NCBI RefSeq assembly: GCF_024758005.1
Contig: NZ_CP103288.1
Span: forward strand, 372,001 to 436,000
Reading direction: 5' to 3'
Length of the DNA: 64,000 nt
Source: Pseudarthrobacter sp. NS4
GTDB lineage: Bacteria; Actinomycetota; Actinomycetes; Actinomycetales; Micrococcaceae
This document shows, piece after piece, positions 1 through 64,000 of this stretch; position 1 is the stretch's first letter; each line of letters begins with the position of its first letter. Below the pieces are notes generated by a model. It made no database searches. It was not told the origin of the DNA and saw only the letters and a program-made list of their open reading frames with translations. The translations under genes and the position numbers were made by a program.

Positions 1-380
1 CTGACAAAGCGCGACAGCGCCTCCACGCCCACCACGCTTTTTTCGGCAAGCCCGTAAATGGGCTGGAAAGCCGTCATCAGCATCTGGCTCTCAAGCAGGG
101 CGCTGATTCGCGACATGCTGCGGATGGCATCGATTTGTTCAGCAAGCTTCGGTGGAATGGCCCGGGGCGTCAGGCGCATTTCCCTGGCGCTCTCCAAGGT
201 CTCTACCGTATTTGCCTCGCTGCGGCGCGTCTCAAGGAGATATTCCAGCAGGGCCCGTTCCGGGACTCCCGGGTTCTCGTCAAGGCTTTTACTCAGGCGC
301 TGACGAACGGCGGCCCCGGACGGATCCGTATCCGCCAACACCGCGGCAATGATTCCCCATGCCTGTACACGAACCGACAT
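1..380 (-). CDS. EAL-domain protein, N-terminal part (runs off the window)
   Basis: Reading leftward from ATG at 378-380, an open frame continues to the window edge (about 126 codons), so the C-terminus is missing. The first 95 or so residues have no family I recognise. The end then matches the start of an EAL c-di-GMP phosphodiesterase domain: FQPIYGL followed by GVEALSRFV, in which EAL is the catalytic metal-binding signature. It lies downstream of and in line with a GGDEF-EAL gene and a histidine kinase, which suggests a shared c-di-GMP signalling role. The rest of the active site is off the window, so activity cannot be judged. Confidence 0.75.
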   Translation of the reverse strand, partial: MSVRVQAWGIIAAVLADTDPSGAAVRQRLSKSLDENPGVPERALLEYLLETRRSEANTVETLESAREMRLTPRAIPPKLAEQIDAIRSMSRISALLESQMLMTAFQPIYGLAEKSVVGVEALSRFV

Positions 381-546
381 TAGCTACGCCCCCAGTTGAC
401 GAAGTAATGACCCATTGGCCCATTAATGTTCAATTTCTAAAACCTTTAAAATCCGGTGCTTCTTTTCATCGTTTACGCGGCGATGAAAATCAGACACCGC
501 ACGATGATCGTATATCGCTGTGAACAAAAGCGCAGTACTTATGGCC

Positions 547-2082
547 CTACTGGTTAGCGCTTTCCGGCTGGTCCGCCAGCAACAACGGGATCTGTTCGGG
601 CGGGACAGGCCTGCTGAAGAAATATCCTTGGGCGCTGAGGCAGCCCAGCCCGCGCAGGATTTCAACCTGCTCCGCTGTTTCCACGCCTTCCCACACTGCT
701 TCCAGTCCGCATGCCCGCACCAGTTGCAGGACCGCAGCCACCAGCGCCGGCTGGCTCGGATCGCTGCCCAGTCCGGTAATCAGCGAGCGGTCCACCTTGA
801 CCCGGTCCACCGGCAGCCGGCGAAGGTAACTGATGGAGGAGTATCCGGTGCCGAAGTCGTCAATTTCAATGCCCACACCCAGGCCGCGCAGGCCTCCCAG
901 CGAATAGCGGTCCAGTTCGTTGCCCCTGACGATGGCCACTTCCGTCAGTTCCAGGACCACCTGCTCCGGCATTACGCCGGTTTCCTTCAGCACATTCCGG
1001 ACGTCCTCAATGAACTGCAGGCTCTGCAGGTCCGTTGCGGAGATATTGATCCGTACGGAGAACTTGCTGTCCACGCGGGAGGCATCGAGCCAGCTCCGCA
1101 GCTGGTGCACCGCCGTCTTTAGCACCCAGTGCCCCAGTTCGGAGATCAGTCCGGCTTCTTCGGCCAGCGGAATGAACTCATCCGGCATGATTAAGCCGCG
1201 GGTGGGGTGGTTCCACCGGACCAGCGCCTCCACACCCTCGATCCGGCCGGAGGCGAGCTCCACCACGGGCTGGTAGTGGAGGGTCAGGCCGTCGCTTTTG
1301 ATGGCGGCGCGCAGGTCCTCCACCAGCTGGCTCCGCAGCCTGCGCACCAGCAGCAGCGCCGGCTCAAAGCGGTGCAACCGGTTCTGTCCTTCCGCCTTGG
1401 ACGCGTACATCGCGACGTCGGCCTCCATCAGCATGTCCTCCGGGCTCTGGCCGGGACTGCCAACGCTCAGCCCGATGCTGGCGCCGCAGCGCACGCTCCG
1501 CCCCGGGAGCTCAACAGGTTCGTTGAGGGCCGCCAGGATGCGGTGCCCCACGACGGTTGCCTGGTCGGCTGACGCCGCCGGCAGAACGATGGCGAATTCG
1601 TCCCCGCCAAGGCGGGCGACGACGTCAGTTACGCGCACTGCGCCGCGGATCCGTTCGCCTACAGTGATGAGGACCTGGTCCCCGGCCGTGTGGCCCATGC
1701 TGTCATTAATGGATTTGAAGGCATCCAGGTCCATCAGCAGGATGGCGGGGCCCTCGCCGGGTGCGGAGCCGGCGTCGAGCGCTGTCCGCAAAGCCTCAAG
1801 GAGGGCGGATCGGTTGGCCAGGCCCGTGAGGGGGTCCTGCATGGCCATCTTCTGCATTTCAAGGTGCGCTTCGTGCAGGAGTTGCGTCCGCACCTGCACG
1901 CGCTGTTCAAGCTCTTCGTAAATAATCTGCAGGTCTTCGGCCAGCAGGTTGGTGCCCATGATGATGGCGTCCAGCTCATCACGGGCCTCGGATACCTCGA
2001 TCCGGGAGCTGAGGTCTCCGGAGGCCAGGCGCACAATGCCTTCCAGGAGATGCGAGAGCCGGGGATCGTTTTCCGCAAACAT
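547..2082 (-). CDS. Bifunctional GGDEF-EAL protein (diguanylate cyclase / c-di-GMP phosphodiesterase)
   Basis: About 511 residues, apparently cytoplasmic with no membrane segment. A HAMP-like and coiled-coil N-terminus (residues 1-80) is followed by a GGDEF domain (about 85-240) and an EAL domain (about 260-505). Both active sites look intact. GGDEF is exact, and RVTD five residues upstream fits the inhibitory RxxD I-site. The EAL half keeps EALVRW, ELTE, DDFGTGYSS and EGVE. It can therefore be predicted to make and break c-di-GMP. ATG at 2082 is preferred over GTG at 2091, because the GGGAAGG ribosome-binding site directly abuts the GTG. It follows the histidine kinase by about 20 bases, so the two are probably co-transcribed. 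Confidence 0.9.
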   Translation of the reverse strand: MFAENDPRLSHLLEGIVRLASGDLSSRIEVSEARDELDAIIMGTNLLAEDLQIIYEELEQRVQVRTQLLHEAHLEMQKMAMQDPLTGLANRSALLEALRTALDAGSAPGEGPAILLMDLDAFKSINDSMGHTAGDQVLITVGERIRGAVRVTDVVARLGGDEFAIVLPAASADQATVVGHRILAALNEPVELPGRSVRCGASIGLSVGSPGQSPEDMLMEADVAMYASKAEGQNRLHRFEPALLLVRRLRSQLVEDLRAAIKSDGLTLHYQPVVELASGRIEGVEALVRWNHPTRGLIMPDEFIPLAEEAGLISELGHWVLKTAVHQLRSWLDASRVDSKFSVRINISATDLQSLQFIEDVRNVLKETGVMPEQVVLELTEVAIVRGNELDRYSLGGLRGLGVGIEIDDFGTGYSSISYLRRLPVDRVKVDRSLITGLGSDPSQPALVAAVLQLVRACGLEAVWEGVETAEQVEILRGLGCLSAQGYFFSRPVPPEQIPLLLADQPESANQ

Positions 2083-2102
2083 AGGGGTCACCCTTCCCGG
2101 GC

Positions 2103-3728
2103 TCAGTTGGACCGGGAGCGGTCAGCATTTAGGGGAAGGCTGACCGTGACTGTGGTTCCTGCGCCAAGCGTGGAGGCTACATCTATGTGCCCTCCATGGC
2201 GGGCCACGATGTCCTTGGTGATGGCCAGCCCCAGCCCTGTCCCCGGGATGGCGCCGGACATGGCATTGGAAGCGCGGTAGAACCGTGTGAACACGTGGTC
2301 GATTTCGTCGCTGGAGATGCCGATGCCGGTGTCTGCGACGCTCACGGTGGCCCACCGGGTGCCGTCGGCGGCTGCGTGCGACTCGCTGCCCACCTCGATC
2401 CGTCCGCCGCTGGGAGTGAACTTAATGGCGTTGGACACCAGATTCGTGAATACCTGCTGCAACTGCACCTCATCGGCAAGAATCTCCGGGTCCTCCGGAA
2501 CCGGATCGACTGCGATAGTGACGTTCTGCAGTTTGGCCAGCGGCCGGAGCGCTGCCGCAACCAGGTCAAGGGTCTGGCCCAGGCGCACCGGGGTGAGGTG
2601 CATCAGGCTGTCATCCAGGCCGTTGCGCGAAACGCTCAGCATGTCCTCGATGAGTGACCGGAGCCGCTCGGTGTTGCGGACCACAATGTCCAGCATCTGG
2701 TGGACCTCGGAGGAGACCGGCTGTTCCGTGCTCTCCTGGATCATGTCCAGGTAGGCCATGATGGACGTCAGCGGCGTGCGCAGTTCATGGTTGACGGTGG
2801 CCAGGAAGTCCGTCTTGGCCTTGTCCAGCTGTTGAAGCTGCTTGACCACCTGTTGCTGGCTGCTGATCAGATGGCTTTGGATCAGGCCGTGTGCGGCGTT
2901 GCCCGCCACGTGCTGGATGAGTCCCAGTTCTGCACGCGACCATTTACGCGGCCGGTCAATACTTGTGATCCAGATAATGCCCAGCGAGGAGCTTCCTTCG
3001 CCCATGGGCACGGCCAGCGTAGAGGCGGTGTTGGCGATGTTCGACGCCGGCGCATCGCCTGCCGCTGCATCCGCCCCGGCCCACAAGCGGTCTGCCGTCC
3101 GTCGCGCTTCCTCCTCGCCTGGAAGCGCATTGGCCGGGAGCGGCCCAAGCCCAGGCCTGTTCCATGTGGCGGTGATCAGGGGAACCCGGTTGTCCTCAAA
3201 CGTGGTCAGCCGGACGTGGTCGGCCTTGAACGTCCGGCCGAAACCCGCCACTACTTGTTTTGCAATTTCCTCAGGATCATTGGTTGCCCTTACCGCGGCG
3301 GACACTTGCCGCAGCTGCTCGCGCAGCGCCTCTGCCTCCTGCCGGGATGCATTGCGCCGCGACACCAGGTCAATCAGTGCAGTGGCGCGGTGGACCAGTT
3401 CCCGGGGCGCCGGCGGTTTGGCGATGCAGTCGTGGATTCCGGGCGGACGGACCTTGGTTTCCGCGGGATTGTCGAGGTCCACCATCACCAGGACCGGAAC
3501 ATCCGACTCGGCCGCGGGCAGCAAGGGGGCGTCCACTACGATGACGGAAGGCTCGCCGGCGTTCAGGAGGCCAGCGAGCCCGGCAGTATCAGAGATGGTA
3601 TGAACGGTGAAACCGGCATCGCGCAGTGCGGCGGCATTAAGCGCCAGCCGCCCGGCGTCGGGGTCCGCGACGACCGCGCTGCGTGGCATGTGCAATTCAC
3701 ACTGCATATCAGCTGCCACAATGCTCAC
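2103..3728 (-). CDS. Sensor histidine kinase with N-terminal receiver-like and GAF domains
   Basis: About 541 residues with no transmembrane segment. Residues 10-120 look like a receiver domain: an acidic ADPD start, VVDAPL with the likely phospho-acceptor Asp, and a conserved Lys in IAKPP. A GAF-like sensory domain follows (about 130-290). The HisKA H-box is HELRTPLTSIMAYL, and the ATPase domain has N-box NLVSNAIKF, then DTGIGIS and GTGLGLAI. The start is set at GTG 3728 just after GGGAGGAAA; upstream ATG codons would run into the divergent gene. No separate response regulator is adjacent. The partner is more likely the co-oriented GGDEF-EAL gene or the kinase's own receiver. Function in the cell is unknown. 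Confidence 0.85.
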   Translation of the reverse strand: MSIVAADMQCELHMPRSAVVADPDAGRLALNAAALRDAGFTVHTISDTAGLAGLLNAGEPSVIVVDAPLLPAAESDVPVLVMVDLDNPAETKVRPPGIHDCIAKPPAPRELVHRATALIDLVSRRNASRQEAEALREQLRQVSAAVRATNDPEEIAKQVVAGFGRTFKADHVRLTTFEDNRVPLITATWNRPGLGPLPANALPGEEEARRTADRLWAGADAAAGDAPASNIANTASTLAVPMGEGSSSLGIIWITSIDRPRKWSRAELGLIQHVAGNAAHGLIQSHLISSQQQVVKQLQQLDKAKTDFLATVNHELRTPLTSIMAYLDMIQESTEQPVSSEVHQMLDIVVRNTERLRSLIEDMLSVSRNGLDDSLMHLTPVRLGQTLDLVAAALRPLAKLQNVTIAVDPVPEDPEILADEVQLQQVFTNLVSNAIKFTPSGGRIEVGSESHAAADGTRWATVSVADTGIGISSDEIDHVFTRFYRASNAMSGAIPGTGLGLAITKDIVARHGGHIDVASTLGAGTTVTVSLPLNADRSRSN

Positions 3729-3801
3729 TTTCCTCCCAGTTGAGTACATTGTAGGGGGATGTGGGGCAGGCGGCTCCATGAAAATTTGTGCGGAGGACAA
3801 A

Positions 3802-4182
3802 GTGACGAACCAGCCGGGAGAATCATCCGCGGGCGATTTGAGCCTTGAAGACGGCGTCCTCTACCTGCGCTGGCCCCGCGGCGCGGTCATCAGTGAGGCC
3901 GATGCCGGGAACGCCATGAGCAGGGTCAATGAGCTGTGCGGCGAAAACCGGCACCCCATGCTCGTGGACATGGCGACAACGGAAAAAGTCAGCCGCGGAG
4001 CACGCGCCGTATTCGGGCGCCCGTGCCAGGCTTCGCGGATTGCGCTGCTGGGGGCGTCCCCGGTGGACAAAGTGATGGCCAACTTCATCCTTGGCATCAA
4101 CAAACTGCCGTGCCCCACCCGGTTTTTCACCTCCCGGGAAGAAGCCATGTCATGGCTGAAGCTGCAGGGTCCGGCAGCCTGA
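3802..4182 (+). CDS. STAS/SpoIIAA-like small protein
   Basis: About 126 residues. GTG at 3802 has a good ribosome-binding site (GGAGG at 3792-3796, five bases away) and is preferred over ATG at 3778. The pattern of a short strand (GVLYLRWP), a VDMATTEKVS strand-helix and a C-terminal helix ending in SREEAMSWLK resembles the STAS-like proteins related to anti-sigma-factor antagonists and to DUF7793. No serine/threonine kinase partner is nearby. It is divergent from the histidine kinase, with promoters between them. Family assignment is by fold impression only. Confidence 0.65.
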   Translation: MTNQPGESSAGDLSLEDGVLYLRWPRGAVISEADAGNAMSRVNELCGENRHPMLVDMATTEKVSRGARAVFGRPCQASRIALLGASPVDKVMANFILGINKLPCPTRFFTSREEAMSWLKLQGPAA

Positions 4183-4278
4183 CCCCGCTTGACCCGGCAT
4201 GGCCGCAGGAGAGGGCGCCGCCGTCGTAACATCATGCCGCGTCCGCCCTGCAATTGTCCCGGGACATATATTGGACCG

Positions 4279-5082
4279 GTGTCCTCTCCAGCGAAATCGG
4301 TAACGTCTGCCCTGCAGAAGTACCTGATGATCCCCAAACTTGTCCGGCTCTCACGGCTTGCGCCGAAGGACCGGCCGCTGGCTTGGGAGCGGTACTGGGC
4401 CGGCATCAGGGCAACCGGGCCGGCAGGTGATGTCCTGTGGGATGCCGGGACGGACCACGAGTTCCTCAGCTACAGGGATGTGCTCCTCCGCCACCTGGAC
4501 CCCGGGCTTCCCGTCGTGGACATCGGCTGCGGCCATGGCAGCTTCAGCAGGGCGCTGGCCGATATTTTTCCTGAGGTTATTGGCGTGGACATTTCGCAGC
4601 ATGCGGTCAAGCGGGCAAGGGCGGAATCGGCGGAGCTCGGCAACGTACGGTTTGAGGTCCGGGACATGACGGCCCCGGGAGCAGAAAAAGACCTCCCGGA
4701 TGGCGCCAACGTCTTCATCCGGGGCGTCCTCCATGTCCTGGACCCGGCAGACCAGGCGGCCCTCGTGGAAAACCTCCACCCCTTGGCGGGGACGCGGGGG
4801 ACGGTATTCCTCGCGGAGACCAATTTCCAGGGAAACCCGGTGGAGTATGTGTCGCACCTGGGTGCCACCTCCCGCAGCATTCCGGCGCCGCTGGAGCTGG
4901 CCATCCGCGGGCTGCCGATGCCTGGACGCTTCGGCCCGGAAGAGCGCTCCCGGGCCCTGCCGCCTACGGCTTGGGAGCTTGTGGAGGACGGGGCGGTGGC
5001 CATCGAGACGAATCCCGCCACCGGCGTCGAAGGGCAGGGCAGGGTGCCCGGATATTATGCGGTGCTGCGCCCCCGGATGTAG
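4279..5082 (+). CDS. Class I SAM-dependent methyltransferase
   Basis: About 267 residues. Motif I is VVDIGCGHGSFSRAL, and an acidic residue ends the next strand (VIGVDIS), the classical SAM-binding pattern. FIRGVLHVLDPADQ corresponds to the post-motif region of the Methyltransf_11/25 families. Substrate is unknown. A TATATT box at 4267-4272 lies seven bases from GTG 4279 and no ribosome-binding site is visible, so a leaderless start there is plausible. ATG 4327 (MIPKLVRL) is the alternative. It stands alone between the STAS-like gene and a small hypothetical gene. Confidence 0.75.
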   Translation: MSSPAKSVTSALQKYLMIPKLVRLSRLAPKDRPLAWERYWAGIRATGPAGDVLWDAGTDHEFLSYRDVLLRHLDPGLPVVDIGCGHGSFSRALADIFPEVIGVDISQHAVKRARAESAELGNVRFEVRDMTAPGAEKDLPDGANVFIRGVLHVLDPADQAALVENLHPLAGTRGTVFLAETNFQGNPVEYVSHLGATSRSIPAPLELAIRGLPMPGRFGPEERSRALPPTAWELVEDGAVAIETNPATGVEGQGRVPGYYAVLRPRM

Positions 5083-5147
5083 CTGCCGAAAACCCGGCTG
5101 AAGGCGGGCAAGGCGTTGCGGGAAGCCGCTGAAAGCCCCCAAACCCC

Positions 5148-5178
5148 TTGACAGGGGGGCCGCTCCGGAGGCTACATA
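5148..5178 (+). promoter_or_regulatory. Candidate sigma-70-type promoter
   Basis: An exact TTGACA at 5148-5153 is followed after 19 bases by TACATA at 5173-5178, upstream of the small gene starting at 5214. The spacing is long, so strength is uncertain. The AGTACTTA motif at 5191-5198 lies just downstream. Confidence 0.5.
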
Positions 5179-5213
5179 ATAAGTAGACTTAGTACTTAGC
5201 CTCTGGGGAAAGG

Positions 5214-5672
5214 ATGGCCACCATGGCGGAGGACAAGGGCAACAGGACCCGCGAAGCCAAGACGGACCGGGACGACGAGGATCTGGGCGCTGGCCCGGAC
5301 GACGGGAAGATCCGGCGCGGACCGGACTCGTCAAAATCGCTCAAGTATTCGCAGGAAGTCACCTCGCCGGATGAGGAACCGGAACGCGAGGGCCGCAGCC
5401 TCGCCACCACGCACCACGAAGTCATCAGGCAGTGGGCGGAGGAGCGTGACGGTGTTCCGGCCACCGTGGAAGGCACCGAGCACGGTGACCATCTCGGTGT
5501 GCTGCGAATCGACTTTGGTGGCGAAAACGACAAACTTCGCCACATCAGCTGGGAGGAATGGTTTGAAACCTTCGACTCCCGGGGACTGAACTTCATCTAC
5601 CAGGAACAGCGCAGCGACGGGCAGCAGTCAAATTTCTTCCGGCTTGAAAATCCCAACCGAGAAGACGCCTAA
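5214..5672 (+). CDS. Conserved-looking hypothetical protein
   Basis: 152 residues. The first 60 are highly charged and low in complexity (many D, E, K and R), probably disordered. A compact C-terminal part follows from about residue 65, beginning ATTHHEVIRQWAEER and containing ISWEEWFETFD and LNFIYQEQ. That block reads like a real domain found in other actinobacterial hypotheticals, but I cannot name a function. ATG at 5214 and ATG at 5223 are both possible; GGGGAAAGG lies directly ahead of the first. A candidate promoter lies 35-65 bases upstream. Confidence 0.7.
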   Translation: MATMAEDKGNRTREAKTDRDDEDLGAGPDDGKIRRGPDSSKSLKYSQEVTSPDEEPEREGRSLATTHHEVIRQWAEERDGVPATVEGTEHGDHLGVLRIDFGGENDKLRHISWEEWFETFDSRGLNFIYQEQRSDGQQSNFFRLENPNREDA

Positions 5673-5764
5673 GCCGCACTCGCGCCCCAAATCGTTTCGG
5701 CAGCACCGGAATTGCACCCGGCGCCACTTCAGCGACCGCGGACGCAAGATCTACAGGACATACA

Positions 5765-6184
5765 ATGCGCAAACTCATACCGTCAGGCTCCCTCCGGGCA
5801 ATGGTGCTGCCGCCCACCTATGGACGACACGTGACGAAATCCAACGAATTCACAGTCTTGTCCGTCGAGATCTGGACCTCCGGACTGGTGGTCAATATCC
5901 AGATGGCCTCCGACGGCGGACCGGAGCCCCGCATCATCCTCCAAGACCACTTTGGAACCGAGTATTCGCTGCAGGACTCCGCCGTCCTGGATTCCCGGAA
6001 CCTGCAGGTTTTCACCCCTTCGGTGCCTCCCGGCACCAGGAGTCTGACCGTCAGGTCCGCAGATGATGCCGAGGCGCGGCAGGTGGTTACCTTCGCCGTC
6101 CCGCTGATGGCCGTGCCGGATGAATCAGCTGCAGCAAAAAGGGACCACTATCCACCGGGACCTGAACTCCGCCGCCCGGCCTGA
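5765..6184 (+). CDS. Hypothetical protein, probable beta-rich fold
   Basis: 139 residues, no signal peptide and no membrane segment. The sequence alternates short hydrophobic strands (VLSVEIWTSGLVVNIQM, RSLTVRSADD, QVVTFAVPL), which suggests an immunoglobulin-like beta sandwich. No catalytic motif is visible. The ribosome-binding site is weak (AGGACA ten bases ahead of the ATG). It lies between another hypothetical gene and a short-chain dehydrogenase on the same strand. Function unknown. Confidence 0.6.
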   Translation: MRKLIPSGSLRAMVLPPTYGRHVTKSNEFTVLSVEIWTSGLVVNIQMASDGGPEPRIILQDHFGTEYSLQDSAVLDSRNLQVFTPSVPPGTRSLTVRSADDAEARQVVTFAVPLMAVPDESAAAKRDHYPPGPELRRPA

Positions 6185-6280
6185 ACCTGTTTTGCCCGAC
6201 CATGCCGTCATGCCGGCCACGGCAGAACGGGCATGGGTACCGACAATCCCAGCACCCTGACCCATCGAAAGGCTGCCACG

Positions 6281-7090
6281 ATGCAGGACACCACCAGTTT
6301 CGCCCCCGCCACCGCCATCGTCACCGCATCCGATTCCGGCATCGGCAAGGCCACTGCCGTGGCGCTCGCCAGGGCAGGGATGGATGTGGGCGTCACCTGG
6401 CATTCGGACAAGGCCGGGGCCGAAGGAACTGCCGAAGAAATCCGGGCCTTGGGCCGCAAGGCCGCGATCCGGCAACTCGACACCACTGAACTTCGGGCTG
6501 CAGGCGCGGTTATCGACGAATTGGCTGACGAACTGGGCGGCGTTGACGTCTTCGTGAACAACGCAGGCACCGGCGAGAGCACCAAATTCCTCGACATGGA
6601 CATTGATCGCTGGATGCAAACGCTCGACACGAACCTGAACGGCGCGTTCGTCTGCCTGCAGGCGGCTGCCCGCCGGATGGTCCAGGCGGGCAGGGGCGGG
6701 CGGCTGATCGCCGTGACCAGTGTCCACGAATTCCAGCCCCGGGTGGGGTCCTCCGCCTATGACGCGTCCAAGCACGGGCTGGGCGGGCTGATGAAGACGC
6801 TGGCCCTGGAATTGGCGGAGCACGGCATCACTGCCAACACCGTGGCGCCCGGTGAGATTGCCACTCCCATGACCGGCCAGGAAGATGAGGACCCCGCGAC
6901 CAAGGACCGGCCGGGTGTGCCGCTGGGCCGGCCCGGTGATGCCTGGGAGATTGCTGCTGTCATCGCTTTCCTTGCCTCGCCCGCCTCCAGCTACGTCAAC
7001 GGGGCGTCCTGGCCGGTGGACGGCGGCATGCTCCAGATGGGTCCGCAGGCGGGTTCGCACATCAACAGCCACGAGTGGCGCGAAGGCTAA
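6281..7090 (+). CDS. Short-chain dehydrogenase/reductase (SDR)
   Basis: 269 residues from ATG 6281, which has GAAAGG ahead of it. The cofactor loop reads TASDSGIGKA, with Ala where the first Gly of TGxxxGxG is usual; a clade of SDRs carries this form. NNAG, the catalytic Ser (TSVHEFQP) and Tyr-x-x-x-Lys (YDASK) are present, as is the C-terminal PVDGG. It is a cytosolic NAD(P)-dependent oxidoreductase of unknown substrate. Glycerate kinase follows 77 bases downstream on the same strand. Confidence 0.88.
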   Translation: MQDTTSFAPATAIVTASDSGIGKATAVALARAGMDVGVTWHSDKAGAEGTAEEIRALGRKAAIRQLDTTELRAAGAVIDELADELGGVDVFVNNAGTGESTKFLDMDIDRWMQTLDTNLNGAFVCLQAAARRMVQAGRGGRLIAVTSVHEFQPRVGSSAYDASKHGLGGLMKTLALELAEHGITANTVAPGEIATPMTGQEDEDPATKDRPGVPLGRPGDAWEIAAVIAFLASPASSYVNGASWPVDGGMLQMGPQAGSHINSHEWREG

Positions 7091-7167
7091 GGCCTCTCCG
7101 GCGCAGCCCCCTTCTGTGTTACGGAGCGGCAAGCCCATTCCCGTTCGTTGCTGGCATGATGGAGCGC

Positions 7168-8292
7168 ATGCGCATCCTTATTGCTCCGGATAAGTTCAAG
7201 GGTTCCCTGACGGCAGCCGAGGCGGCCGCCGCCATCGCAGAAGGCGCCCTGCGCGTTTACCCTGACGCGGTGGCCACCCAGTTCCCGATCGCTGATGGCG
7301 GTGAGGGCACGCTTGAGGCGGCTGTCGCCGCCGGCTACGAGGAGCGGCTCAACGCCGTGGTGGGTCCGATTCTTGCCCCCGTGGGGGCCGCCTGGGCGAT
7401 CCGTAAGGCCGGCGATGGCAGCGCCACCGCTGTCATCGAAACCGCGCAGGCCTCGGGCCTGGCCAGCATGGAGCCCACGCCTGACAACGCGCTCCGCGCC
7501 CACAGCTATGGGTGCGGCCAGCTCATCGCGGCCGCCCTTGACGCAGGCGCAACGGAAATCGTACTGGGGCTTGGCGGGTCGGCGATGACCGACGGCGGCA
7601 GCGGCGCCTTGCGCGCCCTCGGCCTGAAGCCGCTGGACGCCGCCGGCAACGTGGTGCCGCTGGGCGGGGGATTCCTCGCCGACGTGGCGTCGCTGGACAT
7701 CACCGGCCTGGATCCCCGGCTCGCCGCGACCACTTTCCGCATCGCCGTGGACGTCCGAAATCCCCTCTACGGGCCGTCCGGCGCCGCGCACGTCTTCTCC
7801 CCGCAAAAGGGCGCGGACCAGGACACGGTTGAACTGCTCGACGCAGGCCTCCGCAATTGGGCCTCGGTCCTGCGGGAAGCCACAGGGCGGGACGTGAACG
7901 TCCCTGGCGCGGGCGCCGCCGGCGGCTTCCCGGCGTCGTTCCTTGCCTTCACCGGCGCCGCGCTGGAAGGCGGCTTCGCGCTGGTGGCAGGGCTTACCGG
8001 GCTGGCGGAACAACTGGGCAACGCAGATCTGGTGATTACCGGCGAAGGGTCCATGGATTCCCAGTCGCTCACCGGCAAGGCGCCCATCGCCCTTGCGGAC
8101 GCCGCACGGGAGCGCGGCATTCCGGTGATTGTTGTGGCCGGCCGGATCCTGGTGACGCCGGAGGACCTCGCGCAGCACGGAGTGGTAAGCGCGGCCCAGC
8201 TGCTGGACGTGGCGTCGAGTCCGGAGGACGCGGTGGCAAACGCCGGAAAGTACCTGGCCTGGGCAACAACCCAAGTACTCGAAGGGGCCTAG
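7168..8292 (+). CDS. Glycerate kinase (GarK/GlxK type)
   Basis: About 374 residues, the usual size of the family. It opens with the signature MRILIAPDKFKGSLTAAEAA. Later blocks include LGLGGSAMTDGGSGALRALG and ITGEGSMDSQSLTGKAP, both characteristic of type 1 glycerate kinases, which phosphorylate D-glycerate with ATP to 2-phosphoglycerate in glyoxylate/glycerate metabolism. ATG 7168 is chosen because GGAG lies a few bases upstream; ATGs at 7156 and 7159 would add three or four residues. A hairpin terminator follows at 8305-8323. Confidence 0.93.
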   Translation: MRILIAPDKFKGSLTAAEAAAAIAEGALRVYPDAVATQFPIADGGEGTLEAAVAAGYEERLNAVVGPILAPVGAAWAIRKAGDGSATAVIETAQASGLASMEPTPDNALRAHSYGCGQLIAAALDAGATEIVLGLGGSAMTDGGSGALRALGLKPLDAAGNVVPLGGGFLADVASLDITGLDPRLAATTFRIAVDVRNPLYGPSGAAHVFSPQKGADQDTVELLDAGLRNWASVLREATGRDVNVPGAGAAGGFPASFLAFTGAALEGGFALVAGLTGLAEQLGNADLVITGEGSMDSQSLTGKAPIALADAARERGIPVIVVAGRILVTPEDLAQHGVVSAAQLLDVASSPEDAVANAGKYLAWATTQVLEGA

Positions 8293-8304
8293 TCCCGGTG
8301 GGAC

Positions 8305-8323
8305 CCGGCGTCGTAGACGCCGG
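8305..8323. terminator. Hairpin terminator between convergent genes
   Basis: An eight-base perfect stem (CCGGCGTC and GACGCCGG) with a GTA loop, followed by CCTTTA on the plus strand. It sits between the ends of glycerate kinase (+) and the MBL-fold hydrolase (-), so it may serve both. Confidence 0.6.
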
Positions 8324-8326
8324 CCT

Positions 8327-9070
8327 TTAGTGCGCGCCCACCCTCACGGCGCGGCTTACAGCGGCTTCCGCTCCCTGCGTCCAGGGCTTCCCGTGGCCGG
8401 AAAGCACCGTGGCTGCGCCGGTTGCGGCGATTGCTTTCAGAGACGCCAGGGCCTGCCCGGTATCCTTCGTGGCCGCTGACGCAACAATTTGAGGCCCCGA
8501 TTTACCCGTATAGGGGTCGAGGGTCACCAGGGCATCACCGCTGAGGACGGCGTCCCGGTCGGGGAAATGCAGGATGCAGTGCCCGTCCGTGTGGCCAGGA
8601 GTGTGGACAACAGTCGGACGCCCGGGCACCGGCACCGCAGCACCGGTGCCCAGCGGCAGGGTATCGGACACGCCCTTCACTGCCAATGCCCCGGCTGCCA
8701 CCATCCTGCCCAGGAGCGGCAGTGACCGCGGATGGGTGAAGGGGTAGAGGAACCGGTTGCGCTGGGGGGTGTACCGGTACGGGTGGGCGGCCAGATGCGA
8801 GTCACCGGAATGGACCAGCACCGGCACACCCCACTCCCCGTGGGCCCGCAGGGCAAACCCCACGTGGTCGAAATGGCCGTGAGTGAGGACCAGCGCCTTG
8901 ATCTCGTCCGGGCGCCGGCCGCGGTCAGCCAGGAGCTCCAGCAGCATGGACCACATGCTCGGCAACCCGGCGTCCACGAGGGTCAGTCCGTCCTGGTCCT
9001 CCACCAGGTAGCAGTTGACATTGGCATGCGTGATGAGGTGGATGCCGTCGGCCACGTCCCGGGTGATCAT
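8327..9070 (-). CDS. MBL-fold metallohydrolase
   Basis: 247 residues from ATG 9070 (MITRDVADGIHLI). The metallo-beta-lactamase signature THGHFDHVG supplies the HxHxDH metal ligands. Further ligands come from HTPGHTDGHC, the GDALVTLD Asp and LSGHGKPW. It belongs to the broad glyoxalase II-like/MBL hydrolase group; substrate is unknown. The start lies a few bases downstream of the stop of the small membrane-protein gene, so the two may be co-transcribed. Confidence 0.88.
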   Translation of the reverse strand: MITRDVADGIHLITHANVNCYLVEDQDGLTLVDAGLPSMWSMLLELLADRGRRPDEIKALVLTHGHFDHVGFALRAHGEWGVPVLVHSGDSHLAAHPYRYTPQRNRFLYPFTHPRSLPLLGRMVAAGALAVKGVSDTLPLGTGAAVPVPGRPTVVHTPGHTDGHCILHFPDRDAVLSGDALVTLDPYTGKSGPQIVASAATKDTGQALASLKAIAATGAATVLSGHGKPWTQGAEAAVSRAVRVGAH

Positions 9071-9077
9071 CTGCCTG

Positions 9078-9431
9078 TCAGCCGACAATGGTGGTGTTGC
9101 GGCGGCGCCGCCAGATGAGAACCGCAATCAGGGTTGCCAGGGCGATCCCCCCGATTACCCAGGGCGCCCAGTCCAGCCGGGTGGCCTCATTCTGGGCTGA
9201 CTCGCCCGTCCCCGGGTTGGCGGGGCCGCTGGAGGCGGTATCCCCGGGAGAAGGGGTGGGAGTGGAAGCTGACATGGCCCACACCCCTCCGGAGGATCCC
9301 GTACCCGTTTGGACTGTTGCTTCGTTGGCGGCAACTGACGGAGCATTGGCCGCTGAGGCTGCGCCCGCCGAAAGAGCCGGGGCGGCCAGGACCAGCAGGG
9401 CCAGAAGGACGGTTTTCAGGATGGTTCGCAT
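9078..9431 (-). CDS. Small secreted or membrane-anchored protein
   Basis: 117 residues. A signal peptide (MRTILKTVLLALLVLAAPAL, with cleavage near SAGAASAA) leads to a Ser/Thr/Pro/Gly-rich stretch (about 30-80), one transmembrane helix (WVIGGIALATLIAVLIW) and a short RRRR tail inside. This is the layout of a type I membrane protein with a disordered outer spacer. There is no LPXTG motif directly ahead of the helix. Function unknown. Confidence 0.7.
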   Translation of the reverse strand: MRTILKTVLLALLVLAAPALSAGAASAANAPSVAANEATVQTGTGSSGGVWAMSASTPTPSPGDTASSGPANPGTGESAQNEATRLDWAPWVIGGIALATLIAVLIWRRRRNTTIVG

Positions 9432-9506
9432 AGATTCCTCTCAACGTGGAGCCGGCCCAGGCGCCGGTCCCGCAAACGTGGTTTGGCAATGTTCCTGGAT
9501 TCGGGT

Positions 9507-10010
9507 TTATCGTGGCCTGCCAGCGACGGCGCGCTTGTTCAGGTGCAGGGGGACATAGACCAGCAGGACCACCATCACGGCCAGCAATGCAGCGCCGGCG
9601 GTAAGTCCGGCCGATCGGCCGGCGGTAACGTCGAAAACCAGGGCGGCAGTGCCGGCGCTGAGCAGCGCGATGCCGGCCAGCGTTATCTTGGCGATGGTGT
9701 CTCCGCTGGAAACCAGGGTTTCCTTGAGCCGTTTCCGGAAAAGCCGCCTGTGCACGCTCACCGGCAGGAGGATGAATGCCGTGGTCAGCGCGGCAATCAC
9801 GACGTTCGTCAGGTAGAGGTTGACCTGGAAGGTATCCAACTCTTCAAACCGATCCTGGAAGGGAAGGGTCAGCAGGAAGCCGGCCAGGATCTGGACGCCC
9901 ATCTGCAGGACGCGCATCTCCTGGAGCAGTTCCGCCCAGTTGCGGTCCAGCTGTTCCTCGCGGGTTTCGTTCCGACCCGTTTTGCCGGTGTAATCCTCCA
10001 CCTCGGACAT
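9507..10010 (-). CDS. DUF6328 family integral membrane protein
   Basis: 167 residues. A charged N-terminus containing NWAELLQEMRVLQMGVQILAGFLLTLPF is the hallmark of the DUF6328 family. Four hydrophobic helices follow in pairs (about 40-60, 70-95, 110-130 and 135-155), the second pair separated from the first by a basic RRLFRKRLKE loop. The role of the family is unknown. AGGAGGAGC lies just upstream of the ATG. It is divergent from the SDR at 10221. Confidence 0.82.
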   Translation of the reverse strand: MSEVEDYTGKTGRNETREEQLDRNWAELLQEMRVLQMGVQILAGFLLTLPFQDRFEELDTFQVNLYLTNVVIAALTTAFILLPVSVHRRLFRKRLKETLVSSGDTIAKITLAGIALLSAGTAALVFDVTAGRSAGLTAGAALLAVMVVLLVYVPLHLNKRAVAGRPR

Positions 10011-10160
10011 AGCTCCTCCTTCCTTGCGGGCCGGCGCGTGTTCCCTTGCTACTCCTCACATACCCAGAAACAAGGCAAACGTTGCGCCTGCACCTACATT
10101 TGATAAGTTTACTGATTATTCGCAAAGGGCGGTGGACTTTGTTCCGCCGGCCGGGATAGC

Positions 10161-10196
10161 TTCGAAGGGCCGGTGCACCGGCAGGGCTCTTCGAAA
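10161..10196. repeat. Nested palindromes in the SDR leader
   Basis: A 14-base perfect palindrome (GCCGGTGCACCGGC, 10169-10182) is flanked by TTCGAAG and CTTCGAA arms. It lies 25-60 bases ahead of the SDR start at 10221. It could be a protein-binding site or an mRNA hairpin. Confidence 0.4.
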
Positions 10197-10220
10197 ACCG
10201 ACACAGTGAGTAGGCGGACT

Positions 10221-11120
10221 ATGAGCGGCACAGACAAGCAGACAGACCAGCCAAAGGACCCCCGGGGCGGTTATTACTCAGGCCCCTTCCCCGAGCAGGA
10301 GCAGAAGCAGCCCGGCCTGACGGCGCCGATGGACCCCAAACCGGACCACGGCGAACTCAGCTACGAGGGGCACGGGAAGTTGGAGGGCAAGGCGGCACTC
10401 ATCACCGGCGGCGATTCCGGAATCGGAAAGGCGGCGGCGATCGCCTTTGCCCGGGAGGGCGCTGACGTAGCCATCTCCTACCTTCCCGAAGAGGAAGATG
10501 ACGCGCAGGACACCGCGGACTGGATCCGGAAAGCGGGACGGCGCGCACTCCTCTTCGCCGGGGACGGCCGTGAAGAGGAGTTCAGTACCCGGATCGTCGA
10601 GGAAACCGTATCCGAGTTCGGTGGCCTGGACGTGGTGGTGCTGAATGCTGCCTACCAGAAGAACCGGGAAAGCCTGGAGACCCTGCCCACGGAGGAGTTC
10701 GACCGGGTTTTCAAGACCAACCTGTACTCGCTGCTCTGGACCGCCCGGGCGGCAGTTCCCCACCTGAAGGCCGGTGCCTCGATCATCACCACGGCATCGA
10801 TCCAGGCCTTCAACCCCTCGCCGGGCCTCATCGACTACGCCATGACCAAGGCGGCACAAGTGGCGTTCACCAAAGCCCTGGCGCAGGAACTCGGGGCCAA
10901 GGGAATCCGCGTCAATGCAGTGGCGCCCGGCCCCATCTGGACCCCGCTGATCCCGGCTACCGAGTGGCCGGACAAGCTCCCGAAGTTCGGCCAGGACACG
11001 CCTCTGGAGCGCGCGGGCCAGCCTGCCGAGCTTGCCGCGGCCTACGTGCTGCTGGCCTCCGAAGACGGCTCCTACATTTCCGGGGCCGTGCTTCCGGTGA
11101 CCGGCGGCAAGGGCCTCTGA
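10221..11120 (+). CDS. SDR family oxidoreductase with N-terminal extension (YghA/YhxC-like)
   Basis: 299 residues. A 50-residue polar extension (containing GGYYSGPFPEQEQKQPG) precedes the Rossmann core, as in the YghA/YhdF-type SDRs linked to general stress in bacilli. Cofactor motif TGGDSGIGKAAA, NAAY in place of NNAG, the Ser in ITTASIQ, and Tyr-x-x-x-Lys (YAMTK) are all seen. The C-terminus ends in VTGGKGL. Start ATG 10221. A strongly acidic disordered protein follows 52 bases downstream, and the pair may form a stress-related unit (inference). Confidence 0.9.
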   Translation: MSGTDKQTDQPKDPRGGYYSGPFPEQEQKQPGLTAPMDPKPDHGELSYEGHGKLEGKAALITGGDSGIGKAAAIAFAREGADVAISYLPEEEDDAQDTADWIRKAGRRALLFAGDGREEEFSTRIVEETVSEFGGLDVVVLNAAYQKNRESLETLPTEEFDRVFKTNLYSLLWTARAAVPHLKAGASIITTASIQAFNPSPGLIDYAMTKAAQVAFTKALAQELGAKGIRVNAVAPGPIWTPLIPATEWPDKLPKFGQDTPLERAGQPAELAAAYVLLASEDGSYISGAVLPVTGGKGL

Positions 11121-11172
11121 GCAGCCGGAATTTTGTAAGCCAGATTCATCCGCAACGCACACAGGAGGAACC

Positions 11173-11532
11173 ATGACGCAGGAAAACCAGCACGCCGAAC
11201 CGGAAACTGACCCGGGCGGCTACGGCACTCCAACGGCAGAGCAGGAGATGGGCGGCAGCCAGGGTGATGGCTCGCAGGACGCAGCCATCTCCGGCGCGGC
11301 TGATACCAACGAACCGCAGTCCGGTGCCGGTGAGGACCCCGTGCCCCGCGACGTTGACCTTCCCTCCGGTGAAGCTGAACTGGATGAAGGGAATGACGAC
11401 TCCAAGGGCTCCGCTCCCGTCTCCTCGGAGCCCGGCCAGGAAGCAGCCGGAATCCCCGACGGCAGCGGCAGCGACCTTCCGCAGGAGAAGTCGCCCAACG
11501 ACGACGGCGGCGAGAGCTTCGACGCTGGCTAA
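11173..11532 (+). CDS. Acidic intrinsically disordered protein
   Basis: 119 residues made almost entirely of D, E, G, S, P, Q and A, with no hydrophobic core, no Cys and no membrane segment. AGGAGGAACC gives a strong ribosome-binding site five to ten bases ahead of the ATG, so it is very likely translated. A large hairpin terminator follows at 11552. Such proteins are often desiccation- or osmotic-stress hydrophilins, but that is only inference from composition and from the neighbouring SDR. Confidence 0.75.
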   Translation: MTQENQHAEPETDPGGYGTPTAEQEMGGSQGDGSQDAAISGAADTNEPQSGAGEDPVPRDVDLPSGEAELDEGNDDSKGSAPVSSEPGQEAAGIPDGSGSDLPQEKSPNDDGGESFDAG

Positions 11533-11551
11533 ACGGTCCTGAGCTACCACA

Positions 11552-11598
11552 GAAGGCTCCCGCCGCGGCTTCCCCGGGAAGCCACGACGGGGGCCTTC
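11552..11598 (+). terminator. Large hairpin, probable terminator
   Basis: Outer arms starting GAAGGC and ending GCCTTC pair with a few wobbles; an inner seven-base stem (GGCTTCC/GGAAGCC) closes on CCG. It lies 20 bases after the acidic protein gene. No U-tract follows. Confidence 0.5.
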
Positions 11599-11696
11599 GC
11601 TGTGCCCGCCGGGCATACATGGCCATCGGCTGGGTACGGGAGATGCGGAACCAATTCACGAACTGCCGGCCTTGCTTGCCGGCGGCAGGAGGGGCT

Positions 11697-12566
11697 GTGA
11701 GCAGGAGAACCTCGGAACAGTGGGCACGGCAGGCAGACCTGCCGGAACAGGTGGCAGTGGATGTGCTGGTGCCCACCTGCAACCGGCCGGCAGAGCTCGC
11801 CGTCACCCTCGCCGGACTTGCCGGACAGTCCGACCCGGCCTTCGCCGTCGTCATCAGCGACCAGTCCACCGGCGACCCCGGCTGGGAGCATCCCGCCGTT
11901 GCCGCCATGGTGCGGGTCCTGGAAGCCCAGGGAAGGCCGGTTACGCTGCTTCGGCACCTGCCGCGGCGCGGACTGGCCGAACACCGCCAGTTCCTGCTGG
12001 AGCAGTCCAGCGCCGACCAGTGCCTCTTCCTTGACGACGACATTTGGCTGGAGCCAGGTGCCCTGGAGTTGCTGAGCCGGGCACTCGACGAGCTGGAGTG
12101 CGGCTTCGTGGGGATGGCACCGCAGGGCCTGTCCTATCTGGGTGACAGGCGGCCACATCAGACCGCCAGTTTCGAAGCCTGGGAGGGCCGGGTGATGCCG
12201 GAGCGCATCCGCCCGGGTACCCCGGGTTTCGAACGCTGGCCGCTGCACAGCGCCGCCAACCTGAGCCATCTCAGCGCTGAGCTGTCCCTTCATCCGGGCC
12301 AATGGATGCCGTACCGGGTGGCGTGGCTGGGCGGGTGCGTGATGTACCGGCGCGAAGCCCTGGACGACGCCGGCGGGTTCAGGTTCTGGCTGGACCTGCC
12401 GGCGGATCACGCGGGGGAGGACGTCCTGGCCCAGTGGCAGGTCATGGAACGGTTCGGCGGGGCTGGCATCCTGCCCTCCGGGGCCGTCCACCTGGAGTCG
12501 CCCACCACGGTGACGGACCGGCGGGTGGAAGCCTATGAGGTGGTCCTGAACCGCGACCCGGCCTAA
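11697..12566 (+). CDS. Family 2-like glycosyltransferase
   Basis: About 289 residues from GTG 11697, which has AGGAGG four bases upstream; the longer ATG at 11619 has no such site. VDVLVPTCNRP begins a GT-A fold, and FLDDDIWLEPGAL supplies the DxD-type metal/nucleotide-sugar motif. A GED (HAGEDVLAQWQ) near residue 245 fits the catalytic ED. It has no transmembrane segment. Donor and acceptor are unknown. It is a single gene, convergent with the sugar operon to its right. Confidence 0.82.
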   Translation: MSRRTSEQWARQADLPEQVAVDVLVPTCNRPAELAVTLAGLAGQSDPAFAVVISDQSTGDPGWEHPAVAAMVRVLEAQGRPVTLLRHLPRRGLAEHRQFLLEQSSADQCLFLDDDIWLEPGALELLSRALDELECGFVGMAPQGLSYLGDRRPHQTASFEAWEGRVMPERIRPGTPGFERWPLHSAANLSHLSAELSLHPGQWMPYRVAWLGGCVMYRREALDDAGGFRFWLDLPADHAGEDVLAQWQVMERFGGAGILPSGAVHLESPTTVTDRRVEAYEVVLNRDPA

Positions 12567-12614
12567 GCGGGGGCGCCGTGGTTTTGCCTTCCCGGCACCC
12601 GCGCCTGGGCCGGA

Positions 12615-13631
12615 CTAAACCCGCGTGTCGGCGTCGTAAGTCAGGCCGATCTGGCGGCGGATCTCATCCAGGGCGGCCATGATGTCCACGCTCTCACGCG
12701 GGGGCAGCAGGGTGCCCGCGGTAAGGCCTTCCCGCACCAGCCGCTCCAGCTCGGCTGCCTGGTACTGCATGCCCCTGCTCTTCACCGGCTGGTGGAACTT
12801 TTCGAGGACATTCCCCGCGGTGTCGTATCGGGTGAAAGGCGTGGGGTTGTACCAGACCGGGTCGATCTCGACCCACCCCTTCGTGCCAATGATGACCGCC
12901 CGGTTGTTTCCCGCCGTGTCCAGCGAGCAGTCCACAAGCGCCTGCTGCCCATCCGCGTAGTCGAAAATCGCTGCCGTTTGGCGGTCCACCCCGGTGTCGG
13001 CCATGGCGGCGGTGGCCACAATCCGTTGTGGAGCTCCGAAGACGTCGAAGGCGAACGAGACCGGGTAGATGCCCAGGTCAAGGAGGGCTCCACCGCCGAG
13101 CGCGGGGTCGTTCAGCCGGTGGGCGGGGTCCTTGGGCAGGTTCTGGTTGTGGCTGGCCACCACTTTCCGGACTTCCCCCAAGGTCCCGTCCCGGACGATC
13201 TCACGCAGGCGTGCCATGTGCGGCAGGAAGCGGGTCCACATGGCCTCCAGCGCCACCAGCCCTTTGGCCTCCGCCAGCTCCACGATGTCCTGCGCTTCGC
13301 GGGCGTTGATGGTGAAGGCCTTCTCCACCAGCACATGCTTGCCGGCGTTCATCGCGAGCAGCGCATTGGCGTGGTGGAACACATGGGGAGTGGCAACGTA
13401 GACCACGTCCACCTCTGGATCAGCGGCCAGGTCCTCGTAACTGCCGTGGGCTGTGGCAATGCCGTACCGGTCGCTGAACGCCTGGCTCGACCCCAGGCTG
13501 CGGGAACCCACGGCCTGGACGGTAAATCCGTTGTCCAGCAGGTCCTGGGTCTGCAGGCCGGCGATGAAGCCGGTGCCCAGGATACCCCAACGGAGCTGCC
13601 CGTCGGAGGAGCCATTGTTGTGGTTGGGCAT
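12615..13631 (-). CDS. Gfo/Idh/MocA family oxidoreductase (last gene of the operon)
   Basis: 338 residues. WGILGTGFIAG is the dinucleotide-binding loop; the C-terminal half carries the GFO_IDH_MocA substrate domain. The usual EKP triad reads EKA here (GKHVLVEKAFTINA); the Lys thought to be catalytic is kept, while the Pro is lost. It probably oxidises or reduces a sugar or cyclitol with NAD(P). The start ATG lies one base after the stop of the upstream isomerase gene (TGACATG), indicating tight coupling. The longer open frame reading through from 13937 overlaps that gene and is not used. Confidence 0.9.
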   Translation of the reverse strand: MPNHNNGSSDGQLRWGILGTGFIAGLQTQDLLDNGFTVQAVGSRSLGSSQAFSDRYGIATAHGSYEDLAADPEVDVVYVATPHVFHHANALLAMNAGKHVLVEKAFTINAREAQDIVELAEAKGLVALEAMWTRFLPHMARLREIVRDGTLGEVRKVVASHNQNLPKDPAHRLNDPALGGGALLDLGIYPVSFAFDVFGAPQRIVATAAMADTGVDRQTAAIFDYADGQQALVDCSLDTAGNNRAVIIGTKGWVEIDPVWYNPTPFTRYDTAGNVLEKFHQPVKSRGMQYQAAELERLVREGLTAGTLLPPRESVDIMAALDEIRRQIGLTYDADTRV

Positions 13632-13632
13632 G

Positions 13633-14634
13633 TCAGTCCTTGCTGCTGAAGGCGGCGTCGAAGGAGGTGCTGGAGGCGGGGAAGTCGTACTTCTTGAGGT
13701 TGGCGAGGGCTTCGGGGGCGCCGTGGAGGCGGTCCATACCGGCGTCCTCCCATTCAACGCTGATGGGCCCGTCGTAGCCGATGGCCGCGAGGGCGCGGAA
13801 GGACGCTTCCCAGGGGACGTCGCCGCGCCCGGCGGAGACGAAGTCCCAGCCGCGGCGGGGGTCGCCCCACGGCAGGTGGGAGCCCAGGACGGTGTTGCGG
13901 CCGGTCTGCCGGATCTTGGTGTCCTTGCAGTCCACATGGTAGATCCGGTCCTTGAAGTCCCAGATGAAGGAGACGGGGTCGATGCCCTGCCACATCATGT
14001 GCGAGGGGTCCCAGTTCAGCCCAAAAGCGGGGCGGTGGTCGATCGCTTCGAGGGTGCGGACGGTGGTCCAGTAGTCGTAGGCGATCTCTGAGGGGTGGAC
14101 TTCGTGGGCGAAGCGGACCCCGCATTCGTCGAAGACGTCCAGGATGGGGTTCCAGCGGTCGGCGAAGTCCTGGTAGCCGGCGTCGATGACCTTTTCCGGG
14201 ACGGGCGGGAACATGGCCACGTACTGCCAGATGGAGGAGCCGGTGAACCCGACGACGGTGTCCACCCCAAGTGCCTTGGCTAGCCGGGCGGTGTTCTTCA
14301 ATTCCTCGGCGGCCCGGGTGCGGACGCCTTCGGGATCGCCGTCACCCCAGACTTTGGATCCGACGATGGCTTCGTGGCGGAAGTCAATGGGGTCATCGCA
14401 GACGGCCTGGCCCTTGAGGTGGTTGGAGATGGCCCAGACCTTCAGGTTGTACTTGTCCAGGATCTCCAGTTTGGAGTCGACGTAGCCGGGTTCGTCCCAG
14501 CGCCAGGCGTCCAGGTGGTCTCCGGAGACGGCGATCTCCAGGCCGTCGTAGCCCCAGCCGGAGGCAAGCTTCGCGACTTCTTCGAAGGGGAGGTCAGCCC
14601 ACTGGCCGGTGAACAGGGTGAAGGGGCGGGGCAT
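13633..14634 (-). CDS. Sugar phosphate isomerase/epimerase-like TIM-barrel protein
   Basis: 333 residues of the xylose-isomerase-like AP_endonuc_2 barrel. Metal-ligand type residues are seen in AHEVHPSEIAYD (Glu), NWDPSHMMW (Asp, His), HVDCKDTK (His, Asp) and SVEWEDAG (Glu). It is longer than IolE/IolI. Similar proteins occur with Gfo/Idh/MocA enzymes in keto-sugar and C-glycoside pathways, where they act as lyases or epimerases; a specific reaction cannot be assigned. It is joined to both neighbours by TGACATG-type stop/start junctions. Confidence 0.88.
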   Translation of the reverse strand: MPRPFTLFTGQWADLPFEEVAKLASGWGYDGLEIAVSGDHLDAWRWDEPGYVDSKLEILDKYNLKVWAISNHLKGQAVCDDPIDFRHEAIVGSKVWGDGDPEGVRTRAAEELKNTARLAKALGVDTVVGFTGSSIWQYVAMFPPVPEKVIDAGYQDFADRWNPILDVFDECGVRFAHEVHPSEIAYDYWTTVRTLEAIDHRPAFGLNWDPSHMMWQGIDPVSFIWDFKDRIYHVDCKDTKIRQTGRNTVLGSHLPWGDPRRGWDFVSAGRGDVPWEASFRALAAIGYDGPISVEWEDAGMDRLHGAPEALANLKKYDFPASSTSFDAAFSSKD

Positions 14635-14635
14635 G

Positions 14636-15814
14636 TCAGGCTCCTTGGGAATCTGTGGCGGGGGCCAGTTGAATGAGGGCGCTTTTGGCGGCGGCGGATT
14701 CCTCCACGGCGTTCAGGATGTACTGCACGTTCAGTCCTTCCTCGAACGACGGCGACGGCGCCTCGCCGGCGACGACAGCCAGCAGGAAGTCGCGCACCTG
14801 GTGGGTGAAGGTGTGTTCCCAGCCGATGATGTGGCCTTGCGGCCACCAGGCTTCAAGGTACGGGTGTTCGGGTTCATTGACCAGGATCCGGCGGAAGCCC
14901 TGCTCCCGCACGGGCAGTGTGGCGTCCAGGAAGCCGAGCTCGTTCAGGTTCTCGAGGTCGAACAGGATGCTGCCTTTGTCCCCGTAGATCTCGAGTTTCA
15001 GGGCGTTTTTCCGGCCGGTGGCCACGCGCGAAGCTTCAACCGAGGCGATGGCTCCGGAGGCGAGGGAGAGCGTTGCCCAGGCGGCGTCGTCGACCGTTAC
15101 GTCTTCGGTGCCGTTGGCGCCGGGGCGGCGGTCCACGAAGGTGTGCAGGCGGCCGGTGACGCCCGTGACCTGGTCGCCGATGAGGTACAGGACCTGGTCG
15201 ATGGCGTGGGAGGCAATGTCGCCCAGGGCCCCGGACCCGGCCGTTTCCTTCCGCAGGCGCCAGGTCATGGGCGCCTGGTCATCGGCGAGCCAGTCCTGCA
15301 GGTACGCGGCGCGGACGTGCCTGACCGTGCCCACCCGGCCCTCGGCGACGAGTTCCTTTGCCAGCGCCAGGGCGGGAACCCTTCGGTAGTTGAACCCGAT
15401 CATCGACTGGATACCCCGGGCGCGGGCGGCACGTGCCGCTTCGGTCATGGCCTCGGCTTCGGCCAGCGAATTCGCCAGGGGCTTTTCCACCAGGACGTGC
15501 TTGCCGGCCTCCAGTGCAGCGATGGCGATCTCGGCATGCATCCAGCCCGGCGCACAGATGTCCACGATGTCGATGTCATCCCGGGCGATGACGGAGCGCC
15601 AGTCAGTGGCCGACTCCGCCCAGCCGTACTTGGCAGCTGCTTCGGTGACCTGTCCGGCGTTGCGCCCGACGAGTACTTTCTGCTCGAAAGCGGGGACGTC
15701 GAAGAAGCTGGCCACGTTTCGCCACGCGTTCGAGTGGGCTTTGCCCATGAACGCGTAGCCGATGGCGGCAACGCCCAGCGGGCGGGCCTGCCCTGTTGGT
15801 GATTCCTGTGCCAT
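14636..15814 (-). CDS. Gfo/Idh/MocA family oxidoreductase
   Basis: 392 residues. The N-terminal Rossmann motif is AAIGYAFMGKAHSNAWRN, an atypical but known variant; EKPLANSLAEA carries the catalytic-type Lys. The C-terminal domain includes DQVLYLIGDQVTGVTGRLHTF and the family-wide pattern GSGALGDIASHAIDQ, with the His likely in the active site. Substrate is unknown, but this subgroup is frequent in inositol and keto-sugar operons. It is second-nearest to the centre of a five-gene operon controlled from 17.7 kb. Confidence 0.9.
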   Translation of the reverse strand: MAQESPTGQARPLGVAAIGYAFMGKAHSNAWRNVASFFDVPAFEQKVLVGRNAGQVTEAAAKYGWAESATDWRSVIARDDIDIVDICAPGWMHAEIAIAALEAGKHVLVEKPLANSLAEAEAMTEAARAARARGIQSMIGFNYRRVPALALAKELVAEGRVGTVRHVRAAYLQDWLADDQAPMTWRLRKETAGSGALGDIASHAIDQVLYLIGDQVTGVTGRLHTFVDRRPGANGTEDVTVDDAAWATLSLASGAIASVEASRVATGRKNALKLEIYGDKGSILFDLENLNELGFLDATLPVREQGFRRILVNEPEHPYLEAWWPQGHIIGWEHTFTHQVRDFLLAVVAGEAPSPSFEEGLNVQYILNAVEESAAAKSALIQLAPATDSQGA

Positions 15815-15826
15815 GGTCCCGATTTC

Positions 15827-16957
15827 CTAAAGGGTTGTGGTTTCCGGGGCCCAGTCCTCGGGGAGGGCGGGGGATGCCGGGGCGGAGCTTACGACGTTCA
15901 CGAAGGTGCCGGAGCCAATGGATTCGGAAATGGAAACCATGCTGTCCAGTACGTGGTAGGCCAGGTCGCCGGTGGCGCGGTGCGGGACGCCGGCGCGGAT
16001 GGATCGGGCCATGTCCAGGACGCCCATGCCACGGCCGTTCGCGGGGCCGGTTGCCGGGATGGTGGTCCAGTCCTCGTCTCCGGCGCGCCACAGCTTGATG
16101 TCGCCATCGAAGAAATTTGGATCGGGCAGTGAGATGGTGGCCTCGGTGCCGGTGATCTCAACGAAGCCCATCCGTGCCCGGGGGGACTCGAAGGAGAAGA
16201 CGCTGTGGGAGGACGCGCCGCTTTCGAACTGCGCCATCGCTGAAACGTGCGTCGGCACCACGACGGTGAATTCCTCGCCGGCCTTGGGACCGGAGCCAAT
16301 GATCCGGACGTCTTTGGCCTTGGAACCGACGGCGGCCACCTTGCGGATGGAGCCAAACGCCTGGATCAGGGTGGTGAGGTAGTACGGGCCCATGTCGAAC
16401 AGCGGGCCGGCGCCGTGCTGGAAGAGGAACGCTGGGTTCGGGTGCCATGATTCGGGGCCGGGGGTCTGGAACGTGGTCATCGCCGTCAACGGCGTGCCAA
16501 TGTCGCCACCCTGGATCAGGCGCAGGGCCGTCTGCAGCCCGGCACCGAGGAACGTGTCCGGGGCGCAGCCGAGGCGGATTCCTGCTGCGTCCGCGGTCTT
16601 GAGCAGGCCGAGGCCTGATTCGCGGTCCAGGCTGAAGGGCTTTTCGGTCCAGACATGCTTGCCGGCGTTCACGGCAGCGGTGGCAACCTCGACGTGGGCC
16701 GCCGGGATGGTGAGGTTGACGATGATTTCCACGTCCGGGTGGTTCAGTGCCTTGTCCACACCGCCCCACTCCGGAATGCCGTATTCCCTGGCCCGCGCCT
16801 CCGCGGCCTCCTCAAAGAGGTCGGCAATGACGTGGACCTTGAGATCGGGGAACACGGTGAGGTTGTCCAGGTACTGCTTGCTGATGTTGCCGGCACCGAT
16901 GACTCCGACGCCCACCGGGCCCTTGCGGGCCGACGGCGCCGATGCGGGGGTGCTCAT
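15827..16957 (-). CDS. Gfo/Idh/MocA family oxidoreductase
   Basis: 376 residues. GVIGAGNISKQYLDNL is the NAD(P)-binding start and TEKPFSLDRES the EKP motif. The C-terminal domain has GPLFDMGPYYLTTLIQAFG. Its ATG overlaps the stop of the preceding isomerase gene by four bases (ATGA), so translation is probably coupled. The presence of three paralogous dehydrogenases in one operon suggests an oxidation, isomerisation and reduction sequence on one sugar (inference). Confidence 0.9.
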   Translation of the reverse strand: MSTPASAPSARKGPVGVGVIGAGNISKQYLDNLTVFPDLKVHVIADLFEEAAEARAREYGIPEWGGVDKALNHPDVEIIVNLTIPAAHVEVATAAVNAGKHVWTEKPFSLDRESGLGLLKTADAAGIRLGCAPDTFLGAGLQTALRLIQGGDIGTPLTAMTTFQTPGPESWHPNPAFLFQHGAGPLFDMGPYYLTTLIQAFGSIRKVAAVGSKAKDVRIIGSGPKAGEEFTVVVPTHVSAMAQFESGASSHSVFSFESPRARMGFVEITGTEATISLPDPNFFDGDIKLWRAGDEDWTTIPATGPANGRGMGVLDMARSIRAGVPHRATGDLAYHVLDSMVSISESIGSGTFVNVVSSAPASPALPEDWAPETTTL

Positions 16958-17700
16958 GCCTTGACTCCTTCGCCCGCTGCCGTCAGGAACGAAAGGCTCT
17001 CGTTGATGCCTTCGAAGATGTCACGGGAGTAGTCGTCGAATTCCACCACGCCTACCTCCAGCGACTTCGCGGCAGCGATGACGTCCAGGACTGCCACCTT
17101 GCCCTGGCCTGCCGGTACCTGTGCCTTGGTATCCGTGGTCAACGGGCCGTCCTTGATATGGATGAGCTTCACCCGGCTACCCAGCTTGGTAAGGATGTCC
17201 ACCGGGTCCTGGCCACCGACGGCCACCCAGTACGTGTCCACCTCCAGGACCAGCTCCGGATCCAGCAGGCCTTCGAAATACTCCAGCGCGGTGCGGCCCT
17301 CAACCATCGACTCCAGCTCCCACTGATGGTTGTGGTAGCCCACCCGGATGCCGTATTCAGCACCTTTTTTCGCTGCCGTGTTGAGCCCGGCGGCCGTGGC
17401 CTGGATATCTTCGGCGGACTGCCAGCGGTCTGCGGGGATAAAGGGTTCGATCACCGTTGCAATACCGAGTTCCCTGGCAGCGGCGAAAATTTCATCCTGG
17501 TCCTGGCTCAGCAGGGGTGCATGGCCGGAAGGCGCGGTAAGGCCGTTTTCCCTCAGCGCGGCGCCGAGTTCTTCGGCTGTCGCCACGAAGTCGTAGGGCT
17601 CCACCTGGGTGAAGCCGATTTCCGCCACCTTCCTGATGGTACCGGCAAGGTCTTCCTGAATTTCGTTGCGCAGGGTGTAGAGCTGAATCGAGTAGGACAT
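16954..17700 (-). CDS. Sugar phosphate isomerase/epimerase (first gene of the operon)
   Basis: 248 residues from ATG 17700 (MSYSIQLYTLRNEI). It is an AP_endonuc_2/xylose-isomerase-like barrel, with putative metal ligands in IEPFIP, VGYHNHQWEL, LEVDTYW, IHIKDG and VVEFDDY. TLRNE near the start is typical of IolI/hydroxypyruvate-isomerase relatives annotated as sugar phosphate isomerases. A well-formed promoter (17764-17792) lies upstream and is shared as a divergent region with the ROK repressor gene. Confidence 0.88.
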   Translation of the reverse strand: MSYSIQLYTLRNEIQEDLAGTIRKVAEIGFTQVEPYDFVATAEELGAALRENGLTAPSGHAPLLSQDQDEIFAAARELGIATVIEPFIPADRWQSAEDIQATAAGLNTAAKKGAEYGIRVGYHNHQWELESMVEGRTALEYFEGLLDPELVLEVDTYWVAVGGQDPVDILTKLGSRVKLIHIKDGPLTTDTKAQVPAGQGKVAVLDVIAAAKSLEVGVVEFDDYSRDIFEGINESLSFLTAAGEGVKA

Positions 17701-17762
17701 GGTTCTCCAGGCTTCTTCGGCATGCGGTCGCAATGTCCCGCCATGGCATTTCGTGCTACTGC

Positions 17763-17780
17763 AAAACTAGGAGTACTTTT
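17763..17780. promoter_or_regulatory. Candidate ROK operator (18-bp palindrome)
   Basis: The 18 bases fit AAAANTANNNNTANTTTT and cover the -10 box of the operon promoter. A second, wider pair of AAAAGT/ACTTTT arms spans its -35 box. An AT-rich palindrome at this position in a GC-rich genome is what a repressor site would look like. Confidence 0.5.
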
Positions 17781-17792
17781 ACCGAACGTCAA
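17764..17792 (-). promoter_or_regulatory. Promoter of the five-gene sugar operon
   Basis: On the minus strand TTGACG (17792-17787) is followed by exactly 17 bases and TAGTTT (17769-17764), about 64 bases ahead of the first gene's ATG at 17700. Confidence 0.6.
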
Positions 17793-17807
17793 GCAAAAGT
17801 TGAGCGC

Positions 17808-17836
17808 GTGACAGAAATAAGTGGGCGTGCTATCAA
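17808..17836 (+). promoter_or_regulatory. Promoter of the ROK gene, predicting a leaderless transcript
   Basis: GTGACA at 17808-17813, a 17-base spacer, then TATCAA at 17831-17836. The ATG of the ROK gene starts seven bases after the -10 box, where transcription itself should begin, and no ribosome-binding site is visible. Confidence 0.6.
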
Positions 17837-17842
17837 TTTCGT

Positions 17843-19063
17843 ATGACCAATACCGCGGCCGGGCGAGCCACCCACCCCGACATCCAGGGGCTGCAGGGGC
17901 GCGCCGGGGATCTTTTCCAGCTCTTGCGTGACGGCCGGGCCCGGACCCGCGCTGAGCTTGCCCTTACCACCGGGCTGGCCCGTTCCACCGTTGCCTCCCG
18001 CATCGACGCGCTGATCGGTTCAGGCCTGGTGGGCCCGGCGGGGGAGGCAAGCTCCAGCGGCGGAAGGCCGCCGTCGCGCTTTGCGTTCAACCCCGCCGCA
18101 CGCGTTGTGCTGGCCGTGGACGTTGGAGCGACCCACGCAGTGGTGGCGGTCACCGACCTTGCCGCCGGCATCCTGGCAGAACGCAGGGTGGAGCAGGAAG
18201 TCGCTGATGGTGCTGAGGCCGTTCTTGACCGAATCATTGCCCTCGGGCTCGAGCTGCTTGCGGAAGCGGGCCGCGGCCTGGGGGACCTTGCCGGAACGGG
18301 CATTGGCCTGCCCGGCCCCGTCGAACATGACACCGGCAGGCCGGTCAAGCCGCCCATCATGCCCGGCTGGGACGGTTTCAACGTAGTCGAGTACGTCCAG
18401 CGCTCGCTGCCCGTCCCCGTCCTGGTGGACAACGACGTTAACATCATGGCACTGGGTGAACGCACGGCCCACTGGCCGGAGCACGACAACTTCCTTTTCA
18501 TCAAGGTTGCCACCGGGGTAGGGGCAGGCATCATCAGCAGCGGCCAGCTGCAGCGCGGCGCCAATGGCACCGCAGGCGACCTGGGCCATGTGCGCGTCCC
18601 GCGCGGTGACAACGTCCTGTGCCGCTGCGGCAACTACGGCTGCCTTGAGGCGCTCGCTTCCGGACCCGCCGTCGCCCGCCAGCTCCAGGAGCTAGGCCTG
18701 GATGCGGCAACGGGAGCCGACGTGCTTCGGCTGGTGCGCGCGGGCAGCACGCAGGCCGTACAGGCTCTGCGCCAGGCCGGGCGCGACGTTGGCGATGTCC
18801 TGGCCACCGTGGTCAACCTGCTCAACCCGTCCATGATCGTGATCGGCGGCAGCGTCGGGGAGGCGGGGGAACACCTGGTGGCCGGGATCCGTGAAGTGGT
18901 GTACCGGCGCTCCCTGCCATTGGCCACCGCCCACCTGCGCATCGGCATCTCGATGGCCGGTTCCCGCGCCGCAATCCTCGGCGCCAGCCAGATGGTTACC
19001 CAGCACGTGCTGTCACCGGACGTCGTCGAGGCGGGGCTTGCGGGGAGCGCTGTGGCCGGCTGA
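17843..19063 (+). CDS. ROK family transcriptional repressor
   Basis: 406 residues. An N-terminal winged helix-turn-helix (about 20-75: TRAELALTTGLARSTVASRIDALIGSGLV) precedes a ROK sugar-kinase-like domain with DVGATHAV (phosphate loop), VDNDVN (catalytic-type Asp) and the zinc motif CRCGNYGCLEA. By family logic it binds DNA and is released by the sugar or sugar phosphate it senses. It is divergent from the five-gene operon and overlaps its promoter region, so it very probably controls that operon and itself. Confidence 0.92.
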   Translation: MTNTAAGRATHPDIQGLQGRAGDLFQLLRDGRARTRAELALTTGLARSTVASRIDALIGSGLVGPAGEASSSGGRPPSRFAFNPAARVVLAVDVGATHAVVAVTDLAAGILAERRVEQEVADGAEAVLDRIIALGLELLAEAGRGLGDLAGTGIGLPGPVEHDTGRPVKPPIMPGWDGFNVVEYVQRSLPVPVLVDNDVNIMALGERTAHWPEHDNFLFIKVATGVGAGIISSGQLQRGANGTAGDLGHVRVPRGDNVLCRCGNYGCLEALASGPAVARQLQELGLDAATGADVLRLVRAGSTQAVQALRQAGRDVGDVLATVVNLLNPSMIVIGGSVGEAGEHLVAGIREVVYRRSLPLATAHLRIGISMAGSRAAILGASQMVTQHVLSPDVVEAGLAGSAVAG

Positions 19064-19073
19064 GCCCGGGCAG

Positions 19074-19111
19074 AAAAAATCCGGCCCTGGTGAGGTGATC
19101 ACCAGGGCCGG
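19074..19111 (-). terminator. Rho-independent terminator (13-bp stem)
   Basis: A perfect 13-base stem (19081-19093 with 19099-19111) closes on GGTGA. On the minus strand it is followed by six U residues (A-run at 19074-19079), so it terminates the BCCT transporter gene and may also stop ROK transcription. Confidence 0.85.
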
Positions 19112-19121
19112 AAGTTTGGCG

Positions 19122-21065
19122 CTACTTCGTAACGGTTTCCCTACCGGGGCTTCCCCCGGGGCAGGAGCCTGAGTCAGGGCACGTTTCGCCGCATTCGTGC
19201 CGTGTCACGAGGTCGAACTGGACGCCGTTGTGTTGCTCGACTCCCGTGCGGATGGCCCGTTCCACCACGTTGTCGGCCAGCCGGCGACGCAAGGAGAGCG
19301 GGTCGCGGCGGAGGTCCTTGAGGAGAGCGAAACAGAGCAACAACATAACGATTACGAAGGGCAGGGCCGCCACAATAGTGATGCGTTGAAGTCCTGACAG
19401 TGCCGCGGCGGGTTCATCACCTCCGGCCAGGAGCATGACGGAAGCCACCGCGCCGGTGAGCAGGCCCCAGAAGATGACCAGGCGCCGGGATGGGTCATTG
19501 GCGCCGTTGGAGCTCAACGAAGCTATCACGATAGAGGCCGAGTCGGCACTGGTGACGAAGAAGTTTGCAATGAGGACCATGGCCAGCACTATGACGGCGG
19601 TGACTGCCCAACCCGGCATGCCCAGGTTCTTGATCACATCGAAGAGTGCTCCGTCGAAACTAATGGACGGGGCTCCGTCCACCATGGTAACCAGGCCCGG
19701 CGTGCCTGCCTTATCGGCCTCGCGCTGGATGTCGAAAGCTGCCCCGCCGAAGATGCTGAACCAGATGACGGTGACGACGCTGGGAACCAGCAGCACGCCC
19801 GTGACGAACTGGCGGATGGTGCGGCCGCGGCTGATGCGGGCAATGAACAGTCCTACAAACGGCGTCCAGGAGATCCACCATGCCCAGTAGAAGATGGTCC
19901 AGCTGGACATCCAGCTGCGCAGGGCCTCATCGCCTACGGCCTCCGTGCGGGACGACATTTCCGCGAGGTCGCGGGTGTAGTCACCGACGGCCGAAGGGAT
20001 CAGGTTGAGGATGAACAGGGTGGGACCTGCGACGAAGACGATCAAGGCCAGGGTGGCGGCCAGGATCATGTTGATGTTCGAGAGCCATTGGATGCCGCGG
20101 CTGATGCCCGAAACGGCGGAGGCGACGAAGCCGCATGTCAGGATTGCGATGATCACCACGAGTACCGGGGTGCCAATTTCTCCAAGCCAGCCGTTCGAGG
20201 TCAGGCCGTTGCCGATCTGCATTGCGCCCAGGCCCAGTGAAGCCGCAGTTCCGAAGAGGGTGGCCAAGATGGCCAGGATGTTGATGAATTTTCCGATAGG
20301 TCCTTCTACCCTCTTGATGCCGAAGAGCGAGGTGAAGGCTGCGGAGATGAGCTGCCTGCGGCCCAGGCGGAAGCTTCCGTAGGCCATGGCGATGCCCACT
20401 ACTGCGTACATCGCCCAAGGGTGCAGGGCCCAGTGGAAGATCGAGGTGGCCATAGCCGTTTGGATGGCCTCGGGGGTCCTTCCGTCCACCGTCCCCGGTG
20501 GTGGGGAGACGAAGTGGTAGAGGGGTTCGGCCACGCCGTAGAACATCAGCCCGATGCCCATGCCAGCGGCAAAGAGCATCGCGATCCAGGATACCGTCCG
20601 GAATTCCGGCTTCTCGCCGTCCTTGCCCAGCGGGATGTTGCCGAACTTGCCGAGGGCAAGCCACAGGACAAAGACCACAAAGATCGAAGCCGTGATCATG
20701 AAAAGCCACCCGGTGTACTCCATGACCCAGTTGAGGGCCCCGGTGGAGGTCGCGGCGAGGTTATCCTTTCCGACGAAGCCCCAGACCACAAAGGCGATGG
20801 CGAAGACGCCCGTGATCCCGAAGGTGACTTTGTCAAGGATGTGTCTGCGGTTACGGCGTTCGGAGACGGCCTGCTCCGTTTTGCCCTGGCGCAGCTCCTC
20901 CAGGATCTGCTCGTATTCTTCTGTCTCGGGGAGAACAGTTGTTTCGGTTTCTTGAAGTGTGCTTCCCGTGCTTTCGGGGTCCGGGCGTGCAGGAGCATCC
21001 AGCGGGTCGTTGTCCGCGGGACGTTCGTTCGGTTTGGGGGACGTTATTTCACTGTTGATTGCCAT
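19122..21065 (-). CDS. BCCT family transporter (choline/betaine type)
   Basis: 647 residues from ATG 21065 (MAINSEITSP), with AAAGGACC ahead. About 75 acidic, disordered residues precede twelve transmembrane helices. The BCCT signature WISWTPFVGLFIARISRGRT is exact, and MGIGLMFYGVAEPL is present. It should import a quaternary ammonium compound with Na+ or H+. The cytoplasmic C-terminus ends in an unusual Cys-rich stretch (HECGETCPDSGSC). A 61-residue open frame lies 37 bases upstream. Its position beside the Rieske oxygenase and dimethylglycine oxidase genes points to glycine betaine or a related N-methylated substrate as nutrient. Confidence 0.92.
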   Translation of the reverse strand: MAINSEITSPKPNERPADNDPLDAPARPDPESTGSTLQETETTVLPETEEYEQILEELRQGKTEQAVSERRNRRHILDKVTFGITGVFAIAFVVWGFVGKDNLAATSTGALNWVMEYTGWLFMITASIFVVFVLWLALGKFGNIPLGKDGEKPEFRTVSWIAMLFAAGMGIGLMFYGVAEPLYHFVSPPPGTVDGRTPEAIQTAMATSIFHWALHPWAMYAVVGIAMAYGSFRLGRRQLISAAFTSLFGIKRVEGPIGKFINILAILATLFGTAASLGLGAMQIGNGLTSNGWLGEIGTPVLVVIIAILTCGFVASAVSGISRGIQWLSNINMILAATLALIVFVAGPTLFILNLIPSAVGDYTRDLAEMSSRTEAVGDEALRSWMSSWTIFYWAWWISWTPFVGLFIARISRGRTIRQFVTGVLLVPSVVTVIWFSIFGGAAFDIQREADKAGTPGLVTMVDGAPSISFDGALFDVIKNLGMPGWAVTAVIVLAMVLIANFFVTSADSASIVIASLSSNGANDPSRRLVIFWGLLTGAVASVMLLAGGDEPAAALSGLQRITIVAALPFVIVMLLLCFALLKDLRRDPLSLRRRLADNVVERAIRTGVEQHNGVQFDLVTRHECGETCPDSGSCPGGSPGRETVTK

Positions 21066-21102
21066 GAGCGGGTCCTTTACTCGGCGAGTCATGGGCGTGC
21101 GT

Positions 21103-21288
21103 TTAAGCATGGCCTTGCGGCATTGATCCGGGCAGTTTGGGGGCCTGGCCCGGTTCGATGACCATGACGTTGCCGTCGGTGGCGAAAATTTCGCCGTTTC
21201 CGTATGGAAGACGGCCACAGGCGGAGCTGTGGCCAGTCAGAGTGCCTCCCCGCGCGGTGTTCTTACCGAACGGGCAGGGCTTGTGCAT
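21103..21288 (-). CDS. Small protein upstream of the BCCT transporter
   Basis: 61 residues starting MHKPCPFGKNTARGGT, from ATG 21288 with AGAGGTG five bases ahead. It has two cysteines (residues 5 and 25) in CPFGKN and SACGRLPYGNG, and a C-terminal half with a run of short strands (GEIFATDGNVMVIEPG). I do not recognise a family. The ribosome-binding site and tight spacing to the BCCT gene argue that it is real and co-expressed. It might be a metal-binding or transporter-associated protein; that is conjecture. Confidence 0.55.
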   Translation of the reverse strand: MHKPCPFGKNTARGGTLTGHSSACGRLPYGNGEIFATDGNVMVIEPGQAPKLPGSMPQGHA

Positions 21289-21365
21289 GGTGCACCTCTT
21301 TAGGTTCAAGGTTCTTGTTCACAGGGAGGGGCCCGGGAGCCCCTGGGGCGGTGTTCCGCAAGAGT

Positions 21366-21389
21366 CAACAGAACTCGCGCTAGGCAACA
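21366..21389 (-). promoter_or_regulatory. Element copy A of a duplicated 24-bp operator-like site
   Basis: Read on the minus strand it runs TGTTGC, a CGCGA core, then TGTTG, with the two TGTTG blocks 19 bases apart. Aligned with copy B at 21471-21494 on the plus strand it matches at 19 of 24 positions. It lies 78-101 bases ahead of the small protein/BCCT genes. Confidence 0.6.
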
Positions 21390-21470
21390 GAGTGAACTAC
21401 GCCACAGTCAAAGTCAAGGTTTCTCCACATCCTCCGTAACCCTTGACAGTGGAAGTGTCATGGGTCACGC

Positions 21471-21494
21471 TGTTGCATATCGCGATTCATGTTG
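21471..21494 (+). promoter_or_regulatory. Element copy B of a duplicated 24-bp operator-like site
   Basis: TGTTGC, a CGCGA core and TGTTG with 19-base periodicity, in the opposite orientation to copy A. It lies 27-50 bases ahead of the reductase start at 21521. A TTGACA box lies at 21443-21448, and TGACA/TGTCA arms span 21444-21460. Confidence 0.6.
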
Positions 21495-21520
21495 CGTAAG
21501 AAGCGATCCGGAAGGAAATT

Positions 21521-22723
21521 ATGCAGACGCTTGCGATCGTGGGAGCCTCCCTGGCCGGCCTTTCAGCCGCCCGGGCGGCACGCGCTCAAGGCTTCGCCGG
21601 ACGGCTGGTCATCATTGGCGATGAACAGCACCGTCCCTACGACAGGCCCCCTCTCTCCAAGGACTTCCTCTTGGGCACTATTACGTCCGAGGACCTGTTC
21701 CTGGAAACGGCTGACGACGGGCTCCAGGCGGAATGGATCCTTGGCGTTGCCGCCGTGGGCCTCGACGCCGCCAGCCGGACTATAAAGCTTTCAGATGGGC
21801 AATCGGTGGCCGCTGACGGAGTCGTCATCGCCACCGGTGCCCGTTGCCGCCAGCTTCCCGCACTGGCCGGCCTGGACAATGTCTCCAACCTCCGCACCAT
21901 TGCCGACGCCGAACGCCTGGCACCGCGGCTGGTTGCCGGGGACCGCATGGTCATCATCGGGGCAGGCTTCATCGGAGCAGAGGTTGCCTCCGCCGCCGCA
22001 GCACGCGGCATGGATGTCACCATGATCAACAACAACCCGCTCCCCTTCACGGCCCAGCTGGGACCGGACATGGGCGCAACGGTGGCCAGGCTGCACACCG
22101 CCAACGGCGTCAATCTCGTCTGCGGGACGGCGATCGAGTCCATCGACACGTCGGAAAGCTCGGTCACCGGGCTCCGGCTGGCTGATGGACGCTACCTTCC
22201 CGCCGATGTCATGGTGGTGGGAATCGGTGCCGAACCCAACGTGGAGTGGCTGGAAGGCTCCGGGGTTGAGCTCCGCGACGGCGTACTGTGCGACTCCATG
22301 GGACGCACAAACATCCCGGGCATCGTCGCAGTCGGAGACTGCGCTGCCTGGTTCGAGGTTGGCACGGGCAAGCACCGCCGGGTTGAGCACTGGACCGGCG
22401 CCCTGGAACGCTCGGCCCTCGCCGTCCAGGCGCTGCTGGACGACGATGCCCCGCAGCAGCCGCTGAAGCCGCCTTACTTCTGGTCTGACCAGCACGGGGT
22501 GAAAATCCAGTTCGCGGGCCATTCCGCCGGGTACGACCGGCTTGAGATAGAAGCCGGCAACCCGGAGGAGCACAGCTTCCTTGCCGTCTACTACCTAAGC
22601 GATACCCCGGTGGCAGTGCTTGGCATGAACCAGCCCAGGCTCTTCACCAAGTGGCGCCGCAGCATCGGGACACCCGTTGCCCGGCCGGCTCCTGCACCGC
22701 TTGCGGTTTCGGCAGCATCCTAG
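21521..22723 (+). CDS. FAD-dependent NAD(P)H:ferredoxin/Rieske reductase
   Basis: 400 residues. Two dinucleotide-binding motifs are seen: VGASLAGLSAARAARAQG (FAD; here GASLAG) near the N-terminus and IGAGFIGAEVASAAAARG (NADH) near residue 150. RPPLSKDFL and the FAD-closing VAVGDCA complete the pattern of the BphA4/PdR-type reductases. It would pass electrons from NAD(P)H through a ferredoxin to the Rieske oxygenase encoded just downstream. GGAAGGAAATT gives a good ribosome-binding site. It is divergent from the BCCT transporter genes. Confidence 0.9.
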   Translation: MQTLAIVGASLAGLSAARAARAQGFAGRLVIIGDEQHRPYDRPPLSKDFLLGTITSEDLFLETADDGLQAEWILGVAAVGLDAASRTIKLSDGQSVAADGVVIATGARCRQLPALAGLDNVSNLRTIADAERLAPRLVAGDRMVIIGAGFIGAEVASAAAARGMDVTMINNNPLPFTAQLGPDMGATVARLHTANGVNLVCGTAIESIDTSESSVTGLRLADGRYLPADVMVVGIGAEPNVEWLEGSGVELRDGVLCDSMGRTNIPGIVAVGDCAAWFEVGTGKHRRVEHWTGALERSALAVQALLDDDAPQQPLKPPYFWSDQHGVKIQFAGHSAGYDRLEIEAGNPEEHSFLAVYYLSDTPVAVLGMNQPRLFTKWRRSIGTPVARPAPAPLAVSAAS

Positions 22724-22731
22724 CTCCCACT

Positions 22732-22840
22732 AAGTCAGGTTCCGTACAGAACCTTTTGCCCTGACTTGTCATACAGGGGGCCATGCCCCCCACCCATTTT
22801 TGGCTTTACCAAGCTTCCACACGCAATTTTTTGCCGTGTG
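22732..22840 (+). promoter_or_regulatory. Structured leader between reductase and Rieske genes (three hairpins)
   Basis: First, AAGTCAGG pairs with CCTGACTT (22732-22767), enclosing AGGTTC/GAACCT followed by UUUU, a weak terminator for the reductase. Second, GGGGGC/GCCCCC with a CAT loop (22776-22790). Third, CACACGCAA/TTGCCGTGTG with a UUUU loop (22818-22840), ending just ahead of the ribosome-binding site. Together they suggest read-through or translation control. Confidence 0.5.
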
Positions 22841-22855
22841 TCCTGAGGAGGAACA

Positions 22856-24085
22856 TTGACCACAGAAGTGACCACCCCGAGTTTGATTCCTACGTTGTCG
22901 GGTTTGACGTATGTGGATGAGGCGGTGTTCCGTGCGGAGCAGGAGCGGATTTTTGAGCAGATGTGGTTCTGTGCCATCCGTTCTGCGGATCTGGACAAGG
23001 CCGGTGCGTGGAAAACGGTTCAGATCGGCCGGGAGTCGGTGTTGATCAGCCGTACCCGCAAGGGCGCTATCCGCGCTTTTTACAATGTCTGCCGGCACCG
23101 TGGTGTGAAGCTGTGCATGGAGGAGCAGGGCGAAGCTGCCCGTTCGTTCCAGTGCCCGTACCACGCCTGGACGTATGACTTTGAGGGCAAGCTCATCGCC
23201 GCGCCGAACCTGACCAAGATGCCGGACATCGACCGGGACGAGTACGGCCTGGTGAAGGTCCACGTCCGCGAGTACCTGGGTTATGTGTGGGTGTGTTTGG
23301 CTGATGAGCCGCCGTCGTTCGAAGAGGACGTCATGGGCGCCATCGAGGAGCGCCTGGGTGACCTGAAGGCGATCGAGGGCTACGACGTGGCGAACCTGGC
23401 CCTGGGCCGGCGGATCAGGTACGACGTGAAGGCGAACTGGAAGCTCATCATTGAGAACTTCATGGAGTGTTACCACTGTGCCACCATCCACCCGGAACTG
23501 ACCGAGGTGCTGCCGGAGTTCGCCGACGGGCTGGCCGCGCAGTACTTTGTGGGCCACGGTGCGGAGTTCGGTGAGGACGTCAAGGGCTTCACCGTGGACG
23601 GCTCCGAGGGCCTGGACGTGATTCCCGGGGTGGGCGAGGACCAGGACCGTCGCTACTACGCGATCACCATCAAGCCCACCGTGTTCGTGAACCTGGTCCC
23701 GGATCATGTGATCATCCACCGGATGTTCCCGCTGGCCGCTGACCACACCATCGTCGAATGCGACTGGCTCTACCTGCCCTCGGTGGTCGAGTCCGGCAAG
23801 GACGTCTCGGCGTCCGTGGAGCTGTTCCACCGGGTGAACATGCAGGACTTCGACGCGTGCGAGCGCTGCCAGCCCGGCATGGCCTCCAAGACCTACGCCA
23901 AGGGCGGCGTGCTGGTCCCCAGCGAGCACCACATCGGCGCGTTCCACGACTGGATCCAGGAAAAAGTCGGCGACGTGCAGCACTCAGGGGACGTCCGCAT
24001 GGGCATCACCGCGGACACCCCGCCGCTGATCGAACGGGCCCAAACCCTCGAACGCAACGAAGCCCACACAGCCCCGGCCTCCTAA
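22856..24085 (+). CDS. Rieske non-heme iron oxygenase, alpha subunit (betaine demethylase type)
   Basis: 409 residues. The start is TTG 22856, fixed by GAGGAGG five bases ahead. The Rieske [2Fe-2S] cluster motif is CRHRGVKLC then CPYHAW (C-x-H, 17 residues, C-x-x-H). The catalytic iron site is ENFMECYHCATIHPEL. This is the GbcA/stachydrine-demethylase branch of ring-hydroxylating oxygenases, which remove a methyl group as formaldehyde. With the transporter, reductase and dimethylglycine oxidase nearby, glycine betaine to dimethylglycine is the most likely reaction. No ferredoxin gene is visible in the window. Codon use in the first half favours G/T third positions compared with neighbours. 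Confidence 0.9.
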   Translation: MTTEVTTPSLIPTLSGLTYVDEAVFRAEQERIFEQMWFCAIRSADLDKAGAWKTVQIGRESVLISRTRKGAIRAFYNVCRHRGVKLCMEEQGEAARSFQCPYHAWTYDFEGKLIAAPNLTKMPDIDRDEYGLVKVHVREYLGYVWVCLADEPPSFEEDVMGAIEERLGDLKAIEGYDVANLALGRRIRYDVKANWKLIIENFMECYHCATIHPELTEVLPEFADGLAAQYFVGHGAEFGEDVKGFTVDGSEGLDVIPGVGEDQDRRYYAITIKPTVFVNLVPDHVIIHRMFPLAADHTIVECDWLYLPSVVESGKDVSASVELFHRVNMQDFDACERCQPGMASKTYAKGGVLVPSEHHIGAFHDWIQEKVGDVQHSGDVRMGITADTPPLIERAQTLERNEAHTAPAS

Positions 24086-24112
24086 AACCCCGCAACAAAA
24101 CAAGCACAACCA

Positions 24113-24158
24113 AACATAGTGATGGCCCCGGACCAAGGTCCGGGGCCATCACTATGTT
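24113..24158. terminator. 46-bp near-perfect palindrome between convergent genes
   Basis: Two 22-base arms are perfectly complementary around a central AA (24135-24136). It lies between the stop of the Rieske gene (+) and the stop of fdhD (-). No U-tract follows on either side, but position and stability fit a bidirectional terminator. Confidence 0.7.
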
Positions 24159-24175
24159 GCAGCCTTGAGCGTTAG

Positions 24176-25066
24176 TCAGGCGGGAAGCTGGAGGGTGTCG
24201 TTTTCCTGGCGTGCCGCATTGCGGGGGCGCCCTACCCGGTCCCGGCCCGCGTAGACGTTGAGGCTGTGTCCCCGGCTGAATCCCACCAGGGTCACTCCCA
24301 TTTCTTCAGCGAGGTCGGCGGCCAGGCTTGATGGAGCACTGACGGCGGCCAGGACCGGGATCCCTGCCAGGGCGGCTTTCTGGACGAGCTCGAAAGAGGC
24401 CCGGCCGGACACCTGCAGTACCGTGCCCCGCAGTGGCAGCAGCCCCTGCCGCAGTGCCCAGCCCACCACCTTATCGACGGCGTTGTGGCGGCCTACGTCC
24501 TCCCGCACGCACAGCAGTTCCGGTTCGTCGCCGTCCACCCTGAACAGGCCAGCCGCATGGACGCCTCCCGTCTTGTCGAAGACGGCCTGGGCTTCGCGCA
24601 GCCTCTCCGGCAATTCGGCCAGGACGTCGACGGGTATCCGCAGCCCGTCCTGGGAGGGGTCGAAGTGAAGGGTCTTGCGGACGGCGTCGATGGACTCGGT
24701 CCCGCAGATGCCACAGGAACTGGATGTGTAGACGTGCCGCATGGTGTCCGGCATGGGCACGTCCGGCGCCAACTGGGCGTCAACCACGTTGAAGGTCTGG
24801 ACGTCGCCATTCCTTCCGGCGCAGAAGCGCAGGGAGACCAGCTCCGACTGGTGGCGGATGACGCCCTCGGAGACGAGGAATCCGGCCACCAGGTCGAAGT
24901 CATCCCCGGGAGTCCTCATGGTGACGGAAAAGGAGCGGCCGGAAAGCCTGATCTCGAGCGGTTCCTCAGCGGCCAGGACGTCTTCCTTGAACCGGACGGG
25001 GTGTTCGGTGGCGGACCCATCCAAACGGAACCGGTGGATCTTCCGGCGCTGGGTCATGCGTGCCAT
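24176..25066 (-). CDS. fdhD: Formate dehydrogenase accessory sulfurtransferase FdhD
   Basis: 296 residues. The persulfide-carrying motif is intact (SSSCGICGTESID). REDVGRHNAVDKVVG and the C-terminal RGHSLNVYAG match the family. FdhD passes sulfur to the bis-MGD molybdenum cofactor, which activates formate dehydrogenase. The start overlaps the end of moeA by 13 bases. No formate dehydrogenase subunit is in the window. Upstream purU makes formate, which explains the placement. Confidence 0.95.
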   Translation of the reverse strand: MARMTQRRKIHRFRLDGSATEHPVRFKEDVLAAEEPLEIRLSGRSFSVTMRTPGDDFDLVAGFLVSEGVIRHQSELVSLRFCAGRNGDVQTFNVVDAQLAPDVPMPDTMRHVYTSSSCGICGTESIDAVRKTLHFDPSQDGLRIPVDVLAELPERLREAQAVFDKTGGVHAAGLFRVDGDEPELLCVREDVGRHNAVDKVVGWALRQGLLPLRGTVLQVSGRASFELVQKAALAGIPVLAAVSAPSSLAADLAEEMGVTLVGFSRGHSLNVYAGRDRVGRPRNAARQENDTLQLPA

Positions 25067-26373
25067 GGTGTGTGCTCCCGCCTGTTCCTGGATTCGGTGG
25101 TTTCAGTTGGCTGCGTCCACGGAAGCGGGAGAACGGGAACAGGTTCGCCTGAGTCCACGCCGGCCGGCGGGACGGCCATAACGCCGTCGGCCCACGCCAG
25201 GCCGCGCATCATGCCGGGACCCGTGTGCTGGACCGGAAAGGCCAGCCCGGAAAGGAACCTGCAGGGGATCAACCGCGTGCGTCCCCCGTCAGGGCCGATG
25301 TCGCTTCCGGAGAGGACATGGTGCAACGGAGGCAGCTGCCGGCCTTCAAGGGCCGCCAGCAGCGGCGCGGCGATGGTCAGGAGCGCCATCATGGCTGCCA
25401 GCGGATTCCCCGGCAACCCGACGACGAAGCGGCCATCAGGGAGTCCGGCCAGCACAGCGGGGTGGCCGGGGCGCATGGCGATCCCGTCCAGCAGCAGTTC
25501 GCCGCCCAGGGCGGCTATGGCCGCACGGAAGTGGTCGGTGCCGGACCGGCCGGTGCCACCTGTTGTGATGATGACCTCGGCGCGTTCACCGGTCGCCTCG
25601 GCAGGGCCATTGAGGGCGGAAAGCCATTCGCTGAAGGAGTCGCCGATCCTAACGGGGCTGAGGGGAGTGCCTCCGAGCAGTGAAACAACCGTACCCAGTT
25701 GCGGGCCAAAGGTGTCCCTGACCTGTCCAGGTGCGGGAAGGCCTTGTGTCACCACTTCGCCGCCAGTGAGTACGACGGCGACTGTGGGCCGGGCGCGGAC
25801 CTGTACTTCGTCGTGGCCCGCTACAGCTGCCAGGGCTATGTGCCCCGGGTTGAGGACGGTGCCGACGGGCAGGAGTACCTCGCCCGCCCCGGCCTCTTCG
25901 CCTGCGGGGCGTATGTGCTGGCCGGGGTGTGGCTCGCCTTGGCGTGCGTCGGGGCCAAGTGTGAGAACGGCATTGCCCGCTCCGTCCGTGGCCACTTGGC
26001 CGCTTTCCCTGCGCAGGATGGCAGCGGCACCGGCCGGTACCAGGCCTCCGGTCGCAATGACCCTCGCATGGTTCGGCGGCAGGGCCCCGGGGGGCGGTAG
26101 GGGCTGTCCGGTATTGGGAAGGAGCCAGGGGCCTGGACCGTTCACCGCCCAGCCATCCATTGCGGACGAAGCATAGTGTGGAAGGTCCTGCAGTGCGGTG
26201 ACAGCGCGGGTCAGGACGCGGCCCGCGGCATCGCCCAGCGGGAGGGACACCGCCGGGAGCGGCCCCGCGCAGTCGAAGGCCAGCTGGCGGGCTTCAGCCC
26301 ACGTTGGAGACGCGCCGTGCACGCCCGGTGCGCAGGAAGCGGATGCACCGGGTAGGAGTTCTTCGGTGAACAT
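25054..26373 (-). CDS. moeA: Molybdopterin molybdenumtransferase MoeA
   Basis: 439 residues, slightly long for the family (about 400). The N-terminal region contains HYASSAMDGWAV, the hallmark of MoeA. The nucleotide-binding core has ITTGGTGRSGTDHF, and later GLPGNPLAAMM. It inserts molybdate into adenylylated molybdopterin. AAGGAA lies ahead of ATG 26373. It shares an operon with fdhD. A long imperfect inverted repeat (26423-26510) separates it from metF, so this pair may have its own control. Confidence 0.94.
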   Translation of the reverse strand: MFTEELLPGASASCAPGVHGASPTWAEARQLAFDCAGPLPAVSLPLGDAAGRVLTRAVTALQDLPHYASSAMDGWAVNGPGPWLLPNTGQPLPPPGALPPNHARVIATGGLVPAGAAAILRRESGQVATDGAGNAVLTLGPDARQGEPHPGQHIRPAGEEAGAGEVLLPVGTVLNPGHIALAAVAGHDEVQVRARPTVAVVLTGGEVVTQGLPAPGQVRDTFGPQLGTVVSLLGGTPLSPVRIGDSFSEWLSALNGPAEATGERAEVIITTGGTGRSGTDHFRAAIAALGGELLLDGIAMRPGHPAVLAGLPDGRFVVGLPGNPLAAMMALLTIAAPLLAALEGRQLPPLHHVLSGSDIGPDGGRTRLIPCRFLSGLAFPVQHTGPGMMRGLAWADGVMAVPPAGVDSGEPVPVLPLPWTQPTETTESRNRREHTPWHA

Positions 26374-26422
26374 CGATGTTCCTTGTCATGTCGAAAGCGC
26401 TCGGTCCCCGGCGGGAAGCAGG

Positions 26423-26510
26423 TGGTCCCGTTTCCGAAAGTGGTGCTTCGATGAGGAATACCTCCCCAGGTTTTAGGCCCATCGAAGCACCATTCACGGA
26501 AACGGGACCA
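26423..26510. repeat. Long imperfect inverted repeat in the moeA leader
   Basis: The arms at 26423-26456 and 26478-26510 match over about 29 of 33 bases (TGGTCCCGTTTCCG, then GGTGCTTCGATG, in both). About 21 bases lie between, including a GAGG-TATT-CCTC mini-hairpin when read on the minus strand. It lies in the 5' leader of moeA, about 50 bases ahead of its ATG. Confidence 0.75.
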
Positions 26511-26550
26511 GAAAGTCGTTATGGTTAGTTCCGCGCAGGTCCACCTGCCC

Positions 26551-26592
26551 TGATATTTCATTCAAATACGAAAGATATATCAGTTATATTAG
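26551..26592. promoter_or_regulatory. AT-rich GntR-type palindromes downstream of metF
   Basis: TGATATTTCA (26551-26560) and GATATATC (26574-26581) followed by a TTATATTAG stretch. They resemble sites at 32442-32476 and 33305-33327. They lie just after the metF stop codon and ahead of the moeA leader, and could drive regulated transcription of moeA-fdhD. Confidence 0.5.
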
Positions 26593-27449
26593 TGAGTTGG
26601 GACACCTTTGTCCAGCTTTTCCGGAGCCGGAATGGGAACTGCCGGAACCCGCTCCAGCAGGCCGGGCAGCCCCGAAAAATCGTTGAAAGTGTAGATGTGG
26701 AAGCCGGCGAAGAGTGGGTGGCCCCCGAGCTTTCGGTGTACCTTCCCGGCAAGTCCAGCGCTGTCATACTGCAGCAGGTGCTGCCGGTTCCACAGCGCCC
26801 TGGCCATTCCGGTTCCATGGGCCAGTTTGATGGAGCGGCCCACTCCGAGCCGCGCTGCCATCGCAACCAGCTTCCCGGTCGAAACGGGTCCGGGGATCCC
26901 GACCCATACGGGCAGATGCGGCCCGCTGTGGACCAGGCCGTCGAGGTAGCGGGTGATGTCGTCAGCTGAGAAGCACATCTGCGTGACCAGGGAAGAAGCC
27001 AGCGGCGCCTTGGAGTCCAGGCTCGCTTTCAACCCGCCTGCAGTGATCCCCGGATGTCCTTCCGGGTAACCGGCGATACCGATCGTGAGAAGTGGGGAGA
27101 ACGCTTTTACGGCGTCCAGGAGCTGCCCGCTCCAGGCGTACGGTCCTTCGGGTGTCCGGCGGTCGCCGGCAACAATAAACAGCTCTGATACTCCGGCCTC
27201 GAGCAGTTGCCGCAGGAAGCCGTGCAGCTCTTCCTCGCTGCCAATACTCCGCGCAGCGACGTGCGGCACCACGCTGTACCCCAGACGTGCCAGCCGGACG
27301 GAGGCAGCGACCGTCCGTGCCGGGCCATGGTGGGGAAGGCACGTGACGCTGACGGAACCGGGGGCCGGGTAAACCTTTGGGAGCTGGTCCAGCAGGCTTG
27401 CCGACGGGACAACTTCCAGCCTCACCCGTACACCCGGTTCCGCGTCCAT
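26589..27449 (-). CDS. Methylenetetrahydrofolate reductase family protein (MetF-like)
   Basis: 286 residues, single TIM barrel. Aligned by eye with E. coli MetF: an early Glu in RLEVVPS, Asp in IVAGDRRTP, the motif IAGYPEGHP, and Gln in VTQMCF, where the usual TQFFF is partly changed. It should bind FAD and reduce methylene-THF to methyl-THF, or run a related folate reaction. Its start follows the folD stop by seven bases, inside the purU-dmgO-fchA-folD operon. It may be a C1-catabolic paralogue rather than the methionine-pathway enzyme. Confidence 0.85.
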   Translation of the reverse strand: MDAEPGVRVRLEVVPSASLLDQLPKVYPAPGSVSVTCLPHHGPARTVAASVRLARLGYSVVPHVAARSIGSEEELHGFLRQLLEAGVSELFIVAGDRRTPEGPYAWSGQLLDAVKAFSPLLTIGIAGYPEGHPGITAGGLKASLDSKAPLASSLVTQMCFSADDITRYLDGLVHSGPHLPVWVGIPGPVSTGKLVAMAARLGVGRSIKLAHGTGMARALWNRQHLLQYDSAGLAGKVHRKLGGHPLFAGFHIYTFNDFSGLPGLLERVPAVPIPAPEKLDKGVPTH

Positions 27450-27456
27450 TGCTTCC

Positions 27457-28347
27457 TTACCCGGCGGTTTCCATGACCTGTGCAGCCAACATGGGCGAAG
27501 GAGACTGGTTCCGCGCCGCTTCCACCGTGTGGAGCAGCAGCAGCGCCGTGGTGACGGACCCGACTCCGCCGGGGACCGGAGTCAGTGCAGCCGCGACGCC
27601 GCGTACGCTGGCCTCGTCCACATCGCCCACCAGGGAACCGTCGGGGAGGACGTTCGTGCCGACGTCGACCACTACGGTCTTGCCGGAAACATCGCTGCCG
27701 GTCAGCAGGCCGGTGCGTCCGGCGGCGACCACCACCACGTCCGCCTCCCTGGTGTATTTCCCGAGTGGTCCTGACCTGGAATGGCAGACTGTGACGGCAG
27801 CGTCCCGTGCCAGCAGCAGGAGGGACAGCGGCTTCCCCACAACGGCGGAACGGCCAACCACGACGACGTTCCGGCCCGCCACCGGGATGTCGTAGTGGTC
27901 GAGGATTTCGACGACGGCCCGGGCGGTGGCAGGTGGGAACGCGGGCTGCCCCACGGCCAGCCGTCCAAGGCTCAGCGGATTGGCGCCGTCGATGTCCTTT
28001 TCAGGGGCGATGAGGCCCACCAGCGCATCGGCCCGGACATCCGCCGGAAGGGGAGTCTGCAGGATGATGCCGTTCACAGACGGCTCTGCGCTCAGGTCCC
28101 GCAGCACACTGGCCAGCACCTGCTCTGTGGCGTCATGGCCCAGGTCAATGATCCGGCAGTCAATGCCGGCACGTTCCGCTGCGCGTTCGATGGAGCGGAC
28201 GTACCAGAGCGTTGATTCGTCGTCTGTAGCCATGACGACGGCGAGCACGGGACGCAGGCTGTCCTGTTCGAGACTCCTGGCCTCATCCTGGGTCTTCTCC
28301 CGGATGATCCCGGCAAGTGTCTTTCCCGAAAGCGTTGCAGTGCTCAA
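27457..28347 (-). CDS. folD: FolD-like methylenetetrahydrofolate dehydrogenase, cyclohydrolase Lys missing
   Basis: 296 residues. Family blocks are clear: WYVRSIERAAERAGI, GIILQTPLPADV, PEKDIDGANPLSLGRL, VVVGRSAVVGKPLSLLL and PVPGGVGSVT. The Tyr is kept (Tyr49), but the Lys four residues later, essential for cyclohydrolase activity in FolD/MTHFD, is Ile53. The Gln and Asp of the folate pocket remain. It is predicted to be a dehydrogenase that makes methenyl-THF but may not hydrolyse it. Its ATG overlaps the stop of fchA by four bases, and FchA could supply the missing step. Confidence 0.92.
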   Translation of the reverse strand: MSTATLSGKTLAGIIREKTQDEARSLEQDSLRPVLAVVMATDDESTLWYVRSIERAAERAGIDCRIIDLGHDATEQVLASVLRDLSAEPSVNGIILQTPLPADVRADALVGLIAPEKDIDGANPLSLGRLAVGQPAFPPATARAVVEILDHYDIPVAGRNVVVVGRSAVVGKPLSLLLLARDAAVTVCHSRSGPLGKYTREADVVVVAAGRTGLLTGSDVSGKTVVVDVGTNVLPDGSLVGDVDEASVRGVAAALTPVPGGVGSVTTALLLLHTVEAARNQSPSPMLAAQVMETAG

Positions 28348-28970
28348 CGGAGGATCCTTTCACGTACGCGTGCCACCAGGGAATCGGCGGCGAGGACAAT
28401 CTTGTCCTCAAGGCCGTCCGTCTGATTCGACAGGAGCAACCGTGTCCCGGGGTCCTTGATGGCCACTACGTTGATGTCGATATTGACGCGTGCGGTGGTT
28501 GCGGCCGCGCGGGCGGCATCGGCGGCGGCGGCGACGTCACTGATGACGTTGGCATTTGCCACCTCAAACAGCTCTGTGGCGAGTTCCACCACAGCGCCGG
28601 CAACTTCGATGAGTTGTGCCGGTGTCTGTGCCGCCTGGACGAGGGCCGCATCAATGGTCTGGGCCCGGGTGGCCTTGAGCTCCTCTGTGGTGGAGGGGAG
28701 CTTGTAAGCGTCAATGACGCCCTGGAAGGCCTGCTCGTCCGCGTCGGCCAGGCGCAGCGCCTCACTGACGAGCCCGTCGGAGGCCTCCGTGATCCGCTGC
28801 ACCAGTGCCGCGTGCTGCTCATATTTGCCGCCCGTGGTGTACCGCGCCACCATGGCCACCAGGGCGGCGCCCTGCGCGGCGTGCAGGGCGCCAGCGGCAC
28901 CGCCGCCCGGGGTGGGCTGACGGGACGCGAGCCGGGTGAGGTAGCTGTGGATTGTCTCTGCGCTGATCAT
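28344..28970 (-). CDS. fchA: FchA-type methenyl-THF cyclohydrolase / formimido-THF cyclodeaminase family
   Basis: 208 residues, the same length I recall for Methylobacterium FchA. The N-terminus TPGGGAAGALHAAQGAALVAMV is the glycine-rich FTCD_C folate-binding signature. The helical body ends in ANVISDVAAAADAA. No formiminotransferase domain or histidine-degradation gene is near, so cyclohydrolase (methenyl-THF to 10-formyl-THF) is more likely than cyclodeaminase. It sits three bases after dimethylglycine oxidase and overlaps folD. Confidence 0.9.
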   Translation of the reverse strand: MISAETIHSYLTRLASRQPTPGGGAAGALHAAQGAALVAMVARYTTGGKYEQHAALVQRITEASDGLVSEALRLADADEQAFQGVIDAYKLPSTTEELKATRAQTIDAALVQAAQTPAQLIEVAGAVVELATELFEVANANVISDVAAAADAARAAATTARVNIDINVVAIKDPGTRLLLSNQTDGLEDKIVLAADSLVARVRERILR

Positions 28971-28973
28971 GGC

Positions 28974-32425
<3,452 letters not shown>

Positions 32426-32441
32426 GTCCCCTCCTCCTTTT

Positions 32442-32476
32442 TAGATATATTCAAATGTTGGGAACTGATATATTAG
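32442..32476. promoter_or_regulatory. GntR operator candidates between purU and the gntR gene
   Basis: TAGATATATTCA (32442-32453) and CTGATATATTAG (32465-32476) flank the divergent start sites. A TATACT -10 box for the regulator gene lies at 32491-32496, so the second site would overlap its -35 region, consistent with autoregulation. Confidence 0.55.
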
Positions 32477-32549
32477 GTTGATGATCAGCGTATACTGGTC
32501 GCAGAGTGAGGTCAATAGTTCATTTCCGGCCCGGGGAAGGGGTCCTAGC

Positions 32550-33230
32550 GTGGCATTTGAAACTTTGGCAGTCGCGGATGATGTCAGTCGGAAGTCCCTG
32601 GCGGATGTTGCCTACGAAAGCATCCGGGACCGGCTCCTCATGCTGGAAATCAAGCCCGGTGAACTCCTCAACGATGACGTCCTTGCCAAATCGCTCGGTG
32701 TCGGCCGTACCCCCGTCCGCGAAGCCCTTAAGCGGCTCGAACTGGACCGCCTGGTGGTTACCTATCCCCGCCGCGGTACCTTCGCCACCCGGGTGGACGT
32801 CACGGATCTTTCATTCATTTCGGAAATCCGCGCCCAGCTTGAGCCCCTGGCGGCCGCCCGGGCAGCGCGGATAGCTACCCAGGGTGTCCGGGAACAGTTG
32901 CGGGCCATCCTCAGTGACGTCGAGGTGTTTGATGCCGCCGCCGCCTCCGTAACCGAAACCCTGAGGCTGGACGCCCGCGTGCACCAGGGGATCTACGCTG
33001 CGGCCGCCAACCCCCACCTCGAGGACATCCTGATCCGCTACGACAACCTGGCCACCAGGATCTGGTGCATGGTCATTGACCGCCTTCCGGACCTGTCCCG
33101 CCACGTCCACGAACACCTGGACTTGCTCCGCGCGGTCATTGATGGTGACGAGGACAAAGCCGCTGAGCTCGCGCGGGTTCATGTGAGCGGCTTCGAACAC
33201 GCGGTCCGCGAGGCACTCTTCAGCGCGTAG
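32550..33230 (+). CDS. GntR family transcriptional regulator (FadR/VanR-like)
   Basis: 226 residues from GTG 32550 (GGAAGGGG upstream). A start at 32478-32481 would lie upstream of the TATACT box at 32491, so it is rejected. The winged helix (SLADVAYESIRDRLLMLEIKPG, then LGVGRTPVREALKRLELDRLV) is followed by an FCD ligand domain with the expected Asp/His metal-site residues (DARVHQGIYAAA, HEHLDLLRAV and a late His in RVHVSGFEHA). It is very probably the regulator of the betaine/one-carbon operon. The inducer is unknown; dimethylglycine, sarcosine or a folate intermediate are guesses. Confidence 0.9.
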   Translation: MAFETLAVADDVSRKSLADVAYESIRDRLLMLEIKPGELLNDDVLAKSLGVGRTPVREALKRLELDRLVVTYPRRGTFATRVDVTDLSFISEIRAQLEPLAAARAARIATQGVREQLRAILSDVEVFDAAAASVTETLRLDARVHQGIYAAAANPHLEDILIRYDNLATRIWCMVIDRLPDLSRHVHEHLDLLRAVIDGDEDKAAELARVHVSGFEHAVREALFSA

Positions 33231-33304
33231 GCCACTCACGGCTCCGGTTTCTTTTCCGAAGCGCGTTGACACCCGGTGTGACCTGCAACATACTTGGATC
33301 CCCT

Positions 33305-33327
33305 ATTGATATATCAATGAAATATCA
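33305..33327. promoter_or_regulatory. Perfect GntR-type palindrome downstream of the gntR gene
   Basis: A perfect 14-base palindrome built on TTGATATATCAA (33305-33318) runs into TGAAATATCA (33318-33327). It lies about 55 bases ahead of the next gene (GTG 33382), which may join the regulon. Confidence 0.55.
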
Positions 33328-33381
33328 GCTTGTTTAGGGCCAAGGATTGCGGCACCCCTGTGCCAGGTGATGGAGGAAAAC

Positions 33382-33654
33382 GTGAACCCAGGCGCACGCA
33401 CGGAGTCAGCCTCCGTGGGAAGCACCACAAGGCCGGCAAAGCGCCCGGCCCGCAGGAAAGGCGGGCGTGGAGTCCGCGCCGACTGGGCACGGCTGACCGG
33501 ACATACCGTCGAGGTGTGGCTGCTGGATGAGCATGTCACCACCGGCGTGGTTGACCAGGCGGCCGAGGACGATTCCGTTTTGTGGATAGCGGGCGAAGGC
33601 ATCAGCACCCGCAGGTTGTTCGACAAGTCCACTGGCTACCAGGTGTGGGTCTAA
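33382..33654 (+). CDS. Small hypothetical protein
   Basis: About 90 residues from GTG 33382, with GGAGG five bases upstream. A basic, disordered first third (RPAKRPARRKGGRG) precedes a compact C-terminal module (GHTVEVWLLDEHVTTGVVDQAAEDDSVLWIAGE) that looks like a small SH3-like or Sm-like barrel. Function is unknown. A perfect GntR-type palindrome is placed just upstream, suggesting possible coregulation with one-carbon genes. Confidence 0.65.
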   Translation: MNPGARTESASVGSTTRPAKRPARRKGGRGVRADWARLTGHTVEVWLLDEHVTTGVVDQAAEDDSVLWIAGEGISTRRLFDKSTGYQVWV

Positions 33655-33693
33655 AGCAGATTCCCGCCCGTTGGCGTGCCCCCTGCCGCCACT

Positions 33694-35004
33694 TCATCTC
33701 AGGCCATGGCTGTGCGCCAGGGCGATGGCTTCGGTCCGGGAAGCCACCTGGAGTTTCCTGAACAGGTTGCGGACATGGAACTTGACGGTGTTCTCGCTGA
33801 TGTTGAGCGCGGATGCGATGTTTCGATTGCGCTGGCCGGCCGCCAGAAGCTGAAGCACTTCCAGTTCCCGGGCGGCGAGGTTCCAGGCTGAAACATCGCC
33901 GGGCGCGGCCGGTGGATCCAGGGGGAGGGTAACGGAAATGTCGGCTCCCCAGCCCGGCATGAGGTCGATTTCCATACGCCCGTCCAAGGCCTGGACCCTG
34001 CGGTCGAGCCTGCCGATGTTGGGAGCATCGGCAGAGAGCCCGCCCTTGCCATCGTCCCGGACATTGATGAGCAGGTTTTCGCCGTCACAGTCCCATTGCG
34101 TGCGGACCCGGCGGACCTCCGGCTGTTCCATCATCGCCAGCAGCAGGCCGCGCACCACGGCCCTCGCCGCAATTGCTACCTCCCCAGGCAGCGCCCTGCC
34201 GTTCAGCGGGGGTTCGATGAATTGGACGTCGATGCCGCTGAACCTGGTGAGGGGCCGCAAGTCCTCCCGCAGCCGTTGAAATGCCGTGGCCACCGGCTCC
34301 TCGATCAGTTCTGCAGTCCGGTCGTTGTGCGTTCGCAGCTCCACGAGTGCTTTGGCCGCGACGTCCGTTACGGTTGCGCGTGCCGCTGGGTCATCGAGGG
34401 ATGGTGACCTCAAGGCGGCGAGCAATGTTTCCAGGGTTGTTGAATGCAGGTCGACGAGCTCGCTTGTCACCCTGAGCCGTTCCGCCGATGCCGCACGGGA
34501 TTCCAGCAGGTAGGAGGGCGGGGCGTCCTTGACCTTTTCCTGGATCCGGCGCGCGGCCAGCTCCCACAGGTAGGGCACCAGCTCCAGGTTGCGGGATTGC
34601 TGAACTCCGGCTTCAGGCGCATCGGGGTAGGTGATGACCAAAAGGGCCTTGCTGGGCTGGTAAGTCAGCGCATGGATGTGCCGGCTGCGGCCTGCGATCT
34701 GGGCTTCTCCAGACCAGGGCCCGGCACTACTCAGCGAGGCCCGGAGCTGCTGCAGTTCGGCGATGGACACCCGGTCAATGACATCAGCGTCGCCGGCTTT
34801 CTTTTGCGGACGCCCTGTGCACTCTTCGGTGAAGATCACCAGTGCGTCGCCCCCGGTGTAAGGATGTATGGCCTCCCGCAGCAGCTCGGCGATTGCGGAG
34901 AGCGGGGCATCCGCAATCCGGGAAATGGCGCGAAGCAGGGGCCATGGCAGCGCGTCTTTGGGGACTGCCGCAACGGACCCAATGGATGGTGCACTCTCAC
35001 TCAT
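33694..35004 (-). CDS. Sensor-regulator fusion: GAF-like, HATPase-like and LuxR HTH domains
   Basis: 436 residues. The N-terminal 170 look like a GAF-type sensor. A helical linker with SAERLRVTSELVDLHSTTLETLLAAL resembles a HisKA_3 dimerisation segment but lacks an obvious phospho-acceptor His in the usual motif; HSTT is the nearest. A degenerate HATPase_c follows (NLLINVRDDGKGG, then GWGADISVTLPL). The C-terminus is a LuxR/NarL HTH (LAARELEVLQLLAAGQRNRNIASALNISENTVKFHVRNLFRKL). Sensor kinase-like and DNA-binding parts are thus in one protein. It is divergent from hxlB and is the likely regulator of the RuMP genes. Confidence 0.82.
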   Translation of the reverse strand: MSESAPSIGSVAAVPKDALPWPLLRAISRIADAPLSAIAELLREAIHPYTGGDALVIFTEECTGRPQKKAGDADVIDRVSIAELQQLRASLSSAGPWSGEAQIAGRSRHIHALTYQPSKALLVITYPDAPEAGVQQSRNLELVPYLWELAARRIQEKVKDAPPSYLLESRAASAERLRVTSELVDLHSTTLETLLAALRSPSLDDPAARATVTDVAAKALVELRTHNDRTAELIEEPVATAFQRLREDLRPLTRFSGIDVQFIEPPLNGRALPGEVAIAARAVVRGLLLAMMEQPEVRRVRTQWDCDGENLLINVRDDGKGGLSADAPNIGRLDRRVQALDGRMEIDLMPGWGADISVTLPLDPPAAPGDVSAWNLAARELEVLQLLAAGQRNRNIASALNISENTVKFHVRNLFRKLQVASRTEAIALAHSHGLR

Positions 35005-35133
35005 CCGGTCATCCTACTGGACAGACGCGGGGGCTACCTACCCAAAAGGGTGGCCAGAACCATCCCGATTTAGCGTATCGCCTACCCCGCAAGCACAGGA
35101 GTATTGATTGCAGGCCAATCCTAAGGAGGAAAC

Positions 35134-35733
35134 GTGGAATCAACCGTTCTGACGGCACCCGCCGTTGAAGCAACCGGGGAAGCCATCGCCGGCAATATCT
35201 CCCTGGTTCTGACGGAGATCGCAGACACGTCCGGCAACATCAGCCCGCTGCAGTTGGATGATGCTGCCGCGGAATTGGGCCGGGCCAGCCGGGTGTTCGT
35301 CGCAGGCGCCGGACGCAGCGGCCTGGTGCTGAGGATGGCCGCAATGAGGCTGATGCACCTTGGCCTGGTGGTGCACGTGGCAGGGGATACCACCACGCCT
35401 GCCATCCGCGAAGGCGACCTTCTCCTGGTCGCATCAGGCTCGGGCACCACCTCCGGGGTGGTGAAGGCAGCCGAGACGGCCTCAAAGGCCCAGGCGAGGA
35501 TCGTTGCCTTTACTGCCAACCCAGGTTCTCCGCTGGCAGGCCTGGCTGACGCCGTCGTGGTGCTGCCGGCCCAGCAGAAGACCGACCACGGATCCGGCGT
35601 CTCCCGCCAGTACTCCGGAAGCCTTTTCGAGCAGGTGCTGTTCGTGGCCACGGAAGCGCTGTTCCACTCCCTGTGGGACACGGCAGATGTGCCGGCCGAA
35701 CAGCTGTGGCTGCGGCACGCCAACCTCGAATAG
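35134..35733 (+). CDS. hxlB: 6-phospho-3-hexuloisomerase
   Basis: 199 residues from GTG 35134 with TAAGGAGG ahead. It is a single SIS domain with VAGAGRSGLVLRMAAMRLMHLG and GDLLLVASGSGTTSGVV, the standard signature of this family. It converts D-arabino-hex-3-ulose 6-phosphate to fructose 6-phosphate, the second step of the ribulose monophosphate formaldehyde-fixing pathway. hxlA follows 48 bases downstream. The order hxlB-hxlA is reversed relative to Bacillus subtilis hxlAB. Confidence 0.94.
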   Translation: MESTVLTAPAVEATGEAIAGNISLVLTEIADTSGNISPLQLDDAAAELGRASRVFVAGAGRSGLVLRMAAMRLMHLGLVVHVAGDTTTPAIREGDLLLVASGSGTTSGVVKAAETASKAQARIVAFTANPGSPLAGLADAVVVLPAQQKTDHGSGVSRQYSGSLFEQVLFVATEALFHSLWDTADVPAEQLWLRHANLE

Positions 35734-35781
35734 ACCTCGCTCCTTTCCCTTCAGAAATCCCTTAAAGAAAGCAGAAACACA

Positions 35782-36405
35782 ATGAAACTTCAGGTTGCCA
35801 TGGACTTGCTCACGATCGAGGATGCCCTCGAGCTCGCAGGCAAAGTCGCCGAACACGTTGACATCATCGAACTGGGTACGCCCCTCATCAAGGCCGCCGG
35901 CCTGGGCGCTGTCACAGCAGTCAAGGAAGCCCACCCGGACAAGATCGTCTTCGCCGACATGAAGACCATGGATGCAGGCGAGCTGGAAGCCGACATTGCC
36001 TTCAAAGCCGGAGCAGACCTCGTCTCTGTGCTTGGAAGCGCCGACGACTCCACCATCGCCGGAGCCGTCAAGGCTGCAAAGGCACACAACAAGGGCATCG
36101 TCGTGGACCTCATCGGAGTTCCCAACAAGGTTGCCCGTGCCAAGGAAGCCCGCGCCCTCGGTGCCAAGTTCGTCGAAATGCACGCCGGTCTGGATGAGCA
36201 GGCACAGCCGGGCTTCGACCTGAACGGACTGCTCCGCTCCGGCGAAGAGGCCCAGGTTCCCTTCTCCGTGGCCGGCGGGGTCAACATCTCCACCATCGCC
36301 GCCGTGCAGCAGGCAGGCGCAGAGGTGGCCGTAGCCGGTGGTGCCATCTACGGTGCTGCCGATCCTGCAGTGGCCGCCAAGGAACTCAAGGCCGCGATCA
36401 GCTAA
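35782..36405 (+). CDS. hxlA: 3-hexulose-6-phosphate synthase
   Basis: 207 residues, a TIM barrel of the OMP-decarboxylase superfamily. MKLQVAMDLLT, HVDIIELGTPLI, FADMKTMDAGELEA and the late VAGGVNISTI are family markers; the Asp-x-Lys-x-x-Asp motif is intact (DMKTMD). It condenses formaldehyde with ribulose 5-phosphate. Formaldehyde would come from the nearby Rieske demethylase. Codon use strongly favours C-ending codons, suggesting high expression. Confidence 0.95.
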   Translation: MKLQVAMDLLTIEDALELAGKVAEHVDIIELGTPLIKAAGLGAVTAVKEAHPDKIVFADMKTMDAGELEADIAFKAGADLVSVLGSADDSTIAGAVKAAKAHNKGIVVDLIGVPNKVARAKEARALGAKFVEMHAGLDEQAQPGFDLNGLLRSGEEAQVPFSVAGGVNISTIAAVQQAGAEVAVAGGAIYGAADPAVAAKELKAAIS

Positions 36406-36420
36406 TCCCTGCCTCGGCCA

Positions 36421-36457
36421 AACGGCGGTCCCACCCGGCAAGGGTGGGGCCGCTGTT
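36421..36457 (+). terminator. Stable hairpin between hxlA and zwf
   Basis: A 16-bp stem (36421-36436 with 36442-36457), with two G-U type pairs, closes on GGCAA. No U-tract follows. It may end part of the hxlBA transcript or stabilise it, with some read-through into zwf. Confidence 0.6.
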
Positions 36458-36523
36458 CCGTCAAAAGCCCATGTACTTGCTCAAGCACCACATTCCTACA
36501 GCGTCGTAGAAAAGGACACGTCA

Positions 36524-38080
36524 ATGGCTGGAACAACGTTATTGACCCGGCCCCCGCGGGGCGGTAATCCGTTGCGGGATCCGCGTGACCGCCGTTTGAA
36601 CCGGATTGCGGGTCCGTCGTCGTTGGTGCTCTTTGGGGTGACCGGTGATTTGGCGCGGAAGAAGTTGATGCCGGCGGTGTATGACCTGGCGAATCGTGGG
36701 TTGTTGCCGCCGAGTTTCGCGTTGGTGGGGTTCGGGCGCCGGGGGTGGAGTGATGAGGATTTCGCTGCTGAGGTGAAGGCTTCGGTGCAGGCGTATGCGC
36801 GGACGGCTTTTGATGAGGCGGTGTGGAACCAGCTCTCGGAGGGGATCCGTTTTGTCCGGGGTGAGTTCGACGACGACGGGGCGTTTGAGCGGCTTGGCGA
36901 GACGATCAAGGAACTCGATGATGTCCGTGGCACCCGCGGGAACCACGCGTTCTACCTCTCGATTCCGCCGAAGGCGTTTGAGCAGGTCTGCCGGCAGTTG
37001 TCCAAGCACGGCCTGGCGCAGGCCGAGGGTGAGAAGTGGCGCCGGGTGGTGATTGAGAAGCCGTTCGGGCATGACCTGGCCTCGGCCCGGCAGTTGAACG
37101 ATATTGTCGAATCGGTGTTCCCGGCCGATGCGGTGTTCCGGATTGACCATTACCTGGGCAAGGAGACGGTGCAGAACATCCTGGCTTTGCGGTTCGCGAA
37201 CCAGTTGTTTGAGCCGTTGTGGAACGCGAACTATGTGGACCATGTCCAGATCACGATGGCTGAGGATATCGGTACCGGTGGCCGGGCAGGGTATTACGAC
37301 GGTGTGGGCGCGGCGCGGGATGTGATCCAGAATCACCTGCTGCAGCTGCTGGCGCTGACCGCGATGGAGGAACCTATTTCGTTCAACGCCGATGATTTGC
37401 GGGCGGAGAAGGAAAAGGTCCTCGCGGCGGTGAAGCTGCCGGAGGATTTGTCCACGCATTCGGCGCGGGGGCAGTTCACCGGCGGCTGGCAGGGTGGGGA
37501 GCAGGTCCAGGGTTACCTGGAGGAAGAGGGCATCCCGGCCGATTCGACCACCGAGACGTTCGCGGCGGTCCGGGTCGATATCCATACCCGCCGCTGGTCC
37601 GGGGTCCCGTTCTACTTGCGCGCGGGCAAGCGGCTGGGCAGGCGGGTGACGGAGATCGCGGTGGTGTTCAAACGTGCCCCGAACCTGCTGTTCCGGGATC
37701 ACAGTGATGATGACTTCGGGCAGAACGCGGTGGTGATCCGGGTCCAGCCCGATGAGGGTGTGACGATCCGGTTCGGGTCCAAGGTCCCGGGCACGCAGAT
37801 GGAAGTCCGGGACGTGACGATGGACTTCGGCTACGGGCACTCGTTCACCGAGTCCTCCCCGGAGGCGTATGAGCGGTTGATCCTGGACGTGCTGCTGGGT
37901 GAGCCGCCGCTGTTCCCGCGGCATGAGGAAGTGGAGCTGTCCTGGAAGATCCTTGACCCGTTCGAGGACTACTGGGCGTCCCTGGACGAACAGCCCGAAC
38001 CCTACGCCCCGGGATCCTGGGGCCCGGCCTCCGCTGATGAGCTGCTGGCCCGTGACGGACGAACCTGGAGAAGGCCATGA
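36524..38080 (+). CDS. zwf: Glucose-6-phosphate dehydrogenase
   Basis: 518 residues from ATG 36524 (MAGTTLLTRPPRGGNPL), AAAGGA upstream. GVTGDLARKKLMPAVYDL is the NADP-binding start, RIDHYLGKETVQN the active site with His-Tyr-Leu-Gly-Lys, and KPFGHD is present. It oxidises glucose 6-phosphate to 6-phosphogluconolactone. Placed after hxlBA, it can close an oxidative formaldehyde cycle (fructose 6-P to glucose 6-P to ribulose 5-P plus CO2). Its codon use is unlike hxlA: many G- and T-ending codons, with TTG Leu and GCG Ala frequent. Confidence 0.95.
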   Translation: MAGTTLLTRPPRGGNPLRDPRDRRLNRIAGPSSLVLFGVTGDLARKKLMPAVYDLANRGLLPPSFALVGFGRRGWSDEDFAAEVKASVQAYARTAFDEAVWNQLSEGIRFVRGEFDDDGAFERLGETIKELDDVRGTRGNHAFYLSIPPKAFEQVCRQLSKHGLAQAEGEKWRRVVIEKPFGHDLASARQLNDIVESVFPADAVFRIDHYLGKETVQNILALRFANQLFEPLWNANYVDHVQITMAEDIGTGGRAGYYDGVGAARDVIQNHLLQLLALTAMEEPISFNADDLRAEKEKVLAAVKLPEDLSTHSARGQFTGGWQGGEQVQGYLEEEGIPADSTTETFAAVRVDIHTRRWSGVPFYLRAGKRLGRRVTEIAVVFKRAPNLLFRDHSDDDFGQNAVVIRVQPDEGVTIRFGSKVPGTQMEVRDVTMDFGYGHSFTESSPEAYERLILDVLLGEPPLFPRHEEVELSWKILDPFEDYWASLDEQPEPYAPGSWGPASADELLARDGRTWRRP

Positions 38081-39066
38081 TTGTAGATTTGCCGGACACC
38101 ACCACCTCCAAGGTCTCCAAGAAGATCATGGCCCTGCGCGACCAGGGCGGGGTGATCGCCCTGGGCCGGGTCCTGACCCTGGTGGTGGTCACCAAATCCG
38201 GGCTTGAGGAAGAAGCGATCGAGGCCGCGAACGAGGCCAGCCGGGAACACCCCTGCCGGATCATCGTCCTGGCCGACGCGGGCAAGGACAACGCGGACCG
38301 GCTCGACGCCCAGATCCGGGTCGGCGGGGACGCCGGCGCCTCGGAGGTGATCGTGCTGCGCGGCTACGGCCAGCTGGCGCACGAGTCCGAGTCCCTGGTC
38401 GCGGCGCTGCTGCTCCCGGACGCCCCGATCGTGGCCTGGTGGCCGCACGGCGCCCCGGAAAACGCCTGCGAAACATCCATCGGACGGATCGCGCACCGCC
38501 GGATCACCGATTCGGCCAACGAACCGGACCCCCAGGCGGCCCTGGAAAACATCCGCGCCACCTACAAAGCCGGCGACACCGACCTCGCCTGGACCCGCCT
38601 GACCAACTGGCGGATCCAGCTCGCCGCCGCCCTTGACCAAGCCAGCTCGGGTTCGGTGCTTGCTGCCGAAGTCGAAGGAGCCCCGGATTCCCCAAGCCCC
38701 CTGCTGATGGCTGCCTGGCTGAACCTGGCTCTTGACGTGCCCGTGAGGATCGTCCCGGGCCCGGCCGGAACAGGGCTTCGCCGCGTCCGCCTCACACTTC
38801 CCGACGGCGACATCCAGCTCCTCCGCCCCGGACACACGGTCACCGAACTGACCCAGCCCGGCCAACCCGCTCAACGCATCTCCCTCCCACGCCCGAACCT
38901 CCGCGACTGCCTCGCCGAAGAACTCCGCCGCCTCGACCCCGACCACGTTTTCGGTGATGTCATCGCTGCTTTGGCGGCTCGAGGTCATGCACGCCAGGAG
39001 GCGTTGCCGTCCAACGGTCGGGAGGAGATTCCGGGCGTTCGTGAGGCATGCCTCACTACGGCATAG
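38077..39066 (+). CDS. opcA: G6PDH assembly protein OpcA
   Basis: 329 residues, overlapping zwf by four bases (ATGA). MIVDLPDTTTSKVSKKI, VVAWWP-type motif (IVAWWPHGAPEN), and DLAWTRLTNWR are characteristic of actinobacterial OpcA, which is needed for full activity of the G6PDH partner. Codon style moves from zwf-like at the start to C-ending toward the end. The C-terminal tail (ARGHARQEALPSNGREE) looks like an unrelated extension. Confidence 0.92.
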   Translation: MIVDLPDTTTSKVSKKIMALRDQGGVIALGRVLTLVVVTKSGLEEEAIEAANEASREHPCRIIVLADAGKDNADRLDAQIRVGGDAGASEVIVLRGYGQLAHESESLVAALLLPDAPIVAWWPHGAPENACETSIGRIAHRRITDSANEPDPQAALENIRATYKAGDTDLAWTRLTNWRIQLAAALDQASSGSVLAAEVEGAPDSPSPLLMAAWLNLALDVPVRIVPGPAGTGLRRVRLTLPDGDIQLLRPGHTVTELTQPGQPAQRISLPRPNLRDCLAEELRRLDPDHVFGDVIAALAARGHARQEALPSNGREEIPGVREACLTTA

Positions 39067-39184
39067 GCTTTCCGGGCGAAGGCGCCTGCCAAAGGGCCCG
39101 GGGTTCACACCATTGTGGCTGGGGGACGTATTCTTAGAAGAAGGTTTTGCAGTAGGCCGCAGCGCTTCAAACAAGGCGTGGAGT

Positions 39185-40147
39185 ATGGCCGCTGAACCCT
39201 CGGGGCAGGTTGGCTGGGGACCCCTTCCAATGTCACCGGAGCCGGTTTTCGACAGCAAGGACGTCGAGACCTACCTCTGGGAGGTCACCCGTGACTTCAT
39301 GACGGACATCAAGGGTGAGCGCCGCGGCATCAGTTGGGCGGCCACCCTCTTCCGACTGGGTAAGGCCCATACCCTCGCCGCAAGCACCGAGCAGGCCCGC
39401 GAGGCGGACCGGGAACAGTGTTCCTTCGCCGACGGCCCCGTCGTGGAGGCGCTCCGCACCGGCGAATTTGTTATCCTCTCCGATCTCAGCCGGGACCGGC
39501 GCTGGCCGGGCTACTCCAGCGCGGCAGCGGGCCATGGCGTCCAGTCACTGCTGTCTGCGCCAATCGTCTCTGAAGGCGGAGCAAGCGCCGCAATCAACCT
39601 CTACGCAGCCGAACCACACACCTTCACCAGCGATGACCTCGTTCGGAGCCGGAGCTATGTGCAGCAGGTGGCCCGTGCACTGCGCGTTGTGGTGCGGGTT
39701 GCCGCGCGGGCGGAGGCGACGGCGGGAATCGCCGTCGTGCAAAGCTCGCTCGTGCTGGTGGACCTCGCGGTGCGCAGCCTGATGAACGAATACAACCTCA
39801 GCCGGGAGGGGGCCCTTCGGTTCCTGCAGACACAGGCACTGCACCACGAGCTGGACCTGCGGGACGCGGCCTTGAACGTTGTCGTGCCCGGAGCGGCCGG
39901 CATGGACCGGCCTGGAATGGAACGGCCGGGAATGGAGCGGCCCGCGGGGGAGGCTTCTGCGGCGCAGCAGGAAGTCTCCGACGGCGTGGCGGACTGGCGC
40001 GTGCCGGCGCCGGCAGGGCTGGACCATCCGACGCAGACCGATGCCATCCGGGAGGAGGCCGCGGACCAGGTTCCGGAGCAGGGGCACCGGTCCCGTGCAA
40101 GCCGTCCCCGTGCAGGCCATCCCCGTGCGGGCAGGAGGACGGCATGA
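39185..40147 (+). CDS. GAF-ANTAR domain protein (RNA-binding antiterminator type)
   Basis: 320 residues from ATG 39185. A GAF domain spans about 15-170 (with FADGPVVEALRTGEFVILSDLSRD). A helical ANTAR-like segment follows (about 180-240: VVQSSLVLVDLAVRSLMNEYNLSREGALRFLQTQA), divergent from the textbook motif. The C-terminal 80 residues are disordered, with a triplicated GM(D/E)RP and an R/H/P-rich end. ANTAR proteins bind mRNA hairpins to prevent termination. The stop overlaps the start of the SGNH hydrolase gene by four bases. Confidence 0.78.
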   Translation: MAAEPSGQVGWGPLPMSPEPVFDSKDVETYLWEVTRDFMTDIKGERRGISWAATLFRLGKAHTLAASTEQAREADREQCSFADGPVVEALRTGEFVILSDLSRDRRWPGYSSAAAGHGVQSLLSAPIVSEGGASAAINLYAAEPHTFTSDDLVRSRSYVQQVARALRVVVRVAARAEATAGIAVVQSSLVLVDLAVRSLMNEYNLSREGALRFLQTQALHHELDLRDAALNVVVPGAAGMDRPGMERPGMERPAGEASAAQQEVSDGVADWRVPAPAGLDHPTQTDAIREEAADQVPEQGHRSRASRPRAGHPRAGRRTA

Positions 40148-41057
40148 CAACGGAAAAGCACTACCTCCAGTCCGGCGCCGGGAGCACCGGCGACGTGCGG
40201 CATCCCTGGCACCGCTTCGTGGCGATCGGCGACTCCTATACCGAAGGCGTGGGCGACCCCGAACCGCGCAGCCTGGGCGGCCTCCGGGGCTGGGCTGACC
40301 GGGTGGCGGAGGAACTGAGCGACGGCAGCCGGATTTTGCGTACGCCAACCTCGCCGTGCGGGGCATGCTCCTGGGCCAGATCCTGGACCGCCAGCTGGCT
40401 CCCGGGCTGGCCCTGAAACCGGATCTGATCGCCATGTCCGGCGGCGGAAACGACGTGGTTTTCCGGCGCAGCGATCCGGACAAGCTCGCCGAAAAGATGG
40501 ATGACGCAGTGGGTGCAGCGGCCGATACCGGTGCCACCGTCCTTCTTTTCGCGGGCCCTGACTGGGGTAATACCCCTGTGTTCAGCCAGATCCGCGGAAG
40601 AATCGCCATCTACAACGAGCACCTCCATACGATCGGCCTGCGGCACCAAGCCATCATGGTTGACCTCTGGTGCCTGCCGGAGCTCCAGGATGCCAGGATG
40701 TGGGACCGGGACCGGCTCCACCTGTCGCCGCTAGGCCATCAGGCCGTAGCGGTTGCCACCCTCGATGCGCTGGGAGTGCCCCACGCCTTGAAACCCTTGC
40801 AGCCCCGGCCCGTTCCGGCGCAGGGCTGGACCCAGGCGAGGACTGATGACTTCATCTGGGCCCGGCAATACCTGTTCCCCTGGGTGCTCCGGCGTCTGCG
40901 CCCGCGGCCCCCTGGTGACGCCCTGGCAGCAAAGCGTCCTCAGCCGGGGCCCATCTTTGGCCTTGGCCGCCCGGGACCGTTTCCTTCCGGTCACCCGGCG
41001 GGTAGGAGCGCCGTGAAGGGCCGGACGCCGGGGACGGAATCGGACGAGGTGGCCTGA
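40144..41057 (+). pseudogene. SGNH/GDSL hydrolase broken by a 1-bp frameshift
   Basis: The first frame (40144 to about 40330) encodes FVAIGDSYTEGVGD, block I of the SGNH esterases with the nucleophilic Ser. The family then continues in another frame as YANLAVRGMLLGQIL, SGGGNDV (block III) and DRLHLSPLGHQ (block V with Asp and His). The change is near GG at 40331-40332, and one extra G would restore a single product of about 304 residues. No classical slippery heptamer is present. It is either a true pseudogene or an assembly error; all catalytic blocks are otherwise intact. Confidence 0.85.
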
Positions 41058-41093
41058 GTGGGTTGGTGCCTGGCCGGGGCCCGTCGTCTGCGC

Positions 41094-42446
41094 CTAGCGC
41101 TTTTTGGGCGCCCGCTTGGCTGCAGAGTTGAGGGCTGCCTTGGCTGCCGACGGGAGTCCTGCCTGCTCTGCCTCCGGCTCGGCCACGGTGCCCCGGGCGT
41201 TGGCGATGGCCTTCATCCCGTGGTAGATCACCAACGCCGCGGCTGAACCCAGTGCGATGCCGGTGAAGGTCAGTTCGCCGATGGTCCAGGTGTAGTCCGC
41301 GATGCCGATGATCAGGGCCACCGCCGCAGTGGTCAGGTTCACCGGATTGGAAAAGTTCACCTTGTTCTGCACCCAGATCTTGACGCCCAGGATGCCGATC
41401 ATGCCGTACAGCATGGTGGCCGCACCGCCCAGCACGCCCGGCGGGACGGTGGCGATGAGTTCGCCGAATTTCGGTGAGAAGCTCAGCAGGATGGCGAAGA
41501 CACCTGCCACCCAGTAGGCCGCCGTCGAGTAGACCTTGGTGGCAGCCATGACCCCAATGTTTTCCGCGTAGGTGGTGGTGCCTGAACCTCCGCCGAAACC
41601 GGCCAGGACGGTGGCGGCGCCGTCGGCCATCAGCGCGCGCCCGGAGACGCCGTCGAGGTTCTGGCCCGTCATGGCGGCCACAGACTTCACGTGGCCGATG
41701 TTCTCAGCCACCAGCACCAGCACCACGGGCACGAAAAGGCCCAGGACACCGATGTGGAACTCCGGGGTCTGGAACTGCGGCGCGCCCACCCAGGCGGCGG
41801 CGTCCATCTTGTCGTAACTGACTTCCCCACGCAGCATGGCCACGAGGTATCCGACCACAACGCCCACCAGGATGCTCAGCCGGCCAAGGATCCCGCGGAA
41901 CAGGACGCTGACCAGGATGATGGTGGCCAGCGTGACGACGGCGGTAACGGGCGCGGCATCAAAGTTCTGTTTGGCGGCGGGGGCGAGGTTCAGGCCGATG
42001 AGCGCCACGATGGCGCCGGTGACGATGGGCGGCATGAGCCGGTTGATCCAGCCCGCGCCGAACTTCTGCACGATGGCGCCCACGAGGGCCAGCGCGGCGC
42101 CGGCCAGCACCACTCCGCCGAGGGCGCCGGGGACGCCGAACTGCTGCTGCGAGGCCATGATGGGCGCGATGAACGCGAAGCTGGAGCCGAGGTAGCTGGG
42201 CACCCGGCCCTTGGTGATCACCAGGAACAGCAGCGTGCCGATGCCTGAAAAGAACAGTGTGGTGGCCGGGGGCATGCCGGTAATGATGGGCACCAGGAAC
42301 GTGGCGCCGAACATGGCCACCACATGCTGCATTCCCACGCCGATGGTCAGTGGCCAGGCCAGCCGCTCGTCCGGCGCCACCACGTGGCCTGGTTTGATGG
42401 ATTTGCCGGTGCCGTGCAGCTTCCATTTGATTCCGAGCATGCTCAT
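41094..42446 (-). CDS. NCS2 uracil/xanthine permease (UraA-like)
   Basis: 450 residues, about 14 membrane segments. VLVAENIGHVKSVAAMTGQNLD and GSGTTTYAENIGVMAATKV hold the two Glu residues that bind uracil in UraA, pointing to pyrimidine rather than purine uptake. It works as a proton symporter in the membrane. The cytoplasmic C-terminus is Ala/Lys rich. It is divergent from the RutE-like gene, and the two share an intergenic region with overlapping palindromes. Confidence 0.9.
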   Translation of the reverse strand: MSMLGIKWKLHGTGKSIKPGHVVAPDERLAWPLTIGVGMQHVVAMFGATFLVPIITGMPPATTLFFSGIGTLLFLVITKGRVPSYLGSSFAFIAPIMASQQQFGVPGALGGVVLAGAALALVGAIVQKFGAGWINRLMPPIVTGAIVALIGLNLAPAAKQNFDAAPVTAVVTLATIILVSVLFRGILGRLSILVGVVVGYLVAMLRGEVSYDKMDAAAWVGAPQFQTPEFHIGVLGLFVPVVLVLVAENIGHVKSVAAMTGQNLDGVSGRALMADGAATVLAGFGGGSGTTTYAENIGVMAATKVYSTAAYWVAGVFAILLSFSPKFGELIATVPPGVLGGAATMLYGMIGILGVKIWVQNKVNFSNPVNLTTAAVALIIGIADYTWTIGELTFTGIALGSAAALVIYHGMKAIANARGTVAEPEAEQAGLPSAAKAALNSAAKRAPKKR

Positions 42447-42560
42447 GGGAAGGAATGCCTTTCAGGGATGCCGCGAGGGGGCGTAGATCAACTCGCACCA
42501 GAATACCGCCCTGCCTTGGTGTGCTGAAGGTCACGTGCCGTCGCGGGAAGAGGACGGAAG

Positions 42561-42578
42561 AACTTGAAGTTGCAACTA
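42561..42578. promoter_or_regulatory. Overlapping palindromes between permease and RutE-like genes
   Basis: AACTTGAAGTT (42561-42571, perfect around a central G) overlaps AGTTGCAACT (42569-42578, perfect). They lie about 56 bases ahead of the RutE-like gene. This looks like an operator for a MarR/TetR-class regulator not encoded nearby. Confidence 0.45.
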
Positions 42579-42633
42579 TGGAAAGCGAAGAGGCCACCCC
42601 GGCAGGCGGGGAGGCAAAGCGAAAGGTAAGCCA

Positions 42634-43239
42634 ATGACCATTGCCCACGAAGAAGCGGTTATCGATCCGGCCGCCGTCGACGCCATTTTCGCCCAGGCCC
42701 GCACCGCCAATTCCTTCACGGGAGAAGTGACCGAGGAGCAGGCCCAGGCCATCTACGAACTCACCAAGTTCGGTCCCACCGCGTTCAACTCGCAGCCGCT
42801 GCGCGTCACCTACGTCCGCTCCGACGAGGCCCGCGCCAAGCTGGTGGAAGCGCTGATGCCGGGCAACCGCGCCAAGACCGCGTCCGCCCCGCTGGTGGCC
42901 ATCCTCAGCTACGACACCGACTGGGCCGGCCAGTGGGACAACTTCCTCCCCGGCTACAACGCCCCCAAGGCCATGTATGACGCCAACCCCGAACTCGCCG
43001 CTGCCACGGGCAACAACAACGCCCACCTGCAGGCCGGCTACTTCATCCTGGCCGTACGCTCGCTCGGTTTCGCCGCCGGGCCCATGACCGGCGCCGACTT
43101 CGGGGCCATCGACGAGGCCTTCTTCCCCAACGGTGACCAGAAGAGCTTCCTGGTGGTCAACATCGGCCAGCCCGCCGAGGATGCCTGGGGCGAAGCCAAG
43201 CCCAAGTTCTCCTACCAGGACGTCGTCCGCACCGTCTAA
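42634..43239 (+). CDS. Nitroreductase family protein, RutE-like malonic semialdehyde reductase
   Basis: 201 residues. TKFGPTAFNSQPLRVTYV, the FMN-binding start, and GFAAGPMTGADFGAIDEAFF closely match the RutE/HadB branch, which reduces malonic semialdehyde to 3-hydroxypropionate at the end of uracil breakdown. GAAAGG lies ahead of the ATG. It is divergent from a uracil permease, which supports a pyrimidine-use role. The other rut genes are not in the window. A repeat element follows the stop codon. Confidence 0.88.
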   Translation: MTIAHEEAVIDPAAVDAIFAQARTANSFTGEVTEEQAQAIYELTKFGPTAFNSQPLRVTYVRSDEARAKLVEALMPGNRAKTASAPLVAILSYDTDWAGQWDNFLPGYNAPKAMYDANPELAAATGNNNAHLQAGYFILAVRSLGFAAGPMTGADFGAIDEAFFPNGDQKSFLVVNIGQPAEDAWGEAKPKFSYQDVVRTV

Positions 43240-43242
43240 CCC

Positions 43243-43340
43243 CGGACGCTCTCTCACCTTTCGCGCCATTCCTGCAGACGCTCTCTCACCCGGCGAAAGA
43301 GCGTCTGTGCTTAAGGCGCGGGAAGTGAGAGAGGGTTTGA
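43243..43340. repeat. REP-like composite repeat with three CTCTCTCAC units
   Basis: GGACGCTCTCTCACCTTTCGCGCC (shown as GACGCTCTCTCACC plus TTTCGCGCC) at about 43244-43267, a second GACGCTCTCTCACC at about 43277-43290 and an inverted, diverged copy at 43313-43337. CAGACGCTCT also pairs with AGAGCGTCTG. It fills the gap between the RutE-like and 2H phosphoesterase genes and resembles an interspersed palindromic element. Confidence 0.65.
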
Positions 43341-43373
43341 GGGCGCAGGGGGGTGCAGTGGGACACTGGGCAG

Positions 43374-43889
43374 ATGCGGAACCTCATCTTCGTGGTGTTC
43401 GTCGAGCCGGTGGCTGCGCATCAGGTGTTTCCGCGGTCGGACTGGCCGCTGCACATCACCCTGGTGAGGTTCGACGTCGCCACGGGGCAAAGTGCCGGCG
43501 TCGCCGAGCGGATTGGTTCCCTCGCCGACGCCCCGGCCAGAGCTGCCTTGGGCGCCGGGCTGGTGGTGGGGGAGGATGCGGCCTTTGGCCGGAACGGAAC
43601 CGTACCTGTCAGCCTGGTGGAACCGCACCCGGTCCTCCAGCGCCTGCACGAGGACCTCGTCGGTGTGGTGACAGACATGGACGGCAGGATCCTGACGCCG
43701 CGCCACACCCTGAGCGGCTACCGCCCTCACGTCTCCCACCATGGCACGGCAGGACCGGATGCCAGGCGCCTCCACCCGGGGGACGACGTCGTGCTTGACC
43801 GGATCGCGCTGGTGGATATGGCGCCGGACGGTGACCACACCATCCGGCGCATCCTCCGGCTCTGGAGCCGGCAGCCGGAAACCGGCTAG
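43374..43889 (+). CDS. 2H phosphoesterase / 2'-5' RNA ligase superfamily protein
   Basis: 171 residues from ATG 43374. The two HxT/HxS motifs of the superfamily are seen as PLHITLVRF and YRPHVSHHG. It probably opens a cyclic phosphate or acts on RNA 2',3'-cyclic ends; the substrate is unknown. Its stop overlaps the stop of phosphoglucomutase on the other strand (shared CTAG, 43886-43889). Confidence 0.78.
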
Positions 43890-45538
43890 GCGATAACCCC
43901 GTCCACCAGTGCCTTGGCCTCGGCCTGCACCTGCCTGAGGTGCTCCTCGCCCCTGAAGGACTCAGCGTAGATCTTGTAGACGTCCTCGGTACCGGACGGG
44001 CGGGCGGCGAACCAGGCGTTTTCCGTGACCACCTTGAGCCCGCCGATGGACGCGCCGTTGCCCGGTGCCTCGGTCAGCTTGGCAACAATCGCCTCGCCGG
44101 CGAGTTCAGTGGCAGTGACGTCCGACGGCGAGAGCTTGCCGAGTGCCGCCTTCTGCTCACGGGTGGCAGCGGCGTCGATCCTGGCATAGACCGGAGCACC
44201 GAACTGGTCCGTCAGGCCCTTGTACAGCTGCGACGGCGACTGGCCCGTCACAGCTTTAATCTCCGAGGCCAGCAGGGCGAGCAGGATGCCGTCCTTGTCC
44301 GTGGTCCAGACGCTGCCGTCCTTTTTGTTGAAGGAGGCGCCGGCCGATTCTTCGCCGCCGAAGGCGCCCTCGCCGGAGAGCAGGCCGGGCACGAACCACT
44401 TGAAGCCGACCGGCACTTCCACCAGCTTGCGGCCCAGGCTATCGGCCACGCGGTCGATGATGGAGGAGGACACCAGGGTCTTGCCCACCACGGAGTCCGG
44501 GTTCCAGCCGCTGCGGTTCCGGTACAGGTAGTCAATGGCAACCGCAAGGTAGTGGTTCGGATTCATCAGCCCGCCATCGGGGGTGACGATGCCGTGCCGG
44601 TCGGCGTCCGCATCGTTGCCGGTGGCGACATCAAACGCTGAACCGCCGTCAGACATGCGCTTGATCAGGGACGCCATGGCGGCCGGCGATGAGCAGTCCA
44701 TCCGGATCTTTTCGTCCCAGTCCAGGGTCATGAATGCCCACTGCGGATCCACCGTGGGGTTTACCACGGTGAGGTTCAGGTGGTGGCGTTCGCCGATCTC
44801 GCCCCAGTAGTCCACCGCCGCGCCGCCCATGGGGTCCGCGCCGATCCGGACACCGGCGTCGCGGATGGCATCCAGGTTCAGGACCGAGGGGAGATCGTCC
44901 ACATAGCTGCTGAGGAAGTCGAATTTGCCGGTGGTGTCCGCGGCCAGCGCGTCTGCCAACGGAATGCGCTTCACTCCGCGCAGGTCATTCTCAAGCAGCT
45001 CGTTGGCGCGGTTGGCGATCCAGCCTGTGGCGTCCGAATCGGCGGGGCCGCCGTGCGGGGGGTTGTACTTGAAGCCGCCGTCGGCCGGCGGGTTGTGGCT
45101 GGGGGTGACCACGATGCCGTCTGCCTGCGGGGCGGCGGGTCCGGCATTGCGGTTGTAGGTGAGGATCGCGTGGCTCAGGGCCGGGGTGGGGGTGTAGCCG
45201 TGGCGGGCGTCGATGAGGACCTGGACGCCGTTGGCCGCAAGCACCTCCAGTGCGGAATTCTGTGCCGGCTCGCTCAGTGCGTGCGTGTCCTTGGCCAGGA
45301 ACAGCGGTCCGCTGACGCCCTGCGCCGAGCGGTATTCAACGATGGCCTGCGTGATGGCAACGATGTGTTTCTCGTTGAAGGATGCCTTGAGGCTGGAGCC
45401 GCGGTGCCCCGAGGTCCCGAACACCACCCGTTGGCCTGGTTCACCCATGTCCGGGGTGAGGTCGTAATACGCGTCAAGGAGCGCAGTGATGTCAACAAGG
45501 TCCTGGGGTTGGGCAACTGTACCCGCGCGGCTAGCCAT
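43886..45538 (-). CDS. pgm: Phosphoglucomutase (alpha-D-glucose phosphate-specific)
   Basis: 550 residues from ATG 45538 ([15 protein letters not shown]). [15 protein letters not shown], the phosphoserine loop [19 protein letters not shown], the metal loop [16 protein letters not shown] and [15 protein letters not shown] are all intact. It interconverts glucose 1-phosphate and glucose 6-phosphate. The alternative start at 45571 lacks support. It is a single gene. Confidence 0.94.
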
Positions 45539-45786
45539 GGCACCAGCATGCCAGAACCTCGCTGGAGTCAAAACGACCCGCCCGGAATCGGGTCACCTGT
45601 GACGGAGCCGCGTCATGAACCGCGGGTCGTCAACCAAGTAGCCAACCTGAGTACAGGCTCCACAAAGTACTTATATACCGGCGCCTTAGTGCCCTGTTAC
45701 TTTCGAAAAATCCGGAAGACCATCCGCAAGCAAAGGACGACGGCGGCCCGCCGCCATCGTCCCTCCGGCAGGGAAGCAGGGACGCC

Positions 45787-46689
45787 ATGGGGGCAGCAGA
45801 CGGGGCAGCCGAGCAGTCCAGGCTGGCTGCTGAAAGGGTTGCCAGGCTCAAGCGCCGGCTCGACCAGGCCGAGCATGCCACGAAGGCGTGGGATGCGGGG
45901 GCAGTAAGCGAGCGGGTGGTTGCTGACAAGCTGAGCGAGCTGGTTCCCCGCGGCTGGTATGTGCTGCACGACGTGCACTGGCCCGGGCGTCCGAAAGCCA
46001 ACCTGGACCACGTCCTGGTGGGTCCCGGCGGCGTGGTGGTGGTGGATACCAAGAACTGGACCGGCGAGGTGCGGGTTGCGTCCGGGGTGCTGTGGCAGGG
46101 CCGTTACGCACGGACCCAGGCGGTGGAAGGCGCGCTGGCCCAATGCGCCGCGGTTGCCTCCGTGGTTTCCCCGCCACACCGGCGGCTGGTCCGTCCCCTC
46201 ATCTGCATGGTCGCGCAGCCGGACCTCTTCGGCATCACCAGCTCCGATGTCGCGGTCGCCGGTGCCCGGCGCCTGGTGGGGGCCATCGAGTCGCTGCCGC
46301 CCGTTTTGGATCAGCAGGCCGTGGTGGGCTTGTACGCGCACCTGGGCCAGGAGCTGACGCATGAGCAGGAGGCCGGCATCACTGCGTTCCGGCATGTCCG
46401 CCCGGGGACCGTGGTGCGGCCGGCAGGAGGGCTGCCGCCGGGGGCGCCGAAAGAGCCGGGAAGTTCACGTCCCGGCGGCGGCCAGGATCCTGCGCCCAGG
46501 GGAAACGTCGCAGGCCGCAGTGGAAGCTCAGCCCAGCCGCGGACCAGCGGAAGCGGAGCAGGAGCAGGGGCACGGAAGGACCGGAAGGTCAAGGCCCACC
46601 AGCATGCGGGCACCAGCGCGGGACGCCTGGCGCTGCTCGCCGCTTTCGTCATTCTCGCCGTTTATATCCTGCCCTATTGGGGACGCTAG
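45787..46689 (+). CDS. NERD (nuclease-related) domain membrane protein
   Basis: 300 residues. After a charged coiled-coil N-terminus (about 1-45), the NERD domain has LDHVLVGPGGVVVVDTKNWTGEV, where Asp and D-x-K mirror PD-(D/E)xK nuclease residues. A long G/P/S-rich linker (about 210-270) leads to a C-terminal transmembrane helix (LALLAAFVILAVYILPYW). Activity is unproven for this family. The 3' end overlaps lysG by 41 bases, convergently. AGTACTTA occurs upstream at 45666-45673. Confidence 0.82.
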   Translation: MGAADGAAEQSRLAAERVARLKRRLDQAEHATKAWDAGAVSERVVADKLSELVPRGWYVLHDVHWPGRPKANLDHVLVGPGGVVVVDTKNWTGEVRVASGVLWQGRYARTQAVEGALAQCAAVASVVSPPHRRLVRPLICMVAQPDLFGITSSDVAVAGARRLVGAIESLPPVLDQQAVVGLYAHLGQELTHEQEAGITAFRHVRPGTVVRPAGGLPPGAPKEPGSSRPGGGQDPAPRGNVAGRSGSSAQPRTSGSGAGAGARKDRKVKAHQHAGTSAGRLALLAAFVILAVYILPYWGR

Positions 46690-47608
46690 CCCCGCGGAGG
46701 GCTTTCGATGGAGGCTGCTTCCGGCCCGACCCGGAGGGTGCCGGGCGGAGGTGCGCCCTGCTGGCCTGGCGGACAGTCGCAGTGATGCGGTTGAGCCGCT
46801 CGGAGTCCAGTGTCCAGGCCTGCCAGTAGAGGGCAACGTCCTCGTGTGTGTCCTCCAGCCGGACAAGGGACCCTTTGGCGATCTCCCCGGTGAGCTGCAG
46901 TTCGGGGATCATTCCCCATCCAAGTCCGGCCCTGACGGCTGCGATGAAGCCTTCCGAGGAGGGGACCGTGTGCGTGGGAGGAGGCTTTTCGATGCCTTTG
47001 GAGGCAAGGAGCCGGCGCTGCAAATCATCCTTGGCGTTGAACTTCAGCACAGGCATGGCGGCCCAGTCCGGGCCCTCGGACGTACTGAACCGCTGATGAA
47101 GTCCGGCGGCAGCCAGCGGGATGTACCGCATGTGCCCCAGCAGCTCCACCCGGCAGCCGCTCACCGGCACGGGATCCGAGGTTACGGCTCCCATCACTTC
47201 ACCTTCACGAAGGAGCTGGCTGCTGTAGCCCTGGTCCTCCACATGGAGGTCTATTGTGGTGTCGTCCCAGCCGGCGGCCTCGCCGAGGACAGGGACGAAC
47301 CAGGTGGCCAGCGAATCCGCGTTGACGGCCACCGGAAGGTGCGTCCGGGATGACCGGCCGCTTCCTAACGCGCTCGAGGTCTCGGCTTCAAGGACCTGCA
47401 CCTGCCGCGCCATGCGCAGCAGAAGCATACCGGCCTCGGTAGCGCTGCACGGCAGCCGGCGGCGCACCAGGACCTGACCCACGGAAGCTTCCAGTGCCTT
47501 GATGCGCTGGCTTACGGCGGAGGGGGTGATCCGCAAAGCGTCTGCTGCAGCCTCGAAAGTTCCCTCGTCGATCACCGCGGTAAGTGCTTTCAGGTGGTCA
47601 AGGTTCAT
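46649..47608 (-). CDS. lysG: LysR family regulator, ArgP/LysG type
   Basis: 319 residues. The HTH (LDHLKALTAVIDEGTFEAAADALRITPSAVSQRIKALE) and effector domain follow the ArgP/LysG pattern. It is divergent from a LysE exporter with a 70-base gap, the classical arrangement in which LysG senses lysine/arginine and activates lysE. The last 25 residues are basic and extend beyond the usual end. Confidence 0.9.
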   Translation of the reverse strand: MNLDHLKALTAVIDEGTFEAAADALRITPSAVSQRIKALEASVGQVLVRRRLPCSATEAGMLLLRMARQVQVLEAETSSALGSGRSSRTHLPVAVNADSLATWFVPVLGEAAGWDDTTIDLHVEDQGYSSQLLREGEVMGAVTSDPVPVSGCRVELLGHMRYIPLAAAGLHQRFSTSEGPDWAAMPVLKFNAKDDLQRRLLASKGIEKPPPTHTVPSSEGFIAAVRAGLGWGMIPELQLTGEIAKGSLVRLEDTHEDVALYWQAWTLDSERLNRITATVRQASRAHLRPAPSGSGRKQPPSKALRGASVPNRAGYKRRE

Positions 47609-47678
47609 GAAGCAACTCTAATGGAGGCGAACAATCCGTTATTTGTCTTCATTCTGGGGCGGGATTACCGTCAGAAGC

Positions 47679-48275
47679 ATGATGACCGTATGGGCCACCG
47701 GCCTGCTGACCGGCCTGGCACTGATCGTGGCGATCGGGGCGCAGAACGCCTTCGTGCTGCGCCAGGGAATCCGGCGGGAACACGTCGGTGCCGTGGTGGC
47801 CGTGTGCATGGCCGGTGATGCTGCGCTGATCCTTGGCGGCACCGCCGGCATCGGGGCCCTGGTCACCCAGTTTCCCGAGGCCTTGGAGGTGCTGCGCTGG
47901 GGCGGGGCTGCTTACCTGCTGTGGTGGGCGGTGCGATCCTTTATCTCCGCATCTAAGCCTTCCTCGCTGGCAGAACAGCCCCCGAAATCGAAGAACTCCG
48001 TGATCGCCAGTGCAGTCGCGCTGACCTTCCTGAACCCCCACGTCTACCTGGACACTGTGGTGCTGTTGGGCAGCCTCGCGAATCAGCAGGGCGCCGGCGC
48101 GCGCTGGATCTTCGCAAGCGGAGCCGTGACCGGCAGCGTGCTCTGGTTTTCGGCGCTGGGTTATGGGGCACGCACCTTGGCGGGAGTCCTCAGCAGTCCG
48201 GGCACCTGGCGCTGGGTGGACGTTGCCATCGGCGTGCTGATGCTCGTCCTCGCCACCAGATTGGTTATGCACTGA
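47679..48275 (+). CDS. lysE: LysE/ArgO family amino acid exporter
   Basis: 198 residues from ATG 47679 (or 47682), six hydrophobic helices. GLALIVAIGAQNAFVLRQGIRREH and TFLNPHVYLDTVVLLG are hallmark LysE motifs. It exports basic amino acids under control of the divergent lysG. Confidence 0.92.
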   Translation: MMTVWATGLLTGLALIVAIGAQNAFVLRQGIRREHVGAVVAVCMAGDAALILGGTAGIGALVTQFPEALEVLRWGGAAYLLWWAVRSFISASKPSSLAEQPPKSKNSVIASAVALTFLNPHVYLDTVVLLGSLANQQGAGARWIFASGAVTGSVLWFSALGYGARTLAGVLSSPGTWRWVDVAIGVLMLVLATRLVMH

Positions 48276-48333
48276 CCGGTTCGGGACCCGCCGTTCACCG
48301 GTAGGCTGGGAAGCAAAATCCTAGGGGGAAACC

Positions 48334-48861
48334 TTGACTGACCAGCCTTCCCAGCGCCCGGAGTACCCGGGGGCCAATTCCCCGGGCGGGGACCAGCGGC
48401 CCGGCACACCGCCGTCGGGCTATGAACCACCCCGCTTCGTCCCGCCATACGGCTCAGAAGCTTCCCAGCAGCCTCCCGCCGGCCGCGGTGCCTATGACCA
48501 GGGCAACCAATACGGCGGGGGACAGTACAGCGGAAGCCGATATGGCGGCAGCCCCTACTCCCAGCCTGCAGCCCCTTACGGGCAGCCGGCCTACTACGGC
48601 ATGCCCGCCGAGCCCAAGACGCTGAGCATCGCCAGCATGGTCTGCGGCATCGCCTCCGTGATCATGGGCTGGCTGCTTCTTCCGCAGATCGCTGCGATCG
48701 TGACGGGCCACATGGCCCTCAAGCGGGAGCCCTCCGGAAAGGGTATGTCCATTACCGGCCTGGTCCTCGGCTACCTGTGCCTGCTCGGTTACGGGGCGTT
48801 CTGGCTGCTGCTCATAATCGGGCTGGCGTACGCCGGCTCCACGGCAACCTACGGGTACTGA
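48334..48861 (+). CDS. DUF4190 domain membrane protein
   Basis: 175 residues from TTG 48334 with GGGGG five bases ahead. The first 90 residues are Pro/Gly/Tyr/Gln rich (YGGGQYSGSRYGGSPYSQ) and disordered. Two transmembrane helices of the DUF4190 type follow (SIASMVCGIASVIMGWLLLP; GLVLGYLCLLGYGAFWLLLII) around GHMALKRE. Function is unknown. Confidence 0.82.
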   Translation: MTDQPSQRPEYPGANSPGGDQRPGTPPSGYEPPRFVPPYGSEASQQPPAGRGAYDQGNQYGGGQYSGSRYGGSPYSQPAAPYGQPAYYGMPAEPKTLSIASMVCGIASVIMGWLLLPQIAAIVTGHMALKREPSGKGMSITGLVLGYLCLLGYGAFWLLLIIGLAYAGSTATYGY

Positions 48862-48918
48862 CCCGGATTTCGAAGCGCCGGCAACACAACACCGGCAATC
48901 ACAACCCTGGCGACCCAA

Positions 48919-48970
48919 GACGGCGGCCCGCCGAATGGTCGCCGCGCGGGCCGCCGTCGTCTTTCCTTAG
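48919..48970. terminator. Hairpin terminator between convergent genes
   Basis: A perfect 13-bp stem (48919-48931 with 48946-48958) around a 14-base loop, then GTCTTTCCTT on the plus strand. It ends the DUF4190 gene and lies just after the gntR stop on the other strand. Confidence 0.7.
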
Positions 48971-49740
48971 GGCCCCTGGCGGAGCAGCTCCACATCCGAA
49001 ACGAGCTCGATGTGGGCCAGCATGGCCTCAGCTGCCCCTTCGGCATCCTGGGACCTGATGGCATCCGCAATCTTGCGGTGGGAGGCCAAGGACTGCTCTG
49101 GCCTGCCCGGCTGGCCCAGTGACTCCATCCTTGTCTCAAGGATCATCTCGGCAATGAACGCCATAAGCTGCGCCAGCACTGACGAGTGTGCCGCCGCCGT
49201 GACGGCCTGATGGAACAGCTCATCACCGCGGGTGCCGCGGTCGCCGTCATTAATCTCGCGTGACATGACGTCCAGGGCCTCGTCTATTGCCTTGAGGTCT
49301 TCGTCCGTACGCCTGGCAGCGGCGAGCGCTGCAAGCTTTACCTCCAGGGTGCTGCGTGCTTCCACAATTTCCGGCAGCCGGCTTCGGTGCTCGCGCAGCC
49401 CCTTGATCACGGAAGCGACACTGGGGCGGCGCGCAAGAACGGCACCCGTACCGTGCTGCACATCGATGACGCCCAGGACCTCAAGGGCAACCAGGGCCTG
49501 GGCCAGGGTGGCCCGGGAGACGCCGAGGCGCTCCGCAAGGTCCCGTTCAGCGGGCAGGAGGTCACCCGGCCCCAGCCGGGCGGACTCGATGTAGGCCAGG
49601 ATCTGCTCAACCAGCTGCTCGTAAAGCCGCGGCCGTGCGACTCGCTCCAGTCCCAGCCGTGATGTCTTCTCCACAAAAGCCCTCACTTTGTTGTCGATCT
49701 TCCAAGAATACAGGGAGCTGCTATTGACATACAGACTCAC
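48967..49740 (-). CDS. GntR family regulator (FadR subfamily)
   Basis: Up to 257 residues from ATG 49740; a later GTG start near residue 19 is possible. HTH region: LYEQLVEQILAYIESARLGPGDLLPAERDLAERLGVSRATLAQAL. The FCD domain has DELFHQAVTAAAHSSVL and SHRKIADAI with the metal-type His residues. It is divergent from the CoA transferase/carboxyltransferase pair and likely controls them through a palindrome at 49758-49770. Confidence 0.88.
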   Translation of the reverse strand: MSLYVNSSSLYSWKIDNKVRAFVEKTSRLGLERVARPRLYEQLVEQILAYIESARLGPGDLLPAERDLAERLGVSRATLAQALVALEVLGVIDVQHGTGAVLARRPSVASVIKGLREHRSRLPEIVEARSTLEVKLAALAAARRTDEDLKAIDEALDVMSREINDGDRGTRGDELFHQAVTAAAHSSVLAQLMAFIAEMILETRMESLGQPGRPEQSLASHRKIADAIRSQDAEGAAEAMLAHIELVSDVELLRQGP

Positions 49741-49757
49741 ACTCTAGGAGGCTAGGC

Positions 49758-49770
49758 CAGTGGTCCACTG
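49758..49770. promoter_or_regulatory. Candidate GntR operator (13-bp perfect palindrome)
   Basis: CAGTGG-T-CCACTG lies between the divergent gntR and CoA-transferase genes. A TTGACA lies nearby on the plus strand (about 49724-49729). Confidence 0.5.
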
Positions 49771-49835
49771 CCGGGGAAGATGCTTCCGTAAACCTTCGTC
49801 CCGGCCGCCTACCAACTCAGAAAAGGAACCAGCAT

Positions 49836-51044
49836 ATGAGCAGAGCTCACCATCCCCAAGGTCCGCTGGCCGGACACACGGTCGTTGACCTGAGCCGGGC
49901 CCTGGCCGGCCCGCATGCCGGCATGATGCTGGCGGACCTGGGCGCCCGTGTCATCAAGGTGGAGAATCCCGGTGCCGGGGACGATACCCGCGGCTGGGGT
50001 CCACCGTTTGTCGGCCCGGAAAACGACCTTCAGTCCACGTACTTCATGTCCTGCAACCGCAACAAGGAGTCCATCAGCCTGGACCTGAAGAGCGGGGAGG
50101 GCCAGGCCGTGTTGCGGGGGCTGCTGGAGCGGGCCGACGTGGTGATCGAGAACTTCCGCCCCGGCGTCATGGACCGGCTGGGCTTCCCGATGGCCGCCAT
50201 GCACGAACTCAACCCCCGGCTGGTGATCCTGTCCATCACCGGCTTCGGCCACGACGGGCCCGAGTCGCAGCGCAGCGGCTACGACCAGATCCTCCAGGGC
50301 GAGGCGGGCCTGATGTCCCTCACCGGCTCCGGGCCGGACGATCCCCAGCGGGTGGGCGTCCCCATTGCCGACCTGCTGGCCGGCATGAACGGGGCGTTCG
50401 GTGTACTGGCGGCGCTGGTGGAACGTGACCGGACCGGCCACGGCCAGGTGGTGCGCACCTCGCTGCTGGCATCGCTGATCGGGGTCCACGCCTTCCAGGG
50501 CACCCGCACCACGGTGGCGGGGGAAGTTCCACAGGCGCAGGGCAACCACCACCCTTCCATCGCCCCCTACGGGCTGTTCGCATGCAAGGACGGCAGCGTC
50601 CAGATCAGCGTCGGCAGCGAAAAGCTGTGGTCCTCCTTCGCGGCCGCGTTCGCCCTGGATCCCGCCGCACCCGGCTTTGCCAGCAACGCGGAAAGGGTGC
50701 GGAACCGCGCCGGGGTGATTGCCGCCGTCGAACGCGTCTTTGCCGGTTATGGCGCCGCGGAACTGCTGCAAAAGCTGAACGACGCCGGGATCCCGGCCGG
50801 GAAGGTCCGCTCGCTGGATGAGGTGTACGCCTGGGAACAGGTGGCGTCACAGGGCCTGGTGGTGGAGGTGGACCACCCGCTGCTCGGCAAAGTCAGCCTG
50901 CCCGGCCCCCCGCTGCGGTTCTTTGCCCCGGGCGGCGCCGCAGAAACCACCGTTACAGAGCATGTGGCCCCGCCGCTTCTGGACGCCGATGGGGAGTCCA
51001 TTCGGGAATGGCTGGGCCTGACCGCTGCCGCGGGGGCGAAATAG
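49836..51044 (+). CDS. CaiB/BaiF family (class III) CoA transferase
   Basis: 402 residues. VVDLSRALAGPHAGMMLADLGARVIKVENPGAGD is the family start; ENFRPGVMDRLG follows; the Asp in SGYDQILQGEAG is the catalytic residue that forms the CoA-ester intermediate. It moves CoA between carboxylic acids. It is immediately followed (1 base) by a carboxyltransferase gene and divergent from a GntR regulator, so it probably activates an organic acid for the next enzyme. The substrate is unknown. Confidence 0.92.
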   Translation: MSRAHHPQGPLAGHTVVDLSRALAGPHAGMMLADLGARVIKVENPGAGDDTRGWGPPFVGPENDLQSTYFMSCNRNKESISLDLKSGEGQAVLRGLLERADVVIENFRPGVMDRLGFPMAAMHELNPRLVILSITGFGHDGPESQRSGYDQILQGEAGLMSLTGSGPDDPQRVGVPIADLLAGMNGAFGVLAALVERDRTGHGQVVRTSLLASLIGVHAFQGTRTTVAGEVPQAQGNHHPSIAPYGLFACKDGSVQISVGSEKLWSSFAAAFALDPAAPGFASNAERVRNRAGVIAAVERVFAGYGAAELLQKLNDAGIPAGKVRSLDEVYAWEQVASQGLVVEVDHPLLGKVSLPGPPLRFFAPGGAAETTVTEHVAPPLLDADGESIREWLGLTAAAGAK

Positions 51045-51045
51045 C

Positions 51046-52572
51046 ATGCCGACCACCGAAAAGCTGCGGCACCTCAGCGCCGCTGAACTGCTGGGCAGCG
51101 TGGTGGACGAGGGGTCCTTCACCTCCTGGGACACCCCGGCGCAGGAACCGGCGCTGTCCGAAGAGTACGCCCGGGACCTGGCCAGGGCGCGGGAACGGAG
51201 TGGAACGGACGAATCCGTCATCACCGGCGCCGGCCTCATCCGCGGCCGCCGGGTGGCAGTGATCGTCAGCGAATTTTCTTTCCTGGCGGGATCCATCGGC
51301 CACGCCGCGGCGGAGCGGATCGTGGCCGCCGTGGAACGGGCCACTGCCGAAGGGCTGCCGCTGCTGGCCGGTCCGGCATCCGGCGGCACGCGCATGCAGG
51401 AGGGCACTCCCGCATTCCTGTCCATGGTGAAGATCACCGGCGCGGTGAGGGCGCACCGGCAGGCCGGCCTTCCCTACCTGGTCTATCTGCGCCATCCCAC
51501 CACCGGCGGTGTGATGGCCTCGTGGGGATCCCTGGGGCACATCAACGTGGCGGAACCCGGCGCGTTGCTGGGTTTTCTGGGACCCCGGGTCTACGAAGCC
51601 CTGCACGGGGAAGCATTCCCCGGCAACGTACAGGTGGCGGAGAACCTGTTCCACAAAGGGCTGATCGACGGGGTGGTGGAGCCGGCAGATCTTGCCGGCC
51701 TGGTGGGCAGGGCGCTGGATATCCTGGTGCCCCCCGTGGATGTGTCGCCCGGGCCGGACGTTGTGCCTGCCGCACCGCCCACGCTGTCTGTCCGGCCCGC
51801 TGCCGTGGATGCCTGGACGTCGATCGAGATTTCACGCCGGCCGCGGCGGCCGGACCTGCGCCAGCTTCTTAGATACGGCGCCACCGACGCCCTGCCGCTG
51901 AACGGGACCGGGCAGGGGGAGAAGGACCCCGGGCTGCTGCTGGCGCTGGCCCGCTTCGGGAGCCAGTCCTGCATTGTCCTGGGACATGCCCGCCCGCTGC
52001 GGAAGGATGCGGCCGGGATGGGCCCGGGGTCGCTGCGGGAGGCGCGGCGCGGCATGAAACTCGCGGAGGAATTGCGGCTGCCGCTGCTCACGGTCATTGA
52101 CACCGCAGGTGCAGCCCTCTCCCAGGAAGCGGAAGAGGGCGGCCTGGCAGGCGAAATCGCGCGCTCCCTGCACGAGCTGATCGGGTTGGAATCGCCGTCG
52201 GTCTCGGTACTGCTGGGCCAGGGGGCCGGGGGAGGGGCGCTTGCGCTGTTGCCCGCCGACCGGACCATCGCCGCCCAGCACAGCTGGCTTTCCCCGTTGC
52301 CTCCCGAGGGTGCGAGCGCCATCGTACACCGCACCACCGCCTTTGCCCCGGCCATGGCCCAGGCGCAGGGGGTAAACGTGGCATCGCTCTACGCCAACGG
52401 ACTGGTGGACCACATCGTGGATGAACGGAATGACGCTTCGCTGGAGCCGCGCCAATTCTGCGTAAGGATGGCCAGCGCCATCGAGTACGAACTGGGGTCA
52501 GTTACCGGGGTGCCCGTGGCCGAACTGGTGGCATCGCGGGCAGGAAAATACCGCAACCTCGGCGGTATCTGA
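51046..52572 (+). CDS. Fused beta-alpha acyl-CoA carboxyltransferase
   Basis: 508 residues. The N-half is AccD-like (GPASGGTRMQEGTPAFLSM, HPTTGGVMASWGSLG) and the C-half AccA-like (VIDTAGAALSQEAEEGGLAGEIARSL, GQGAGGGALALLPADR). The Cys4 zinc ribbon of bacterial AccD is absent. No biotin carboxylase or biotin carrier is near. It may work with a distant biotin subunit or transfer a carboxyl group to or from the CoA ester formed by the adjacent CaiB protein. A malonyl-CoA-type decarboxylase role is also possible. Confidence 0.85.
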   Translation: MPTTEKLRHLSAAELLGSVVDEGSFTSWDTPAQEPALSEEYARDLARARERSGTDESVITGAGLIRGRRVAVIVSEFSFLAGSIGHAAAERIVAAVERATAEGLPLLAGPASGGTRMQEGTPAFLSMVKITGAVRAHRQAGLPYLVYLRHPTTGGVMASWGSLGHINVAEPGALLGFLGPRVYEALHGEAFPGNVQVAENLFHKGLIDGVVEPADLAGLVGRALDILVPPVDVSPGPDVVPAAPPTLSVRPAAVDAWTSIEISRRPRRPDLRQLLRYGATDALPLNGTGQGEKDPGLLLALARFGSQSCIVLGHARPLRKDAAGMGPGSLREARRGMKLAEELRLPLLTVIDTAGAALSQEAEEGGLAGEIARSLHELIGLESPSVSVLLGQGAGGGALALLPADRTIAAQHSWLSPLPPEGASAIVHRTTAFAPAMAQAQGVNVASLYANGLVDHIVDERNDASLEPRQFCVRMASAIEYELGSVTGVPVAELVASRAGKYRNLGGI

Positions 52573-52672
52573 CCTTTTCCGCCAGCTGCCTGCCCGGTCG
52601 GTTGCTACCCGCGCCGGTCCCCTGTTGGTGGTGCTGATGGCTTGCCCCGGCGCGGCTGCTGCTTCTGCTCCA

Positions 52673-53077
52673 TTACCGTCGCTTTGGTGCCCGCGCGCGG
52701 CGTGCGTTGGCACGGAGCTGAAGGATGCGTGCGCCGCCGGCCGCGGCCACCAGGACTCCGCCCGTCACGCTGGCGATAAACAGCGCCATGCCCAGCGGTA
52801 AGGCTCCTTCGAATCCCATGAACTGCACCAGCACCTGGTCCTGGTTCTGCAGGATAAAGACGATCAACAGGATCAGCAGGACCAGGGACGCCACAACAGC
52901 GGCCCAGACCACGCCGGCACGCGTCACCTTCGGCTCATCGGCTGATGCGGGCGCAGCGGCGGGGGCGGAGTCTGTGGGCCGCGTCTTCGGGGTCCCTGTA
53001 CGGTCAGCTCGTGAAGTCCCACTGTTGCCGGGTTCCGGCTGCCCCTCAGGCCCAGGCGTGTACTTACCAGCATTCAT
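52673..53077 (-). CDS. LapA/DUF1049-domain membrane protein
   Basis: 134 residues. A polar, disordered first 45 residues, then two transmembrane helices (VVWAAVVASLVLLILLIVFIL and LGMALFIASVTGGVLVAAAGG) around QNQDQVLVQFMGFEGALPLG, the LapA-type signature. A basic tail ends the protein. The function in actinobacteria is not known; E. coli LapA acts in LPS assembly control, which does not apply here. Confidence 0.85.
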   Translation of the reverse strand: MNAGKYTPGPEGQPEPGNSGTSRADRTGTPKTRPTDSAPAAAPASADEPKVTRAGVVWAAVVASLVLLILLIVFILQNQDQVLVQFMGFEGALPLGMALFIASVTGGVLVAAAGGARILQLRANARRARAPKRR

Positions 53078-53419
53078 TCACGTCCCCTTCCAGGATGCTA
53101 AGCATGCTTATGATCCCACCTTAGCGGCAGGCTTCCGGCTTGCACAACGCCATGCCAGTTGTGCTGGCGGTCCGGTATGCCTGCCCGCGCCCGCCGTCGT
53201 TACTTCACCCGCTTTCGGTCCCCACAACTGTCCATCTGATAATGGTGCCGTCCGGGGCGGTGAGGATCCTTCGGCAAGTGCACCCTCGACAGGACGTAGG
53301 ACCTGACCTTCCAGGCATGTGTCCACGCCCAGTCGGCGGCGCCCGCGTCCCAACACAGCGGAAGGGCCCCGGGGGAGGCCCTTCCCTGGATTTCGACCCT
53401 GTGCCATACCGGGGCGGGG
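53078..53419. other. 342-bp gene-poor gap
   Basis: Open frames here lack a family pattern and a good ribosome-binding site. The only structure seen is a nine-base-pair hairpin at 53360-53385 (GGAAGGGCC/GGCCCTTCC), probably the terminator of the minus-strand small genes to its right. The promoter of the LapA-like gene should lie in the left part. Confidence 0.5.
53360..53385 (-). terminator. Hairpin, probable terminator
   Basis: A 9-bp stem with an 8-base loop about 35 bases after the stop of the minus-strand small gene at 53420. No U-tract. Confidence 0.45.
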
Positions 53420-53623
53420 TCAGACCCTTTCCTTGCTTTGTTCGGCGGAGGGCGTGCGGGGCCTTGGCGTCCTGCGCCAGTTGGGGAAGGCCCAGAACGT
53501 GTAATCCTGTGCCTTGACCTGCTCCTCCCGGGTCTCCACCGGGGTCTCCTGCTTGGCTTCAGGCTGGCGCTCAGTTTCCTTCTTGATGCCCCAACCGAAG
53601 TCTTTGCTGGATGAATAGCACAT
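53420..53623 (-). CDS. Small hypothetical protein (MCYSSSKDFGW type)
   Basis: 67 residues from ATG 53623, with AGGAGG six bases ahead. The N-terminus MCYSSSKDFGWGIKKE is a pattern I associate with small actinobacterial hypotheticals; the rest is charged, with FWAFPNWRR near the middle. Function is unknown. It is preceded on the same strand by another small Cys-containing gene. Confidence 0.7.
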   Translation of the reverse strand: MCYSSSKDFGWGIKKETERQPEAKQETPVETREEQVKAQDYTFWAFPNWRRTPRPRTPSAEQSKERV

Positions 53624-53725
53624 CACAGACCTCCTCATAGTGACTGCCCTTTAATCGTCCTCCCGATCCGTTCAGGAGTCGACACCCCCAGGCAATCCAA
53701 CCTTCACCGTCCGGTACCCGATCGC

Positions 53726-53956
53726 TTACGGGACGTCCGCGGCTGTGGCTTCGGCCTCCTGGGGGCCTTGAAAATCGCAGGGGCCCTGGTGGCGGAGTGG
53801 AAGGAGGCAGGTCCTGCCCGTTGGAAGGTGCACCAGCGCACAACGGCCGGTTTTTGCCACATCTTCACGGACAGTGGCATTGCTCAGGTCCGGCCGGGCA
53901 TTTTCACCCCGCCCGGCAGCAGGGACTTCGGCACGGCTTGGGGATTCAGCATTCAT
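53726..53956 (-). CDS. Small Cys/His-containing hypothetical protein
   Basis: 76 residues. GAGGAG lies eight bases ahead of ATG 53956. The core CALVHLPTGRTCLLPLRHQG, followed by PCDF, has three Cys and two His in a spacing that suggests a small zinc-binding knuckle. Ends are disordered. A 16-bp perfect palindrome lies 42 bases upstream. Function is unknown. Confidence 0.6.
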   Translation of the reverse strand: MNAESPSRAEVPAAGRGENARPDLSNATVREDVAKTGRCALVHLPTGRTCLLPLRHQGPCDFQGPQEAEATAADVP

Positions 53957-53997
53957 CAGGGCAACTCCTCGTCGAGCATGGGCTATATGGAGGATGC

Positions 53998-54013
53998 AAG
54001 GCGGTACCGCCTT
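53998..54013. promoter_or_regulatory. 16-bp perfect palindrome
   Basis: AAGGCGGTACCGCCTT lies between the amidase gene end and the start of the small Cys/His protein. With no U-tract in the right direction, an operator role is more likely than termination. Confidence 0.45.
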
Positions 54014-54082
54014 AAAAAGTCTGTGCCCGCCAGGTTACGGGAGGGTTAAAGGCGTATTAGGGGCCGGTCAACAGGCGTCCTG

Positions 54083-55491
54083 CTAGTAGCCCAGCTGATG
54101 GGCCAGTTGCAGCAGGAGGGCCTCCGAGCCAACGGGACCAACCATCTGGATCCCCATCGGAAGCCCGCGGCCGGGTGCGCCACCGGTCCAATGCACCGGA
54201 ATGCTGATCGCAGGCAGGCCGCACACGTTGACCATGGAGGACCAGGGCGCGTATTCGCACTGTTTCCGGTAGTCGCCGTCGGCATCCCCGGGCCACTGGG
54301 TTGAGGGCCAGCGTTCATCGCCGTGGCCCGTCCCGGTGAACCAGCCCACCGGACGCGGGGTCTGCGCCAGCGCAGGCATCAGCAGCAGGTCCCACTGCGC
54401 GTACTGCGCTGCCGTGTCCTGCTGGAACCGCCGGAGGAACCCAAGCGCTTCGGCAAGTTTCGCGGGGCTGCGCTGCTGGGCGCGCCGGCGGAAGGTGCGG
54501 GTCAGCGGGGCAAGCAGAGCTTCCCGGTGGGGGCTGATCCTTGCAGTGCCCACCCCGGCGGTCCAGGCCGTAGTAAAGGCATCCGGATACCGGTTGTCGT
54601 AGCGGATGCTTGCTCGGTGACCTTGTGCCCCGCATGCTTCAGCAGCTTCTCCCCGGCCTCGAGGGCATCCAGGGCCTCCTGCTCCAGGGTAAAGGGAAAC
54701 GTGCTGGACCAGGGGCTGTCCAGGGTGACGCCGATCCGCAGCGGCGGTGGCTCCTGGGCCACGGTTTTCAAATATGCTGCCCCGGGCACCATGGCATCCA
54801 TCATCAGTGCGGCGTCGGCGGCGCTGCGGGCCAGGGGACCGGGCACCACCAGCCTGGCGGGGTCGCCCTGGCTTTCCCCGGCGGGCACCAGGCCGCGGCC
54901 CGGCTTCAACCCGACCAGTCCGCAGGCCGCCGCAGGGATGCGGACCGAGCCGCCGCCGTCGGTCCCCGGGGCGAAGGGAAGCAGGCCCCCTGCCACCGCT
55001 GCCGCGCTGCCACCGGAGGAACCGCCGGAGCTCCTGCTCAGGGCATGGGGATTGCGCGACGGCGGTGCAATGCGGTTTTCGCTGTAGGCCGTCAGTCCGA
55101 ATTCGGGAACCTGGGTCTTTCCCAGGGAGATCACGCCTGCTTCCCTGAGGAGCGCCACCAGCGGGCCGTCAACGGGCGCGGGCTTGTGCTCCAGGGCCGC
55201 ACTGCCGTGGGTGGTCGCAACGCCGGCCACGTCGGTGAGGTCCTTGAAGGCCAGCGGCATGCCGTGAAGGATGGGGAGCCCGCCGGCCGCAGTCCGGGAG
55301 TGCAGGGCGTCTGCCTCGCGCGCCTGCTGGACAGCCTGCTCTGCCGTGACGGTTACGAATGCGCCCAGTAAGGGATTGTGCTGCTCCACCCTGGCCAGGA
55401 AGTGCGCGGCGGCGTCCCTTGCTGACACTTCGCCCTTCTGCAGGGCGTCCCTCAGTGCGACGGCGGACAGTTCGTGAATCTCTGCCGGCAT
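54083..55491 (-). pseudogene. Amidase-signature enzyme broken by a 1-bp frameshift
   Basis: The 5' part (55491 to about 54612) encodes the amidase core: FKDLTDVAGV (catalytic Lys), SSGGSSGGSAAAVAGG (cis-Ser) and GTDGGGSVRIPAAACG (nucleophile Ser). The C-terminal part continues in another frame from RYDNRYPDAFTTAWTAG through SMVNVCGLPAISIPV to the stop at 54083. One missing A at the AA pair 54610-54611 explains it; restored, the protein would be about 470 residues. It is either a pseudogene or an assembly error. The substrate amide is unknown. Confidence 0.85.
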
Positions 55492-55603
55492 GTGTCCTCC
55501 TCAGGGTTCCTTAGAAAGCGTAACTTGCCAGGCGGCCGGACCTGCCGGGGGTGGAAGTACTAGGCTTAACGCTGAATTCGATCCGCCACGAACAGGACTT
55601 CCC

Positions 55604-55930
55604 ATGAGTGATTTCGATACCGTTCCCGTCCATGACATCCCCGCCGACGCCGTGATTGTGGACGTCCGGGAGGACTACGAATGGGTGGCCGGCCATGCCG
55701 AAGATGCCGTCCACATTCCCATGGACCAGATTCCAACGCGACTGGATGAACTTGACCCGGACGAGGACCTGTACATCATCTGCCGCACCGGAGGCCGTTC
55801 CTTCCGTGTGGCGCAGTGGTTGACCGGCCAGGGATACACGGCCATCAACGTGGCCGGCGGCATGGACCAGTGGTTGGAGCTCGGCAAACCCCTCGTCTCG
55901 GACAACGGCCTCAAGCCGATCGTCCTCTGA
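55604..55930 (+). CDS. Single-domain rhodanese-like protein
   Basis: 108 residues from ATG 55604. DVREDYEWVAGHAEDAVHIPM and the active-site loop ICRTGGRSF, with the catalytic Cys, define a rhodanese fold close to PspE/GlpE-like forms. It could transfer sulfane sulfur. The stop overlaps the pheA start by one base (TGATG), so the two are translationally coupled, although no functional link is obvious. Confidence 0.9.
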   Translation: MSDFDTVPVHDIPADAVIVDVREDYEWVAGHAEDAVHIPMDQIPTRLDELDPDEDLYIICRTGGRSFRVAQWLTGQGYTAINVAGGMDQWLELGKPLVSDNGLKPIVL

Positions 55931-56910
55931 TGTCCGGCCACGCCGTCACCTACGCCTTCCTCGGTCCTGAGGGGACTTTTACCGAAGCAGCCCTGCTGCA
56001 GGTGCCGGACGCGCTGCAGGCCATCCGCCTCCCGGCATCGAACGTCAACGCTGCCTTGGACCTTGTGCGGGATGCTTCGGCTGACGCGGCCATGGTTCCC
56101 ATCGAGAACTCGGTGGAGGGCGGCGTGACCGCCACCCTCGACGCCATAGCCGGCGGGCAGGAGCTGCGGATCATCCGGGAGGTCCTGGTGCCCATCAGCT
56201 TCGTCCTGGTGGCCCGTCCCGGCGTGCGGCTGGCCGGCGTGCGGAGGGTGTCAACACACGGTCACGCCTGGGCGCAGTGCCGCCTATGGATGGACGCCAA
56301 CATTCCCGCGGCAGAATACGTCCCCGGTTCCTCCACCGCCGCCTCGGCCATGGGCCTGCTGGACGATGACTGCCACTACGATGCTGCCATCTGCGCGCCG
56401 CTGGTGGCCCGGGAGCAGCCCGGCCTGTCCGTTCTTGCGGAAAACATCGGCGACAACCCCGGCGCGGTGACCCGCTTCATCCTGGTCAGCCGCCCGGGCC
56501 AACTGCCGGAGCGGACGGGCGCGGACAAGACCACGGTTGTGGTTCCACTCCCGGAAGACCGCCCGGGCGCCCTCATGGAAATCCTGGACCAGTTCGCCAC
56601 CCGTGGCGTGAACCTGAGCCGGATCGAATCCCGCCCCACCGGGCAGTACCTGGGCCACTACTTTTTCAGCATTGACGCCGACGGCCACGCAGGTGACGCG
56701 CGGGTGGCGGATGCCCTCGCCGGCCTGCACCGCATCAGCCCCAACACCCGCTTCCTGGGCTCATATCCCCGTGCAGACATGCAGGGAACAGCAGTGGAAG
56801 CGCACACTTCGGACGAGGCATTCGCGGCGGCAAGGTCATGGGTGGCTTCCATACTCCGGCCGGAATCCGCGGCCGTGGAAAGCGCTTCCGCCACTTCGCC
56901 AACAGCGTAG
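55930..56910 (+). CDS. pheA: Prephenate dehydratase
   Basis: 326 residues. YAFLGPEGTFTEAA begins the PDT domain, with PIENSVEGGVTATLD and a TRF motif (GAVTRFILVSR) completing the site. The ACT domain carries the ESRP motif (SRIESRPTGQYLGHYFF) for phenylalanine feedback. It converts prephenate to phenylpyruvate. Its C-terminal 40 residues are a variable tail. Confidence 0.95.
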   Translation: MSGHAVTYAFLGPEGTFTEAALLQVPDALQAIRLPASNVNAALDLVRDASADAAMVPIENSVEGGVTATLDAIAGGQELRIIREVLVPISFVLVARPGVRLAGVRRVSTHGHAWAQCRLWMDANIPAAEYVPGSSTAASAMGLLDDDCHYDAAICAPLVAREQPGLSVLAENIGDNPGAVTRFILVSRPGQLPERTGADKTTVVVPLPEDRPGALMEILDQFATRGVNLSRIESRPTGQYLGHYFFSIDADGHAGDARVADALAGLHRISPNTRFLGSYPRADMQGTAVEAHTSDEAFAAARSWVASILRPESAAVESASATSPTA

Positions 56911-57004
56911 GTAAATGCCGCTTCGGGTACTTCCCGGGGCTGTGGACAATGCGTATGCTTGCTTGATCCACATGGGGGATGGCCCCTAACGAAGGGAGCG
57001 GGTC

Positions 57005-57211
57005 ATGACTACCAGCAGCACCGACAACGACGGCCAGGGGATGATCGTCAACCCCCGGCCCACTGCCGATAACCAGGACTGGGACGGCGACGATGCAGAC
57101 CGGGCTGACCGCCTGCGCTTCGAAGAGGAGCAGGCCATGATCCGCGAACAGTCCGAGGCCCGCGCTGCCGCTAAGGCCGCAGCCCAGGCTGCGAAGGAAG
57201 CCAACGCCTGA
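57005..57211 (+). CDS. Small hypothetical protein with helical tail
   Basis: 68 residues, GGGAG ahead of the ATG. The acidic front half (DWDGDDADRADR) leads to a long Ala/Glu/Lys helix (FEEEQAMIREQSEARAAAKAAAQAAKEA). The 3' end overlaps the lipid kinase gene on the other strand by 41 bases. Function is unknown. Confidence 0.65.
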   Translation: MTTSSTDNDGQGMIVNPRPTADNQDWDGDDADRADRLRFEEEQAMIREQSEARAAAKAAAQAAKEANA

Positions 57212-58331
57212 CCAGCCCGGTGCGGAGCCCTCCCTGGATATCCGCCTGCGCGCTGCCCAGTAGCTCCTGCCCGTCCTGGATCTGACCCTTGACCCGGATC
57301 AGCAGCGAACGGGGATCCACCTGGACTGTGAGCCGGGTGGCCTCACCTGATGTGTCGCCGTCGAGCTGGGTGGGCATAGGTTCCGGGCACCTGATGACCA
57401 CCCTGCCGGACCGGTATACGGTCATGACGGGCAATTTTCCGGTGTGCTTGAACATGATCTTCACGTACATCAGCAGCCACCCCAGGGCGCTGCGGGGGCT
57501 CATCACCACCACATCCAGCATGCCGTCGTCGATCATGGCCTGGGGAATGAAGTCAATGCCGCCGGGCACCAGGCCGCAGTTGGCAAAAAGGACACTGCGG
57601 ATGTTCCGGACCTGTTCAGGACTGCCGTCCAGTGAGATCGATATCTTCTTCCGCCGGCCGGGGAGGTGCCGCATGCCCGCCTCTGTGTAGGCAAGCCAGC
57701 CAACAGCCTTTTTCAGGCCCGCGTTCGTGTCAGCGAGCACCTCGGCGTCCATGCCGATGCCTGCAATCACCAGGAAAACATGCTCGGAGGAGTGCCCGGT
57801 GCGGGAGTTCTCGATCCCCATCCGGGCAGTGTCGATGAAGCGCTGCCGCCCAAAGAGCGCTGTACGGACATTCCCATGCAGGTCATTGACGTCCAGGTCC
57901 ACGTTCCTCGCCAGGAGGTTGCCCGTTCCCAGTGGAATCAGACCCATGGCCACTCCGGTGTGGGTAAGGGACTCGGCCACCACCCGCACCGTGCCGTCGC
58001 CGCCGCCCACCAGGACGACGTCGGGCTTGTGCGCCAGGGCGTCCTGCACCTGGGAGAAGCCGGGGTCCTCCAGTGTTGTCTCGAAAAAGACGGGCTCATC
58101 CCAGCCGGCCGTCAGGCAGGCGCGCTGGATGGTCGCCTTCGCTTCAGCCGAGCGTGCCTTGACCGGGTTGAGGATCACGGCCACCCGCTGCTCTATGAGC
58201 CCGGAATCCTGCGCGTCCCCGCCCATCGCGCTGCGGACGTGCAGGGCCTTGAGCCGGCGCACGCCCCACCAGCTCGAGACCGCGAAGGCAAGCGCCACCG
58301 CAATCAGGAGGTAGAGAATCAGGTCGCTCAT
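57171..58331 (-). CDS. Diacylglycerol kinase family lipid kinase
   Basis: 386 residues. An N-terminal transmembrane helix (DLILYLLIAVALAFAVSSWW) anchors it. The DAGK catalytic core has VILNPVKA, VLVGGGDGTVRVVAESL (GGDGT, the ATP loop) and IPLGTGNLLARN. The later GIGMDAEVLADT and DDGMLDVVV fit YegS/BmrU-like lipid kinases. It phosphorylates a membrane diacylglycerol or related lipid; exact substrate unknown. Confidence 0.9.
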   Translation of the reverse strand: MSDLILYLLIAVALAFAVSSWWGVRRLKALHVRSAMGGDAQDSGLIEQRVAVILNPVKARSAEAKATIQRACLTAGWDEPVFFETTLEDPGFSQVQDALAHKPDVVLVGGGDGTVRVVAESLTHTGVAMGLIPLGTGNLLARNVDLDVNDLHGNVRTALFGRQRFIDTARMGIENSRTGHSSEHVFLVIAGIGMDAEVLADTNAGLKKAVGWLAYTEAGMRHLPGRRKKISISLDGSPEQVRNIRSVLFANCGLVPGGIDFIPQAMIDDGMLDVVVMSPRSALGWLLMYVKIMFKHTGKLPVMTVYRSGRVVIRCPEPMPTQLDGDTSGEATRLTVQVDPRSLLIRVKGQIQDGQELLGSAQADIQGGLRTGLVRRWLPSQPGLRP

Positions 58332-58419
58332 GGTGCTTCAACAGTAGTCCCGCCCAAGGCGGACAAATCCGGCGCGCCCCGCACAGCCCGCCGTCCTGCA
58401 AGGTATTGGATACCCTTAT

Positions 58420-59703
58420 GTGGTGATCGACGTAAAAGACCTCAGCGAAAACCCGGACAAGTTCCGTGCCAGCCAGCGCGCCCGCGGCGCCGACGAATCA
58501 GTGGTGGACGCGATCATCGCCGCGGATTCCGCCCGCCGTGCAGCGCTGATCCGCTTCGAAAACCTCCGGGCCGAGCAGAATGCTTTCGGCAAAAAAGTGG
58601 CGCAGGCCAAGGGTGACGAAAAGCAGGCCCTGCTGGCCGAGGTCAAGGAACTGGCCAACTCCGTCAAGGCGGCGTCTGCCGAAGCCGATGCCGCGCAGAC
58701 GAAGCAGGAAGAACTCCTGCGCACTATTCCGAACCTTATCGAGGACGGCGTTCCCGCAGGCGGCGAGGACGACTACGTGGTGGTCAAGACCGTCGGAACG
58801 CCCCGGGAATTCACGGACTTCGAGCCGAAGGACCACCTGGAAATCGGTGAGCTGATCGGCGCCATCGATATGGAGCGCGGCGCGAAAGTGTCCGGGGCCC
58901 GCTTCTACTTCCTCCGCGGCGTGGGGGCCCGGCTGGAGATGGCCCTGCTCCAGATGGCCATGGACCAGGCCATTGAGGCGGGGTTTGTCCCGATGATAAC
59001 GCCCACTCTGGTGCGTCCGGAGACCATGCAGGGCACGGGTTTCGACGTAAAGCACGACGCCGAGATCTACCGCCTCGCCGAAGACGACCTTTACCTGGTG
59101 GGCACCTCGGAGGTTGCCCTCGCCGGGTACCACGCCGACGAAATCCTCGACTTCTCCAAGGGCCCCATCCGGTACGCCGGCCAGAGCTCCTGCTACCGGC
59201 GTGAGGCCGGCTCGCACGGCAAGGACACCCGCGGCATCATCAGGGTCCACCAGTTCAACAAGGTGGAGATGTTCATTTACACCACCGTTGAAGAGGCGGC
59301 CGCCGAGCACCAGCGCCTGCTGGCCTGGGAAGAGGAGATGCTGGCCAAGTGCGAGCTTCCCTACCGCGTGATCGACACCGCCGCAGGCGATCTCGGCACC
59401 TCCGCCGCACGGAAGTACGACTGCGAGGCGTGGGTCCCCACCCAGGCCGCCTACCGCGAGCTGACGTCCACCTCCAACTGCACCACGTTCCAGGCCCGCC
59501 GCCTGAACATCCGTGAGCGTGTGGTGAATGAGGCCGGGGCCGCCAAGGGCACCCGGACCGTAGCCACCCTGAACGGTACCCTGGCCACCACCCGCTGGAT
59601 CGTGGCGCTGCTGGAACACCACCAGAATGCCGACGGCTCGGTCAACGTGCCCAAGGCCCTGCAGAAGTACCTGGGCGGCCTCGAGGTCCTCCCGGTCCTG
59701 TAG
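58420..59703 (+). CDS. serS: Seryl-tRNA synthetase
   Basis: 427 residues. The start is GTG 58420 or the adjacent GTG 58423. There is no strong ribosome-binding site and TACCCT lies at 58411-58416, so a leaderless start is possible. The N-terminal coiled-coil arm is at about 30-100. Class II motif 2 ([21 protein letters not shown]) and motif 3 ([15 protein letters not shown]) are intact. It is essential and charges tRNA-Ser. Confidence 0.96.
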
Positions 59704-59722
59704 GTTACTGCACCGCTATACA

Positions 59723-59792
59723 GGAAATCCCCGTCACATGGTCAATTTCCCCGGCAACGCCGAGGGAAGTCGTCCATGCGACGGGGATTTTC
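59723..59792 (+). terminator. Extended hairpin terminator after serS
   Basis: A 19-bp arm pair (59723-59741 with 59774-59792, one internal mismatch and one G-U) encloses a second hairpin (TTCCC-CGGC-AAC-GCCG-A-GGGAA). A short UUUU run lies at the end of the outer arm. Confidence 0.7.
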
Positions 59793-59906
59793 GCGTTGTG
59801 GTCCCAGCCGCGGAGGGGCATGCGGACACACAGGATTTACCGGGTGTTCCACAATTGTGTGGCGCGCGTCCTAGCGCCGGTGCGGGTCGTCTGGTTCACT
59901 ATGTGA

Positions 59907-60767
59907 ATGACAACGCTGACTGAAACCTCAGTCGCCGGCAACGATGACCGGCGAGAGATCGAAAACGACAACGTAAACCAGAAGCTCATGGTCGCCCTGG
60001 ATGTAGACGGCACCCTGGTGGACCACGACGGCCACATGTCGCCGGCCGTCCGCGAGGCGGCGCAGGCAGTAGTAGCCGCCGGGCATGAGGTCATGATTGC
60101 CACCGGCCGCTCCCTCAACGCCATGCTGCCCATCCTTGAGAATATCGGGATTGAACGCGGCTATGCGGTGTGCTGCAACGGGGGCGTGACACTGCGGCTC
60201 AACCCGGAATTCGAAAACGGCTATGAGGTTCTCCATAAGGCCACCTTCGACCCCGCTCCTGCCCTTCGGGCCCTCCGGGAACGGCTTCCGTCCGCCAAAT
60301 ACGCGTTGGAAGATGAGGACGGTAACTTCCTGTCCACGGAACGCTTCCAGGACGCAAGCTTCGGCGTCGAGGCCGTGGGTGTGGACTTCCACACCATGCT
60401 CGAATCCACAGCCGTGCGTGTAGTGGTGTTCAGCACCGAAAACACTCCGGAGGAGTTCAATGAGGCGATCGAGCAGATCGGCCTTGCCGGCGTCACATAC
60501 TCGGTGGGCTGGACCGCGTGGCTGGACATCGCCGCTGCCGGCGTGACCAAGGCCAGCGCCCTGGAAAGCCTGCGTAGCCGCCTCGGCATTGAACCGCACC
60601 TGACGGTGGCTGTCGGAGACGGCCGCAACGACATCGAGATGCTCGGCTGGGCGGGACGGGGCGTGGCCATGGGCCAGGCCCCGGAGGAAGTCATTGCCGC
60701 CGCGGACGAGGTCACCCATTCGGTGTTCGACGACGGCGCCGCCCACGTGTTGCGCAGCCTGCTGTAA
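59907..60767 (+). CDS. HAD superfamily hydrolase (Cof type)
   Basis: 286 residues; the first 27 are a polar tail. DVDGTLVDHDG (motif I with both Asp), ATGRSLNAM (motif II) and GDGRNDIEMLGWAG (motif IV) with VTKASALESL (motif III Lys) are complete, and the large cap is the Cof/C2B type. It is a cytosolic phosphatase of sugar or cofactor phosphates. A TTCAC-TAT-GTGAA palindrome runs into the ATG. Confidence 0.9.
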   Translation: MTTLTETSVAGNDDRREIENDNVNQKLMVALDVDGTLVDHDGHMSPAVREAAQAVVAAGHEVMIATGRSLNAMLPILENIGIERGYAVCCNGGVTLRLNPEFENGYEVLHKATFDPAPALRALRERLPSAKYALEDEDGNFLSTERFQDASFGVEAVGVDFHTMLESTAVRVVVFSTENTPEEFNEAIEQIGLAGVTYSVGWTAWLDIAAAGVTKASALESLRSRLGIEPHLTVAVGDGRNDIEMLGWAGRGVAMGQAPEEVIAAADEVTHSVFDDGAAHVLRSLL

Positions 60768-60870
60768 GCGGGGCGGAGTCTCTAGTTCCTTTAGCTTCGT
60801 GGGCAGCGCTCGCTGCCTGCGTTATTTTGGCCGGCCTGGCCATCTTCCGCCCTCGGGCAGAATGGAAAGC

Positions 60871-61455
60871 ATGACCCTTACCACCTTCGCCCTCATCCGC
60901 CATGGCCAGACTGACTGGAACGCCGAGCGCCGGCTGCAGGGGTCCACCGACATTCCGCTGAACGACGTCGGCCGGGCCCAGGCGCGCGACGCCGTCGCTG
61001 TCTTGTCCGGCTACGAATGGGACGCCATTGTGTCCTCGCCCTTGAGCCGGGCCGCTGAAACGGCAGACCTGATCGCCGAAGGGCTTGGACTGAACGACGT
61101 GCGCCGCGTCCCGGAGCTCACCGAGCGCAGCTTCGGGCCGGCTGAGGGGATGCAGGACGGGCCCGAGCTGGATGCCCTGCGCATTCCGGGTGGGTTCCGC
61201 GGTGCTGAAAGCGAGGACGAGGCAGCCGGCAGGGGACTGGCCGCCTTGGAGGCACTTGCCGAGGAGTTCAGCGGCCGCAAGCTTCTCGTCGTCGCCCACG
61301 GAACGCTGCTCCGCGTGAGCCTCAGCCGCGCCGTGGGGAGCACCCTGAAGAGCATCGACAACGCCGTACTCAACCTGGCCCACCACCATGCGATTGACGG
61401 CTGGCAGCTCGAGTACTTCAACGGCGAACCGGTTCTGGCTGCGACACAACGCTAG
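60871..61455 (+). CDS. Histidine phosphatase family protein
   Basis: 194 residues from ATG 60871 with GGAAAG ahead; ATG 60862 would add three residues. ALIRHGQTDWN is the catalytic RHG motif; ERSFGPAEGMQDG and VVAHGTLLRV (second His) complete the site of the phosphoglycerate-mutase-like phosphatases. The substrate is unknown. It follows the HAD phosphatase by about 100 bases. Confidence 0.9.
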   Translation: MTLTTFALIRHGQTDWNAERRLQGSTDIPLNDVGRAQARDAVAVLSGYEWDAIVSSPLSRAAETADLIAEGLGLNDVRRVPELTERSFGPAEGMQDGPELDALRIPGGFRGAESEDEAAGRGLAALEALAEEFSGRKLLVVAHGTLLRVSLSRAVGSTLKSIDNAVLNLAHHHAIDGWQLEYFNGEPVLAATQR

Positions 61456-61556
61456 GCCGCAGGCCCAACCCTTCAGCACCGCTCGAACGCTGCTGGCCGT
61501 GGGCGGCGTCATCCCCATGATCCTGTGCAGGACCCTGAAAGGCAGCGGGGAACGCC

Positions 61557-62156
61557 TTAGCGGACCTCAAGGATCAGCGCGAGCAGCCTGGCTGCGGCAG
61601 GCCGGGCAGCGTGTTCCTCGTTCCATTGCGCCCGCGCCACAGCTTTACTGACGGCCTGGGTGGTAATTCCGAGCTCCTGCGCCACGGCTTTCTGCTGCCC
61701 GCGGACCCCGGGGGTCAGCAGGTCAAGGACCCGCCACTCCGCATCGGACCGGTCACGGACAATATGGCCCAGCAGCCGCAGCACGGCCTCCGCATCGTGC
61801 GCGATATCCGCCAGGGGACCTTCGACGGCCACCGGAACCCGCTCCTTGCTGCTGCGGAGCCGGTCCACTGCCCGCCGGGCGTACACGAGTCCGTGGCCGG
61901 AAGCGTCCTTGATCTGGTTGGGGAGCGGCTCGTTGACGGGGCCGGCGCCGATCCCCACGTACCAGGAACCGCTGCGCAGGGCGATCAATGCTGCCTCCAC
62001 CGCCTGGTGCGGGCAATCGACAATGCCCTGGACTTCATCCTCAACGGAACGGTCGAAGTCCAGGCGCGCGGGGATATGCCGCAGGTCCTTGAGCAACTGC
62101 GGCACCCGGTCTCCGTCGCGCCGGCTGTCCGTTTGATTGATTGTCAGCGTGAACAT
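61557..62156 (-). CDS. SatD-like DNA-binding protein
   Basis: 199 residues. A C-terminal HTH is clear ([39 protein letters not shown]), and the rest resembles the poorly known SatD family. No membrane segment. A 13-bp perfect palindrome lies just upstream of its start (62168-62180), suggesting that it represses its own gene. The gene is divergent from phosphoketolase. Confidence 0.75.
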
Positions 62157-62167
62157 TCTGGATACAC

Positions 62168-62180
62168 ACTACCCGGTAGT
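62168..62180. promoter_or_regulatory. 13-bp perfect palindrome, candidate autoregulatory operator
   Basis: ACTACC-C-GGTAGT is 12 bases upstream of the SatD-like start, in the region shared with the phosphoketolase gene. Confidence 0.5.
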
Positions 62181-62336
62181 AGGAATCCTGGAACTGCCAT
62201 GTTACGGCTGGTCAAACACGTGCCGCCGGAACCCATGCCAGCAGCAAAGCGAGCGCAAAAGGTTGCCTCGGCCGGGCCCATCTGTTGCGATGGAGGGACG
62301 GCCGCCGCCAGGCGGCGCACCGACGTGAGGATGGTT

Positions 62337-64000
62337 ATGGCCGGCAGCATGGGGCAGGAAGAACTCGAACTCGTAGACCGCTGGTGGCGGGCAGCCAACT
62401 ACCTTTCGGTGGGCCAGATCTACCTCCGCTCCAACCCGCTGCTGCGCGAACCGCTTCAGGCGGAGCACATCAAGTCCCGCCTGCTGGGCCACTGGGGCAC
62501 CACTCCCGGACTGAACTTCGTCTACGCCCACCTGAACCGCGTGATCCGCCGCGACTCCACCGAGATGCTCTTCGTGGCCGGTCCCGGCCACGGCGGCCCC
62601 GCCGTCGTCGCCAATGCCTGGCTGGAAGGCACCTACTCCGAAATTTATGCCCACGTGGGAAACGACGAGGCCGGCATGGCCGAGCTCTTCCGCCAGTTCT
62701 CCTACCCCGGTGGAATCCCCAGCCACGCAGCCCCGGAGAGCCCCGGCTCCATCAGCGAGGGCGGTGAACTCGGGTACTCGCTGGCGCACGCCTACGGCTC
62801 GGTGTTCGACAATCCCCAGCTGGTGACCGCCGTGGTGATTGGCGACGGAGAGGCGGAGACGGGACCGCTGGCCGCCAGTTGGCACTCCCACAACTTCCTG
62901 GATCCGGCCGCCGACGGCGCTGTGCTGCCCATCCTGCACCTGAACGGCTACAAGATCGCCAACCCCACGGTCCTGGCGCGCATGCCGGAGCAACAGCTGG
63001 AGCAGCTGCTGCGCGGCTACGGCCACGAGCCGTACTTTGTCACCGTGGACAATCCGGACAGCACGGAGAAGGCGCACCGGGATTTCGCCGAGGCGCTGGA
63101 CCGGTGCCTGGCGGACATCCGCGCCATCCAGGACGCGCACCGGGTCCCGTCGGACAACCGGAACGCCAGGGAGGACGGAGCGCCCCGCTGGCCCATGATC
63201 GTCCTGCGCTCGCCGAAGGGATGGACAGGGCCGCGCTACGTTGACGGACTGCAGGTTGAGGGCACCTGGCGCAGCCACCAGGTCCCGCTGTCCGAGGTCC
63301 GGGCCAACGGCGGGCACCTGAACCAGCTTGAGGAGTGGCTGCAGTCCTACCGGCCGGAGGAACTGTTCGACGGCGACGGCCGGCTCCGGCCCGACGTCGC
63401 CGACGCTGCCCCCACGGGCGATTTCCGGATGAGCGCCACGCCGCACGCGAACGGCGGACTGCTCCGGCGAGCACTGAAGCTGCCCGCTTACCGGGACCAC
63501 GCCGTCGAGGTTGCGCAGCCCGGCACCGAACGGACCAGTCCCATGATCACGCTCGGCTCGTGGATGCGGGACGTCATCTCCCTGAACATGGAAACGTTCC
63601 GGCTTTTCGGTCCGGACGAGACGGCGTCGAACCGGCTGCAGAACGTCTACGAGGTCACCGACAAGGTGTGGCAGTACCGGATTGACGACGTCGACGAGCA
63701 CCTCGCACGGTCCGGCCGGGTCATGGAGGTGCTGAGCGAGCACCTGTGCCAGGGCTGGCTGGAAGGCTACCTCCTCACCGGCCGGCACGGCGTCTTCAGC
63801 TGCTACGAGGCCTTCATCCACATTGTCGATTCCATGTTCAACCAGCACGCCAAGTGGCTGAAGGTGCACCAAAAGCTGCCCTGGCGCCAGCCCGTGGCCT
63901 CGTTGAACTATCTGCTGTCCTCGCACGTCTGGCAGCAGGACCACAACGGGTTCTCGCACCAGGACCCGGGGTTCATTGACCATGCCGTGAACAAGAAGGC
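62337..64000 (+). CDS. Phosphoketolase, N-terminal two-thirds (runs off the window)
   Basis: About 554 codons are present from ATG 62337 (GAGG six bases ahead; ATG 62331 and GTG 62325 are alternatives). [40 protein letters not shown] and the TPP motif [19 protein letters not shown] define Xfp/Xpk. It splits xylulose 5-phosphate or fructose 6-phosphate with phosphate to acetyl phosphate plus a triose or tetrose phosphate. Roughly 240 residues are missing at the C-terminus. It may draw on the fructose 6-phosphate made by the RuMP genes at 35-36 kb, though they are 26 kb apart. Confidence 0.95.

Follow-up and report, generated by a model that had tools for sequence, protein, structure and literature searches.

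The pairing of a monofunctional FolD with a separate FchA is already known, and the pair described here is a further case of it that is useful for re-annotation. Aluri et al. 2016 (Microbiology 162:145-155) reportedly found a Clostridium perfringens FolD without cyclohydrolase activity that is complemented by a separate FchA. That organism is a fermentative anaerobe with Fhs, and it is likened to the present locus by the pairing, not by the site residue. Yeast MTD1 (1edz), a monofunctional NAD-dependent dehydrogenase, is 22% identical to the FolD of this locus, and to our knowledge it has no FchA partner. Arthrobacter gene clusters for dimethylglycine and sarcosine, in which a dimethylglycine oxidase (DMGO) stands with C1-folate genes, are said to have been described by Meskys et al. 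2001. The locus of A. globiformis NBRC 12137 (L054) carries the same FchA-FolD(Ile) pair as the window, the whole 64-kb stretch of soil actinobacterium DNA analyzed here. In Wood-Ljungdahl clusters, fchA and folD are adjacent or lie in one cluster, as they do in the window (extract of PMC3584212); in Clostridium autoethanogenum they are locus tags RS07840 and RS07845 (extract of PMC9040625). These clusters belong to a reductive C1 pathway and have Fhs, whereas the window encodes a predicted oxidative chain with PurU. The fchA gene of Clostridioides difficile was scored essential (extract of PMC12548448). A literature search over titles and the beginnings of abstracts, in which subscription journals are thinly covered, returned no report of a Lys-less Arthrobacter FolD or of a rule based on the residue triad considered below.

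A FolD without the Conserved Lysine

The gene folD2 (27457..28347, minus strand) starts with TTG and encodes a predicted FolD-family methylene-tetrahydrofolate (THF) dehydrogenase of 296 aa. Both domains of the FolD/MTHFD family are present, PF00763 with 93.2 bits (gathering threshold 32.8) and PF02882 with 183.8 bits (threshold 27). The protein has the FolD fold. The translated ORF reads WYVRSIERAA at the conserved motif, with Tyr49 encoded by TAC (28203-28201, minus strand) and Ile53 by ATC (28191-28189, minus strand). Ile53 aligns with Lys54 of the E. coli enzyme and Lys56 of the human enzyme, and in the five PDB relatives that were aligned, among 27 matches, the column is ungapped and always Lys. 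The replacement of Tyr-x3-Lys by Tyr49-x3-Ile53 had been noticed in the initial annotation, and both its position and the residue are correct. FolD2 has Thr46, Tyr49, Ile53, Gln97, and Asp120 at the key sites and thus departs from the bifunctional FolDs in the Tyr-x3-Lys hallmark and in two positions of the Ser46-Lys53-Gln97 triad. The motif PGGVGPMT reads PGGVGSVT. The best NCBIfam FolD model scored 257.4 bits (cut-off 421) among the 25 models listed of 30, all of them below cut-off, a result of little weight on its own.

Among the residues linked to the cofactor, FolD2 has Arg166 and Ser190. An arginine at the first of these positions is tied to the use of NADP+. A corresponding rule for serine, applied here to Ser190, is given in part of PMC9173628. 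The cofactor of FolD2 is probably NADP+.

The isoleucine is a stable feature of the relatives. Across 66 related loci (genome_contigs), the site residue is Ile in 64, Lys in one (L069), and Met in one (L070, Veillonella magna). Arthrobacter-type FolDs (>65% identical; n = 65 including the window) have Ile in 63 cases and a gap at the site in two, and the codon is ATC in 32, ATT in 25, and ATA in 6. Since all three codons are in use, it is the residue and not the codon that is held. A sequencing slip at Ile53 was ruled out by the 64 of 66 loci and by the three different codons. An FchA match occurs in 63 of the 64 Ile-type loci, and PurU and DMGO matches in 58. The one locus lacking FchA, L060, holds an additional copy, its strain having three FolDs and a single FTCD_C; at 7749-8861, a short FchA remnant is fused in frame ahead of an intact FolD(Ile), and an intact fchA-folD pair is found at L041 of the same strain. 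Another FolD(Ile) without FchA nearby is carried by plasmid pYJN5-2 (L151).

The window's genome (4.44 Mb, single contig) has two FolDs, two FTCD_C genes, and one Fhs. Its other FolD (C1:1320079) lies 0.92 Mb away, has the lysine (YVSMK), and is 34% identical to FolD2. In genomes that pair the FolD2 type with a further FolD, Lys was present in all six further FolDs that were read (five genomes plus the window's; the other FolD of G008 was left out).

The FchA Partner

The gene immediately upstream, fchA (28344..28970, minus strand), overlaps folD2 by 4 bp and encodes a stand-alone FTCD_C protein of 208 aa, a predicted methenyl-THF cyclohydrolase. The family PF04961 matches with 168.5 bits (cut-off 24.5), and no further Pfam domain is present. 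NF045657 (FchA) is the sole NCBIfam match and, at 138.8 bits, stays below the equivalog cut-off of 275. The best match of solved structure is a methenyl-THF cyclohydrolase (7vg4, E 3.7e-28). The earlier description of the overlapping upstream gene as FchA type is borne out. As in the C. perfringens pair, a separate FchA is present in the genome, here as the gene adjoining folD2.

PF04961 is named after the cyclodeaminase half of FTCD, an enzyme of histidine breakdown, and together with the missed NF045657 cut-off this could point to formimino-THF cyclodeaminase, or some other folate activity, as the function of FchA rather than cyclohydrolase. Three observations speak against such an assignment and make it very improbable: formiminotransferase and histidine-degradation families are absent from the nine cluster proteins scanned, the top solved chain is a cyclohydrolase, and a homologous pair lies inside a purine operon of a Saccharimonadales MAG. 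The identity of FchA as an FTCD cyclodeaminase was rejected on these three grounds. A second, divergent FTCD_C gene, 34% identical to FchA, is located 41 kb from the pair (G000:C1:358757-359242; also L215:8623-9330). It has no telling neighbor, and no histidine genes were detected by Pfam in the ten ORFs scanned, itself included.

Surrounding Gene Cluster and Proposed Pathway

On the minus strand, the pair is preceded by PurU, a formyltetrahydrofolate deformylase (31520..32425; TIGR00655 317.2 bits, above cut-off), and, after 53 bp, by a DMGO-like FAD/GcvT fusion (28974..31466; DAO, FAO_M, GCV_T, and GCV_T_C domains), which is 88% identical to that of A. globiformis L054 and ends 3 bp before fchA. 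Past folD2, after 7 bp, follows a distant methylenetetrahydrofolate reductase (MTHFR)-like protein (26589..27449; PF02219 30 bits, cut-off 24; TIGR00676 47 bits, below cut-off), then, after 215 bp, a MoeA-like molybdenum cofactor protein (25054..26373, family matches), and, with a 13-bp overlap, the formate dehydrogenase accessory protein FdhD (24176..25066; NF001943 337.1 bits, above cut-off). The MTHFR-like protein could be a methylene-THF reductase that has diverged, or a protein of another kind; relatives with 60%–68% identity recur beside this cluster in other Arthrobacter.

A BCCT transporter of the betaine/choline type (19122..21218, minus strand) matches PF02028 with 580 bits and TIGR00842 above cut-off. 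The plus strand encodes a GbcA-like, glycine betaine monooxygenase-like Rieske oxygenase (22856..24085), for which NF058607 is the best NCBIfam match at 221.3 bits (below the cut-off of 670), a ferredoxin reductase-like flavoprotein (21521..22723; best NCBIfam match NF042949, below cut-off), which may supply electrons to the Rieske enzyme, and a GntR/FCD regulator (32478..33230, family match) divergent to purU. With activities inferred from families, the cluster can be read as one for the breakdown of glycine betaine and dimethylglycine, with the methyl carbon routed to formate.

In this pathway, DMGO would be the likely source of 5,10-methylene-THF, FolD2 would oxidize it to methenyl-THF, probably with NADP+, and FchA would open the ring to give 10-formyl-THF, which PurU would split into formate and THF. 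The conversion of formate to CO2 would fall to a molybdenum formate dehydrogenase that is encoded at another site and hinted at by FdhD and MoeA, and the Lys-type FolD of the genome would serve biosynthesis. None of the genome's Molybdopterin (PF00384) genes lies inside the 64-kb window; the remote ones comprise two of the FdhF/YdeP type and one with NasC as the best match. We consider it probable, judging from families, residues, and gene order, that FolD2 has a single function, as 5,10-methylene-THF dehydrogenase, and that FchA is a separate methenyl-THF cyclohydrolase; jointly they would equal one bifunctional FolD and be dedicated to burning the methyl carbons of glycine betaine.

Plasmid pAO1 of Paenarthrobacter nicotinovorans (locus L213) encodes PurU, a DMGO-like oxidase (MABO), and a FolD with Lys (YVAGK), and no FTCD_C/FchA was found within the 10.8 kb read. 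The folD and purU products of pAO1 appear on nicotine (extract of PMC6214936). The order of reactions after the DMGO-like oxidase is the same as in the window, whereas the lysine and the absence of FchA nearby set this locus apart. To judge from these genes, the same chain can run on a Lys-type FolD without a neighboring FchA. Another P. nicotinovorans strain (L037) has the FchA-FolD(Ile) pair, so that FchA acting in trans is possible for the pAO1 pathway. The version of this cluster in Arthrobacter sp. ISL-72 (L009) also includes an FdhF/YdeP-type oxidoreductase, along with a glutathione-independent formaldehyde dehydrogenase and FolE (GTP cyclohydrolase I; 12824-13540, above cut-off), as if folate supply belonged to the operon.

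Role of the Lysine and of the Residues around It

Conservation was evaluated in 108 FolD representatives (72% identity), 78 of the Lys type and 30 without the lysine. Ser46, Lys53, and Gln97 are each invariant in 78/78 Lys-type representatives. The 30 Lys-less representatives keep Ser46 in 2 cases and Gln97 in 5, Tyr49 in all 30, and Asp120 in 27. It had been assumed at the outset that the lysine is needed for the cyclohydrolase and not for the dehydrogenase reaction, a premise for which human MTHFD1 mutants are reportedly the basis. The proposed human cyclohydrolase site consists of Ser49, Lys56, and Gln100, in addition to Tyr52 and Pro102 (extract of PMC6443876); the first three were mapped to positions 46, 53, and 97 through the silkworm numbering in that paper and the alignment made here. 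The Bombyx mori K53A enzyme is active in both reactions, with a kcat/Km of 0.051 versus 0.043 in the wild-type for the dehydrogenase and of 0.097 versus 0.13 for the cyclohydrolase, and S46A and Q97A also retain both activities, with a cyclohydrolase kcat/Km of 0.11 and 0.22, respectively, versus 0.13 (PMC6443876, Table 2). Thus, no single residue of the triad is needed in that enzyme. In the relevant part of PMC9173628, MTHFD1 mutant data are read as a binding role of the lysine in the dehydrogenase step, with its role in the cyclohydrolase step left open, and a simulation of MTHFD2 led to the proposal of a proton relay via water, in which a role of the lysine could not be excluded. A table in PMC13156950 assigns the lysine two roles, proton shuttle for the cyclohydrolase step and activator for the dehydrogenase step. 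Given the active K53A enzyme and the assignment of the lysine to both steps, the premise is contested. Ile53 by itself is no proof of a lost cyclohydrolase; the argument is carried by the joint loss of residues, their conservation elsewhere, and the link to FchA.

The silkworm mutants, the water relay in the MTHFD2 simulation, and the retention of Gln97 and Asp120 are what would be expected if FolD2 were still bifunctional, with ring opening that does not need the lysine (water relay, Gln97) and with FchA merely adding capacity at high flux. The invariance of Lys53 and Ser46 throughout the Lys-type representatives argues against such dispensability, as does the strong link between the lack of Lys and FTCD_C, including its presence in nearly all genomes whose sole FolD match is without Lys (both described below), and we regard a bifunctional FolD2 as unlikely.

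Lysine State and FTCD_C in Actinomycetota

The survey covered 156 FolDs from Actinomycetota, selected through FolD matches, and an FTCD_C/FchA gene within 1.5 kb was counted as a neighbor; many of the loci have flanks of only 1.5 kb, and the genomes are in part incomplete MAGs. Sample A comprised every other genome of a hand-compiled list, trimmed to 79 genomes, with 86/86 FolD rows read. Sample B comprised 70 listed rows, the first 30 plus 40 hand-picked from further down once the FchA rows were known, and was thus not blind; it contains the window's own FolD and that of G142, whose FchA neighbor was already known. None of the 128 Lys-type FolDs has an FTCD_C neighbor, as opposed to 18 of the 28 Lys-less FolDs (Fisher 8e-17, a figure that ignores kinship). 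By sample, neighbors occur at 0 of 64 Lys and 14 of 22 non-Lys FolDs in sample A and at 0 of 64 and 4 of 6 (the window's own being one) in sample B. Anywhere in the genome, FTCD_C accompanies 25/28 Lys-less and 26/128 Lys-type FolDs, and in these 26 cases the coordinates place it on another contig or >100 kb off. Because the lack of Lys goes with FchA, two proteins for two reactions is the best reading, and this part of the initial annotation stands; the origin of the pair by splitting in this operon does not, as shown below.

The expectation that a Lys-less FolD always co-occurs with fchA did not survive the survey: 10 of the 28 are without an FTCD_C neighbor, 3 of them in genomes without any FTCD_C match. 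Two of the exceptions, G235 and G050, have Leu at the site and FTCD_C on a different contig. Seven represent one FolD type from a single family (f15); for five of these, FTCD_C occurs at another place in the genome, and for two, in G149 (87% complete) and G277 (66% complete), the genome gave no match. The tenth is a divergent FolD homolog in G182 that lacks Tyr49 as well. The 28 Lys-less FolDs include one with Ala and FTCD_C adjacent (G260) and one with Val and no adjacent FTCD_C (G106).

The f15 type (L281, L282, L283, L284, L285, L286, and L313) is without both Lys and Gln (YERHVRRL / LVLRPL), has no FchA neighbor, and mostly shares its genome with a Lys-type FolD; in its three tree representatives, Asp120 is changed to Glu. 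The divergent homolog of G182 (L314, G182:C19:212084-218308) is FolD-like with about 28% identity, is without Tyr49 and Lys, and comes from a 9.9-Mb actinomycete genome.

Descent of FolD2

In a quick maximum-likelihood tree, 78/78 Lys rows are set apart by a single branch (SH-aLRT 91, short of the starred level). The rows nearest to FolD2 come from Planotetraspora (L064, Streptosporangiaceae), another actinomycete genus (G235), and the Saccharimonadales MAG (L067). When the window, L064, and L073 were constrained to group with eight actinomycete Lys rows, the log-likelihood fell by 84.5 units; this grouping is rejected (p-AU 0.0117), in a tree with long branches and with constraint groups that were named after the tree had been seen. 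This rejection indicates that FolD2 was probably not made from the local Lys-type FolD.

According to the initial annotation, the operon seemed to have split a bifunctional enzyme into two. In its local form, an actinomycete bifunctional FolD would have lost the lysine recently, after fchA entered the operon, which would fit the co-residence of both FolD types in Arthrobacter genomes. The 34% identity between FolD2 and the local Lys-type FolD, the placement of all Lys rows on one side of a branch, and the rejected actinomycete grouping leave this history with very little to recommend it, and the nearest rows, from Streptosporangiaceae, another actinomycete genus, and Saccharimonadales, likewise speak against the proposed split.

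Without a root, the tree does not tell a gain of the lysine from a loss, and since one state change explains all Lys-less rows, the association between the lack of Lys and FTCD_C is without independent replicates. Tentatively, and with more doubt than confidence, Lys-less FolD plus FchA might be a module of ancient origin and one of two deep bacterial FolD forms, older than the bifunctional enzyme or parallel to it, that moves across lineages and pathways, from purine synthesis in Saccharimonadales to methyl dissimilation in Arthrobacter. If so, loss of the Ser-Lys-Gln triad would be a sequence rule marking many "bifunctional FolD" annotations as monofunctional.

Genomes with a Lys-less FolD Alone

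A single FolD match, without Lys, was found in 21 genomes, and FTCD_C is present in 20 of them. The set is made up of the 14 adjacent cases of sample A and G277 (by PF00763), of G235, G050, G310, and G142 from sample B (by protein search), and of the Saccharimonadales MAG and Veillonella magna (by PF00763); G043 and G250, which are among the 21, have a second match by protein search that is absent by PF00763. The Saccharimonadales MAG (L067 5743-11063) carries purK, purE, fchA, folD(Ile), purF, and purN in one run, the best match of PurN being 110.9 bits (cut-off 150.1). It has one FolD (Ile) and one FTCD_C, and neither a second FolD nor an Fhs match was detected in this MAG, which may be incomplete. 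No route to 10-formyl-THF other than the pair was thus found in it, and the run lends itself as a natural test of the pair's capacity to make 10-formyl-THF unaided.

These 20 of 21 genomes, the Saccharimonadales purine run, and the triad in 78/78 Lys-type representatives favor a monofunctional FolD2 with FchA as its cyclohydrolase. So do the neighbor counts of the survey, the lysine in the FolD of pAO1, which has no FchA nearby, the lysine in six of six further FolDs, the case of Veillonella magna, and the essential score of C. difficile fchA. The retention of Tyr49, Gln97, and Asp120 in FolD2, the FchA score below the NF045657 cut-off, and the 10 of 28 Lys-less FolDs without a neighbor weaken it, as do the active silkworm mutants, the lack of independent replicates, and the 26 of 128 Lys-type FolDs with FTCD_C elsewhere in the genome. 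Genes, gene order, residues, conservation, and the association were observed, whereas every activity, the cofactor, and the reason for keeping the two reactions on separate proteins are predictions; as suggested in the initial annotation, the separation may speed flux or prevent coupling of the reactions in one active site. If the division of labor is as proposed, the residue triad tells monofunctional and bifunctional FolDs apart and would correct the habit of annotating them as bifunctional; many close relatives of FolD2 are labeled "bifunctional" by their sources. The distinction is relevant to flux models and to engineered C1 pathways in which FolD or FchA genes are chosen, and the occurrence of both FolD types in one Arthrobacter genome allows a direct comparison. 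In Veillonella magna, the sole FolD has Met at the site, and its FTCD_C gene adjoins Fhs.
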